Shown piece after piece: positions 1 to 43,776 of a DNA stretch of 43,776 nt. Source of the DNA: a virus. Every line of letters begins with the position of its first letter. Positions within the stretch are counted from its first letter, which is position 1. A model generated the notes under the pieces. It had not been told where the DNA came from, did not search any database, and saw only the letters and a list, made by a program, of their open reading frames with translations. The position numbers and the translations under genes were made by a program. Location of the stretch: positions 1 through 43,776 of the IMG/VR virus record IMGVR_UViG_3300010885_020890; one strand, 5' to 3'.

Positions 1-132
1 TATTTGCTGCTGCTTGCCACAATGTGGGCAATATAGTTTTTTAGGTTTCCAATCGTCCATTACAGCAATACTAAACCACATTTTGCAAAATTCACAGGTA
101 AAATGCCAGATTTTTTCTACGTTTGCTTGCAT
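1..132 (-). CDS. zinc-ribbon protein, C-terminus beyond the window
   Basis: An open frame of 44 codons runs off the left edge of the window. It starts with ATG at 130-132, which overlaps the TAA stop of the next gene upstream (TAATG junction), so it is translationally coupled. The peptide has two Cys pairs, CEFC at residues 13-16 and CPHC at 35-38, spaced as in a four-Cys zinc ribbon. Aromatic residues sit between the pairs. The function is unknown. Small zinc ribbons are common in T4-like phages as nucleic-acid or protein-binding accessories, but nothing here identifies a partner. The domain call is fairly sure; the full length is unknown. Confidence 0.6.
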   Translation of the reverse strand, partial: MQANVEKIWHFTCEFCKMWFSIAVMDDWKPKKLYCPHCGKQQQI

Positions 133-950
133 TATTTTATTTTTTCCCAATAATCAAAATTAGCTATCATGTCATGAAATTGTATACCAAGATGAAAGCA
201 ATCTCGTGCATAAGATTGATTATTTCTGCTAGTCTTTGCCGCTCTGTGAATTTTAATTTGTTTTGGTATATAAACATTACAATTTAATTGTGATAACACA
301 TACATAATCGCATCCCAAGTTCTTTGGTATGATAATTCTATTTCTTTGTGCGTTGATAAAAAATCCAAATAAAGTTTTCTTTTTTGTATTTGTAATTCTT
401 TATCGCCTTTTAATTCATCAATTAATATTGAAATATTATTATCATTTTCAATATCCCATGGTCCAAAAGAATTGTTTATATAATTTTCGGAATGTAAAAA
501 TTCACGTCTTGCTTTATGCAATGAATAGATGAATATAAAAATATTTTTTGGAATAACTTTACTTGTCCATGCCTTTAACAAACGGTATGTAACATCTACT
601 CCACTACCACTTTGACCAAAATTATAAAAAGAACCACCTAACTTTTGGTTCATTTTATATGCCCATGTATCTTCTATGTTAAGACCAACACCATCGGTTA
701 AACTGCATCCAAAAAACATATTAACATCTTTATCGTTTATGTCAAAATCATCATATGTTCTAAAACCATGGTTATTATACCAATATTTTATTTCTGTATG
801 TGTCCAACCATTTTTTTCTAACAGTGAATGATTATTTTGTAGATTATATTGAAATAGAGTTTCGCTATCATAACCTATAAAATTATGACAAGTATGCGGC
901 TTAAATAGTCTGTAACTATTTGAATAATTTTCAAAAAAATTATTGTTCAT
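132..950 (-). CDS. SGNH/GDSL hydrolase-like protein (copy 1)
   Basis: A 272-aa protein. I place the start at the ATG at 948-950, which overlaps the TAA of the lysozyme gene (TAATG); an open frame extends further upstream but lies inside that gene. Block I is visible as FFGCSLTDGVG, with the GxS nucleophile context of SGNH hydrolases. NFGQSGSGVD follows as the Gly/Asn blocks, and a C-terminal RDCFHLG offers the D-x-x-H pair. The product would be a small esterase or acyl-hydrolase acting on O-acyl groups, possibly of glycans. The protein is rich in Asn, Lys and Ile and more AT-biased than its neighbour. Two other SGNH-like proteins (15755-16555, 35409-36179) occur here. The fold assignment is good; the substrate is unknown. 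Confidence 0.6.
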   Translation of the reverse strand: MNNNFFENYSNSYRLFKPHTCHNFIGYDSETLFQYNLQNNHSLLEKNGWTHTEIKYWYNNHGFRTYDDFDINDKDVNMFFGCSLTDGVGLNIEDTWAYKMNQKLGGSFYNFGQSGSGVDVTYRLLKAWTSKVIPKNIFIFIYSLHKARREFLHSENYINNSFGPWDIENDNNISILIDELKGDKELQIQKRKLYLDFLSTHKEIELSYQRTWDAIMYVLSQLNCNVYIPKQIKIHRAAKTSRNNQSYARDCFHLGIQFHDMIANFDYWEKIK

Positions 951-3900
951 TACGTTCTTATTGTAGTAGTTTGCCCATCTGGACCAGCACCGCCCCAAGG
1001 AGCAGTAATATTACGATCCATACCAGTATTGGTTACTTGTAACAATTGATCATAAACATTACCCATCTTCTTAAGCAAGTTAACCAAAACTTTATTTCCA
1101 AGTAAAGTATTACGTAAACCTTCTATATTGGTTGGCGTAATCTGTGATAGCATTTCTAACATACCATAAGTCATTTGTTCTGTTAAAAATGGGTTATTAT
1201 ACTTGGTTGTTCCAATATCACCATAAAGAATTTTGTTTACAATGCTTAACATAGTTGCTACAAAATAATCATTATTATTAAGAATTAAACCACGTGGTGT
1301 AAGTGTAGCAAATTGACTTTGACTGCGATCTAATCCTATAATATACATCTTGTCACCGATTACAAGTATATTGCTATCAACTGCTTGTTGTAGTGTGGTT
1401 AAACCAATATCTTCCAATACTTTTGGATTTGCGGTTTCCCATTGCAAATCATAGAACATTTCATCAGCTTGTGCTGGTAACATTCTGCTTGGATCAAATC
1501 CATTGTTTACCAACATTTGATTACGCATGTCTGCATATATTTCTGCATTAGTTTGTGGAATATATGTATCAGCCAAGAAGTCAGGAATATCTGGTAAATT
1601 TCCACTATATGCATCAAGATAGAAACCAGTAGGGTCACGCAAATATTTGCTGTGTGGTAGTTTAAATCTTTCAACGTCTACGCCAAGACTTTGTAGGGCT
1701 GTGGCATTACGTCCTTGACGCATTGCGGCTTTAATTGCATCACCATAAATGTTATCTTGTGCTACACGCTCAAGATAATCACCCATTTGTCCATAACCAG
1801 TTTGTTGACCGTAATATGGTAAACCATCTGCAAATACATAAGCACTTACTGGTGTATTTTGTGTGGGTGCAAAAATATCTACACCCATACTCGTGCAGTG
1901 ATGATTTTCTTTTAATATTTGTGCGCAACTTGCGGCATGTGCAGCTTCACTTGCTTGTATTGCTGCTTGAATTGTAGGATCACTGCTTGCTTTAATCACA
2001 CTTAATTGTGCTTCTATGCTTGCAATTTGTGCATTAACTGCATCATCAAGAGTTGTATAAATTGTGCCGTTTATATTGATAGTATCAGGAGTTGCTGGTG
2101 TTCCATCGCTACCTGCAGCACTACCTGGTACATGGTATGAACCAGCAAATAATTTATTAAGTACAGTAATTCTTGCATTTAATTCTTGACCATCTGCAGT
2201 TGCCATTATAATATTATTTGCATTTGTAATCAAAGGAAGTGTATCATTGTGAACATAACCAGCAGGCGTTCCAATAAAATCTGCCATAGTAAGTTCACCA
2301 ATGCTACCACCACCAAAACCAAATGTTTGATTCAGTGTGTCCATTGCTGGTTGATATGTTGGTGTGCTCATTTGACTCAAGTGATTAAGATCAAGACCAG
2401 CATCAGTTTTGCTTAACGCTGTTCCAATTTCATCAAATGTTTTTGCTTTTGTAATGCCAAGACTTGTAAAGTGCTGACCTAAATCGCTAAATGATTTACT
2501 TGGTCCAGTAGCATGAAGGTCTGGACACATATAACTCAAATCAGTTAATTGACCCAAATGATCAATTTGTTTGCCTAAATTAAATTGACTACTTACAGCA
2601 CCAACTGCTGTTGGATCATTTACACTGCTTAATATTTTTTGAACTTTTGCATCGTATTGTGGATTATCAAGACCAGCAACTGGAATATTATTTTTCACAA
2701 GTTGTGCTGTAATACCAGTTGTATTTCCTAAACCTGCGTTTAAAATTTGTTTTGCAACACGAGCAGGTTGTTGCAATCTTAACATATTTGTGGTATCAAA
2801 AGTTCCAAGATTTTGCAAATTACTTGCAGCCGCTGGTAAATTACTTGTTAACGCACTCATGCCATAACTTATAACACCGTTGTTGTTTACAAAATTTGCG
2901 CCCATGCCGCCTGGTCCATTAGCACCAAAACGCAATGCGGCTGCTTCTGCTGCTGCACCAACCATACTATTACTAATGCCACTCATAGCACTTGATAGTC
3001 CCATTGTTTGAACAAAACTTGCACTTGCGCCCGCAGCGGCACCTGCAACCATATTTGTTCCTACTCGTTGAATCATACCATTTAATCCACCATTAGCTGC
3101 AAATTGTTGCACAGCATTTGGTAAATTGAGTGGATTACGTAGCACAGCATTAAGTGGTCCTAAAAATCCACCAACCGCACCACCCAATGCTCCCCCTACA
3201 CCACCACTTATTATTTGTGTAATTTCTTTTGGCAAAACACCAGTTAAACTTGGTAATATTCCACTGCCAATATTTGATAACTTATCAAACATTCCACCAC
3301 TTAACTGATTAAGTGGACCAGTAACTTGTCCTAAAACTTGTCCAAGTCCACCAGTTAGAGCATTAGTTGCTGAACTTAACGCACTGCCCATGGCACCAGT
3401 AATAGCTGTTAATCCCAATGCATTTGTAGCGGCACTTAATGCAGTATTAATTGCAGCACCGAAACCACCAAACAATCCAGCTGCTGCTATAGCACCGAAT
3501 ATACCAACGCCTGCGCTTGCGCAGCCTGCACCTGTTCCAGATGTTGTTTGTAATTGTTTAGAATTAATTTGCTGGCTTGGTCCACCTTTTGTTGCACCAC
3601 TTGGCGGAGTTCCATCTAAAGCCGCTTGCGCTTCTTGAATTCTTCTTGACACTAATCTTGGATCACTGGTAGGTGTGTTAAGTGCCAAAATTTCTTTATT
3701 CATTGCAACTGCACGTTGATCGTCGTCAGGAATTGATGCAGCCTGTAATACTTTGTTATAACATGTAGCATTTTGCCCATAATTGTAAGATAAACTTGTA
3801 AGTGCAAACTGTTGGCCAGGTGTTAATTTACTAAAATCACCACCATAACTAGCAAGTCTATTTGCCATGGCTGGTCCATCAACATTTTGCAATCTGAAAT

Positions 3901-4102
3901 CTAATAAATCATCGGCTTGTTGGTCTGTGATCTTATCGCCAGGTTGAACACGTTGATTATTTGGATAAAATTCATTACCATAAGCAATTGTCCAGTGCAG
4001 GTCACCATTACTAGCTTTAATTTGATAGGCTTCATTTTGCTTACCCTCAACCGCTTTCATACCAGATTTTACAAAAGTGTAATCATTATACTGTGCTGTC
4101 AT
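950..4102 (-). CDS. baseplate hub-type protein with N-terminal lysozyme domain
   Basis: A 1050-aa protein starting with ATG at 4100-4102. Residues about 10-165 form a GH24 phage-lysozyme domain: catalytic-Glu context AVEG (E19), WTIAYGN (T38), ITDQQADDLL, LTPGQQFALTSLSYNYG and the late SRRIQEAQAAL block. The Asp usually about nine residues after the Glu is not in its standard place; D34 might replace it. Residues about 190-400 are very rich in Gly, Ala and Ser and strongly hydrophobic, without charged spacing. The remainder is a globular region with no recognised domain. Position next to a PAAR protein and a beta-rich structural protein suggests a gp5-like hub lysozyme that cuts peptidoglycan at injection. 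The lysozyme domain is confident, the hub role inferred. It could instead be a virion-internal transglycosylase-like protein. Confidence 0.72.
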   Translation of the reverse strand: MTAQYNDYTFVKSGMKAVEGKQNEAYQIKASNGDLHWTIAYGNEFYPNNQRVQPGDKITDQQADDLLDFRLQNVDGPAMANRLASYGGDFSKLTPGQQFALTSLSYNYGQNATCYNKVLQAASIPDDDQRAVAMNKEILALNTPTSDPRLVSRRIQEAQAALDGTPPSGATKGGPSQQINSKQLQTTSGTGAGCASAGVGIFGAIAAAGLFGGFGAAINTALSAATNALGLTAITGAMGSALSSATNALTGGLGQVLGQVTGPLNQLSGGMFDKLSNIGSGILPSLTGVLPKEITQIISGGVGGALGGAVGGFLGPLNAVLRNPLNLPNAVQQFAANGGLNGMIQRVGTNMVAGAAAGASASFVQTMGLSSAMSGISNSMVGAAAEAAALRFGANGPGGMGANFVNNNGVISYGMSALTSNLPAAASNLQNLGTFDTTNMLRLQQPARVAKQILNAGLGNTTGITAQLVKNNIPVAGLDNPQYDAKVQKILSSVNDPTAVGAVSSQFNLGKQIDHLGQLTDLSYMCPDLHATGPSKSFSDLGQHFTSLGITKAKTFDEIGTALSKTDAGLDLNHLSQMSTPTYQPAMDTLNQTFGFGGGSIGELTMADFIGTPAGYVHNDTLPLITNANNIIMATADGQELNARITVLNKLFAGSYHVPGSAAGSDGTPATPDTININGTIYTTLDDAVNAQIASIEAQLSVIKASSDPTIQAAIQASEAAHAASCAQILKENHHCTSMGVDIFAPTQNTPVSAYVFADGLPYYGQQTGYGQMGDYLERVAQDNIYGDAIKAAMRQGRNATALQSLGVDVERFKLPHSKYLRDPTGFYLDAYSGNLPDIPDFLADTYIPQTNAEIYADMRNQMLVNNGFDPSRMLPAQADEMFYDLQWETANPKVLEDIGLTTLQQAVDSNILVIGDKMYIIGLDRSQSQFATLTPRGLILNNNDYFVATMLSIVNKILYGDIGTTKYNNPFLTEQMTYGMLEMLSQITPTNIEGLRNTLLGNKVLVNLLKKMGNVYDQLLQVTNTGMDRNITAPWGGAGPDGQTTTIRT

Positions 4103-4103
4103 G

Positions 4104-5375
4104 TTAACTCACATTCGTTGGTTTAAAAGTTGGTGGTGTCCAAGCAACATTTGCAGAAACATAAACTTCGGCAACGGCGTTTAGTGTTCCTGGTATTGCT
4201 ATTGGTGCACCAGTTGGAACTAACTTGCGTAAACCTTTTGCTTCCCTACGTAAATCAAAATCCTGATTACTTGTTAAGTTTTGTGGATATGTTTTTACTG
4301 CATCAATTGGACTGCTTGTATTATAATATTGTTTTGCTAAATCATGAGAATCGGTTACACGTGCAATGTTTGCACCAATCAATCGTGCCGCAGTATCAGC
4401 ACTTGTTTGTGGAATTGCTTTTGCAACAGTAGATTGAAAAAATTGAGTGTCATCGCCCAAAGCTGCATCTTTTAATGCATCACTATTATACAATGAATCT
4501 TTTACATAACTTAAATCGGTAGAGAATACACCTTGATTTACGTCAAAATCTTTAACAACATAATTTTGACCACTATTAGTAAACGAACTGCCAAGTGTAT
4601 AATTGTTTGCATAACTGTTACCAGTTTTTTGGTAAATGGTTGCTGGTAGATTTACAAGTATACCAGTTACACTATCACGGATAGGTGGGTGGTAATTGTT
4701 TACTACAGATACATTAGAAATTAAACCACTTTGTGCCCAACGAAACATCTGGCTGTTTATTGTATATAAACCAACAACAGTATTTGGTATATCTGGTGTG
4801 CTTTGTGGTCCATAACCTTGATAATTAAAAAATGATGCATTAGTTGTGCCAGTAAAATATTGTATGTTACTGACATTAGCTACGCTATTTGCATTTAAAT
4901 ATAAACTTGTATTGCTTATAATATATTCTACACGCCCAAGATAAATGTTACTATATGAAGTTGTAGTAGAATTTGAAACCAAACTGTTTACATTTGTAAC
5001 ATAAAGTGTATCACCATAATTTAATTCTGTAATAAAGTGTGTGCTGTTTCCAGTAATGATTGCACTGTTTACATTTGCAGTTATATTACCAGTTGTTCCA
5101 TATACAAATTGTGGAACATTTGCATACATTGGTTTATAATGAAAATTAGTTGGATTTGTATTGCTGCTTATAGCAACATTTGCATTGGTAGTTAAAGTAA
5201 TACTCGTATTGCTATTGATATTACTTACATATCCAACAAAGGTATTGCTAACATTGCCAATAACAGCACCAAGTTGCAATTGTGATAAAAATGTTGTGCC
5301 ATACCCAATAACGTTGGTGTTGGTTGTAAAACTTACAATATTACCTGTGCCGTTTGCATAAGTTCCTAAAGGCAT
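4104..5375 (-). CDS. beta-rich virion (tail/baseplate) protein
   Basis: A 423-aa protein starting with ATG at 5373-5375, overlapping the PAAR stop (TAATG). The N-terminal half holds two copies of a Thr/Asn/Val-rich beta module: residues about 10-75 with GYGTTFLSQL and a closing SNTSITLTTNA, and about 90-170 with GNSTHFITEL and a closing NTSLYLNANS. Such repeats are typical of beta-sandwich appendage domains in phage tails. The C-terminal half is less repetitive, with a basic RREAKGLRKL near residue 380. The gene lies between the PAAR tip and the hub lysozyme genes, which supports a tail-tip or baseplate location. No enzymatic motif is seen. The specific T4 counterpart is not identifiable by eye. 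Confidence 0.55.
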   Translation of the reverse strand: MPLGTYANGTGNIVSFTTNTNVIGYGTTFLSQLQLGAVIGNVSNTFVGYVSNINSNTSITLTTNANVAISSNTNPTNFHYKPMYANVPQFVYGTTGNITANVNSAIITGNSTHFITELNYGDTLYVTNVNSLVSNSTTTSYSNIYLGRVEYIISNTSLYLNANSVANVSNIQYFTGTTNASFFNYQGYGPQSTPDIPNTVVGLYTINSQMFRWAQSGLISNVSVVNNYHPPIRDSVTGILVNLPATIYQKTGNSYANNYTLGSSFTNSGQNYVVKDFDVNQGVFSTDLSYVKDSLYNSDALKDAALGDDTQFFQSTVAKAIPQTSADTAARLIGANIARVTDSHDLAKQYYNTSSPIDAVKTYPQNLTSNQDFDLRREAKGLRKLVPTGAPIAIPGTLNAVAEVYVSANVAWTPPTFKPTNVS

Positions 5376-5656
5376 TATGGTCCTACCATTACACTTGATT
5401 CATGTGGAATCATTACGTGATGACAAGCATCAATACTACCTAAAAATCCTTGTGGACGACCTTCAATAATTACGCTTTTACTACCCAACACAATTGGATT
5501 TGGTGGATGCGGATGACGTGGATCATGACCAGGATGGCCTGTTACATAATCACCAATACGACTGGCTTGTCTGCCTTGTATAATAACGCTACGTGCACCC
5601 ATCATAGCAACACCGCCACCGTTATTGAAAGTTCCCATTTTAGCTGGTATTGGCAT
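5375..5656 (-). CDS. PAAR-domain spike-tip protein
   Basis: A 93-aa protein starting with ATG at 5654-5656 after an AGGAG Shine-Dalgarno. It shows the repeated PAAR pattern: SVIIQGRQASRIGD in the first half and SVIIEGRPQGFLG in the second, with several His (HPGHDPRHPHPP, and HH near residues 79-80) placed to hold the metal at the cone apex. PAAR proteins cap the central spike of contractile tails (T4 gp5.4) and sharpen it for membrane puncture. The two adjacent downstream genes, a beta-rich structural protein and a lysozyme-bearing protein, fit a tail-tip cluster. Length is normal for phage PAAR proteins. Confident. Confidence 0.85.
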   Translation of the reverse strand: MPIPAKMGTFNNGGGVAMMGARSVIIQGRQASRIGDYVTGHPGHDPRHPHPPNPIVLGSKSVIIEGRPQGFLGSIDACHHVMIPHESSVMVGP

Positions 5657-5666
5657 TTACGCTCCT

Positions 5667-5963
5667 TTATACAGAAGTCGCCAACGTCAGTCCTGTTGTC
5701 TTTGCAAGATACTGTGTGGCGATATCGCTTTCTGTTTTGCCAGAAAGTGCAACTGCTCTCTTATTTAACAATACAGGTTCCGTGGGTGAAACACTAAAGA
5801 TTGCAGGCGCTAAACCAAAACCATTTTGAGTAGAGATCATTACCAATGGTTTTAATAGTGAGTAGGTAGTGGCATTTTCTTCACTTACACGACTAATGAT
5901 TTCTTCGCCAGTGACAGTCTTAAATGTATAGACAGTATTTTTATCCGTTTTGCTGATTAGCAT
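5667..5963 (-). CDS. conserved-looking small protein, possibly Sm-like fold
   Basis: A 98-aa protein starting with ATG at 5961-5963 after AGGAAA; its start overlaps the end of the glutaredoxin gene by 23 bp. The N-terminal pattern TVYTFKTVTGEEIISRVS followed by SLLKPLVM resembles the strand order of Sm/Hfq-like barrels, in which a TG(E/K) turn joins the first strands. That is a weak fold guess from pattern only. The C-terminal part is Ala/Thr-rich. It is co-transcribed between the nucleotide-reduction genes and the PAAR gene. Function unknown. Confidence 0.5.
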   Translation of the reverse strand: MLISKTDKNTVYTFKTVTGEEIISRVSEENATTYSLLKPLVMISTQNGFGLAPAIFSVSPTEPVLLNKRAVALSGKTESDIATQYLAKTTGLTLATSV

Positions 5964-6201
5964 GTTTTCTTTCCTGTAATTCGTTGATAGATAGTTTACT
6001 TAGACCTGTATAACCGCCTTCTACTAAAAGTTTGTTATTGAAGTAAATCTGTGGCACAGTTTTATGACCTTCTGCAACAAGCCAATCACGAATACCTTGA
6101 TCGTTGATGTCAACTTCTGTATACTCTTCGCCCCAACTGTTAAGAAGGTGTTTTGCTCCATCGCAATATGGGCAGTTGTCTTTTGTGTATAATGTAATCA
6201 T
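5941..6201 (-). CDS. glutaredoxin
   Basis: An 86-aa protein starting with ATG at 6199-6201 after GAGG. It has the dithiol active site CPYC at residues 10-13, the cis-Pro TVPQIY loop and the glutathione-site GGYTGL motif, in the order and length of classical glutaredoxins. T4-like phages use such a protein (T4 NrdC) to re-reduce ribonucleotide reductase. The gene starts 13 bp after the nrdB stop, so electrons for the phage-encoded NrdA/NrdB can come from this protein. Confident. Confidence 0.93.
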   Translation of the reverse strand: MITLYTKDNCPYCDGAKHLLNSWGEEYTEVDINDQGIRDWLVAEGHKTVPQIYFNNKLLVEGGYTGLSKLSINELQERKHANQQNG

Positions 6202-6214
6202 TGATTATTCCTCT

Positions 6215-7321
6215 TTATAAACTAAATCCACTAAATGAATTGCTATCAACATCTTGCTTGGTTCCACCAATAACATAAGATGAAATTTCAGTTTCTTGTG
6301 GAGCAACTTGAACTTCTGCACCAGCAATCCACTTTTGTGTCCAAGGTAGCGGATTATTCTTTGTAGGATATGGCTGACCAAGACCAACTGCTTGCATACG
6401 TTTATTTGCAATAAACTCTACATATTCAGCAAGTAGTTGATAGTTAAGACCAATCATAGAACCGTCTTTGAACAAGTATTGCGCCCATGCTTTCTCTTGC
6501 TGAACAGCATCATCAAACAACTTAATAGCTTGTTCACGACATTCTACTTCAATCTTTTCATAATCTGGATCATCTTTTGGCAGAATCTTTACCAGTGTCT
6601 GTGTGCCCGCCAGATGTAGATTTTCATCACGTGCAATAAACTTAATAATCTTGGCATTGCCTTCCATCTTCTTCAATTCAGCAAAAGCCCAACTGCAAGC
6701 AAATGACACATAGAAACGAACACCTTCAAGAATGTTCACACTCATAAGTGCAAGCCATAATGCTTTTTTGTGATCGTAAAGATTATATTTTGATGGATCA
6801 CTCATTTGCGCATATTCTGTATTAAATGCAATCAACTCATCATAAAGTGCAGTAATGTCACCAGCGCAATCAACAATTTCCTGAATATCCATCATTTCAT
6901 CAAATACTTTTGATGGATTAGCATAAACGTTGCGGATAATGTGAGTATAGGAACGAGAGTGAATAGTTTCACTAAATGTCCAAGTTGTAATCCAAGTTTC
7001 TAATTCTGGTAGAGAACAGATAGGGCCAAATGCTACTGCTGGCGCACGACCTTGAACGCTGTCAAGTAAAATCTGGCGTTTAAGATTACTTGTAAAGATA
7101 TGTTGTTCACTTGCTGTCAACTCTTTGAAATCTTTAGCATCACGAAGTGTATCAACTTCTTCTGGACGCCAAAAGAAACCCAACTGTTTGTCAGTAAGTT
7201 TATCGAACTGTTTATACTTTAATGTATCATATCGTTGGATACTAACACCACCATGCGGATCAAGAAATGCCAGTGACTTTGTGTGGTCACTCTTATCATT
7301 TGCGTCAAATACTGTACTCAT
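6215..7321 (-). CDS. nrdB: class Ia ribonucleotide reductase, beta subunit
   Basis: A 368-aa protein starting with ATG at 7319-7321 behind GGGGTG. All ligands of the di-iron centre are visible when matched to E. coli NrdB: D87 in LLDSVQGR, E118 and H121 in FSETIHSRSY, E199 in NILEGVRFY, and E233 and H236 in RDENLHL. The radical tyrosine is Y125. It therefore looks like a tyrosyl-radical class Ia enzyme, not a Mn-only or Tyr-less variant. With NrdA it makes dNTPs for phage replication. Gene order on the minus strand is nrdA, radical SAM gene, nrdB, glutaredoxin, so the usual nrdA-nrdB adjacency is interrupted. Confidence 0.95.
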   Translation of the reverse strand: MSTVFDANDKSDHTKSLAFLDPHGGVSIQRYDTLKYKQFDKLTDKQLGFFWRPEEVDTLRDAKDFKELTASEQHIFTSNLKRQILLDSVQGRAPAVAFGPICSLPELETWITTWTFSETIHSRSYTHIIRNVYANPSKVFDEMMDIQEIVDCAGDITALYDELIAFNTEYAQMSDPSKYNLYDHKKALWLALMSVNILEGVRFYVSFACSWAFAELKKMEGNAKIIKFIARDENLHLAGTQTLVKILPKDDPDYEKIEVECREQAIKLFDDAVQQEKAWAQYLFKDGSMIGLNYQLLAEYVEFIANKRMQAVGLGQPYPTKNNPLPWTQKWIAGAEVQVAPQETEISSYVIGGTKQDVDSNSFSGFSL

Positions 7322-7348
7322 TTATGCACCCCAATTAAAACCATTATG

Positions 7349-8599
7349 TCATATTTTGTTTGTTATATCAATTTCAAATTCTTGTAACCATGGAAAAATT
7401 TGTCTCCAATTTGTTCCACGGCGACGATCTTTTTCATTAAGATATGTAAACAATCTACTTATTTCTTTTTTATCCACTGCACTTTTCTGCACAGAATCTA
7501 AAATTCCACGCATACACATTATAGCATTTTTTTCTTCTTCATTATTAGAAGGCATTAAAGAAATAATATCTGCAAAATCATTTGTAAAAAAATCAGGTCC
7601 AAAAATGCCAGGTTTCATATAAGTTGGTGTTGGTCCAACTTCTCCGAAATATTGTGCTACTTTACCAATTGATTTCCAATACACAAGTTTTTTAATAAGT
7701 TCTGGCATTGTTTTTATTGTAAGTGAACTTATTGTTTGATGTATTTTAAGAGAAATCCATTTTTGTTTTAAAAGATATTCAAAATTACTTTCCCACAAAT
7801 TTAAATCTAATCCATATCTTACGTATTCTTGTTCTTGACCCCAACAATCAATACTACATATGACTCCAAGGGATTTAATTTTTTTCTTTTTAAGTAAAGT
7901 TTTTGTTTTTTCAACAAATGCTTCTAATTTTCCATTTGCTATGTTTAAATTTGTAGTAATTGATATGCTTAAATTTACATTAGGTTTATTTTCAAAAAAA
8001 TCTAACAACGAACCTAATTCTTTTTGAAGTAAAGGTTCGCCACCTAAAATATGTAATTCTCTGATTACATCAGAGTTTTTATTAAGCCATGTCCAAAAAT
8101 GAGGCACCAGAGTTTTATATTTCTTTTCCCTTGATATTAAATTAATTCCATTATTATTAAAACTACCAAATTGTTTATTTTCTTTGGCAATGAATGAACT
8201 TAAATTGGGTCCACAGTATAAACAACCCATATTGCAAGTATTGTTAAAATAAACTTCCAAAATAGTAGGAGAAACAACTGTTGTATTATTGTTTTCTTTT
8301 AATTCTGGTGGGATTGAGTGTGGTAAAGTTAAATGTAAATTTCTATCACTAAATCCACCAGCATCCTCTATATTTTTACAATAACCACAACTTGTATTTG
8401 GCCATTTACCATTCAACATTGCTTTTCTGTCAGCAATTTTAATTTCGGTATTATGGAAACTATCAAAATTTTCTGGAGTAAGTGTGCTTTCACTCGTTCT
8501 AAAACAAGAACGAGTGATTCCATTATTTAAAAAAAGTGTACTCCAATTCCATTTCAGTGCACATGCAGTTGCAGTTTTTACAGGAAAATTATTTTCCAT
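7349..8599 (-). CDS. radical SAM protein, twitch/SPASM-like, inserted between nrdA and nrdB
   Basis: A 416-aa protein. The start is the ATG at 8597-8599, overlapping the nrdA stop (TAATG). The radical SAM motif CNMGCLYC (C122, C126, C129) binds the 4Fe-4S cluster, and HILGGEPLL is the GGE motif for SAM. An N-terminal Cys-rich region (SCFRTS, then SCGYCK and GGFSDR at about 70-86) resembles the auxiliary twitch-type region of phage radical SAM proteins. It lacks any resemblance to NrdG, the short class III activase, and the neighbouring reductase is class I, so it is not an RNR activator by homology. Asn/Lys/Ile-rich composition contrasts with nrdA and nrdB. The substrate is unknown; peptide or protein modification is the usual role of twitch/SPASM enzymes. 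Confidence 0.8.
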   Translation of the reverse strand: MENNFPVKTATACALKWNWSTLFLNNGITRSCFRTSESTLTPENFDSFHNTEIKIADRKAMLNGKWPNTSCGYCKNIEDAGGFSDRNLHLTLPHSIPPELKENNNTTVVSPTILEVYFNNTCNMGCLYCGPNLSSFIAKENKQFGSFNNNGINLISREKKYKTLVPHFWTWLNKNSDVIRELHILGGEPLLQKELGSLLDFFENKPNVNLSISITTNLNIANGKLEAFVEKTKTLLKKKKIKSLGVICSIDCWGQEQEYVRYGLDLNLWESNFEYLLKQKWISLKIHQTISSLTIKTMPELIKKLVYWKSIGKVAQYFGEVGPTPTYMKPGIFGPDFFTNDFADIISLMPSNNEEEKNAIMCMRGILDSVQKSAVDKKEISRLFTYLNEKDRRRGTNWRQIFPWLQEFEIDITNKI

Positions 8600-10911
8600 T
8601 AAATCGTGCAACTTTCACAAGCGTCTTGATCTTCAAGAAGTTGTAGGTTTTTGACTTCAAAGTCTTGTTTCTGTTCAACAAATTTGCTGACATCAACTTC
8701 ACCTTGACCATCATATGTATTAAAATAATATAGGGTTTTAATACCATATTTGTAGCAAAGTAGTAGGTGACCAATCATAACACTCATTGGAATCTTTTCA
8801 TCTTCATAGAATGTTGGATTATAGCTTGTATTAGTTGAAATACTTTGGTCAATATACTTTTGTAGGATTGCAACAATCTTCAAATAACCTTCTGGTGACT
8901 TTTGATCCCATAGTAGTTCATACTTGTTCTTTAATTTGCGGAACTCTGGAACAACTTGCTTTAACACACCGTGCTTACTTTGCTTAACAGAAATTAGTGA
9001 ACGAGGTGGCTCAATGCCGTTTGTAGCATTAGCAACCTGTGCACTTGTTTCTGCTGGCATAAGTGCCATAAGTGTAGAATTACGGATACCATGTTCCTTT
9101 AAACTTGAACGAAGTGATTCCCAATCCATACGTTCAGTGTGCGGAACAAGTTCATCAACTTCTTTTTTATAGGTATCAATAGGCAAAACACCATAACCAT
9201 ATTTGGTTTCATTACTCTTTGGTGCGGCACCTTTTTCAATAGCAAGTTGGTTACTTGCCTTGATAAGATAGTAAGACCACGCTTCTGCATATTCATCAAC
9301 AAGAGGAAGTGCAGCAGCATCACTATATGACAAGTCATTTTTGGCAAGGAAGTAAGCAAAGTTAATGATACCAATACCAAGAGGACGACGATTCATAGTT
9401 GAAAGTTGTGCTGCAACAACAGGATACTTTTGATAATCAAGCAATTCATCAAGACCACGAACAGCAAGGTCACACATCTTTTCAAAATCTTTTGGTTCCT
9501 TTACGTTGCCCCAGTTGATTGCTGACAGTGTGCAAAGTGAGATTTCACCTTCTTCATCAAAGATATGCTTGAGTGGTTTTGTTGGTAGTGCAATTTCAGC
9601 ACAAAGATTGCTTTGCTTAACAGGCGCAACACTTTCAATAAATGCACCATGTGTATTTGCATGGTCAACATTCATAAGATAAATGCGACCTGTATTCTTG
9701 CGTTCTTCCATAAACATACTAAACAGATCAATAGCTTTATAAGTTTTTTTACGAATCTTGCTGTTCTTTTCAGCGGCCTCATAAAGTTGCTTGAACTTGT
9801 CTTGGTCTTGGAAGAAAGCATCGTATAAACCTGGAACATCACTTGGACTAAAACAAGTGATGTCCCCACCTTGGAGAAGACGCTCATACATTAACCTGTT
9901 AAATTGAACACCATAATCCATATGACGAACACGATTATCTTCTGTTCCCTTGTTATTCTTGAGAACAAGCAAATCTTCTACTTCATAATGCCATAATGGA
10001 TAGTAAAGTGTAGCTGCACCGTTGCGAACACCGCCCTGTGAACAACTACGAACAGCAGTTTGAAAATGCTTATAGAATGGAATTAAACCTGTGTGGCTGG
10101 CGTCACCTTTACGAATTGGAGAACCAATGGCACGGATAGCCCCAGCACCAATCCCAATGCCTGCCTTTTGACTTACATACTTGACAATGGCACTACTTGT
10201 TGCATTGATGCTGTCTAGACTATCGTCAGTTTCAATTAATACACAGCTACTAAACTGACGTTGTGGTGTGCGGACACCAGCCATCACAGGAGTAGGTAAA
10301 CTAATATCATGCTTACTAATAGCATCATAATAGTCCCTAACATAACGTAAACGAGTTTCTTGTGGATACTTGGCAAATAGGGTTGCGGCAATAAGTGCAT
10401 ATGCAACTTGTGGCGTTTCCATAATTTGACCAGTAACACGATTCTGCACAAGATATTTGCCACGTAGCTGTTCCATTGCCACATAAGCAAGACTACAGTC
10501 ACGTTCATGGTCAACAAACTTGTTAATTGTTGCCCATTCCTCTTCGGTATAATCTGTTAGAAGTGCAGAATCATAAAATCCACTTGCAACATTCTTTTTA
10601 ATGATATCAATCAATGCCCAAGGATGATAATCACCATATACTTCTTTGCGAAGATGATAATTTACAAGACGACCTGCAACATATTGGTAATTTGGTGTAT
10701 CTTCGGAAATTAAATCAGCCGCCGCTTTAATCATAGTTTCTTGGATTTCACTGGTTTTAATGTTATTATAAAACTGAATTTGACTTCGTAGTTCCAGTTC
10801 ACTTGCACTTACATTACTGATATTTTCTGTTGCCCAGAATACTACTTTATGAAGTTTATCAATATTCAATGGTTCTTTACGACCATCACGTTTAGTAACA
10901 TTAATTGCCAT
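8599..10911 (-). CDS. nrdA: class Ia ribonucleotide reductase, alpha subunit
   Basis: A 770-aa protein, close to the 761 aa of E. coli NrdA, starting with ATG at 10909-10911 after AGGAAA. The N-terminal about 90 residues form an ATP-cone (VTKRDGRKEPLNIDK). The barrel holds SSCVLIE with the first redox Cys, the GGVRNGAATLYYPLWH region, and NLCAEI with the catalytic N-x-C-x-E triad. The C-terminal tail ends DACESCTI, giving the shuttle cysteines C765 and C768 that glutaredoxin reduces. All parts needed for class Ia activity are present. It heads the downstream genes that reach nrdB and glutaredoxin. Confident. Confidence 0.96.
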   Translation of the reverse strand: MAINVTKRDGRKEPLNIDKLHKVVFWATENISNVSASELELRSQIQFYNNIKTSEIQETMIKAAADLISEDTPNYQYVAGRLVNYHLRKEVYGDYHPWALIDIIKKNVASGFYDSALLTDYTEEEWATINKFVDHERDCSLAYVAMEQLRGKYLVQNRVTGQIMETPQVAYALIAATLFAKYPQETRLRYVRDYYDAISKHDISLPTPVMAGVRTPQRQFSSCVLIETDDSLDSINATSSAIVKYVSQKAGIGIGAGAIRAIGSPIRKGDASHTGLIPFYKHFQTAVRSCSQGGVRNGAATLYYPLWHYEVEDLLVLKNNKGTEDNRVRHMDYGVQFNRLMYERLLQGGDITCFSPSDVPGLYDAFFQDQDKFKQLYEAAEKNSKIRKKTYKAIDLFSMFMEERKNTGRIYLMNVDHANTHGAFIESVAPVKQSNLCAEIALPTKPLKHIFDEEGEISLCTLSAINWGNVKEPKDFEKMCDLAVRGLDELLDYQKYPVVAAQLSTMNRRPLGIGIINFAYFLAKNDLSYSDAAALPLVDEYAEAWSYYLIKASNQLAIEKGAAPKSNETKYGYGVLPIDTYKKEVDELVPHTERMDWESLRSSLKEHGIRNSTLMALMPAETSAQVANATNGIEPPRSLISVKQSKHGVLKQVVPEFRKLKNKYELLWDQKSPEGYLKIVAILQKYIDQSISTNTSYNPTFYEDEKIPMSVMIGHLLLCYKYGIKTLYYFNTYDGQGEVDVSKFVEQKQDFEVKNLQLLEDQDACESCTI

Positions 10912-10921
10912 TTGATTTTTC

Positions 10922-11380
10922 CTATATATGTAATTGTTTTGCAGTGACCGTATTGATCAATTCTGCTGTTGTGCTAATTGTTAGGTTATTTACAACCTCA
11001 CCATCTTGGTAATTCAGCGTATATAATCCATCCTCGCACCTGACTAAATTAAGGTATTCATGTTTTTTACGGTCACGATAAACCTCTAAAACCATACTAT
11101 CCTTTTCTGGATAAGAAGTAAAGTATAAAGTGTAAAATATACCTAAAGCACGTGCAGTATCATCATATAAACCACTGCTTATAAGTGTCCATGGGTCAGG
11201 CCAGTGACGTGGATCATCGTATTCAAGATAAGGTTCAACAATACGGCAAGTCTGCCATGCAGCAGCAACAACACTTAAATGATCTTGGTTTACACTACGA
11301 CGAAAATCACGCCATTCTAGAATATTTTGGTGCGTTCTTGGTGTAATCCACTTAGAGCATCTCGAAGTATCTAATAGCAT
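10922..11380 (-). CDS. conserved-type hypothetical protein after the tail spike
   Basis: A 152-aa protein if started at the ATG at 11378-11380, 29 bp inside the end of the tail-spike gene; an AGGAC lies upstream, and the earlier in-frame starts lie deeper in the spike gene. Conspicuous features are EWRDFRRSV near residue 23, EYDDPRHWPDPW (about 53-64), and a Tyr-rich segment GIFYTLYFTSY (about 79-89). The pattern of a short N-terminal helix, a Trp/Pro-rich block and C-terminal beta strands is not one I can attach to a named family. It ends 11 bp before nrdA and is probably co-transcribed with it. Confidence 0.6.
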   Translation of the reverse strand: MLLDTSRCSKWITPRTHQNILEWRDFRRSVNQDHLSVVAAAWQTCRIVEPYLEYDDPRHWPDPWTLISSGLYDDTARALGIFYTLYFTSYPEKDSMVLEVYRDRKKHEYLNLVRCEDGLYTLNYQDGEVVNNLTISTTAELINTVTAKQLHI

Positions 11381-14300
11381 AGTTGATGAGTCCTGTTCCA
11401 TTAGCATCAGTGATATATGTAATGTCAGTGCCATTGTAACCAAATGTTACACCAACATCACCACTCTGCGTTCTATCATCTTCTATACTATATAATCCGC
11501 TTGAAGTCAAGGTAAACTTAGCTATACCTGTTGCTACTTGATTATTTCTGGTGATTGTATATTCAAACACAAATCCAAACGTACTACCAAAATCATCAAG
11601 ACCAGTAACTAATGCAGCAGTTGTATTGCTTGCAAGTGCAAGACTATTGCCTTTCATTTGCTTCATTGAACCTAAACGTAAACCGTGAGCATAATCCCAT
11701 TCTACGGTGGTTGCAGTTTCATTTACATATGGGTAACCACCTATACTATTACTTTGCGTGTAAGTTCTATCAAAGCTATCACCAACACTTGCGCCACCGC
11801 TGCTATTAGAACCAAAGTAAATTACATTATAAAATGGATTTGCTACACCTGTACTTTTGTTACCAACATCACGGTAATAATTTCCAATACTGCTGAAATT
11901 AGTTGTGTAATCTACATTTACACCAGCATTATAAATTTGATCCATAACACTATTGCTTATTGTAAATCCAATTGCGCTTGTGCCAGCAAAATACATACCA
12001 TGATAAAGATTAAAAAATGTGCAACTATCTACAAGCCCATTGCTACTGTATTGACTTAATGGTAGATATACACCTACATGAAATCCATTAAACAAACAAT
12101 CACGAACGTTAACATCGCTCGCATAAGCAAGAGAGCGTCCAAGTAACTTGACACCAGCAGTAGTGCTACCATTTATTGTGTCAGTTAGTACAGTTACTGT
12201 ACTTGTATTTGGACCTTGAAAGCGAATATTATCAAGCGTAACACGTGTTGCACTATCAACTATGATACCATCATTAAGACTACTTAAAGTCATATCAGTT
12301 ATTGTAATATCAGTAGGTAATCCTGCACCGTTCAAACCAATAAGATTTTGAATTTGTTGTAGATTATCGGCAGTATACATAACCCAAGTAGTATATGGAT
12401 AAATGTATGGATTTGCTGTTTGGGTAATTTGTGTATTATATGTTCCTTCACCACTTAGACGTGCATGACTTGGAACATTAATACTACCACTTACAATATA
12501 ATTACCTGCTGGAAAATATAAAACTTTATGTGAAGCAAGACTTGATGTTCTGCAATACAATTCATACATTGCACGGTTAATGGCTTCGGTATCGTCAGTA
12601 ACACCATCACCTTTTGCACCAAAATCTTTTACACTTACAAAATCATCAAGTTTTTTCTGTAAAGAACGTTGTGTAATTGTTCCACCATAACTTAAACTTT
12701 GAGTTGTCCAAGTTTGGGCATCAAGACTTGTGCTTATGTGACCATTGTCACCAACAGCATAATATGTGCTACCGATATAACCCATTCCACGATTACTATA
12801 GGTTAGTGATTGTGTTTCACGTCTAAAATAATTGTATTGATTTGTGCTATAATAAAGATAGCCGTATTGTCCACCAATTACATTAGTTGTATTATTATCA
12901 GCAATATCATATAAATCAGGAGCTAATGTGCTTGCTCCAAAATAAAGACTTGTATAAGTCCAAGTGACAGCATCTTGTGATTTAAGATATGTCAAACTTG
13001 TATCACCACTTATATAAAAATATGTACCAATATAAGTTGAACCAGTTAAATTAGAATAAGTGCTTGTTGTTTTTGTATACCAAGTGCTACCATTTGTGCT
13101 TGTAGCAATAACACCATGATCGCCTGTAACAATCCAATAATTTGTTGATGAACCACCTGGCGGAGTAAATGTATAATATCGCACATTGTTTAAATCACTC
13201 AATGAAACAGTTGCACCAGTTGGATCGGTTGCACTATTTGCAATAGCACTACTCCAAGTTGTTCCATCTGCACTGCTTACACCAATACCACTTGCACCAA
13301 CTGCAATAGCCTTAAATGTTCCACCACCCAAATCAGCAACAGCTACACTACGTAATTCAACGCTTGTTCCACTGCTACGTGCGGTCCAAGTGGTTGCATT
13401 AGGGCTTGTTAAAATTGTTCCATTTGCACCAACTGCAATCCAAGTAGTTGTACTTAATTTTGTAATACCAAGTAAGTTCTGTGTAGTTCCACTTGTTTGT
13501 GCAGTAAAAGTAGTTCCAGTAGTACTAGTTAAAATAACACCACTGTCACCTACCACAACCCAGGTTGTACCATCAAACCAAACTTTATTAAGACTTGTAG
13601 ATACACCACTTGTTCTTGCTGTCCATGTAGCACCTGTTCCGCTAGTATAAATGCCACCGCTGCCAGTTAAAACTGTGAATAAACCTGCACCATTATGATA
13701 AATGTATTTGAAATTTTCAATACCACTTGCAATTGTTGCAATATAACTCAACGTTGAAGCAGCAGCATTTTTATAAATATCACCCCAACTTGTAAGTGAC
13801 CAAGCATTAGTTCCATCATTTGTGACACTTACTAATCCATCAACAAGACTGCGTGTCCATGTTGAACCATCAGTGCTTACATAAACTTTATTATTTTTGC
13901 ATGTTGCAACAAATGAATTACCGCCAGTATTAGTAATATAACGCAAACCTAGTACATCATAAAAACCAATAGTTGTGACACTCCAAGTGATAGCATCAGG
14001 ACTTGTGATAATTGTGCCGCTTGCGCCACCAGCAACAAATTTGCCGTTTCCATATGCAATACTATAAAGAGCGTTGGTTGTGCCTGTTGTTTGGCTACTC
14101 CAAGTTACACCATTATTACTGGTATAAACTTCACCAAGAGCGGTAACAAGAACAAACTTGCTGCTTGCATAAACAATGGCATTGATATTGGTATATGATA
14201 CTGCACCACTTACTTGCCATACTGTTCCGTTGGAACTATAAAGCACAGTTCCGTTAGCACCAACTGCTACGAAGTATCCACCACCATAAGCAACATCAAG

Positions 14301-14684
14301 AAGATTCTGTGAAGTACCACTAATAGTACTATTCCATGTAGAACCATCACTACTTGTAAGAATGTTACCACTACTACCTACCACTACATAAATTGAACCG
14401 TTAGTAGCGATTGCATCATAAACAGCACGTGCATTACCAGTTTGTGGATTATAACCAGCATCACTGTTTTTATAATCATATAAATTTGCTAAATTAAGAA
14501 TGTCACTGTATTCAGTGAGAATTTCTGTGTTACCAGTTTGTGGCGCACCATCACTTACAAGACCGTTACCAATAAAAAGGCGACGTTCATCAACAGAATA
14601 GCCTATTTCTGCTTTGGCTAATTGGGGTAGATTTTCGAATAATCCGCTACGATGTTGTATACGGCTGATTTGAACGATTGACAT
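11352..14684 (-). CDS. tail spike: propeller-type repeats plus pectate-lyase-like beta-helix
   Basis: A 1110-aa protein starting with ATG at 14682-14684. Residues 1-50 (HRSGLFENLPQLAKAEIG, then RRLFIGNG) match the N-terminal attachment modules of phage fibres. Residues about 90-640 hold about 14 repeats of 38-50 aa with the core VAVGANGTILTSxDGxTW, like Ycf48/BNR-type beta-propeller blades; 14 would make two seven-bladed propellers. A pectate-lyase superfamily domain follows near 660 (SVKDFGAKGDGVTDDTEAI, then YFPAGNY and LSGEGTYNT), continuing as a right-handed beta-helix to about 970. The C-terminus is a small beta domain. The likely role is host-surface recognition and glycan binding or depolymerisation. 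Catalytic residues cannot be assigned by eye. The leader carries a late promoter and hairpin. Confidence 0.82.
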   Translation of the reverse strand: MSIVQISRIQHRSGLFENLPQLAKAEIGYSVDERRLFIGNGLVSDGAPQTGNTEILTEYSDILNLANLYDYKNSDAGYNPQTGNARAVYDAIATNGSIYVVVGSSGNILTSSDGSTWNSTISGTSQNLLDVAYGGGYFVAVGANGTVLYSSNGTVWQVSGAVSYTNINAIVYASSKFVLVTALGEVYTSNNGVTWSSQTTGTTNALYSIAYGNGKFVAGGASGTIITSPDAITWSVTTIGFYDVLGLRYITNTGGNSFVATCKNNKVYVSTDGSTWTRSLVDGLVSVTNDGTNAWSLTSWGDIYKNAAASTLSYIATIASGIENFKYIYHNGAGLFTVLTGSGGIYTSGTGATWTARTSGVSTSLNKVWFDGTTWVVVGDSGVILTSTTGTTFTAQTSGTTQNLLGITKLSTTTWIAVGANGTILTSPNATTWTARSSGTSVELRSVAVADLGGGTFKAIAVGASGIGVSSADGTTWSSAIANSATDPTGATVSLSDLNNVRYYTFTPPGGSSTNYWIVTGDHGVIATSTNGSTWYTKTTSTYSNLTGSTYIGTYFYISGDTSLTYLKSQDAVTWTYTSLYFGASTLAPDLYDIADNNTTNVIGGQYGYLYYSTNQYNYFRRETQSLTYSNRGMGYIGSTYYAVGDNGHISTSLDAQTWTTQSLSYGGTITQRSLQKKLDDFVSVKDFGAKGDGVTDDTEAINRAMYELYCRTSSLASHKVLYFPAGNYIVSGSINVPSHARLSGEGTYNTQITQTANPYIYPYTTWVMYTADNLQQIQNLIGLNGAGLPTDITITDMTLSSLNDGIIVDSATRVTLDNIRFQGPNTSTVTVLTDTINGSTTAGVKLLGRSLAYASDVNVRDCLFNGFHVGVYLPLSQYSSNGLVDSCTFFNLYHGMYFAGTSAIGFTISNSVMDQIYNAGVNVDYTTNFSSIGNYYRDVGNKSTGVANPFYNVIYFGSNSSGGASVGDSFDRTYTQSNSIGGYPYVNETATTVEWDYAHGLRLGSMKQMKGNSLALASNTTAALVTGLDDFGSTFGFVFEYTITRNNQVATGIAKFTLTSSGLYSIEDDRTQSGDVGVTFGYNGTDITYITDANGTGLINYAIRYFEML

Positions 14685-14686
14685 AC

Positions 14687-14709
14687 ATATCTCTCACTAT
14701 TAGAGATAT
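14687..14709 (-). promoter_or_regulatory. leader inverted repeat over the tail-spike ribosome-binding region
   Basis: A perfect 8-bp inverted repeat (ATATCTCT and AGAGATAT, 7-nt loop) lies immediately before the tail-spike ATG at 14684. In RNA made from further upstream it would fold and cover the GAGAG ribosome-binding region. The promoter-proximal arm overlaps the late promoter box at 14707-14714, so RNA started there would lack most of that arm. This matches the control known for T4 gene e, seen here only as sequence. Confidence 0.55.
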
Positions 14710-14714
14710 TTATG
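14707..14714 (-). promoter_or_regulatory. T4-type late promoter for the tail spike
   Basis: CATAAATA on the minus strand, one mismatch from the T4 late box TATAAATA. The predicted start is about 6 nt downstream, near 14701, giving a leader of about 17 nt to the ATG at 14684. It overlaps the stop-codon region of the nuclease gene at 14710. Confidence 0.5.
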
Positions 14715-15411
14715 AGTTCTCCGCATAGAATTGCCAAACTCTATCCCACCATGTTGCAGTCCAATCATCAAACTCATCGCCCTTAATGATCCAACGCTGT
14801 GGTTCACAGTCTTTACTGCACATTAAGATAACAATTTGCTTGATATCAGTACCAAATAATTCATTATGTGCGGCAGCATAAGCAGCACCTTGAATGAAAT
14901 AATCATGAATCCATTCAGTTTTCTTGGGCTTATTGGTTTGTTTATAGTCTATGATACTTGCTTTACCATTATACACACCAACAAGGTCAGTTGTGCCAGC
15001 ATAAAGCTGTGGATAATATAGCGCAGTTTCCATACCCCAATATTCTTGGAGTTGACCTTTAAGATATTCTTCAATAATAACAGTTGCCATCTTTGCTGGT
15101 TGTTGATGAACAAGATTACCACCCGTTTTTAACTCACCAGTTTCAAGCCAGTTTTCCAACTGCTTGTGCATACTGGTTCCACGACCAGCGGCTTCTGTGG
15201 TAATAGCTTGTGCTTTCGCTACACCTACCCGTTGTCTCCACTCATGTAGTGCTTGAACTTTTTCTTTTGATTTGGTTTTATCAAGAATAGTGGTCACGGA
15301 AGGAACAACATCACCACCTGGCGTTACATATCTACGACCTACTTCTGTTTCTTTGCGACTAATTTTAGCGTAATTATATTGCGGATTATGTTTTACCAGG
15401 ATATTTGCCAA
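14710..15411 (-). CDS. PD-(D/E)XK (RecB/Cas4-like) nuclease
   Basis: A 233-aa protein. The core shows the nuclease motifs in order: RGTSMHKQLE (about 77-86), AGTTDLVG with the metal-binding Asp (about 138-145), IIDYKQTNK with the D-x-K pair (about 153-161), and FIQGAAYAAAHNE with the Gln-x3-Tyr motif IV (about 172-184). This is the arrangement of phage RecB/Cas4-like exonucleases. No four-Cys iron-sulfur cluster is visible. The only start before an upstream stop codon is the TTG at 15409-15411, with no good Shine-Dalgarno, so the start is uncertain; the N-terminus overlaps the preceding gene by 19 bp. Likely role: DNA end processing in recombination or genome degradation. Confidence 0.78.
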   Translation of the reverse strand: MANILVKHNPQYNYAKISRKETEVGRRYVTPGGDVVPSVTTILDKTKSKEKVQALHEWRQRVGVAKAQAITTEAAGRGTSMHKQLENWLETGELKTGGNLVHQQPAKMATVIIEEYLKGQLQEYWGMETALYYPQLYAGTTDLVGVYNGKASIIDYKQTNKPKKTEWIHDYFIQGAAYAAAHNELFGTDIKQIVILMCSKDCEPQRWIIKGDEFDDWTATWWDRVWQFYAENS

Positions 15412-15731
15412 GAGATATTTGTCCCATCAGTTGAAATTCTACTGATAGTATATCCCAATTTAGCAAAGTTGTCAATAACTGATTGCATCTGTCCACTGGC
15501 AAGTGCGTTGGCTGTGCTTGTCTGCCAAGCTGTATAATACTGTGTAGCCAATGTCATTGGTGTTCCAACAATAGTATTGCCATTTAGTGCTGTATTTGAT
15601 AGTTTGTTTACGGTAACGGTTACATTGCCAGCAGAAACCGCAGAAAGAATGTTGAGATTTAACAGTGCAATTTCTGTTTCTGTTGCTGTGCTTGTTATAG
15701 TTTGAGTTCTGGCATTGGTTGCTGTAAACAT
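15393..15731 (-). CDS. small conserved-type virion protein
   Basis: A 112-aa protein starting with ATG at 15729-15731 behind AAGGAG. It opens with a Thr/Ala-rich stretch (MFTATNARTQTITSTATE), continues with beta-prone segments, and ends with GYTISRISTDGTNISWQISW. The ending, with alternating hydrophobic residues and Trp, looks like a short structural domain. A late-type promoter lies just upstream (15747-15754), which supports a virion role. The function is not identified. Confidence 0.6.
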   Translation of the reverse strand: MFTATNARTQTITSTATETEIALLNLNILSAVSAGNVTVTVNKLSNTALNGNTIVGTPMTLATQYYTAWQTSTANALASGQMQSVIDNFAKLGYTISRISTDGTNISWQISW

Positions 15732-15746
15732 TTGTTACTCCTTAAT

Positions 15747-15754
15747 TATTTATT
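15747..15754 (-). promoter_or_regulatory. late-type promoter box
   Basis: AATAAATA on the minus strand, one mismatch from TATAAATA, with GGAG and the ATG at 15731 closely following. The predicted RNA start is about 10 nt before the ATG. Confidence 0.4.
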
Positions 15755-16555
15755 TTAAATTAATTTTTCAATTTCAGGAGACAATAATTCAAAAATTTTT
15801 TGATGACCTAGTTTGGTAGGATGACAAGAGTGTGGATTTAAAATTTTACGTTTTATTCCAATAATAATTCGTGGATCATCATACTTCCAATTAGAAAAAT
15901 GATATGTTTTTGTTTGTTTTTCAGTTAATAATGATAATAAATCTCTTGGTTTTGTATCATGATTTAAAAAATTATTAAGATTATAATTATAATCATGATG
16001 ATTGAAGGTATCAAACCAAATATTTTGGATATTGTTTAATTCAAAATAATCATTCCACAAATTTATGTTTTTAGATAATGTTTCTAATTCAAATTCATGA
16101 GAATAGGTATTTTCCAATAAAAATTTTGATAAATCATTATCTGTTGAGTAAAAATCATTAACTAAATCTGCCTTTTTTTTATCATAAATTTCATATCTAG
16201 CTGTGCTTGTAATTCCCCATAAAACAATAATCTTTCTGTATTTGTTTTTTATTAATTTGAATGGATAAAAATTTTTAATTTCATAAAATTTTTCAAGATC
16301 GACTTGATTTATATTTGTAGAAAAAAATTCTGTTGCTAATCTAAATTGTTTTTGATTACTACTTCCGCCTCTACTTAAATTAATGTTGTCCAGTTTATAA
16401 TGGTTGCAAATTAATGATCGAAAACTAAAATTATTGCAAATTTCTGAATTCCAAGCATTTTTTTGAAATTCATCAAAAGACATTTTATCTGCATAATTAA
16501 CACCAACACCTAGAGTCCAACTACAACCTAATGTGACTAGTAATATGTCATTCAT
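15755..16555 (-). CDS. SGNH hydrolase-like protein (copy 2)
   Basis: A 266-aa protein starting with ATG at 16553-16555. Block I is VTLGCSWTLGVGV (residues about 7-19), followed by NLSRGGSSNQKQF as the Gly/Asn blocks. The C-terminal SCHPTKLGHQKIFELL matches the HPxxxGH end of SGNH enzymes, but the Asp that normally sits three residues before the His is a His here, so the catalytic dyad may be altered. It is strongly Asn/Lys/Ile-rich and AT-biased. It sits between virion-type genes, 9 bp after the nucleotidyltransferase gene's start side. Fold assignment good; activity uncertain. Confidence 0.6.
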   Translation of the reverse strand: MNDILLVTLGCSWTLGVGVNYADKMSFDEFQKNAWNSEICNNFSFRSLICNHYKLDNINLSRGGSSNQKQFRLATEFFSTNINQVDLEKFYEIKNFYPFKLIKNKYRKIIVLWGITSTARYEIYDKKKADLVNDFYSTDNDLSKFLLENTYSHEFELETLSKNINLWNDYFELNNIQNIWFDTFNHHDYNYNLNNFLNHDTKPRDLLSLLTEKQTKTYHFSNWKYDDPRIIIGIKRKILNPHSCHPTKLGHQKIFELLSPEIEKLI

Positions 16556-16563
16556 AAAATTTT

Positions 16564-17496
16564 TCAGGATACCCTTTTGCTTTTTGTTTTGCCGCCTGCT
16601 TGACGTTTACGTCTACCAGCACAATGTGCTTTTTGGCTAAAACCTTTTGGGTGACTACAATTTATACTTTTCTTATATTTTTTAGTCCATGCTTCCACGA
16701 TTTTTTGCATTGACTTTTTAACTTTATATTTTTTACCATCAACAATAAAGTAATCTAAACCTTTTTCACGTGCAGTTCGAAGTGCACCACTAAATGCATT
16801 GCCCTCACTTAAACTTAAATCATTATCTACTGCTTGAAGGTGTGCATCATTAAGTTTATCAAGATCGCCTTCATTACGCAGTAATTTAAATGTAAGATTT
16901 TCAACACCAAATTCGCCTTCACGCTCTAATCCACTTTGGCGAAGTTTTTTAATACGTTCTTTTAAGCGTTTAATTGTAGCACGGTCACCACTTTCTACTG
17001 CTTGATCTATTTCAGCATGTAGATGTTCAAATTTGTCTTGTATATTAGTTGTGTCTGGATTTGCTACAATTGTTTTTGGAAATTTGATCCAATTGTTATC
17101 ATAAACACTATAAATGCCATTAGAAATATGTTTTTCATCACTACGTTGAACGTATACTTCTACTGCGTGACCATAAATGTTAATATCATGTTGGTCATTA
17201 AATGCACCTTTTTTAGCCATAAACAATTGGTCAAGGTCTTCTTTGCAAGGACCGTTTACATCTGCAACAAGATGCAAGTCTATATCACTTTCTGCGTTAT
17301 AATTATAACTTGCATTACTACCACTTATTGTAATATCTGTAAGTTGTAAATTAGGAATGTTTATAAAATCAACAAATGCTTTAGCAATTTTAAAAAGTGT
17401 AAGTCGCACTTCTGGCTTAAGGCGATTATTTTCCCATAAATCAGGATTTAATTCATCGTGAAATTCTGTAAGTTTTTCTAAATCACCAATGCGCAT
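16564..17496 (-). CDS. nucleotidyltransferase-fold protein with C-terminal Cys/His motif
   Basis: A 310-aa protein starting with ATG at 17494-17496. Residues 59-75 carry the Pol-beta superfamily signature: G59-S60 followed by D71-I72-D73, with a third acidic residue probably E113 in AVEVYVQ. A charged helical region with LKERIKKLRQ follows at about 175-190. The C-terminus is strongly basic and has CSHPKGFSQKAHCAGRRKRQ, a Cys-Pro-Lys-Gly-Phe-Ser-x-Lys-x-His-Cys motif that looks like a small metal or DNA-binding tail. Such a protein could transfer a nucleotide to a protein, RNA or small molecule. It lies among virion-type genes, so packaging in the particle is possible but unproven. Confidence 0.68.
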   Translation of the reverse strand: MRIGDLEKLTEFHDELNPDLWENNRLKPEVRLTLFKIAKAFVDFINIPNLQLTDITISGSNASYNYNAESDIDLHLVADVNGPCKEDLDQLFMAKKGAFNDQHDINIYGHAVEVYVQRSDEKHISNGIYSVYDNNWIKFPKTIVANPDTTNIQDKFEHLHAEIDQAVESGDRATIKRLKERIKKLRQSGLEREGEFGVENLTFKLLRNEGDLDKLNDAHLQAVDNDLSLSEGNAFSGALRTAREKGLDYFIVDGKKYKVKKSMQKIVEAWTKKYKKSINCSHPKGFSQKAHCAGRRKRQAGGKTKSKRVS

Positions 17497-17508
17497 AAAG
17501 TATTTAGA

Positions 17509-17949
17509 TTAAAAACGTGATGCTCTTGCAGCCATCTTATCAACGGTAGAACGTTCTGGATTACGACCATCGCCTATTGGCGCACTGCTTTGTTGTGGTT
17601 CTGTTGTTGGTTGTTCCGCACCCATATCTAAATCAGGTTGTGGTGCCGCATCAAGATCACTTTCTAGTTCACCAATTGGTTCCTCACCAACATCGTCATC
17701 TGTTCCACCAATAGTAATGTAATCTTCATTAGCATCACCGATCAATTCATCAAGTGCTGGAAATTGTTTTTTCAAACCTTCTAATGCTTCCCAGTTAAAA
17801 CTATAACCAGCATTATTCATAAGATTTGTTAAATTACGCATTGGAATTTTTGTACCAGGTTCTACTTTATTTTGCAACATTTGCAAAATAGTCATGAGTG
17901 AACCAACTTCACTTCTTACAAAATCTGGCGCAACTTCCAAGAGTTTCAT
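17509..17949 (-). CDS. acidic virion-cluster hypothetical protein
   Basis: A 146-aa protein starting with ATG at 17947-17949, 2 bp after the upstream gene's stop. The N-terminal half (about 1-75) looks globular and helical with NLTNLMNNAGYSFNWEAL. The middle (about 75-125) is very acidic and Pro/Gln-rich, hence disordered. The end is basic: RSTVDKMAARASRF. An acidic linker with a basic tail is common in head-scaffold or neck-associated proteins of T4-like phages, but no specific assignment is justified. It is tightly coupled to the 307-aa gene upstream. Confidence 0.55.
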   Translation of the reverse strand: MKLLEVAPDFVRSEVGSLMTILQMLQNKVEPGTKIPMRNLTNLMNNAGYSFNWEALEGLKKQFPALDELIGDANEDYITIGGTDDDVGEEPIGELESDLDAAPQPDLDMGAEQPTTEPQQSSAPIGDGRNPERSTVDKMAARASRF

Positions 17950-17951
17950 TA

Positions 17952-18875
17952 TTAAACTCTCTTACCACGACCCAATTCAGCAGTTCCACCTACAGCACTA
18001 TCAGCAGTATCCAAATCACCGCCATCACGTGGAGGCATTGGTGCTTCTGCGCCACTTACACCGCCCATATCAGGATCAGCATTCAAATCACCAATTGGAG
18101 CAGAGTCTGGAACTGACCCCATTGGGGCTTGAGCATATACACCACGACTTGCATTATCAAGTGTATCACGTGCAGTGTTTGCTGCATCTAATAAACTTTG
18201 TAATGTTTGCTTGGTTGAATCATTAAATGAATTGGCTTGTTCCATACCAATTTCATCTTTCATAGCACTTACAAGTGCTGGCAGTTGTTCGTTCTGCATA
18301 TCACTGATCTTTGCAACAATATCCTGAACAGTATCAGCAAGGTCACGTGCAGCCATTGTAACACGAGCCTGTTCAATTTCACCTTCGGTTAGTGCTGGTG
18401 GAAGATTGATGCTTTCATTTTTTGCCATCTTTGTAGCAGTAGCATACATGACATCTTTGCCACGCTTGCCATAACGTTTTTTAAAATCGCCAGCTTTTCC
18501 TTTAAGAGCCATTGCATAATGCTCACGCTTCTTAAGTTCAGCTGGTGTCAACTCACGTTCGTTAAGTTGAGTCATGCAATATGCATCAATTGCTTGTAAT
18601 TTTTCTGCGATAATTTTACGACCGTGTGCCATTTCATTCTTCCATGTTTCAAGGACTTTAGACACCATAACAGCTTCCATATATTTTGGATTGCGTTCTG
18701 CATGATGAACTTGTGAACTCTTACGAATAGTGTTAATTTGACTTTGTACAGTTTCAAGCATCTGGTTAACAGCACCTTCTTTAAGACTGCCAAGATTAAG
18801 TTTCCATTTATAAACTTTCTCTAATTGCTTGTTTAGTTCTGCTGCAGAAGTATTATTAAATTCTTTAACAAACAT
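17952..18875 (-). CDS. virion-cluster protein with charged helical core
   Basis: A 307-aa protein starting with ATG at 18873-18875, with AAGGA upstream and a late-type promoter at 18896-18903. Residues about 80-155 are strongly helical and charged, including ELKKREHYAMALKG and DFKKRYGKRGKDVMYATAT, a basic motif I would expect to be conserved in this phage group. The last 70 residues are Gly/Pro/Asp-rich and disordered (GAEAPMPPRDGGD). A prohead-core, portal-associated or similar head role is plausible given the late promoter and context. The specific function is unknown. Confidence 0.58.
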   Translation of the reverse strand: MFVKEFNNTSAAELNKQLEKVYKWKLNLGSLKEGAVNQMLETVQSQINTIRKSSQVHHAERNPKYMEAVMVSKVLETWKNEMAHGRKIIAEKLQAIDAYCMTQLNERELTPAELKKREHYAMALKGKAGDFKKRYGKRGKDVMYATATKMAKNESINLPPALTEGEIEQARVTMAARDLADTVQDIVAKISDMQNEQLPALVSAMKDEIGMEQANSFNDSTKQTLQSLLDAANTARDTLDNASRGVYAQAPMGSVPDSAPIGDLNADPDMGGVSGAEAPMPPRDGGDLDTADSAVGGTAELGRGKRV

Positions 18876-18895
18876 GTTAATGTCCTTGTTTAAGT

Positions 18896-18903
18896 TATTT
18901 ATT
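18896..18903 (-). promoter_or_regulatory. late-type promoter box
   Basis: AATAAATA on the minus strand, one mismatch from TATAAATA, 20 bp before the ATG at 18875 with AAGGA between. It overlaps the stop codon of the next upstream gene (18899). Confidence 0.45.
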
Positions 18904-19333
18904 GCAAACAGAGACTTTTTTCTAATTCTCTCAACTGTTGTTCAAGCAAATCAAGATTAGTCTCTACATTTTCTAATCTGTCATTTAAGATAGGATTATA
19001 TTTTGTTTTTAGTCTGATTCTAAATCTTTCTTTATCATCTAATAACATATCTAGTTGATGGTCGTATGAAACCATTTTGTGTGAATCAATATAGCGTTTT
19101 TTTGTCACAAGTGCGGCAAAGAGTATGGCAATGCGACGTTGTTTAAAAGTAGAAAGTACTGTTTTTTGACGTTCTACATTCCACACACCGTTATCATTCT
19201 TGATTTTAATATCATTGACAACAAAAGTGTTACCAACTGATTTTACAATGATGTTGCCGTGTTTAGACAAATCATTATAAGAATCAGTGATAAACTTTGC
19301 TATTTTGTTGAATTGCTGTTTTTCGCTGTTCAT
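18899..19333 (-). CDS. hypothetical protein, probably leaderless early-type gene
   Basis: A 144-aa protein starting with ATG at 19331-19333. There is no Shine-Dalgarno. A near-consensus promoter (TTGACA, 17 bp, TAAGAT) ends exactly 6 nt before the ATG, so the transcript should start at or next to it. The protein has a beta-prone N-terminal half (IIVKSVGNTFVVND), a helical TFKQRRIAILFAALVTKKRYID block and a C-terminal coiled-coil-like run LENVETNLDLLEQQLRELEKS. No family is recognised. It has a sigma70-type promoter although its neighbours look late, which hints at a regulatory or early role. Confidence 0.6.
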   Translation of the reverse strand: MNSEKQQFNKIAKFITDSYNDLSKHGNIIVKSVGNTFVVNDIKIKNDNGVWNVERQKTVLSTFKQRRIAILFAALVTKKRYIDSHKMVSYDHQLDMLLDDKERFRIRLKTKYNPILNDRLENVETNLDLLEQQLRELEKSLCLQ

Positions 19334-19339
19334 AATTGT

Positions 19340-19368
19340 ATCTTACCAAACAGCAATGTATTTGTCAA
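19340..19368 (-). promoter_or_regulatory. sigma70-type promoter, leaderless arrangement
   Basis: On the minus strand, TTGACA at 19363-19368, a 17-bp spacer and TAAGAT at 19340-19345. Six bases then separate the -10 box from the ATG at 19333. It lies directly beside the stop codon of the preceding gene at 19369. Confidence 0.7.
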
Positions 19369-19641
19369 TTAAGTATGTGCTTTTGCAACATAAATTATTA
19401 AGCCCAATAGGGCTGTTAGTAGTGAGCCAATAATGCCAATTCCTAAGCCAACGAGTTTTTTATAAGCCAAAGTTTCTTTTTCGATTAACATGTTTTTAAT
19501 TTCGCTGACAATGGTTTCGACCTTTGCAAGTCTTGCTTCCATAGTGTCCATTTTAGTATCCATTTGTTCATAACGCTCTGCACAGATGTCAACATGCGCT
19601 TCCAAACTTTGACGCTCAATATCGTAAGGTTTTTTTGCCAT
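19369..19641 (-). CDS. coiled coil plus C-terminal membrane segment, holin/XhlA-like candidate
   Basis: A 90-aa protein. I choose the ATG at 19639-19641, 8 nt behind GGAG, over an upstream in-frame start. Residues about 12-55 form a heptad-like coiled coil (YEQMDTKMDTMEARLAKVET). Residues about 64-86 are one hydrophobic segment, GLGIGIIGSLLTALLGLIIYV, followed by a short basic tail. This architecture, a cytoplasmic coiled coil then one C-terminal helix, is that of XhlA-type haemolysin/holin-associated proteins. It may be a holin, an antiholin or a membrane anchor. A late-type promoter at 19667-19674 fits a lysis-time gene. No endolysin gene is adjacent. Confidence 0.6.
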   Translation of the reverse strand: MAKKPYDIERQSLEAHVDICAERYEQMDTKMDTMEARLAKVETIVSEIKNMLIEKETLAYKKLVGLGIGIIGSLLTALLGLIIYVAKAHT

Positions 19642-19666
19642 AACAACTCCATGCAGTAGCAAATAT

Positions 19667-19674
19667 TATTTATG
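19667..19674 (-). promoter_or_regulatory. late-type promoter box
   Basis: CATAAATA on the minus strand, one mismatch from TATAAATA. The leader of about 20 nt contains GGAG before the ATG at 19641. Confidence 0.5.
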
Positions 19675-19680
19675 AATCAC

Positions 19681-20028
19681 TTAAATCATTAAAAAGTGGG
19701 TGTTTTTGTGTTCGCTGTCGATAAGTGCACAGTTTATGTCAAATTTAATAGTTTCATTAAGTCCAGATATAATGGGAAGATGCTGAACTATTTTTTCAAG
19801 TTCTATAATATCTATTTCTTGATTAGAATCAAAGTCAAATATCCAGACATTATGAAAACCATTATAGACATTACCAAAATCTAATCCAGTTAAATCTCTA
19901 TGTATTTTTTTTGGAAAATTTTGTATTTCAAAATCACAATATAAACTTATAGATTGCATAAGTGAAATCCAATTTTTATTTGGATTTGTTTCAGTTCCTA
20001 AATCTACAAGTGTTAAACAACGTATCAT
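19681..20028 (-). CDS. hypothetical protein
   Basis: A 115-aa protein starting with ATG at 20026-20028. It has a beta/alpha pattern: MIRCLTLVDLG at the start, VWIFDFDSNQEIDIIELEKIVQHL in the middle, and FDINCALIDSEHKNTHFLMI at the end. No signature residues are recognised. The bases before the ATG (ACAATT) equal those before the gene at 19333, and a TATATA lies at the corresponding distance, but no -35 box is seen. It lies just downstream of a strong terminator at 20045-20072, so it needs its own promoter or readthrough. Confidence 0.5.
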   Translation of the reverse strand: MIRCLTLVDLGTETNPNKNWISLMQSISLYCDFEIQNFPKKIHRDLTGLDFGNVYNGFHNVWIFDFDSNQEIDIIELEKIVQHLPIISGLNETIKFDINCALIDSEHKNTHFLMI

Positions 20029-20044
20029 AATTGTATATAGACAT

Positions 20045-20072
20045 AAAAAAAGGGCGGTAAAAATACCGCCCT
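20045..20072 (-). terminator. strong rho-independent terminator
   Basis: A GC-rich hairpin (AGGGCGGTA paired with TACCGCCCT) is followed on the minus strand by a run of T. It lies 25 bp after the stop of the 144-aa virion-type gene at 20097, implying that gene is transcribed strongly and on its own. Confidence 0.85.
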
Positions 20073-20096
20073 TGATTCTACTATATTCACATACTA

Positions 20097-20531
20097 TTAT
20101 GTATATGAAAGTTTGAAACCCTTGTTCACGAAAAGTGAAGTAGTTGCGTTGATGTTGTTGTTACCATAGTAACCAGCACCATTACCACCGTTACGAACAA
20201 TGTTCTGTACTGCTGTTGCAATACCAGCATCAGTTGTTGCATAACCTGCTGCACCTTCAAGAAGAAGACTGATGTTACCACCACTGCCTGTTTCAATCTG
20301 GTATGCAAGAACTGTTACGTTTGATGAAAGTGCCTTCATGATACCTTCAACGCCAAGGTTTACACCAAGTTCGTTTGTAAGGTCGGTAGCTGTACCACCA
20401 GTACCTGCAATATAACCCGCAAGAGCTACTGGTTGCTTACCAATGAAACTTGCACCTGCTGCTGTGCTGATAAAGCCCTTGCCGTCACCAACAAGACCAA
20501 CGTTACCATTTACACGATAAAAATCTGCCAT
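20097..20531 (-). CDS. putative abundant virion protein
   Basis: A 144-aa protein starting with ATG at 20529-20531 after GGAG. It is rich in Gly, Ala, Thr and Asn, low in charge, with VNGNVGLVGDGKGFISTAAGASFIG at the start broken into beta-like segments and NGGNGAGYYGNNN near the end. It has an exact T4 late promoter (20572-20579) and its own strong terminator. That pairing suggests high late expression, as for capsid decoration or tail-tube type proteins. No family is recognised, so the virion role is inferred from composition and regulation. Confidence 0.6.
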   Translation of the reverse strand: MADFYRVNGNVGLVGDGKGFISTAAGASFIGKQPVALAGYIAGTGGTATDLTNELGVNLGVEGIMKALSSNVTVLAYQIETGSGGNISLLLEGAAGYATTDAGIATAVQNIVRNGGNGAGYYGNNNINATTSLFVNKGFKLSYT

Positions 20532-20571
20532 TTTAATACTCCAAAAATTTGCGTCTTTGATACGCTAATAG

Positions 20572-20579
20572 TATTTATA
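20572..20579 (-). promoter_or_regulatory. exact T4-type late promoter
   Basis: TATAAATA on the minus strand, continued by CTATT, which equals the extended T4 late consensus TATAAATACTATT. It drives the 144-aa gene with a leader of about 35 nt. It is the best late-promoter match in the window. Confidence 0.75.
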
Positions 20580-20600
20580 ATTGTTTAAGAAAATACTTAC

Positions 20601-21551
20601 TTAAGCTGTAGGTTTTTTAATTGGTGGAACATTACGAAACAAACGTTTTTTTAATTCTGCTGTGGATGATGGATTATCAAGAATATTACTTAAGTTTTGT
20701 AAAACTGATGGATTATCTAAATCTAATCCTATATGTTTAGCTAAATCTTTTGTTGCATTTCTAACAGTGCCTGATTTAGCACCGCCAGTTTGTAAAGTTT
20801 TTAACCGTCTTTTCTCATACCAAAGTTGTGTTAATGTTCTAGCTAAAATTTCAATATCAGTGTTAGCAATTATTCCTTTTTTAGGATCAAATGTGAATCC
20901 TTTAAAATCTTCAAATAAATTTACACTTTCGTATTGTGAATATTTTGATTCTTCTTGTGGTCTTGATGCATTATTATATGCATTCTTGATTGAACCTGCA
21001 ATATTACCTGCTGCTGTTTTTAACCCTTTGCCAACCGCAGTTGCGCCTGTTGCTAAACCTCTGCCAGCAGCTTTTGCACCAGTAGCAATACCTCTGCCAG
21101 CAGCTTTTGCACCAGTAGCAATACCTCTGCCAGCAGCTTTTGCACCAGTGGATATTGCTGTTCCTACTGCATTACGTAATTTAGACGTTACATAAGTTTC
21201 ATCTGGAATCGGTTGTGTTGATGGTGGTGTAATTGAACCACCAAAATAACTATCTAAAACCTTTGTAAAATCTGGCTGTGAAGCATTAAAAAGACCAGCA
21301 CTATGATCCTGTAAATATTTTGTTAGATAACCTTGAAATTTTTCTAATCCAGCTTCTGGGGAATATTCTTCTTGATATTTGTATGGAGGAAGTATTTTTT
21401 GTGCTTTTTGAACATCTGCATTATATGTGTTTATTGCAGTTTGAATATATTTTTTAAAGGTATTCATGCTTGCACCAAAAGCATAATCTGAAGGATCATC
21501 AGTTGGTTTTGTTATAGCCGATACTTCGCTTATAAATTCACTTGCTCTCAT
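20601..21551 (-). CDS. protein with GAKAAGRG tandem repeats
   Basis: A 316-aa protein starting with ATG at 21549-21551, overlapping the 82-aa gene by 14 bp. It starts MRASEFISEV, then has a helical N-terminal domain to about residue 120. Residues about 132-180 hold four copies of an 11-residue Gly/Ala/Lys/Arg repeat (GIATGAKAAGR, the last one degenerate). A C-terminal domain (about 210-316) has LARTLTQLWYEKRRLKTLQ. The repeat is small-residue-rich and basic, consistent with a flexible or membrane- or DNA-contacting linker. Function unknown; the setting is virion-type. Confidence 0.58.
   Translation of the reverse strand: MRASEFISEVSAITKPTDDPSDYAFGASMNTFKKYIQTAINTYNADVQKAQKILPPYKYQEEYSPEAGLEKFQGYLTKYLQDHSAGLFNASQPDFTKVLDSYFGGSITPPSTQPIPDETYVTSKLRNAVGTAISTGAKAAGRGIATGAKAAGRGIATGAKAAGRGLATGATAVGKGLKTAAGNIAGSIKNAYNNASRPQEESKYSQYESVNLFEDFKGFTFDPKKGIIANTDIEILARTLTQLWYEKRRLKTLQTGGAKSGTVRNATKDLAKHIGLDLDNPSVLQNLSNILDNPSSTAELKKRLFRNVPPIKKPTA
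21058..21150 (-). repeat. 33-bp in-frame tandem repeat
   Basis: Two identical 33-bp units (21058-21090, 21091-21123) and a partial third (from 21124), each encoding 11 residues of the Gly/Ala/Lys/Arg repeat. A more diverged unit flanks them. The near identity at DNA level points to recent duplication by slippage or recombination. Confidence 0.85.
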
Positions 21552-21786
21552 TTATCTTTCTTAACCCACGAACAAATTTAGCTGGTTCTTGTGTACGTAT
21601 ACTATTTAATAAACGACGTTCAAGTTCTTCTGCCTCTGGAGTATCATATGTTTCACGAAGTTGGTTAATAAGATTGATAGCACTATTAATGATATGATTG
21701 GCACGACTTTCTAACACAAATCCAGTATCTTTGCCGATACTCATTTGACTTAATTCATCAAGGATACTACGAGATTGTTTACGCAA
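21538..21786 (-). CDS. small helical hypothetical protein
   Basis: An 82-aa protein starting with TTG at 21784-21786; GGAG lies about 10 nt upstream and no ATG is available before residue 15. It is predicted all-helical and charged: RSILDELSQM at the start, ANHIINSAINLINQLRETYD in the middle, and EAEELERRLLNSIR then KFVRGLRKI at the end. It overlaps the repeat-protein gene by 14 bp, so the two are coupled. A degenerate CCTAAATA box lies upstream near 21806. Function unknown. Confidence 0.55.
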   Translation of the reverse strand: MRKQSRSILDELSQMSIGKDTGFVLESRANHIINSAINLINQLRETYDTPEAEELERRLLNSIRTQEPAKFVRGLRKINESK

Positions 21787-21824
21787 AATTAATTTACTCC
21801 AAAATTATTTAGGGATTTTTGCAC

Positions 21825-22832
21825 TTATGGAACTTTTCCACAAACATTATCGCACTGTATTAATCGACCATTTTCATAGCTATCTTTAGTCCATGCACTT
21901 TCAATACTAGTAAACCATTTGATGCAAGTTTCCAATTCATATTCATGCAAACTATTATGTTTTACTAATGGTTTAATTTGTCGATTAACAAAACCATTAA
22001 AACCTTGGTCATATGTAAGCGGATTAAATGCCATATAACAACAAGGATAAACTAATCCATTTGCTGCAATGTAGATTGAGTTATTGTCTTTTGTAAAGCA
22101 ATTGTGTGTCATTCCTTCTAGATAAGGTTTATGATGATAGGTTTTATTTGGATCGATATGAAATTTAATTATATCGTTGATATCCGTAAATCCATTATAA
22201 TTACCCATAGTGCCAACTAGTTTTCCATTACGGTCAAATATTGGACCAGTATTGCGTCCATGATCTACAATTTCAAATTTTGTAAATCCTAATTTTTTAG
22301 AAAGTTCTTGTGCTTCTTCAATCTGATGTTTGTTATGATCAAATCGTATCATTTTCCAAATAGCAACACCACCAGCGTCCATGTAAGTTTTGGCGTTTTG
22401 AAGTATTCGATTAAAATTTGTATCTTGGCGATATATTGCGTGTGTATCTTCTAACCCATCTAAACAAAACTCAATAATCATATCTCGAAATTTGCCAAGT
22501 TCGTGCCAAAATTCACTATTTCTTGCACTACCATTTGTGCTTATTCGTATTCCTAATGGCTTGTAACTTGATTTAAAATATTCTAATATTGCAATAGATT
22601 CTAAATTAGCTGTAAAATCACCAAAGTTTCCATTAAGCAATATACCACGAACAAGTTGTTTTATAAATTGTGGAGAAAATGATTTTTTAACTAATTCAAG
22701 TGTCAAATTTGTTTCTTCATAACCTCTATTATATGGATAACCAAATAAATTTCTTGGACAAAGTGGACATCTTGCATTGCAGAATGAACTAAATTCCATA
22801 TGTAGATGTTGTACATTTTTTAATTCTATCAT
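21825..22832 (-). CDS. radical SAM protein with SPASM-like C-terminus
   Basis: A 335-aa protein starting with ATG at 22830-22832, overlapping the preceding radical SAM gene by 4 bp (ATGA). The cluster motif CNARCPLC (C18, C22, C25) sits close to the N-terminus, in the order SPASM-type enzymes use. The C-terminal region from about residue 245 has further cysteines: HNCFTKD, NGLVYPCCYMAF, LETCIKW and CDNVCGKVP, enough for an auxiliary iron-sulfur cluster. SPASM enzymes usually modify peptides or proteins. No precursor-peptide gene is evident next to it. It probably acts together with the overlapping upstream gene. Confidence 0.82.
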   Translation of the reverse strand: MIELKNVQHLHMEFSSFCNARCPLCPRNLFGYPYNRGYEETNLTLELVKKSFSPQFIKQLVRGILLNGNFGDFTANLESIAILEYFKSSYKPLGIRISTNGSARNSEFWHELGKFRDMIIEFCLDGLEDTHAIYRQDTNFNRILQNAKTYMDAGGVAIWKMIRFDHNKHQIEEAQELSKKLGFTKFEIVDHGRNTGPIFDRNGKLVGTMGNYNGFTDINDIIKFHIDPNKTYHHKPYLEGMTHNCFTKDNNSIYIAANGLVYPCCYMAFNPLTYDQGFNGFVNRQIKPLVKHNSLHEYELETCIKWFTSIESAWTKDSYENGRLIQCDNVCGKVP

Positions 22833-23971
22833 CTTTTTAATAATTCACTTATTTCAGGAAATATTTCTTCAAAACGTTCATCTCTATAACTATCATGCAA
22901 TTTAGTTTTTATAAAAAACTCATCTAGCAATGATTCATCATTATCAAAAACCCAATTTGAGATGTTTCTAATATCTTTGTTTTTGCTTGATAACAATTTA
23001 TCTACTACAAATTTTTTATTTTTTTCTGGAAAAATTGAACACTTATAGTATGCTGGACTGTTTATTCTACCCAACCATGGTTTAGGTAGATTGTTTTTAT
23101 AAATGTATTCAAAAAATTCAGGCAAATAATAAATTGTAAAAACACTCACTGTTGTGCTTATACTTAATTTTATATTTGGTTTTTTAGAGATAATATCTCT
23201 GTATTTGAATAAATTTTGTTTTACTTCACTCCATGAAGCGTTCTTTCTATTATACTCAAATCTTTTACCAATATCATCTATACTGACTTGGATGTCAACC
23301 AATCCAATATTTTCAAATAAACTCCAGTATTTTTCATCAGGGAATATTGTGCAATTAGTGCTATAATGTAATTTTATTTTGTTAGCATTTTTTGATTTGG
23401 TAAGAATCGATAACAATTCTAAATGTTTATCATTGTCATACAAGAATGGTTCACCACCGTGGATATGTATCTCTACAACATTTTCGCATAATTCTAAAAT
23501 ATTTTTCCATTCATGAGTAGATTCTAATAAATTATTTGATATTTTATCGCCATATACATCTTTATATTCTTTAATCCAACTGCTACTTGATTTTGGACTA
23601 CAAATACGGCATTTTAAATTACATATGTTGCTTAAAGGTAATGATAACAATAAAGTATCGGGATTAAATAAATCAACTGTTTCAAATTCTTTTTGCCATG
23701 TAGCATTATCTAATTTTCGCTTACTTGGATAGTTTACATCTTCTTCTTTCCAACATCGCTCACATGCTGCTGGTTTTTTTCCAGATAAAAAATCTTCTTT
23801 TAATTTTTTCAACGATGCACTATTTTTGTATTCTTCAATCGATACATTTTTTATATTGTGTTTTTCCCATCCGTCAACTTTTCCATTTAGTTTACAGCAC
23901 GGTTTTATATAGCCATCGTTGTCTAGATCAATTCCAACCCAAGGTTGATAGCAAAAATTTGGTAAATCCAT
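22829..23971 (-). CDS. radical SAM protein with N-terminal twitch-like Cys region
   Basis: A 380-aa protein. I choose the ATG at 23969-23971, since MDLPNFCYQPW begins right at the first expected Cys; an upstream TTG start would add 15 residues. N-terminal cysteines (C7, C25, C26, C70, C73, in KPCCKLNG and CERCWK) resemble a twitch-type cluster. The radical SAM motif CNLKCRIC follows (C117, C121, C124), then HIHGGEPFLY as the SAM-binding GGE motif. It is very Asn/Lys/Ile-rich. A TATAAATA box lies only 9 bp upstream. Function unknown; forms a two-gene unit with the next radical SAM gene. Confidence 0.8.
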   Translation of the reverse strand: MDLPNFCYQPWVGIDLDNDGYIKPCCKLNGKVDGWEKHNIKNVSIEEYKNSASLKKLKEDFLSGKKPAACERCWKEEDVNYPSKRKLDNATWQKEFETVDLFNPDTLLLSLPLSNICNLKCRICSPKSSSSWIKEYKDVYGDKISNNLLESTHEWKNILELCENVVEIHIHGGEPFLYDNDKHLELLSILTKSKNANKIKLHYSTNCTIFPDEKYWSLFENIGLVDIQVSIDDIGKRFEYNRKNASWSEVKQNLFKYRDIISKKPNIKLSISTTVSVFTIYYLPEFFEYIYKNNLPKPWLGRINSPAYYKCSIFPEKNKKFVVDKLLSSKNKDIRNISNWVFDNDESLLDEFFIKTKLHDSYRDERFEEIFPEISELLKR

Positions 23972-23979
23972 TAGAAAAA

Positions 23980-23987
23980 TATTTATA
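23980..23987 (-). promoter_or_regulatory. late-type box before the radical SAM pair
   Basis: An exact TATAAATA on the minus strand, but only 8 bp separate it from the ATG at 23971, leaving almost no leader and no Shine-Dalgarno. In AT-rich DNA this may be chance. Confidence 0.3.
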
Positions 23988-24002
23988 TCTATATTTTTTT
24001 CA

Positions 24003-24010
24003 TGTAAATA
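24003..24010 (+). promoter_or_regulatory. late-type box for the plus-strand gene at 24035
   Basis: TGTAAATA on the plus strand, one mismatch from TATAAATA, 24 bp before the ATG at 24035. It is divergent from the box at 23980-23987. Confidence 0.35.
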
Positions 24011-24034
24011 TACCAACCATAGAAGTTAAAAGGC

Positions 24035-24919
24035 ATGCAACTTAAAATAACATTGTGTAATCCACATGATCTTACGCAAGAATATGGTTTGTATTTTGAT
24101 TTAGGTAAAACAAACACTGTTGCAAAGTGGAAACATAAAGTTGAAGAAGCACAATCTAAAAATTATCTAATAGATGATCCAGAAAGATTTTATGGATTCT
24201 ATGATTATGAAAAAGAAAAAGATATTGCACTATCACGTATAAACAGTTGCATAGATACAATTAACTCTCATGCTATAATTATAGATCGTTATTTGACAAA
24301 CATTGAAGATACTGACACACTTAATTATCTTCATCATATCTTTGAAGAATACCATGGATTACTTGACAAGCAAACGCATAACTTTTATATAACCGCAAAC
24401 CAAAAAGTAAGAAATGCTCTTTGTAATTTAAACATATTGGTACATAGAGTAGAAAACGTCTTATATAAAAATACCAAAAGATTTGTAGTTACATATTTTG
24501 GTTTGCCTAAAACAGATACACTTAATGATGATGATTTTAATAACATGACCTGCCAATATGAATTTGGTGGGTTGTATTTAAATTATGTAGAAATAGGTAA
24601 AACTATTGAGGATTTAGTAAGAGACAACGATGAATATATTGACGATGATGCAGTAAAACCTTGGAATTTTTTTAGCGCAGATTTTACAGTAAAATTTAAT
24701 TCAGTTTCCCACGAAGAAGCATTAAAAGTTGAACAAGAATGCAAAAAATATTATGAAGAAAACTATGATTTCTTCAAAAATTTAGGTTATCCAAAATTTA
24801 CTAATCAATTAAAACCAGGCAAAATTAAGATTGGACAACTTGTGTATTCCAATAGGGATGATGTTATAAACCAAATAAAAAATCATCAATATGTAAAATT
24901 AGTAAATTTTTACTCATAA
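24035..24919 (+). CDS. hypothetical protein
   Basis: A 294-aa protein starting with ATG at 24035-24037, with AAAAGG directly upstream at short spacing. It has a beta-prone start (MQLKITLCNPHDLTQEYGLYFDLG), a long helical middle with HHIFEEYHGLLDKQ and NQKVRNALCNLNILVHRVENV, and a beta-prone end with FTVKFNSVSHEEALK. No catalytic motif is recognised. It is on the plus strand, upstream of and probably co-transcribed with the C-family polymerase gene 51 bp later. Confidence 0.6.
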   Translation: MQLKITLCNPHDLTQEYGLYFDLGKTNTVAKWKHKVEEAQSKNYLIDDPERFYGFYDYEKEKDIALSRINSCIDTINSHAIIIDRYLTNIEDTDTLNYLHHIFEEYHGLLDKQTHNFYITANQKVRNALCNLNILVHRVENVLYKNTKRFVVTYFGLPKTDTLNDDDFNNMTCQYEFGGLYLNYVEIGKTIEDLVRDNDEYIDDDAVKPWNFFSADFTVKFNSVSHEEALKVEQECKKYYEENYDFFKNLGYPKFTNQLKPGKIKIGQLVYSNRDDVINQIKNHQYVKLVNFYS

Positions 24920-24970
24920 AAAATATAAATTAAATATATTATTGGCACATTTAGGCAAAAAGGGCAATCA

Positions 24971-26674
24971 ATGAAACTACCAGAAAATGCACAGGCACAA
25001 TGCGAACAGTTATTACGAGAATTTAGACGACCGATACCAGATGATGCGGTGTATAAAGACCGCCTTGTTGAAGAAATAGAAATCATACTGGGTTTACGAT
25101 TTACAGAATACTTCTTACAAGTCCGTGAAATATTAGACATGACGCTTGATTTACCACACATGACTCGTGGTAGTGCAGGCAGTAGTCTTGTATGTTGGGC
25201 ATTGGGAATCACAGATGTTGATCCTATAAAATGGGATATACCACTATCACGATTTTTAAATCCACACCGTGATGATCTGCCAGATATTGATATAGACTAT
25301 CCACATTGGGCACAGACTACGGTAATGGAACGTATATTCAAACGTTGGCCTGGCAAGAGTGCACGTATTAGTAACTATGTTACATTTAAAGAAAAAAGTG
25401 CCAAACGTGAAGCGGCAAGACGACTTGGTGCAAAAGGTAAATTACCTCGCAACTTCAAATACGATGATCTTGATATTGACATAGGGGAGGCTATTCGTAT
25501 TGAAAAGAAGTTACTTGGTAAGAAACGAGCCATCTCAAAACACTGCGGTGGTATACTTGTGTTCAAACATAATCTACCAAAAAGTTTAATAAATGCAGAT
25601 AATCAAATATTATTAGACAAACATGAAGTAGAAGACCTTGAACATCTAAAAGTTGACATACTTGCTAATCGTGGTTTAAGTCAATTGTATGAAATAGAAC
25701 CTAACATGAGTTTAGAAGACTATCCAGATTATGATGAAGCAACGATACAATTACTTTGCAATGGCGATGTGTTGGGTGTAACACAAGGTGAGTCACCAGC
25801 AATGCGGCGATTATTTCGTGCAATACAACCAAAATCACGCAGTGATTGTGTGTTTGCTACTGCGCTTATACGTCCTGTTGCTACCACTGGTCGTCAGAAA
25901 GCAAGTTTCTTTCATGATTGGACAGAAAAACAATTAGAAGATAGTATTGTTTATGAAGATGATGCTATCAAAAAAATAAGCAAACTTATTGGCTGTGATA
26001 TCTATGAAGCAGATATGTATCGCCGTGCATTTGCCAAAAAGAATGAAGAAAAAGTTTATGAATTTATGCATCGCATGGGAACGCATCCAAACAAAGTCGA
26101 AATTATAGACGAACTTTATCAACTTGGTAACTTTGGACTATGCCGTGCACATGCCGTAAATCTTGGGCGATTGATTTGGGCATTAGCATATCAAAAAGCG
26201 CATAATCCAAAACCATTTTGGGCAGCATATCTTAAACACTGTGAAGGCAGTTATCGTCGTTGGGTATATAAAAACGAAGCAAAACGTGCTGGTTGGGATT
26301 TACGTGAATTAGGATTTAATTATAGTTTATTAAATGACCCAATTTATGAATATCGCAAGTATGGATGGTGGGGCGATGCAGATTTTTTACCAGGTTTTTA
26401 TTGTAGTAATCAATATCTTGACCGTTTTGAATTTGCTGGTCTTGTTGCCAATGGTCGTGTATTCAAAGGAGAAGGCGGTAAGTACATTACCTTTCTTACC
26501 CTTGGTGTTGGTAACGGAAAATATATTGACCTACTGGTAAAAGGTCCAGTTGCATATCATGATTATGATGTAGTATGTGGTGTAGGCAAAGTCAAAACAA
26601 GCAACGGTAGTCAGTATATTGAATGTCAAAATGTGCGTACATTAAAATTAGAAAAGTTTAACTCTTCTGCTTAA
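24971..26674 (+). CDS. C-family (DnaE-type) DNA polymerase without PHP domain
   Basis: A 567-aa protein starting with ATG at 24971-24973. Motifs align in order with bacterial Pol III alpha: RGSAGSS (66-72), FLNPHRDDLPDIDIDY (95-110) with the metal-binding aspartates, HCGGILV (191-197), LKVDIL (226-231) with the third Asp, GVTQGES (269-275), EADMYRRAFAKK (346-357) and NFGLCRAHAV (387-396). Residues about 485-560 look like an OB-fold. The N-terminal PHP domain (about 270 aa in DnaE) is absent, so no intrinsic proofreading is expected, and the total is about half of DnaE. The likely role is phage DNA synthesis. No gp43-type B-family polymerase is in this window, though one could lie outside it. 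Confidence 0.88.
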   Translation: MKLPENAQAQCEQLLREFRRPIPDDAVYKDRLVEEIEIILGLRFTEYFLQVREILDMTLDLPHMTRGSAGSSLVCWALGITDVDPIKWDIPLSRFLNPHRDDLPDIDIDYPHWAQTTVMERIFKRWPGKSARISNYVTFKEKSAKREAARRLGAKGKLPRNFKYDDLDIDIGEAIRIEKKLLGKKRAISKHCGGILVFKHNLPKSLINADNQILLDKHEVEDLEHLKVDILANRGLSQLYEIEPNMSLEDYPDYDEATIQLLCNGDVLGVTQGESPAMRRLFRAIQPKSRSDCVFATALIRPVATTGRQKASFFHDWTEKQLEDSIVYEDDAIKKISKLIGCDIYEADMYRRAFAKKNEEKVYEFMHRMGTHPNKVEIIDELYQLGNFGLCRAHAVNLGRLIWALAYQKAHNPKPFWAAYLKHCEGSYRRWVYKNEAKRAGWDLRELGFNYSLLNDPIYEYRKYGWWGDADFLPGFYCSNQYLDRFEFAGLVANGRVFKGEGGKYITFLTLGVGNGKYIDLLVKGPVAYHDYDVVCGVGKVKTSNGSQYIECQNVRTLKLEKFNSSA

Positions 26675-28064
26675 GATTGTTTAGCATTTGTTTTAGTGCA
26701 CTGCTGTTTACATCAGCCACAATTTTACCTGGTTGATCTTCGGGAACTGCTTCTGTTGTTGGTTTAACATTGCTACCACCCTTAATGCTTGCAAAGATAC
26801 TGCTGCTTTGTTTCTTAAACTGCTGATATTCGGCGTCTTCTGCAAGGTCACGTATACGCAAACTATCAATATCAAACTCAAGTTCAATCTTTTGACCAAC
26901 ACCACTACTACTACGAGTTTTCATAAGTTGTAGTTGATACTTGCCATGTTCACGCATACTACGACTTGTAAAAATACCAAACAAGTTATCTGCAGTATTG
27001 ATCTTGGAAATACCACCACTGATATGACTGTGGTCAAACTCTACTTCTTCAACGGATGCACGGTTTAACTGTGATGCAGTTACAAGTAGAATATCCAATT
27101 CTTTTGCAAAGTTACGAATTTCTTCGGAGACATACTTGTCTTTAACAAATAGGTCACTTGGGCTAACCTTTGCACTTACTGGCATAAGAAGATCAAGATA
27201 ATCAATCATAACAAAGTCTACACGGCGACCACTACGGATTTGTAATTCTTTAATATAAGCACGAACATCGTTAATATTGCTTTGTGCTGGCATATATTTG
27301 ATTTGTAAACGACCGCTTTTTTTGCCAATCATCTTGACTTTGACTTCAATATCTTCAATACTCTTAAAGATATCACGGCTTGGTGTATTGGTAAGCATAC
27401 CATCAATACGCATGGCAGTAAGTTCTTCACTCAACTCAAGTGTAATATAAACGCCATTAAGACCAGCTAATATCCAATTACATGCAATATTTTGCATGAA
27501 TAGTGATTTACCACTACCCGAACCACCAGCAAAGATATTCAGTTCACCACGATTGAATCCACCAAATAGTTTCTTATCAAGTGTAGTCCATCCACTACTT
27601 GTTTGACCATTATTGTCTTTAATTTTGTTCAATCGTGCAATAGGGTCGATGAAGTAATCGGTTCCAAGGTCTTTGGTTAAACTAATCTGCACTGCATCTT
27701 TAATAATTTTTTCAACAGGATCAAAATCACCCTTTTCAAGCATATCAGCAGCTTTAAGAATTGCACGTTCAAGTTCTTTTTGCTTGGTAAATCCTTCAAA
27801 CTCTTCTAAGAACCATGCAGTATGGTCATCAGTCATACCAGGTATAAGTTGAAAAGTGTTATTAGTAGCAGCATTAATCTGTTCTACCAATGGCATAATG
27901 GTATGTTTGTCACAGTGTTCTTTTATAAATTTTGCAGCACTTTGTAAACTACGGTCAAAATTATTTGGGTTGAAAATGTTTTGGACTCGCACATAACTTT
28001 GCGGGTCACTTAACATCATTTCAATAAAAAGTTTTTGAACTGCTGCGTCATAGGTTTTTGCCAT
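26658..28064 (-). CDS. replicative DNA helicase (T4 gp41 / DnaB type)
   Basis: A 468-aa protein starting with ATG at 28062-28064. Residues 1-130 are the N-terminal helical collar; the RecA-like motor follows with Walker A AGGSGSGKS (179-187), YITLELSEE (205-213) and Walker B VDFVMIDYLDLL (281-292), then TASQLNR and a late KTRSSSG. The acidic and Gln-rich C-terminus may bind partners. It loads with the primase gene just upstream, giving the helicase-primase of the phage fork. A promoter with the -10 box 6 nt from the ATG suggests a leaderless mRNA. Its end overlaps the convergent polymerase gene by 17 bp. Confidence 0.92.
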   Translation of the reverse strand: MAKTYDAAVQKLFIEMMLSDPQSYVRVQNIFNPNNFDRSLQSAAKFIKEHCDKHTIMPLVEQINAATNNTFQLIPGMTDDHTAWFLEEFEGFTKQKELERAILKAADMLEKGDFDPVEKIIKDAVQISLTKDLGTDYFIDPIARLNKIKDNNGQTSSGWTTLDKKLFGGFNRGELNIFAGGSGSGKSLFMQNIACNWILAGLNGVYITLELSEELTAMRIDGMLTNTPSRDIFKSIEDIEVKVKMIGKKSGRLQIKYMPAQSNINDVRAYIKELQIRSGRRVDFVMIDYLDLLMPVSAKVSPSDLFVKDKYVSEEIRNFAKELDILLVTASQLNRASVEEVEFDHSHISGGISKINTADNLFGIFTSRSMREHGKYQLQLMKTRSSSGVGQKIELEFDIDSLRIRDLAEDAEYQQFKKQSSSIFASIKGGSNVKPTTEAVPEDQPGKIVADVNSSALKQMLNNLKQKS

Positions 28065-28070
28065 CTAGTA

Positions 28071-28099
28071 ATTATATCCGATTGTTATGCTTAAGTCAA
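28071..28099 (-). promoter_or_regulatory. sigma70-type promoter, leaderless, for the helicase
   Basis: TTGACT at 28094-28099, a 17-bp spacer, and an exact TATAAT at 28071-28076 on the minus strand; then 6 bp to the ATG at 28064. The TGA stop of the primase gene (28096-28098) lies inside the -35 box. Confidence 0.78.
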
Positions 28100-29094
28100 A
28101 ACCATTTTTTAGTCATAAGTTGAATTTTTAAACTATTTGTCTGCGCACTGTCTAATATACTGCGCATGGTAAAAAGTTGTCCATATTTGGCAACTGCATC
28201 TGCAGTATCTTTAATACCCGTTTCCCATTCAGGAAATGCTACACTCCAACCATATTTAAGTGCGGCATTTACCATTGCCACGCCAGCCTTATCACGGTCA
28301 GGCACAACAATGATATCACGGTCAAGTGTTTCAATAACTTGTGCTTGCTCATCATTTACTTCATTACTGCAAATTGCAAGTGCATTTATTGAAAGAGCAT
28401 CAAGTAATCCTTCAACAACAATACAAAACTTTGCATCACGATGTTGGCGGTCATAACCCCAAATCATATTACTTGGATAGTTAGAAAAGTATTTTACTTT
28501 CTTTTTGCCATCTTCAAACAATCGGCCGCTAAAACCCATGGGTTTGTTTTTCCAAGTAAACGGAACTAACACACGATTGCGCAATGACGCATCATCTGTC
28601 CAATGAAACTCATGCAACTTGTCACCAAAACCACGAGCATCAAGATAATGAATAGCGTTTTCCAAACTGTTGTAATCCGCTTCATTGATATATCCATCAT
28701 TTAACCAACTTGTAATAGGACGACCAGGACATGGGTCACGTGGTTCATAGGTGGGCAATTCACGTGTTTCAACTACAACTGGTTCTGCGGTCTCTTGACT
28801 GATAGCAAATAGCGCAAGACGACCTACAAGGTCTTCTCCCATGCCAATCCAAATCATCCAACGCCGCATTTTATAACTTAAACGACGACCTGGTTGCCAA
28901 CTACAAGTATAATGACAATTAAAACAATGATAATTAATACCACCTTCTGGTGTTTGGTGAACACCACCACGACCACGAGTATCGGCTTCATGTCCTAAAT
29001 GCTGACAGCATGGTGCATTAAAACTAATCCATCCACTTGGAGTAGTTTTCTTCTTCCATGGCAAATGCGCCAGTATTTGGTTAGTAATTTCCAT
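28096..29094 (-). CDS. DNA primase, gp61/DnaG type with TOPRIM domain
   Basis: A 332-aa protein starting with ATG at 29092-29094. The N-terminal zinc ribbon shows APCCQHLGH (28-35 region) and CFNC (57-60). The TOPRIM catalytic core has VVEGLLDALS (226-235) with the conserved Glu228 and VVPDRDKAG (263-271) with the D-x-D pair. Length matches T4 gp61 (342 aa). It primes lagging-strand synthesis with the helicase encoded downstream. It has its own promoter and likely a leaderless mRNA. Confidence 0.9.
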   Translation of the reverse strand: MEITNQILAHLPWKKKTTPSGWISFNAPCCQHLGHEADTRGRGGVHQTPEGGINYHCFNCHYTCSWQPGRRLSYKMRRWMIWIGMGEDLVGRLALFAISQETAEPVVVETRELPTYEPRDPCPGRPITSWLNDGYINEADYNSLENAIHYLDARGFGDKLHEFHWTDDASLRNRVLVPFTWKNKPMGFSGRLFEDGKKKVKYFSNYPSNMIWGYDRQHRDAKFCIVVEGLLDALSINALAICSNEVNDEQAQVIETLDRDIIVVPDRDKAGVAMVNAALKYGWSVAFPEWETGIKDTADAVAKYGQLFTMRSILDSAQTNSLKIQLMTKKWF

Positions 29095-29100
29095 TACACT

Positions 29101-29129
29101 AATATAACAGATTTATGGCAATCTGTCAA
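29101..29129 (-). promoter_or_regulatory. sigma70-type promoter, leaderless, for the primase
   Basis: TTGACA at 29124-29129, a 17-bp spacer, TATATT at 29101-29106 on the minus strand, then 6 bp to the ATG at 29094. The TGA stop of the preceding gene (29126-29128) lies inside the -35 box. Confidence 0.78.
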
Positions 29130-29914
29130 GGACGATAATAAATATAATTCATCTGTCCACTGATTTGGCTAACCTTAAATCTTACAGCACGATATTTGCC
29201 TTGGAAGTTAAAGTAATTTGTTCCAGTAACATTAGCACAGTTGGCATAACTTACTGTGGTATAGCTATTGGCATCCACTACACTTTTAGCGTCCAAACTT
29301 ACTTGCAACTGAATGTTGCCTGTAAAAGCATTTGCATTATATTGAACGGTTTGATAAACAGCACTGCCACGAACATAATTGGCTGTCAAGAAACTGCTGC
29401 TATAAGCAACATTTACATAGTTTGTGTCGCCATCATTACTGTATGTAAAATTGTTAGCAAGATAACTTGGAGTAAACTGTGGATAAACACCATCGTTTAT
29501 TCTGGCCTGACCTTGTGCTTGATAATTGTCATCACTATAAACAATTTCTTGTTCACCTTCACCATTGGTAACAACAATGCTGTAATTATATAAACCTGCA
29601 TTTATATTATCAAGTGTGCTACCTGCGATGAGACAAGTTGCTACACCATCACGTGTATAAACAAGATCAAGATTGCGTGAAAACACTAATTCTTTTGTGG
29701 TAGAATCAATTAAGTTAAATAAAACTGTGCTTTGTAAAAGGCTCGCAGGTTTTTGATCATTATTCTTGATAACGAACTTAAATCTATTATCTACACCTTT
29801 ATATATTTGTAATGGCTTGGCGTAAAACAACTGATTCTCCCTTGGTAATGCAAGGTCGCTGTTCTTTACAACTGTTATAATTTGTGGATATAAATAACCT
29901 GAAATTTGCTGCAA
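29126..29914 (-). CDS. beta-rich baseplate or fibre protein
   Basis: A 262-aa protein. The frame has no ATG near its start; the TTG at 29912-29914 is supported by AAGGG about 8 nt upstream and a late-type box at 29933-29940. The N-terminal about 40-130 residues (KGVDNRFKFVIKNNDQKPA, later GLYNYSIVVTNGEGE) look like the beta-sandwich that starts many baseplate upper proteins. The rest is Asn/Tyr/Thr-rich beta structure, ending SGQMNYIYYRP. A virion role is likely. It is a late-type gene placed among replication genes. Confidence 0.6.
   Translation of the reverse strand: MQQISGYLYPQIITVVKNSDLALPRENQLFYAKPLQIYKGVDNRFKFVIKNNDQKPASLLQSTVLFNLIDSTTKELVFSRNLDLVYTRDGVATCLIAGSTLDNINAGLYNYSIVVTNGEGEQEIVYSDDNYQAQGQARINDGVYPQFTPSYLANNFTYSNDGDTNYVNVAYSSSFLTANYVRGSAVYQTVQYNANAFTGNIQLQVSLDAKSVVDANSYTTVSYANCANVTGTNYFNFQGKYRAVRFKVSQISGQMNYIYYRP
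29889..29896 (+). promoter_or_regulatory. late-type box for the plus-strand gene at 29941
   Basis: An exact TATAAATA on the plus strand, inside the first codons of the opposite-strand gene. It would give a leader of about 38 nt with no clear Shine-Dalgarno. Confidence 0.4.
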
Positions 29915-29932
29915 CTAATGGACCCTTTTTAA

Positions 29933-29940
29933 TATTTATT
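29933..29940 (-). promoter_or_regulatory. late-type promoter box for the TTG-start structural gene
   Basis: AATAAATA on the minus strand, one mismatch from TATAAATA, with AAGGG and the TTG start at 29914 at suitable distances. It supports the TTG start choice. Confidence 0.45.
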
Positions 29941-30315
29941 ATGAGTTTTTCACTGGAACAAATGCTTGAACAATATCCCTTCTTAAGTTACATAAAATAC
30001 CCTACTGCGGACTTTATTGGAATTATACAAAATTTTGATGGTGACATCGTTTCTATGTATGCCTTCAATAAATTAAAGACCGAAGAAGATAAACGTGGGT
30101 TTCTTGAAGCGGCAGAAATATGGTGGTGGGAAAGTAATCGTTTAATACCAATCAATATATTTTTAAAACATGGTTGGGACAAATATCGTTATAGTACAGT
30201 AACACTTACTACAAAAGATATAAGAGAGCAGTGTGGTCATATTGTAAGCATTGCTAAACTTGCAGAACGTAGAACAAAACGCAGAGTTGTTCAGTTAGTT
30301 AAACGACTCGGTTAA
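29941..30315 (+). CDS. hypothetical protein
   Basis: A 124-aa protein. I choose the ATG at 29941-29943, beginning MSFSLEQMLEQYPFL. It contains EIWWWESNRLIPINIFLKHGWDKY near residues 60-85, a Trp-rich helix-loop, and a basic C-terminus (AERRTKRRVVQLVKRLG), so it may bind nucleic acid. A small helical protein of unknown role. It is convergent with the mini-DnaE gene and overlaps its end by 21 bp. Confidence 0.55.
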   Translation: MSFSLEQMLEQYPFLSYIKYPTADFIGIIQNFDGDIVSMYAFNKLKTEEDKRGFLEAAEIWWWESNRLIPINIFLKHGWDKYRYSTVTLTTKDIREQCGHIVSIAKLAERRTKRRVVQLVKRLG

Positions 30316-30855
30316 CAAATTCATATGAACCATTACTAGCTGTGCATAAGACACAGCGTGTGCACGTTTAAAATAATAACCTTCACTTGGTTTAATCCAG
30401 ATTTCATCAGCTATTTCTCGCCATCGCTTTCCGATAAGGTAACGTTTGGATGGACGAATGATTGCCAATACCATAGCCAACTGATCCATTGTAGTAGGAA
30501 GATGTTGTTGTAAGACATCAAAATGATTTGATAAATGAATAAGTTTGGCAACGAAATCACGCTCCTTTAATAGTTCCCACTGTGGTTCACGTTCACAGAG
30601 TTCGTCAAGATGCTCGTTACTGCGAACTGAATTATAAACGTGAACATTTAGTAGGTCTAATTTCATATAACCTAATTCTTCTGCGGTATCATAATCGATG
30701 TTACTCAATCCAGTAAGTGGGTTTTGGGGTACAGGATTGACATAGACTCCAGTGTTATGCTTGACAACAGCACCGTCACGGCGTATAGACGCAGGTATAT
30801 GCTTGATAAGTTTCAAGATATCCTCACGGTTTCCAAAGTCTATGTCAATATCCAT
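30295..30855 (-). CDS. minimal DnaE-like protein (second C-family polymerase relative)
   Basis: A 186-aa protein starting with ATG at 30853-30855, adjacent to the stop of the gene before. It begins MDIDIDFGNR, matching the DIDIDF palm motif, then HNTGVYVNPVP (33-43, the HxGG/V region), LGYMKLDLL (61-69; K65 and D67 match the Lys-x-Asp pair of DnaE), VLQQHLPTTMDQL (114-126), LAIIRPS and YYFKRAHAVSYAQLV (160-174, the fingers motif). It lacks the RGSAGS region, the RRxxxKK insert, PHP and OB domains. Two palm Asp motifs survive, so activity is possible but doubtful without the nucleotide-binding loop. A regulatory or structural role is an alternative. Confidence 0.72.
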   Translation of the reverse strand: MDIDIDFGNREDILKLIKHIPASIRRDGAVVKHNTGVYVNPVPQNPLTGLSNIDYDTAEELGYMKLDLLNVHVYNSVRSNEHLDELCEREPQWELLKERDFVAKLIHLSNHFDVLQQHLPTTMDQLAMVLAIIRPSKRYLIGKRWREIADEIWIKPSEGYYFKRAHAVSYAQLVMVHMNLLTESFN

Positions 30856-31107
30856 TTATGCCCATCTCATTAGGAAAAGGTTACGTTCTTCATCATTGAC
30901 GAACCCTAGCATCATACCGTATTGTGACCACCTTGTCAAGCATGAATCGCACCATGCCTTAATATCTTCTTCGTTCTTTACCCAGAATGATGGGTCAGCG
31001 ATAATAAGAAAACTTTTGTTTATTATCAAATCAAGTGCATAGACATTATCGGATAAGTCACGAATATCTTTTAATGATGCATTGCCAACTACAAACCGCC
31101 CTGACAT
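30856..31107 (-). CDS. hypothetical protein
   Basis: An 83-aa protein starting with ATG at 31105-31107, overlapping the stop of the zinc-finger gene (TAATG) and ending directly before the mini-DnaE ATG. It has a beta-alpha pattern with VYALDLIINKSFLIIADPSFW and a Cys-Trp-rich helix AWCDSCLTRWSQYG. The frame does not contain the missing N-terminal DnaE motifs. Three genes (zinc finger, this, mini-DnaE) form one coupled unit. Confidence 0.58.
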   Translation of the reverse strand: MSGRFVVGNASLKDIRDLSDNVYALDLIINKSFLIIADPSFWVKNEEDIKAWCDSCLTRWSQYGMMLGFVNDEERNLFLMRWA

Positions 31108-31841
31108 TAGAAACCTGCTTTTTCTAATATTTGTCTGGTAATTTCTGTTTCTGCGGCATGTATCTTTAACTTACGTTCCCAAAATGGCGGATCAATCCAT
31201 GGCAGTGCAAGAGTAACTTGTTCTTCGTTTAGTTCGCCAAGTTTTTCCATGCCGTTATCACAGCAATAGATTACCCATGGACTAATACGACCATGCACAA
31301 TATGATTTAACAAACGACTGGTGCTTATGTTCTTAAAGTAATCACTGAACTCTACAGTGCTGTCTTTGGTTTCTTCTGCCCAACGTTGCATAGTTTCAAT
31401 ACTACGTTCTAATGCTTCATCATACTTTTCTGTTCTAACATATTCCCAAAGATATGACTCATAAATCTTATCACGTGTCCAACTATCAAGTTTGTATTTG
31501 CTTGTTAGAACATAATCTATGAATTTATTAACATTAATTGCATCAATAGCATGACAATGACGACCAAACTTAACAAAACCTTGATACAATGAACTGCTAC
31601 AAAAATCTTCATAGGTTTTAAGTTTAGCACTGCCTTGTGTTAATTCATAGAACCGCATCCAAGCAATATACCCAATGCGCACACCTTTTTCATTCTTTTG
31701 ATTTTCACGGCGTTTTGGTTCGCATTGGTGAACAACAAGGCTACTTTCACGTGTAAAAGCAAGTCCACAATGTTTGCAGACATTTTCACCAGGTTTTACA
31801 TCCTTTGCGGCTTCTAACGCAATCTTACGTAATTCGTTCAT
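31107..31841 (-). CDS. zinc-finger protein, first gene of the mini-DnaE operon
   Basis: A 244-aa protein starting with ATG at 31839-31841. Residues 22-39 (VCKHCGLAFTRESSLVVHQC) form a C2HC-type finger like those in DNA-binding proteins. The remainder is helical, with repeated Trp/Tyr-rich segments (YESYLWEYVRTEKYDEAL, then PPFWERKLKIH). No catalytic motif is recognised. A TATAAT with an extended TG motif sits 6 nt before the ATG. Since it is the head of the operon with the mini-DnaE gene, a DNA replication or repair role is inferred only. Confidence 0.62.
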   Translation of the reverse strand: MNELRKIALEAAKDVKPGENVCKHCGLAFTRESSLVVHQCEPKRRENQKNEKGVRIGYIAWMRFYELTQGSAKLKTYEDFCSSSLYQGFVKFGRHCHAIDAINVNKFIDYVLTSKYKLDSWTRDKIYESYLWEYVRTEKYDEALERSIETMQRWAEETKDSTVEFSDYFKNISTSRLLNHIVHGRISPWVIYCCDNGMEKLGELNEEQVTLALPWIDPPFWERKLKIHAAETEITRQILEKAGF

Positions 31842-31847
31842 CTTGTA

Positions 31848-31856
31848 ATTATAACA
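31848..31856 (-). promoter_or_regulatory. extended -10 promoter, leaderless
   Basis: TGT directly precedes an exact TATAAT (31848-31853) on the minus strand, so this is an extended -10 element; the -35 position (TACCGC) is poor. Six bp separate it from the ATG at 31841. Confidence 0.65.
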
Positions 31857-32379
31857 GTTTTTGTGCTGCAGCGGTAATATAATATTTCCACTTTGTCAAA
31901 TCAAATCCACGAATTACTTCTTCATGAAGCGGAAGTTCACTTGGGTCATATGGCGGTGTAACTGTACTAATTAGTTGATTACAATAATCAGGGTAACTTC
32001 CGAAGTAAATTTTAGGTATGGTAATAAAACTCGTTACTTTGTGTATGAATATATGATGAGGATGACCATACTCACCTTTCTCATTGTGTGTTAGTATAAT
32101 ATCTGCGCCATCGCATACAGCACGTATCCACTGTTCTGCATCACCACTATTAAATCCAAGTTCGTTTTTCTTTACACTTTCCCATTTATCAGTCAAGCCA
32201 GCAAACATGGTAGGAATGCCACGGCGTTTCCAAAATTTGGAAATCTCTGCTCCACGAGGATCACTGCGTCGATAGGTAAGATAGCATATTGTCCAATCCC
32301 AATCACGGTGTTCCATGATAAATTGATAAGCAAAGATTGCACAATCATCTGGGTGAGCAACTAAACAAACTGCTTTCAT
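31849..32379 (-). CDS. PIG-L/LmbE-family deacetylase
   Basis: A 176-aa protein starting with ATG at 32377-32379, overlapping the preceding gene by 4 bp (ATGA). The metal-site motif HPDD is at residues 9-12 and the third ligand lies in GHPHH (105-109; H109). Together these match the PIG-L zinc hydrolases, which remove N-acetyl groups from GlcNAc-type sugars. At 176 aa it is shorter than most family members (about 220-250). It follows a glycosyltransferase-like gene, so a role in modifying a phage or host glycan is plausible. Substrate unknown. Confidence 0.85.
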   Translation of the reverse strand: MKAVCLVAHPDDCAIFAYQFIMEHRDWDWTICYLTYRRSDPRGAEISKFWKRRGIPTMFAGLTDKWESVKKNELGFNSGDAEQWIRAVCDGADIILTHNEKGEYGHPHHIFIHKVTSFITIPKIYFGSYPDYCNQLISTVTPPYDPSELPLHEEVIRGFDLTKWKYYITAAAQKLL

Positions 32380-33215
32380 ATGCGATCCTTTACAAATTCA
32401 TCCCAAGCAATGCGCTGTTCATTGTTAAGAAGTTTATAAGCACGAGGATGAACACTTGCAGTAAGTGCTTTATCATCATTTTGCAATTTAACAAACCAGT
32501 TATAAAATGTATCTACTTCCCAATCCGCAAGATTATAAACACCAATTTTTTGTTTGCCACTATAAAGATCATCAAACAAATTGTTTTTACTAATCCAAGC
32601 ACTATAACATAAAAACTCTGTAATACCATGTGTGTCAGGATTTACTTTGCTTGGAAATTGGCAATTGCTTTCAAACCATTCTACAAAGTTTGGTTCACTC
32701 ATTACCATATCACGCATGGCGTGTGTATAAGCAAGAAATGGAACACCGCCAGGACTAATCCAGTTGAAATCTGTAATGCTATATTTTTGTTTTAAAAATT
32801 GTAAACCACTTTGCCAATGTGGACTATTGCATGACCAACTTTCACAATGTGCACGGTTATACTGGTCAAATACTTCACTAATTTCAAATGGACGAATGAA
32901 CCATGTCTTGGCGTCAAGTATCATGCACCAATTACTTTCTGCATGTGCAGTGCCAAGTATCTTGCAAACTTGTTGTGTATACCAACCTGACAAATGTGAC
33001 GATGGATAATACCCAAACTTGCTACGATGAAATATGCGGACTTTATAGCCAAGTTCACCATACCAACTGATATCTATATCATCATGAGTTAACGTTTCAT
33101 CATTTAATATAACATATATGTTTTGTATTTCATCACCAAAGTAATAAGACATACTGTATGCTTGATGTTCAAGCAAATATAACTCATCACAATAAACAAC
33201 AGTTAGCAAGTCCAT
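32376..33215 (-). CDS. glycosyltransferase-like protein
   Basis: A 279-aa protein starting with ATG at 33213-33215. The start MDLLTVVYCDELYLLEHQ, the GWYTQQVCKILG block (about 77-88) and WCMILDAKTWFIRPFEI (about 96-112) follow the layout of DUF6492-type GT-A glycosyltransferases; DAK at about 101 would stand where the metal-binding D-x-D usually lies, so the second Asp is replaced by Lys and the enzyme may be atypical. It overlaps the PIG-L gene by 4 bp, implying joint action on a sugar. Family call moderate. Confidence 0.62.
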   Translation of the reverse strand: MDLLTVVYCDELYLLEHQAYSMSYYFGDEIQNIYVILNDETLTHDDIDISWYGELGYKVRIFHRSKFGYYPSSHLSGWYTQQVCKILGTAHAESNWCMILDAKTWFIRPFEISEVFDQYNRAHCESWSCNSPHWQSGLQFLKQKYSITDFNWISPGGVPFLAYTHAMRDMVMSEPNFVEWFESNCQFPSKVNPDTHGITEFLCYSAWISKNNLFDDLYSGKQKIGVYNLADWEVDTFYNWFVKLQNDDKALTASVHPRAYKLLNNEQRIAWDEFVKDRI

Positions 33216-33216
33216 G

Positions 33217-33432
33217 TTATTTTACTATTTCATGCAATGTTCGTGCTTGCTTTAATAAATCAATTACAGTTGGGTCTTTGCTTTGAAATACTGGTCTCCA
33301 TTCTTGCCACCAATTAAATAATTCAACCATTTCAAGTGTAAAATTACAATGCAACTGTTGACCACCAAAAGTATCACTGGTTGTTAATGATGCTATTCTG
33401 TATTCATTGGTTGTAGAACTTTTAATAGTCAT
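33217..33432 (-). CDS. hypothetical protein
   Basis: A 71-aa protein starting with ATG at 33430-33432, overlapping the preceding gene by 4 bp. It has a beta-prone start (EYRIASLTTSDTFGGQQLHC) followed by a helical end with FNWWQEWRPVF. No family recognised. It is part of the run of coupled genes from 34119 to 31849. Confidence 0.5.
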   Translation of the reverse strand: MTIKSSTTNEYRIASLTTSDTFGGQQLHCNFTLEMVELFNWWQEWRPVFQSKDPTVIDLLKQARTLHEIVK

Positions 33433-33893
33433 TTCATTGCCTCTTTAATTTCTTTGTCGCTATATCCACGCTCAACTAACATACCTTTATATTGTTGATC
33501 AGTAATTTTATCAGCAAGAAGTTCTGCTTCATCACTTTTAATATGCGGATATAATTCTAACATCTTTTGCGCACGTTTATTCTTTACAGTCTTGCTACTG
33601 TATGCCATCCACTCATGACGATGCTTGCCCATGTTGGGGCTTACTGTGGTCAACAATAACCATTGTAGTTTAGGATGCCTGTTGATATCAAAGAAACGTT
33701 TATTAACACGCTCGTTCATTGCTTGCAAATAATATTGCTGCAACTCTGGAATACCGTTGACTACACTGCCCCAACGCAACATAAGATATGTAGAGAACTT
33801 CTTACGCTCTTCATCGTTGAGTTCATCATAGAACTGTCGATTACGCAAATCAAGTTGTGCCATTTCATAACCAATGTCAAGTTTGTTAACCAA
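33429..33893 (-). CDS. possible clamp-loader small subunit (gp62-like)
   Basis: A 154-aa protein. The TTG at 33891-33893 follows GAGAGGA at good spacing; the first ATG, ten codons later, has no such site. The sequence has FYDELNDEERKKFSTYLMLRW (about 21-41, here split by charge), ERVNKRFFDINRHPKLQWLLLTTVSPNMGKHRHEWM, and a helical C-terminus with ERGYSDKEIKEAMK. The size (T4 gp62 is 187 aa) and the helical pattern are compatible with the small clamp-loader subunit of T4-like phages, but no signature proves it. Treat the name as a hypothesis. Confidence 0.5.
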   Translation of the reverse strand: MVNKLDIGYEMAQLDLRNRQFYDELNDEERKKFSTYLMLRWGSVVNGIPELQQYYLQAMNERVNKRFFDINRHPKLQWLLLTTVSPNMGKHRHEWMAYSSKTVKNKRAQKMLELYPHIKSDEAELLADKITDQQYKGMLVERGYSDKEIKEAMK

Positions 33894-34119
33894 GGATTAT
33901 TCCTCTCCATTCACCTTTTTCAGTTGGTTCAAATATTGCAGAAATACTGTCATCGTGCTTGATTTCTTTTATTTCTACACTTGCATAATACAATGAACGC
34001 AACTGATCTGCTGCATCTTTCAATGTAGGATTAGTCTCGGTAGCTTTAAGAATCTCTAGCCATTCAAGATATTCATCTGTATAATAACGTTTTGGTGGTG
34101 ATACGTTTCCAATGCTCAT
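33886..34119 (-). CDS. hypothetical protein, leaderless operon head
   Basis: A 77-aa protein starting with ATG at 34117-34119, with no Shine-Dalgarno and a promoter ending 6 nt before the ATG. It contains YYTDEYLEWLEILKATETN and a helical DAADQLRSLYYASVEIKEI. No family recognised. It heads a run of coupled minus-strand genes that includes the gp62-like, glycosyltransferase-like and PIG-L genes. Confidence 0.55.
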   Translation of the reverse strand: MSIGNVSPPKRYYTDEYLEWLEILKATETNPTLKDAADQLRSLYYASVEIKEIKHDDSISAIFEPTEKGEWRGIILG

Positions 34120-34125
34120 AATAGT

Positions 34126-34154
34126 ATCTTATCATATATTATTAGTTTTGTCAA
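34126..34154 (-). promoter_or_regulatory. sigma70-type promoter, leaderless
   Basis: TTGACA at 34149-34154, a 17-bp spacer, TAAGAT at 34126-34131 on the minus strand, and 6 bp to the ATG at 34119. The TGA stop of the preceding gene (34151-34153) lies inside the -35 box. Confidence 0.78.
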
Positions 34155-34915
34155 TAGTCACGATAGCCAAATTTTTTAACGTTAAGATCGTATCCAAAGA
34201 CATTTGCGACATCAGGCAACCATGTTTTTTCTAATAATTCTTCATATAAAACTGGATCAAAATCTGGTTTTATATCATATAAAGCATTATATTTTTTGTT
34301 TACATAAATGTCACCATAAAAAATTTGTTTTTTAAAAATATTTTTGTCATATCCTTCAACTTGAAAGTAATCATCTATTGCTTTTTCATTTTGTTCTATA
34401 ATCTTAAGCTGTGATAAAACTTCATCAAATCTATTTTTATCGGTAAAATCAGTAATACCTTTACAACATAAGGGTATATCAACATAAAATTTAATATTTT
34501 TTCCCTGTTGTATTATTTTTTTTAAATCAATTGTATTATCTGATTTAATCTTACTTAAATTAAATTTCCATATTTGAACCAGTTTTTTTAAATCCGTAAT
34601 AAGAGTAGTATTTTTTATAATACTTTCTATTTTGAATGTTCTATAAAATTTTTTTTCAACAGCTAAATTTACAGGATTTAAATCAAAATTTTTAATTACA
34701 TCAATTCGGGTTGAAATATCATGAGATGGCCATATTAATATATTTTTTTTATATATTTCTTTTATTTCTTTTTCTGAACAATATTCAATCTTTTTGATAG
34801 TAGTATTACTTTTATTAGTTCCAGAATTGTCTAAAAAAATTCCTTTGTAATTTAAAAAATTACACAAAAAATCACCCTTTGAACCGCCTTTATATACTAA
34901 AACATATTTTGTCAT
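34151..34915 (-). CDS. AT-rich hypothetical protein
   Basis: A 254-aa protein starting with ATG at 34913-34915, overlapping the preceding gene by 4 bp. It starts MTKYVLVYKGGSKGDFLCNFLN, whose GGSKGDFL resembles the phosphosulfate-binding loop of some sulfotransferase-like proteins, but no second signature is clear. Composition is extremely rich in Lys, Ile, Asn and Asp, unlike its neighbours, which suggests later acquisition. The stop codon forms part of the downstream promoter's -35 box. Function unknown. Confidence 0.5.
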   Translation of the reverse strand: MTKYVLVYKGGSKGDFLCNFLNYKGIFLDNSGTNKSNTTIKKIEYCSEKEIKEIYKKNILIWPSHDISTRIDVIKNFDLNPVNLAVEKKFYRTFKIESIIKNTTLITDLKKLVQIWKFNLSKIKSDNTIDLKKIIQQGKNIKFYVDIPLCCKGITDFTDKNRFDEVLSQLKIIEQNEKAIDDYFQVEGYDKNIFKKQIFYGDIYVNKKYNALYDIKPDFDPVLYEELLEKTWLPDVANVFGYDLNVKKFGYRDY

Positions 34916-35412
34916 ACTATATTTTGAATGTCAATGGTTTCGCTTGCACGACTGATTTCTTTAACAAAATATGCGCATATTGGCTTTGGTCCATCACTTA
35001 TTGGAATACAAAGCAGTTGACCATTCTTAAGTTTAGGAAAGTACCAGCGCACATCTTGGTAAACATCTTCAATTTCTATGTTCATAAATGCCGCACGGAA
35101 TGAACTTAATGGGTTAAATGTAAATGCTTGGAATCCACGGTCGTTGAGTTTCGTAAGTGGCAGTGCTTCTAAATCACCAATCTCTGCTTCACCAATAAGA
35201 ATACGCCAATTATATGGCATCATAATTCTGTGTTCACCAATCTTTAGCACGAGTGCTGGATCATTAAAACTTTCTAAAAATACAAGTGGAAGAAAATAAT
35301 AATCTGCTTCTGGTGGATTGCTGTTATCTAATACACAGAATCGCAAATCATCTACTTGTTCTGGTAAATTATTCATTTCAAATACGGTATTATCAACTGT
35401 TAATATTCTCAC
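34912..35412 (-). CDS. conserved-type hypothetical protein
   Basis: A 166-aa protein starting with GTG at 35410-35412 behind AAGGAAA; the GTG overlaps the preceding gene's TGA (GTGA). The sequence looks like a compact mixed fold: YYFLPLVFLESF, GEHRIMMPYNWRILIG, LTKLNDRGFQAFTFNPLSSF and VRWYFPKLKNGQLLCIPI. It is well behaved in composition and lies in the UvsW operon, so it may be an old, conserved gene with a DNA-metabolism link. No family assignment. Confidence 0.58.
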   Translation of the reverse strand: MRILTVDNTVFEMNNLPEQVDDLRFCVLDNSNPPEADYYFLPLVFLESFNDPALVLKIGEHRIMMPYNWRILIGEAEIGDLEALPLTKLNDRGFQAFTFNPLSSFRAAFMNIEIEDVYQDVRWYFPKLKNGQLLCIPISDGPKPICAYFVKEISRASETIDIQNIV

Positions 35413-36179
35413 TGTCTTTCCTTAACAAAATTATAATATAGTTCAGCAATAGCAACCTGACCATCAGGATGCGTATGATATCCAGGGTCTGTCCCTGTTA
35501 GAGGATGGCTATCGCAAAAAGCACCAAGCGCAAACTGTGGTGGCGCAAAATACTTTTGTGTAAACTCACGTGGAAAATCTTCATTCCAACTTTTGTTTTT
35601 AATATAGGTATTCCAACCATTGAACAAAAATGGAATTTTTAACGCATCAAGTTTCCATAATCCACTGAACAGAACCCAATTGTCTACTTGGCGTTTCCAG
35701 TGTGCATCATAAAGAAATGCGGCATAACCTTCCATTGCCATGCGTGTATGTTTATCTACTTTGGAAATACGATAGTTGTGGTCGTAGTTCTCAATCACAC
35801 TGAACATTGTTTCGCCAATCATGCGATACGGATGTGCATCACCATAATTAAAGTTCTTTAAACCATCTTCCCAACGATAACCATTACGGTTTTCTTGCTT
35901 GGCACTATGATTTGGACTACCATCTTCTATCTTAATAAACTTTTCAACTGGAAACTCTATGCGATCTTCTGTTGTACTCGCAATAAAAACCCAATCTGCT
36001 TTGTCTTTGATTGCTTCATCAATCTGTAATCGTATTACATTATTACCAATACCCTGACGAGCATATGTAACAAGTTCAGCATCAAGTTTGTTTGCGAGGA
36101 TTTCACTCCAATGCGTTCCACTATATTCAGGAAGATTACTAACAGCACTAAAAGAGCAACCACATACTGCTATCTTCAT
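35409..36179 (-). CDS. SGNH hydrolase-like protein (copy 3)
   Basis: A 256-aa protein starting with ATG at 36177-36179, overlapping the uvsW stop by 4 bp (ATGA). Block I is MKIAVCGCSFSAVSN; ARQGIGNNVIRLQIDEAI gives the Gly and Asn blocks; VFIASTTEDRIEF continues the third strand. The C-terminal DPGYHTHPDGQVAIAELYY has the HPxG-like end, but its D-x-x-H spacing is not exact. Less AT-biased than the other two SGNH proteins and placed in the recombination operon. Function unknown; a hydrolase on an O-acylated glycan is the family expectation. Confidence 0.6.
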   Translation of the reverse strand: MKIAVCGCSFSAVSNLPEYSGTHWSEILANKLDAELVTYARQGIGNNVIRLQIDEAIKDKADWVFIASTTEDRIEFPVEKFIKIEDGSPNHSAKQENRNGYRWEDGLKNFNYGDAHPYRMIGETMFSVIENYDHNYRISKVDKHTRMAMEGYAAFLYDAHWKRQVDNWVLFSGLWKLDALKIPFLFNGWNTYIKNKSWNEDFPREFTQKYFAPPQFALGAFCDSHPLTGTDPGYHTHPDGQVAIAELYYNFVKERQ

Positions 36180-37618
36180 TTGTAGATGCTCTTTTCTTGA
36201 GTAAATGGATATTTTGCATCTTTATAAAATTGTTTACGTTTTGTAAGATGACGTTTTGCAAACTTGCAATCTGCTGTTATGTCCCAGATTTGAACAAAAT
36301 CTTTGTCTTCTGCCTTACGAATGCCACGACCGATAGACTGAATGACACGAACGAATGACTTGCCAGGTTCAATAAGAACAAGATTAAAAATACGAGGGAT
36401 ATTAATACCAACTGCAGCCACTCCATAAGTTGCGACAATAATTTTGTCACTGACATCTGCAACTTCATCATAGTGTTCCTTTCTATCTGTGACTTTCATA
36501 TCACCATGAACAAATACGCTATTAGGTAATCGTGCAACCAATTCATCACCACATTCACGACGATCAACCAACACAAGTGTATTACCAGTTTTGATAATTT
36601 CATTTACCATACTTGCAAGATGATCCAATCGTTCGCTGTTGGTGGTGAGATATTTAAGTTCAGCCTGATAATTCTTGAAGTCACTGTATTCAACAGTTTG
36701 CACAATGTTAACATGGCACTGGCTTAACACACCACGTTCTTGCAATTCAGCCGCACTTAATTGGTTAAGCACTTGACCAAATGATACAATCAGTGCAGCA
36801 CGTTCAAATTGTTCTTTGGGAACTGTGCCCGTTAAACCCCAACGGATAGGAACATTTGCAAAGTGATCTGTGAGCAATGCTTTAAGAACTTCTGCTTTTG
36901 CTTGATGCACTTCATCAACAATGATAGCAACAACGTTTAGCATCATTGTCCATTCATTGCCATCTTTATTTTTCTTTAATAAATTGTTTAGGCTTTGCCA
37001 TGTGCAGATAGTGTGAGTGCGACCAAGTTCTTTACGGTCACCAAAATATACACCAACATCTAATCCAAGGTTTATATAATCTGCTTCTGTTTGTGTAACA
37101 AGACTTTTATTAGGCACAATAATAATCGTGCGACCATACTTTTCAACACTATGCGATAGTGCTGCTGTCATAATTGTTTTGCCAGCACCAGTGGCTACTT
37201 CTTGTATGCCTTGTGGATTTTGTAAAAATTCGTTGACAATTTCAACTTGATAATCACGTAGAACTATTGGTTTGCCTTCTTGTGGATGACCTTTTGGCCA
37301 GTTCTTATTACTGAATGTGTTTTCAGTTATTGCATCAAACTCAAGCTGATCACGTGATGTGCGTTGATCTTCAATTTCAAAATCCCAATTACGATCTTGC
37401 AACCATTCTATAATTTCTGGTAGAAGATTTATATATGTTGAACCACCAAGTTGAAAGTAAGCAACCTTGCCATCCCATCTACCTAACTTTACACTTGGCA
37501 AATGACGTGCATAAGGAACTTCATACTTGAACTTTGTTACAAGCCTACGGCGAGTATCAACATCAAGACCTTCTAATTTACAATTGACTTCATCACGGAT
37601 GATAATTTTACATAACAT
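36176..37618 (-). CDS. uvsW: UvsW-type recombination helicase
   Basis: A 480-aa superfamily 2 helicase starting with ATG at 37616-37618; T4 UvsW has 503 aa. The N-terminal about 90 residues form the UvsW-type DNA-binding domain (KLGRWDGKVAYF). Motif I is ATGAGKT (142-148), motif II DEVH (235-238), then LTGTVP as motif III, and the C-terminal QSIGRGIRK as motif VI. In T4 it unwinds branched DNA and R-loops and switches origin to recombination-dependent replication. It has its own promoter 7 nt from the ATG, and its downstream neighbours are coupled by overlaps. Confidence 0.93.
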   Translation of the reverse strand: MLCKIIIRDEVNCKLEGLDVDTRRRLVTKFKYEVPYARHLPSVKLGRWDGKVAYFQLGGSTYINLLPEIIEWLQDRNWDFEIEDQRTSRDQLEFDAITENTFSNKNWPKGHPQEGKPIVLRDYQVEIVNEFLQNPQGIQEVATGAGKTIMTAALSHSVEKYGRTIIIVPNKSLVTQTEADYINLGLDVGVYFGDRKELGRTHTICTWQSLNNLLKKNKDGNEWTMMLNVVAIIVDEVHQAKAEVLKALLTDHFANVPIRWGLTGTVPKEQFERAALIVSFGQVLNQLSAAELQERGVLSQCHVNIVQTVEYSDFKNYQAELKYLTTNSERLDHLASMVNEIIKTGNTLVLVDRRECGDELVARLPNSVFVHGDMKVTDRKEHYDEVADVSDKIIVATYGVAAVGINIPRIFNLVLIEPGKSFVRVIQSIGRGIRKAEDKDFVQIWDITADCKFAKRHLTKRKQFYKDAKYPFTQEKSIYK

Positions 37619-37625
37619 TAATGTT

Positions 37626-37654
37626 AATATAATATATTACTAAAACAATTACAA
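37626..37654 (-). promoter_or_regulatory. sigma70-type promoter of uvsW
   Basis: TTGTAA at 37649-37654, a 17-bp spacer and TATATT at 37626-37631 on the minus strand; 7 bp separate the -10 box from the ATG at 37618, so the mRNA is nearly leaderless. It follows directly after the terminator at 37651-37680. Confidence 0.6.
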
Positions 37655-37680
37655 TAAAAAAGCAGCGATAAACGCTGCTT
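37651..37680 (-). terminator. rho-independent terminator
   Basis: Perfect 8-bp stem AAGCAGCG/CGCTGCTT with a 5-nt loop, followed on the minus strand by TTTTTATTG. It starts at the stop codon of the 59-aa gene. The other side is also T-rich, so it could work on both strands. Confidence 0.8.
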
Positions 37681-37859
37681 TATTTTTTAGGCTTTACTTC
37701 TATAATTTTTTGAATAGTTACTTTAGCACCACCGAACCCATATTGCAATTCGATCAGGCGTTTTGCACTCGCCTGATCGTTTGCATTTACTGTAAGTGAG
37801 AATTGCAGTGTGGGTGTGCTTGGTCTTGTGACAACACCCTTGATATCAAACTGCTTCAC
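37680..37859 (-). CDS. small GTG-start protein coupled to the AAA+ ATPase
   Basis: A 59-aa reading frame from GTG at 37857-37859 to TAA at 37680-37682. The GTG overlaps the TGA of the ATPase gene (GTGA), the same junction as at 35412, and a terminator follows at once. The peptide starts VKQFDIKGVVTRPSTP, has a helical NDQASAKRLIELQYGFGG and ends IIEVKPKK, giving a beta-alpha-beta pattern with balanced composition. These points together argue for a real gene despite its size. It may be a partner of the ATPase. Confidence 0.7.
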   Translation of the reverse strand: MKQFDIKGVVTRPSTPTLQFSLTVNANDQASAKRLIELQYGFGGAKVTIQKIIEVKPKK

Positions 37860-38884
37860 CGACTACCACTCCTCATCACCGTGATTTCTGCAACACGCTG
37901 CCAACGATTACCAACGCTTTTACGAAGGTCTGCCAACTTGAGTGCAGTACGCAGTGACATTTCACGGAACCGCTTGGCATTGTCCTTCATAAACTGCAGG
38001 ATTTCACCCTGTTGCTCATCGGTGAAATCGTAGTCACGGAACAATTGTCCGCTTTCTGCAATCTGCCGAATACGAAGATATTTATCGTGTTCAGTGTCAA
38101 GCGTCAAATCAATATAGTGACAACGTGACTGCAATGCTTCAAGATGGTCTTGCATCTTCTTGCTACGGATGTTCTCAAACTTCAAGTTAGTAATGAAGAT
38201 AACACCACCCTTGAAGTCAAACTTGTTGGGGATGCCTTGCTTGTGCAACAAATTGCTATCAGCATTCCAGTGAATGGTACGCTTCTTGCCACTGTCAAGT
38301 GCAGCTTTAAGAATGTTAAGTGACAACTCGTCCATCAACACGCTATCGCAATCGTCAAACACGAGAACACTACCACTGTCGCTATACTCATACAGCTTGG
38401 CATACAAACCAAGTGCAGTCATAGCACCCTTGACGACTTGATACTTGACACGACCAGCAACTTCATCAAGCACACTTACTTGGTCAAGACGCTTGTGAAC
38501 ACCGTAGGACTTACCAACACCAGGCGGTCCAACAACAATCATTGCACGAACATCACCTTCCTTGACAGCAGTGGTCATGTCTTCAAGGATAGAGAAACGT
38601 TCAGCAATACGTTCAATAATCTGCTCGTCAGTTTCCTTGACTTTGGGTTGAACTGCAGTTTGTGTCATCATTGGTGCTTCCTCATTAGTATATTCAATTT
38701 GATGTGCGCCATCAAGAACGATACGGCAACGTTTACGATTAAAAGGAACCGTGCCATCAACGCTGACATAACCACCACGACCAACCTTGGTGAATGGGGT
38801 CAGTAGCGGAAATACCATATCGTCAACAGGCATGCCATTAAAGGTGCCAGATTTGATACGAACCGTAGAGCCTGCGTAAGTCAT
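37856..38884 (-). CDS. AAA+ ATPase
   Basis: A 342-aa protein starting with ATG at 38882-38884 behind a GGAGAAG leader. The Walker A motif GPPGVGKS is at 119-126, Walker B VLVFDDCD at 173-180, and FITN as sensor 1 near 232. The N-terminal 70 residues carry beta-prone segments (KSGTFNGMPVDD, KVGRGGYVSVDG) like a KOW/SH3-type module. The C-terminal part is helical. It is less AT-biased than its surroundings. Phage AAA+ proteins of this type may act as remodelling or motor factors; the substrate is unknown. Coupled to the 59-aa gene. Confidence 0.82.
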   Translation of the reverse strand: MTYAGSTVRIKSGTFNGMPVDDMVFPLLTPFTKVGRGGYVSVDGTVPFNRKRCRIVLDGAHQIEYTNEEAPMMTQTAVQPKVKETDEQIIERIAERFSILEDMTTAVKEGDVRAMIVVGPPGVGKSYGVHKRLDQVSVLDEVAGRVKYQVVKGAMTALGLYAKLYEYSDSGSVLVFDDCDSVLMDELSLNILKAALDSGKKRTIHWNADSNLLHKQGIPNKFDFKGGVIFITNLKFENIRSKKMQDHLEALQSRCHYIDLTLDTEHDKYLRIRQIAESGQLFRDYDFTDEQQGEILQFMKDNAKRFREMSLRTALKLADLRKSVGNRWQRVAEITVMRSGSR

Positions 38885-38914
38885 CTGTCTTCTCCATCAA
38901 CAGGTTATATTAGG

Positions 38915-38942
38915 ATAATATCACAGAATTAGGGATTGTCAA
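38915..38942 (-). promoter_or_regulatory. sigma70-type promoter of the AAA+ gene
   Basis: TTGACA at 38937-38942, a 16-bp spacer and TATTAT at 38915-38920 on the minus strand, then a 30-bp leader with a Shine-Dalgarno. The TGA stop of the preceding gene (38939-38941) lies inside the -35 box. Confidence 0.75.
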
Positions 38943-39184
38943 GCAGTTTTTTGCATCATTTCGGCAAGAATAAACTTGGCTACATTAAGCTGCTTGCGGA
39001 TGCGTTCGTCGGTATTTGGAGCAGAAATTGTTGGATTTTTCATAGCAATCATCTCCTGACAATCGCTCAAAATGCCCATAACAACCATTTCCTGACCAAC
39101 TAACTTGGCGGTAATTCCGTTGATATATTGGTCACGAATATCGGCTTTGGACATACCAAAGGTAGCAAAATCGGTGTCAGTCAT
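38939..39184 (-). CDS. small hypothetical protein, early-type
   Basis: An 81-aa protein. I choose the ATG at 39182-39184, just behind GGAGAGCG; an earlier in-frame start lies in the leader. It begins MTDTDFATFGMSKADIRDQYI, continues with a Met-rich helical segment AKLVGQEMVVMGILSDCQEMIAM, and ends with NVAKFILAEMMQKTA. No family recognised. It is the second of three small early-type units (39428, 39184, 38884) with almost the same promoter layout. Confidence 0.6.
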   Translation of the reverse strand: MTDTDFATFGMSKADIRDQYINGITAKLVGQEMVVMGILSDCQEMIAMKNPTISAPNTDERIRKQLNVAKFILAEMMQKTA

Positions 39185-39212
39185 ATCGCTCTCCATCAAT
39201 TGACTATAACTT

Positions 39213-39240
39213 AATATAACACGGATTTAGGGGTTGTCAA
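39213..39240 (-). promoter_or_regulatory. sigma70-type promoter
   Basis: TTGACA at 39235-39240, a 16-bp spacer and TATATT at 39213-39218 on the minus strand, then a 28-bp leader with GGAGAG. The TGA stop of the preceding gene (39237-39239) lies inside the -35 box. Confidence 0.75.
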
Positions 39241-39428
39241 GCATTATTTGCAACAATCATGGCGTCATCATACTGCTCGTAAGCCATTGATAATTCATCA
39301 TAATTTGGCTGCGGCTGTAGATCATTTTGGTGGATACGGGTCCATTCTTCGGCCAAAAATTGCTGAATTTCAGGGGAATTTGTATCGACTTGGTTGTCAA
39401 AATCTTGACATTTTTCAAAACGGGTCAT
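39237..39428 (-). CDS. small acidic hypothetical protein, early-type
   Basis: A 63-aa protein starting with ATG at 39426-39428 behind AGGGAG. It is acidic and Gln/Asn-rich (EIQQFLAEEWTRIHQND, then NYDELSMAYEQYDDAM), with no recognised domain. Small acidic early proteins of phages often bind host enzymes, but there is no direct evidence here. Its stop codon is part of the next promoter. Confidence 0.55.
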   Translation of the reverse strand: MTRFEKCQDFDNQVDTNSPEIQQFLAEEWTRIHQNDLQPQPNYDELSMAYEQYDDAMIVANNA

Positions 39429-39453
39429 GTGTAACTCCCTTGCTTATATGTTC

Positions 39454-39481
39454 ATAATAACACAAATTGAAGCAATGTCAA
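39454..39481 (-). promoter_or_regulatory. sigma70-type promoter
   Basis: TTGACA at 39476-39481, a 16-bp spacer and TATTAT at 39454-39459 on the minus strand, with a leader of about 25 nt holding AGGGAG before the ATG at 39428. It is divergent from a late-type box at 39491. Confidence 0.72.
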
Positions 39482-39490
39482 GATACTTTT

Positions 39491-39498
39491 TATAAATA
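39491..39498 (+). promoter_or_regulatory. late-type promoter box, plus strand
   Basis: An exact TATAAATA on the plus strand; GGAG (39504-39507) and the ATG at 39514 follow closely. The predicted RNA start falls at about the first base of GGAG. Confidence 0.5.
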
Positions 39499-39513
39499 GT
39501 TTTGGAGATAGAT

Positions 39514-39834
39514 ATGACAGTAAAAGTGACCCGCACAAGAACTAGACAATCAGAAAATATTAATTTTACACCAGCAATGGATGAAGAATTAGATCAAAAA
39601 TTTCAAGATTTTGATAATCAAATGATTAAAGATGGCAAAATTATTTCTATAACAAATGACACCAGTGAAGATTTGCTAACCGTTACCTCAACTTTTATAT
39701 TTCCAGATGCAAAGTCTGCACTAGAATATTTTATTTTAGCTAGAGAAGATATCGATTTTTCAAAATTAGATCATGATTGTTTGGTGTATTTTTTAGATAA
39801 TAATATTACTCATAGTTGGTCATTTGATTTTTAA
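39514..39834 (+). CDS. hypothetical protein
   Basis: A 106-aa protein. I choose the ATG at 39514-39516 behind GGAG instead of the in-frame TTG at 39502, which would overlap the Shine-Dalgarno. It has a Thr/Arg-rich start (MTVKVTRTRTRQSENI), a helical middle (EELDQKFQDFDNQMIK), a beta stretch LTVTSTFIFPDAKSALEYFIL and an end with FLDNNITHSWSFDF. The middle suggests a small alpha/beta fold. Function unknown. It converges on the next gene with a 4-bp overlap. Confidence 0.6.
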   Translation: MTVKVTRTRTRQSENINFTPAMDEELDQKFQDFDNQMIKDGKIISITNDTSEDLLTVTSTFIFPDAKSALEYFILAREDIDFSKLDHDCLVYFLDNNITHSWSFDF

Positions 39835-40547
39835 TTCTTATCATAATTTTCACGTGGGTAACGTTCACGATAGTGACGTTCGCCTGGTTCTAAACTACGA
39901 GCCAATTCTACATAATCTGGACCCTTATTATGCAACCAAGCCTCATGGTCAAAACGCCAATGAGGATTAGTTGGATGGCGTGTAAACTGTGTAAAGTTAT
40001 GATTTAATCTATCTTCTGGATGTGCAATGGGTTCTAACTTGGCAATATAATCGCTCTTTGCCCACCAGAAATTACCCGCAAAGTGTGGCCATGGTTCAGT
40101 ATTATAATTTGTCCCAACGACTTCTGCACCTTCATCAAGTGCTTCAACATTGTCACGCCACTTCTCAATAGTTGCCCAATTCATAAAATCACGCCAATCA
40201 CCAACATTTGGATCGCCATAACGCAACAAACCTTTAAGGTGAATATAACAAATATGATAAGGTTCACTTGCTTCACGTGCTTGCTGTAACATATACATCA
40301 ATGTTGGCCATTCGTGATAAGCAGCATCTTTATTGACACTTGCAAGTTTAATTTTACCTGTTGAATCATTGATATTCTTTGTTGATAACCAACCAGTAAA
40401 TGTCCAAGGTTGACCATTCATACAAATATGGATTTCACTGGCTGCGTCCCATAGTCCTGACTTTTCTATTAAATCCCATTGTTGGTCCATTACTTGGTTC
40501 CAACCGCCTAGTTCGTTTACGTGCCAGAAAATCTTGATCGGTGTCAT
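39831..40547 (-). CDS. glycosyltransferase-like protein
   Basis: A 238-aa protein. I choose the ATG at 40545-40547 behind AAGGT; a longer frame would run through the tRNA gene. It begins MTPIKIFWHVNELGGWNQVM, has SGLWDAASEIHICMNG, ICYIHLKGLLRYGD (about 98-111) and HFAGNFWWAKSDYIAKL (about 154-170). These blocks, including YxHxKG and xGNFWWAxxxY, are those of a glycosyltransferase-like family found with capsule and phage glycan genes. No D-x-D is obvious. It starts 20 bp after the tRNA-Ala gene. Confidence 0.65.
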   Translation of the reverse strand: MTPIKIFWHVNELGGWNQVMDQQWDLIEKSGLWDAASEIHICMNGQPWTFTGWLSTKNINDSTGKIKLASVNKDAAYHEWPTLMYMLQQAREASEPYHICYIHLKGLLRYGDPNVGDWRDFMNWATIEKWRDNVEALDEGAEVVGTNYNTEPWPHFAGNFWWAKSDYIAKLEPIAHPEDRLNHNFTQFTRHPTNPHWRFDHEAWLHNKGPDYVELARSLEPGERHYRERYPRENYDKN

Positions 40548-40566
40548 TTTGTTACCTTGTTGATGT

Positions 40567-40641
40567 TGGTGGACCGATGGGGAATCGAACCCCATCCTAT
40601 GCCGTGCAAAGGCATTGTGCTCCCGTTATCACTATCAGCCC
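40567..40641 (-). tRNA. tRNA-Ala (UGC)
   Basis: The cloverleaf folds on the minus strand: acceptor stem GGGCTGA with TCGGTCC, a D arm with a GG-containing loop, the anticodon stem ATGCC/GGCAT around TTTGCAC (anticodon TGC), and the T arm TGGGG, TTCGATT, CCCCA. Discriminator A and an encoded CCA follow. The pair at position 3:70 is G-U, the main identity element of alanyl tRNA, which confirms the type. It has its own sigma70-type promoter and no other tRNA next to it. Confidence 0.93.
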
Positions 40642-40651
40642 ACGAGATAAT

Positions 40652-40680
40652 AATATATATCCTACTATAATTATTGTCAA
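40652..40680 (-). promoter_or_regulatory. sigma70-type promoter of tRNA-Ala
   Basis: TTGACA at 40675-40680, a 17-bp spacer and TATATT at 40652-40657 on the minus strand, 10 bp before the tRNA 5' end at 40641. It lies directly after the terminator at 40682. Confidence 0.78.
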
Positions 40681-40681
40681 T

Positions 40682-40707
40682 AAAAAACCCCGCATGAAGC
40701 GAGGTTT
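40682..40707 (-). terminator. rho-independent terminator
   Basis: On the minus strand AAACCTCGC pairs with GCGGGGTTT (one G-U pair, 5-nt loop), and the T tract continues. The G-U pair exists only in the minus-strand RNA, so the direction is minus. It ends the 60-aa gene at 40719. Confidence 0.75.
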
Positions 40708-40718
40708 CCAATAACCCT

Positions 40719-40901
40719 TTAGCGGATTTGCAATCCACCAAAAGTATTTTTCTTATATCCGTGACCACGGTCCCAAAGATAGTGGCGATATTCAATTTCA
40801 TATATGTCTTCTGCACCAGCCATGAACTGTTCAAAGCGGCGTTGATAAACATCTTCATGTGATGGAAATAGAGATTTCCAAATCTTACTTAATGTTTTCA
40901 T
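40719..40901 (-). CDS. small protein resembling DUF3563
   Basis: A 60-aa protein. I choose the ATG at 40899-40901, which follows AGGAGAG closely; an earlier in-frame start lies in the leader. It begins MKTLSKIWKSLFPSHED, then QFMAGAEDIYEIEYRHYLWD, a pattern of short basic helix then (Y/F)-x-A-x-A-x-D-x-x-(D/E)-x-E-x-R like the bacterial DUF3563 family, which has no known function. The match is by pattern only. It stands alone between two terminators. Confidence 0.55.
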   Translation of the reverse strand: MKTLSKIWKSLFPSHEDVYQRRFEQFMAGAEDIYEIEYRHYLWDRGHGYKKNTFGGLQIR

Positions 40902-40954
40902 TGCTCTCTCCTGCACTGCAACCTTACTTATAATATAAATGGTGCGGTGCAACA

Positions 40955-40982
40955 TAAAAACAAGAGTTTTTTGTGAAACTCT
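40955..40982 (-). terminator. rho-independent terminator
   Basis: A 7-bp stem AGAGTTT/AAACTCT with a 6-nt loop, followed on the minus strand by TGTTTTTA. It lies 11 bp after the stop of the 66-aa gene. A competing hairpin (CTCTGC with GCAGAG) lies partly over that stop. Confidence 0.6.
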
Positions 40983-40992
40983 GCTATGCGTT

Positions 40993-41193
40993 TTATGCAG
41001 AGGTTTTTACACTTTTAACCACATTAATGAATAGTTGTTTAAATTCATCTTTGGCTGGTAAGAACACTTCTTCTTTAATTTTGTTGCGTTCACGATAATT
41101 AGAATACTTTTCTTCTTCCCACATGTCATCTTGCGCATCAATCATCCGTTCCATGGCAAGTAGCATTTTTTCTAACAATTCATCTGTTGTCAT
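40993..41193 (-). CDS. small helical hypothetical protein
   Basis: A 66-aa protein starting with ATG at 41191-41193. It is charged and helical, with EKMLLAMERMIDAQDDMWEEEK, broken by a short loop and ending FKQLFINVVKSVKTSA. No family recognised. It is 7 bp after the methyltransferase stop, hence co-transcribed with it, and is followed by a terminator. Confidence 0.55.
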   Translation of the reverse strand: MTTDELLEKMLLAMERMIDAQDDMWEEEKYSNYRERNKIKEEVFLPAKDEFKQLFINVVKSVKTSA

Positions 41194-41200
41194 TATAATC

Positions 41201-41929
41201 TCACAATGATAGAAAACTTTGTGTGCGGTCTATCCATTCAAGAGCAAGATCGCTTTCACTAAAATAATCCTTACCACGTAATATAGCATCAAGACAGTAT
41301 GGAAGTCTATTTGTTTCTGCTAAATCATACCAACTTTTATAAAGTGTTGGTTCTGCATTTGTTTTGTATACTGCTGCTCGCATCCAACCATTCTGCTTAT
41401 CAAGTTGAAAATGACCACCACGGCAATCAAAACCAGCAATAGCAAGTTGTATAATAAGATTACTCATTGTGTAATTGTGATAAACACCGCTGTGGATAAC
41501 GGTATTCACAGTTTGATGGTCTTTATGTAAACTAACATGATTCATAATTGGCATTTCAATTATAAGAATACCATCTATATTCAACAAATTATGCCAGTGA
41601 AATAGTGCATCTATTGGACTAAGTAGATATTGTAGCGTATCATGGCACCATATCATATCTTGTTTTGGTAAATTTACCGTGTGAACATCGTCAAATACCC
41701 AATTCATGCGACCACGAGTGAGCAACATGCCTGGATTATGTTCAACTGCTGTAACATTAAATTTAAAATCTCTGCCATTGGTATCACACATTGTAGCAAG
41801 ATAACAAGCATCTAAACCCATGCCAGCACCCATATCACATATATTGGTAAGATTACTCATATAATCTTCTAACATAGAAAGATAATTTAGTGTTATAAGA
41901 CTATGTTGATGGCTTTCTTGTGGTGTCAT
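41201..41929 (-). CDS. class I SAM-dependent methyltransferase
   Basis: A 242-aa protein starting with ATG at 41927-41929. Motif I is ICDMGAGMGLD (30-40), motif II region VTAVEHNPG (about 59-67), post-II NLPKQDMIWCHDTLQYL with the acidic motif near 92-97, and a GILIIEMP beta strand as motif VI. This is the class I Rossmann fold. Position among epimerase and glycosyltransferase-like genes suggests sugar or small-molecule methylation; no nucleic-acid target domain is seen. A TATAAT at 41956-41961 would give a 26-nt leader, with no clear -35 box. Confidence 0.8.
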   Translation of the reverse strand: MTPQESHQHSLITLNYLSMLEDYMSNLTNICDMGAGMGLDACYLATMCDTNGRDFKFNVTAVEHNPGMLLTRGRMNWVFDDVHTVNLPKQDMIWCHDTLQYLLSPIDALFHWHNLLNIDGILIIEMPIMNHVSLHKDHQTVNTVIHSGVYHNYTMSNLIIQLAIAGFDCRGGHFQLDKQNGWMRAAVYKTNAEPTLYKSWYDLAETNRLPYCLDAILRGKDYFSESDLALEWIDRTQSFLSL

Positions 41930-41946
41930 TGAGTATCCATTAAATA

Positions 41947-41975
41947 TTGCTATAGATTATATAGTAGGATATTAT
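41947..41975 (+). promoter_or_regulatory. sigma70-type promoter, leaderless, plus strand
   Basis: TTGCTA at 41947-41952, a 17-bp spacer and TATTAT at 41970-41975 on the plus strand, then exactly 6 bp to the ATG at 41982. It is the plus-strand counterpart of the leaderless promoters on the minus strand. Confidence 0.65.
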
Positions 41976-41981
41976 AAGAAT

Positions 41982-42782
41982 ATGAAATTATTAATTACAG
42001 GCGGCAACGGTTATATTGGCAAGTATCTTGTAAAATATTATACAGAATATGGTTATCATGTTCTTGCACCAATTAGCAGTGAACTTGATTTAACTGATCT
42101 TGGCGCAACAGAACGTTTTATGGCTGCACATCCTGTTGACACCGTAATCAACTGTGCATTTTATGGTCGTGAAATGATTCACAACCCAAATGAAAGTTTT
42201 TATATTAACAACTTTGCAATGTTTGGTAACTTGCTTAATCAATCTCAACATTACAGAAAATTTGTGCATCTTGGCAGCGGATATGAATATGATAACGAAC
42301 GCAATATTGATTTTGCAGATGAAGATGATATATTCTATGTAGACCCACCGCAACCATATGCCTCATTAAAGAATAAACAGGCTAAACACTTGGCTGAACG
42401 TGACAACTGCTATAATATACGACTATTTGGATTAGCACATTATACTGAACCAAGCAATAGGTTTTTTCAACGTTTATTAAACGAAGATAAAGTAATCATT
42501 AGTGAAGATCGCAAACATGATTTCTTTAACTTGGAAGATGTGCCAACAGTTATCGATTTGGTGTTGAATAATCAAATGCGACATAAGGCAATCAACTGTG
42601 TTTATGATAACAAATACACATTGAGCCAACAAGCAAAGATTTTCTGTGATATTAAGGGTTTAGATTACAACAAGGTTGTTGTAGAAGGTTCAAGTAGCAG
42701 AGGTTATACTGGCAGTAATCTGCGAATTAAAGAGTATAACCTACCGCTACTTGGGTTAGAATTAGCCATGCTTCGGTATTAA
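41982..42782 (+). CDS. NAD-dependent epimerase/dehydratase-type protein
   Basis: A 266-aa protein starting with ATG at 41982-41984, with no Shine-Dalgarno. It has the Rossmann GGNGYIG motif (7-13), LGSG with the catalytic Ser/Thr region (97-100), and Y126-x3-K130 (YASLK), the SDR catalytic pair. Length and layout fit extended SDR enzymes such as dTDP-4-dehydrorhamnose reductases or nucleotide-sugar epimerases, though at 266 aa it is short. It likely makes or converts a nucleotide sugar for the nearby glycosyltransferase-like proteins. Overlaps the next convergent gene by 21 bp. Confidence 0.82.
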   Translation: MKLLITGGNGYIGKYLVKYYTEYGYHVLAPISSELDLTDLGATERFMAAHPVDTVINCAFYGREMIHNPNESFYINNFAMFGNLLNQSQHYRKFVHLGSGYEYDNERNIDFADEDDIFYVDPPQPYASLKNKQAKHLAERDNCYNIRLFGLAHYTEPSNRFFQRLLNEDKVIISEDRKHDFFNLEDVPTVIDLVLNNQMRHKAINCVYDNKYTLSQQAKIFCDIKGLDYNKVVVEGSSSRGYTGSNLRIKEYNLPLLGLELAMLRY

Positions 42783-43769
42783 TTTACCGTTTTCATCAAA
42801 TAGTATTTCAGCAAAACGCTTCTTACATGCGTCTGCACTCCATGCTTGCTGCATTTTAGCAACTTGCTCCGTTCCAATCTCAATTGCTTTCTTGAAACTG
42901 GTTTCTGGATATGGCGGAATATACTGGTGAATATGACGGAAGGCATGGTCAGCACTGCAAATCATTGGGCGACCTACCATCAATGCTTGGTCTGTAGCAC
43001 TACTAATACCTGTTGTTCCACGTGCATAGAAGAATACGTTTAACGTATTCTGTGCTAACCATTCTAACAATTCTTGATCACTGAAATAGTTTTCAGTCAA
43101 TTGTATCTCAATGCCAGGTTTTGCAATAGGCAAGCATTGTGTAGCAACTTCCCACTTTGCATAGCCACCAACATCACCATAGTAACTGCCAGGTGCATAG
43201 TTCATACGAATGATTGCACGGTCAAACTCTGTATTTACAGCATGAACCAATGCACCAAGGTTTCTACCATGACCAGCAAGACCATAAGTTCCAATAACTG
43301 GTATTTCTTTTTCTACATATGGTTGAACCGTTGCAGTGCCAAGTGGACGTGGAAATGCATAGAAACGCTTGTCATGAAAATCAGCAGTTGGGTCTACCCA
43401 AAAATATGCATCAAAATCATCAATGTTTACACCTTCTAAACCTGCGTATGGATTGTTTGGAAAACCTTCAAAGTGAAAGCAGAACTTCATACCAGGCAAG
43501 TTCTTACAAATCATTTCACTGCGAACACCGCTTTGTTCACGCATAGTAGAGATATGATAGTTAAAGAAGTAAGCATCATATGGTTCACGTTCTTTACCAC
43601 GATGAATAACCTTACCGTTATTAAGTGCGGCTATATCTAAATCATTGGTTTCAAAGTAATCCATGGTATAGTTGGCACCGTCTTTAAGAACGTTATGTAA
43701 CATTCTACCAATAGTTGACATGCTGCAAGCACCACGGTCTTTGTTTATAAGTGCGAGTTTATAAGTCAT
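42762..43769 (-). CDS. GT-B-like glycosyltransferase
   Basis: A 335-aa protein starting with ATG at 43767-43769, 7 bp from the window edge. The first half has KLALINKDRGACSMSTIGRML and strands ending in FCFHFEGFPNNPY; the second half has VIGTYGLAGHGRNLGALV (about 158-175), FSDQELLEWLAQNTLNVFFYA and TDQALMVGRPMICSADHAFRHI (about 262-283). This strand order, with the donor-side ALMVGRP segment, fits the second Rossmann domain of GT-B enzymes. Sugar donor and acceptor are unknown. The promoter would lie outside the window. Confidence 0.62.
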   Translation of the reverse strand: MTYKLALINKDRGACSMSTIGRMLHNVLKDGANYTMDYFETNDLDIAALNNGKVIHRGKEREPYDAYFFNYHISTMREQSGVRSEMICKNLPGMKFCFHFEGFPNNPYAGLEGVNIDDFDAYFWVDPTADFHDKRFYAFPRPLGTATVQPYVEKEIPVIGTYGLAGHGRNLGALVHAVNTEFDRAIIRMNYAPGSYYGDVGGYAKWEVATQCLPIAKPGIEIQLTENYFSDQELLEWLAQNTLNVFFYARGTTGISSATDQALMVGRPMICSADHAFRHIHQYIPPYPETSFKKAIEIGTEQVAKMQQAWSADACKKRFAEILFDENGKLIPKHG

Positions 43770-43776
43770 AATCCAA

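What the first reader, a model, noticed from the sequence alone, without database searches (positions are those of the whole stretch)
30295..30855. A second, 186-aa DnaE-like protein that begins at the palm motif
This protein starts right at MDIDIDF and keeps the KLD and FKRAHAVSY motifs but not the RGSAGS loop, PHP or OB domain. It is encoded in a coupled operon behind a zinc-finger protein, not as a fragment beside the larger polymerase, and its frame is intact. A retained palm without the nucleotide loop suggests a new role: a pseudo-polymerase, a partner of the 567-aa enzyme, or a tiny nucleotidyltransferase.
Basis: partly seen in the sequence, partly recalled or inferred. Interest (0 to 1): 0.72.

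Follow-up and report, generated by a model that had tools for sequence, protein, structure and literature searches.

The report
C-terminal half of split DNA polymerase
This small jumbo-phage gene makes one half of a miniature bacterial-type DNA polymerase whose other half, carrying the missing nucleotide loop, is made by a separate gene far away in the genome; that two-piece design was described from sequence in 2021, and I found no report that anyone has tested it.

Summary
An intact 186-aa ORF (window 30855→30295, minus strand) begins exactly at the DnaE palm motif and keeps all four palm aspartates (D2, D4, D6, D67). These are invariant in 60 aligned homologues, under strong purifying selection (dN/dS 0.08–0.18), and the predicted fold (pLDDT 93) matches only DnaE structures. 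The missing nucleotide-binding loop is not lost. A second gene (phrog_11127, ~171 aa) carries GxGRGSS and stops 35–37 residues later, at DnaE's "RFLN", just before the point where the 186-aa protein starts. It lies outside this 43.8-kb fragment. It is present in the window's 338-kb near-relative, about 227 kb away, and in nearly all large relatives checked that carry the 186-aa gene; the exception is a partial 200-kb contig. The halves evolve in parallel (r=0.86). The neighbouring 567-aa DnaE is not the general partner: its palm is complete and it occurs only in close relatives. So this is the C-terminal, Mg²⁺- and DNA-binding subunit of the split minimal DNA polymerase III α reported by Iyer et al. 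2021 (PMC7824862) for "group 2.2" jumbo phages: a new member of a known kind. Activity and assembly of the halves are inferred. New points: the invariant split site, a zinc-finger gene with the same phage distribution, and a third (567-aa) polymerase in this lineage.

The parts
30295..30855 (-). 186-aa C-terminal subunit of the split minimal DNA polymerase III alpha (phrog_11778): D2/D4/D6 and D67 (= E. coli D401/D403/D405 and D555), K65, R134-P135-K137, K163-H166
   Evidence: residue numbering of E. coli DnaE from PMC3919608
30856..31107 (-). 83-aa ORF between the zinc-finger gene and the palm gene, in the same frame as the palm gene and separated from it by one TAA (TAAATG); no family
31107..31841 (-). 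244-aa protein with an N-terminal C2H2-like zinc finger (phrog_11058); found in the same phages as the split polymerase and usually next to the C-half
29884..30315 (+). convergent ORF (phrog_11637, function unknown), conserved just downstream of the C-half in GAP32, Phosso, Atu_ph07 and PA5oct; its 3' end overlaps the C-half by 21 bases
28096..29094 (-). DNA primase in the same replication gene cluster
26658..28064 (-). DnaB-like replicative helicase in the same cluster
24971..26674 (+). 567-aa PHP-less DnaE with its own complete palm (RGSAGS, LPDIDIDY, LKVDIL, LCRAHA); separate polymerase, not the missing half

Best explanation
The 186-aa protein is the C-terminal subunit of a two-piece, minimal, DnaE-type (C-family) DNA polymerase III alpha carried by large T4-like jumbo phages. 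It supplies the metal-binding aspartates of the palm and a shortened fingers part. A separate ~171-aa protein supplies the start of the palm with the GxGRGSS nucleotide-phosphate loop. The two would join non-covalently to rebuild one active site; no intein remnants are seen at either broken end. The thumb, most of the fingers, and the PHP, OB and clamp-binding parts are absent, so the assembled enzyme (~360 aa) is probably a slow, low-processivity polymerase used beside the phage's family-B replicase, for example in gap filling, primer extension or repair. Shown here: homology, split point, linkage to the other half, conserved catalytic residues, purifying selection, predicted fold. Inferred: that the halves bind each other, polymerase activity, and the biological role.
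For: Conservation: D2, D4, D6, K65, D67, R134, P135, K137, K163, H166 invariant in 60 homologues; D2, D4, D6, K65, D67, R134, P135, K137, K163, H166 also invariant in a more diverse set of 19, and the motifs are kept in SCTP-2 and RAS14. E. coli D401/D403/D555 are the catalytic acids and D405 is the DnaE-specific one (PMC3919608). dN/dS 0.08-0.18. Fold: pLDDT 93, 12 of 12 top PDB hits are DnaE, the best six at probability 0.99-1.00, nothing else above 0.1. Partner: the N-half is found in G001 (the window's 338-kb near-relative), G002, G003, Atu_ph07, Phosso, GAP32, PA5oct, Slicko01, SCTP-2 and in G009, G010, G012, G013, G015, G016, G018, G022. All 89 N-half ORFs stop 35-37 aa after GxGRGS and none is fused. 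N-half maps to Mtb DnaE1 335-407 and C-half begins at 415. Distance matrices correlate r=0.86, 0/10,000 permutations. N-half beside the clamp loader, C-half beside primase/helicase. Published as split Pol III in group 2.2 jumbo phages (PMC7824862).
Against: The N-half is not in this 43.8-kb fragment; its presence in this phage is inferred from a near-relative. Co-occurrence and tree agreement could reflect common phage ancestry alone. The N-half's structural match to DnaE is weak (probability 0.28-0.72), although sequence profiles support it. No complex was modelled. Loss of the thumb and most of the fingers leaves open whether the assembly can polymerise at all. G011 (288 kb) has only the N-half and G014 (200 kb) only the C-half by profile; both may be fragments.
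Confidence: 0.82

Rival explanations
1. Partner or regulatory subunit of the 567-aa DnaE encoded 4 kb away: the small palm would bind the larger enzyme as an accessory or pseudo-polymerase subunit.
For: Both are in the same replication gene region and both are DnaE homologues (BLASTP E=4e-5).
Against: The 567-aa protein has its own full palm. It is present in only G000, G001, G004, G007 of 14 records with the C-half. Its 37%-identical homologue occurs in the 484-kb phage LR756508, which lacks the C-half.
Confidence: 0.05
2. Catalytically dead pseudo-polymerase that keeps the fold for a structural or regulatory role.
For: The protein alone lacks the nucleotide-phosphate loop and the thumb.
Against: All catalytic acids and the adjoining lysine are invariant across highly diverged homologues and kept in SCTP-2 and RAS14; such sites usually drift in pseudo-enzymes. 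The loop is present in trans in a co-inherited gene.
Confidence: 0.08
3. A two-piece nucleotidyltransferase that does not copy DNA, for example an end-adding, nucleotide-modifying or signal-making enzyme built from the DnaE palm.
For: The thumb and most of the fingers are missing, so a template-primer may be poorly held; DnaE palms share the pol-beta nucleotidyltransferase fold (PMC7824862).
Against: Genes sit in replisome clusters (clamp loader, primase, helicase), and the DnaE motif FNKSHAxxYA is preserved in the form FKKSHAxxYA.
Confidence: 0.12
4. A decaying fragment of a former full-length DnaE.
For: Much shorter than cellular DnaE; earlier authors called the N-half 'truncated' (PMC5259590).
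Against: Same boundaries in dozens of divergent phages, strong purifying selection, conserved catalytic residues.
Confidence: 0.01

Closest known systems
Split minimal DNA polymerase III alpha of group 2.2 jumbo phages (Iyer et al. 2021, PMC7824862)
   Same: [quoted passage not shown] the 186-aa protein is an instance of the C-terminal unit
   Different: The window's lineage additionally carries a 567-aa one-piece PHP-less DnaE; the C-half here starts directly at the first catalytic Asp (M-D2), whereas the annotated GAP32 protein has a short N-terminal extension
Bacterial DnaE (DNA polymerase III alpha, C family)
   Same: Palm motifs DIDIDF, KxD, RP, F-K-K/R-x-H-A-x-x-Y; DnaE-type third Asp (D6 = E. 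coli D405); predicted fold
   Different: Split in two genes; lacks PHP, thumb, most of the fingers, HhH, OB and tau/clamp parts
phrog_11778 / phrog_11127 (PHROGs 'DNA polymerase' families)
   Same: P0001 matches phrog_11778 at 7e-59 end to end; the N-half in G001 matches phrog_11127 at 5.4e-39
   Different: Members are mostly annotated 'hypothetical protein' or 'membrane protein' in phage records

Membership tests
Split minimal Pol III alpha, C-terminal unit (PMC7824862) | Stand-alone protein starting at the DIDIDF palm strand with Mg ligands conserved | tested here: met
Split minimal Pol III alpha, C-terminal unit (PMC7824862) | Separate distant gene with the NTP-binding N-terminal unit in the same genome | tested here: met
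   Shown in the near-relative G001 (227 kb away) and other large genomes; the window itself is a fragment without it
Split minimal Pol III alpha, C-terminal unit (PMC7824862) | No PHP or other Pol III domains in either unit; family-B polymerase in the same phage | tested here: met
   Protein lengths and motifs; PolB in G001, G002, G009, G010, Atu_ph07, Phosso, PA5oct, Slicko01, SCTP-2
Split minimal Pol III alpha, C-terminal unit (PMC7824862) | The two units assemble into one active enzyme | not testable with these tools
   Only single-chain structure prediction available; no biochemical report found
C-family DNA polymerase (DnaE type) | Catalytic Asp triad (E. coli D401, D403, D555) plus DnaE-specific D405 (PMC3919608) | tested here: met
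   D2, D4, D67, D6 invariant
C-family DNA polymerase (DnaE type) | Nucleotide-phosphate loop GxGRGS/AGS in the same polypeptide | tested here: not met
   Absent from P0001; found in the separate N-half
C-family DNA polymerase (DnaE type) | PHP, palm, thumb and fingers in one chain | tested here: not met
   186 aa; the convincing profile matches to Mtb DnaE1 are 415-425, 567-664 and 771-788 only

The most novel reading that the evidence does not exclude
The two halves together with the zinc-finger protein phrog_11058, which has the same phage distribution, form a three-part thumbless Pol III core. It is the smallest natural DnaE-type polymerase and takes a defined share of replication beside the family-B enzyme; in the window's lineage a third, 567-aa one-piece DnaE works in parallel.
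Probability: 0.15. Interest if true: 0.75.

Novelty: new member of a known kind. Interest (0 to 1): 0.42.

Why it matters
If the two halves make a working enzyme, they would show the minimum of a bacterial replicative polymerase: about 360 residues in two proteins instead of more than 1,000 in one, with no thumb and no PHP domain. That bears on how family-C polymerases arose from a pol-beta-like nucleotidyltransferase, and on why these phages keep a family-B and a family-C enzyme side by side. The genes are small, so the question can be tested directly by expression. The fixed break point and the zinc-finger companion gene are concrete leads for such tests.

Tried and rejected
Plain phmmer of P0001 against PDB gave only chance hits, and Pfam gave none; only the family profile and the fold comparison showed DnaE. 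Partnership with the 567-aa enzyme was rejected by distribution. Inteins at the split: none of the 89 N-half ORFs runs on past the break and C-halves start at or near DIDIDF, so trans-splicing is unlikely. A fused one-piece minimal form was sought among all loci fetched up to that point and not found. A DnaQ-type exonuclease as an obligatory proofreading partner was rejected: an RNase_T match in only 5 of 13 records. Local alignment of P0001 to P0002 places DIDIDF on the wrong DxDID stretch, probably because of the missing thumb, so the motif correspondence rests instead. Mirror-tree agreement shows co-inheritance but cannot separate it from shared phage ancestry. Two PHROG calls failed because of my wrong coordinates.

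Full report
What is there. The finding is a 186-aa ORF on the minus strand of window 30295–30855. It begins MDIDIDF, has YMKLDLL and YYFKRAHAVSYA, and has no nucleotide-phosphate loop. The ATG follows the TAA of an 83-aa ORF directly (TAAATG), which in turn overlaps the stop of a 244-aa C2H2-like zinc-finger gene (TAATG). Several relatives also have an in-frame stop just before MDIDIDF, so the start is not a mis-annotation. The protein evolves under strong purifying selection (dN/dS 0.08–0.18 against ten relatives).

It is a real DnaE palm. Pfam and single-sequence searches miss it, but it matches PHROG 11778 'DNA polymerase' at 7e-59. A profile of 19 homologues hits M. tuberculosis DnaE1 in colinear pieces: 415–425 (DIDIDF), 567–664 (KxD to RP) and 771–788 (FNKSHAAGY). 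An AlphaFold model (pLDDT 93.3) has DnaE structures as its 12 best PDB matches, the best six at probability 0.99–1.00, with nothing else above 0.1. D2, D4, D6, K65, D67, R134, P135, K137, K163 and H166 are invariant in 60 homologues. In E. coli DnaE the catalytic acids are D401, D403 and D555, and D405 is the extra Asp that marks DnaE against PolC (PMC3919608); by motif they correspond to D2, D4, D67 and D6.

The missing loop is in another gene. Iyer et al. [quoted passage not shown] I tested this for the present gene. The N-half (phrog_11127) is present in the window's 338-kb near-relative G001, about 227 kb from the C-half, and in G002, G003, Atu_ph07, Phosso, GAP32, PA5oct, Slicko01 and SCTP-2 and G009, G010, G012, G013, G015, G016, G018 and G022. 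Of the relatives of 110 kb or more with a C-half that I checked, only the partial 200-kb G014 lacks it; shorter contigs (46–90 kb) often lack it, as expected for fragments. In the phage collection the C-half has homologues in 63 records at E<=1 and the N-half in 64 at E<=0.01, largely the same phages. The C-half family gives no hit in 14 control cellular genomes at the default threshold.

The break is always in the same place. All 89 N-half ORFs recovered end 35–37 residues after GxGRGS, at the DnaE 'RFLN' segment, and none is fused to a C-half. The N-half maps to Mtb DnaE1 335–407 and the C-half starts at 415. The two distance matrices over 15 genomes correlate at r=0.86, with none of 10,000 permutations as high. 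This shows joint inheritance; it cannot by itself show binding.

How it most likely works (partly inferred). The N-half would contribute the start of the palm and the triphosphate loop, the C-half the metal ligands and a shortened fingers part, so that the two rebuild one active site. By the profile mapping, the C-half lacks the thumb and most of the fingers, and neither half has PHP or OB parts. Such an enzyme would be expected to be distributive, so gap filling, primer extension or repair seems likelier than bulk replication, which the family-B polymerase present in most of these genomes can do. Genomic context fits the replisome: the N-half lies 1–2 kb from the gp44-type clamp loader in GAP32, SCTP-2 and G001, and the C-half lies beside primase and helicase in the window, GAP32, Phosso and PA5oct.

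The 567-aa protein is a different enzyme. It has its own RGSAGS loop, LPDIDIDY, LKVDIL and LCRAHA and was found in 4 of 14 records with the C-half, all close relatives. A 37%-identical homologue occurs in LR756508, which lacks the C-half. It is therefore not the usual partner, and the window's lineage appears to hold three DNA polymerases: family B (in G001), split Pol III, and the one-piece PHP-less DnaE.

A lead beyond the published work. The zinc-finger gene beside the C-half (phrog_11058) occurs in 61 phage records, practically the same set. In RAS14 and XacN1 it lies about 3.3 kb from the N-half and about 10 kb or more from the C-half (positions). It could be a third subunit or simply a core gene of the lineage.

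Limits. The window is a fragment and the N-half of this very phage was not seen. No complex could be modelled here, and no biochemical study of the split enzyme was found in the open literature searched.

Noticed in passing
window 24971-26674 (+): 567-aa DnaE without PHP but with a complete palm and fingers; restricted to close relatives (G001, G004, G007), with a 37%-identical homologue in the 484-kb uncultured phage LR756508. A third DNA polymerase beside family B and the split Pol III in this lineage.
   Followed up: partly
window 31107-31841 (-): C2H2-like zinc-finger protein phrog_11058 occurs in the same phages as the split polymerase (61 records) and lies near the C-half in most, but near the N-half in RAS14 and XacN1: possible third subunit.
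   Followed up: partly
window 29884-30315 (+): Convergent gene of unknown function (phrog_11637), conserved tail-to-tail with the C-half in GAP32, Phosso, Atu_ph07 and PA5oct (30-44% identity).
   Followed up: partly
window 30856-31107 (-): 83-aa ORF in the same reading frame as the C-half, separated from it by a single TAA (TAAATG); also present in G001; no known family.
   Followed up: no
window 31849-33215 (-): A PIG-L type deacetylase and a DUF6492 protein, a possible sugar-modification pair, directly upstream of the zinc-finger gene.
   Followed up: no
window 21825-24016 (-): Two adjacent radical SAM proteins (phrog_14086 and phrog_21308 matches).
   Followed up: no
contig G021 (117,666 bases), 22502-23005 and 94662-95165: Two N-half hits with identical scores on opposite strands, either an inverted duplication or an assembly artefact.
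   Followed up: no
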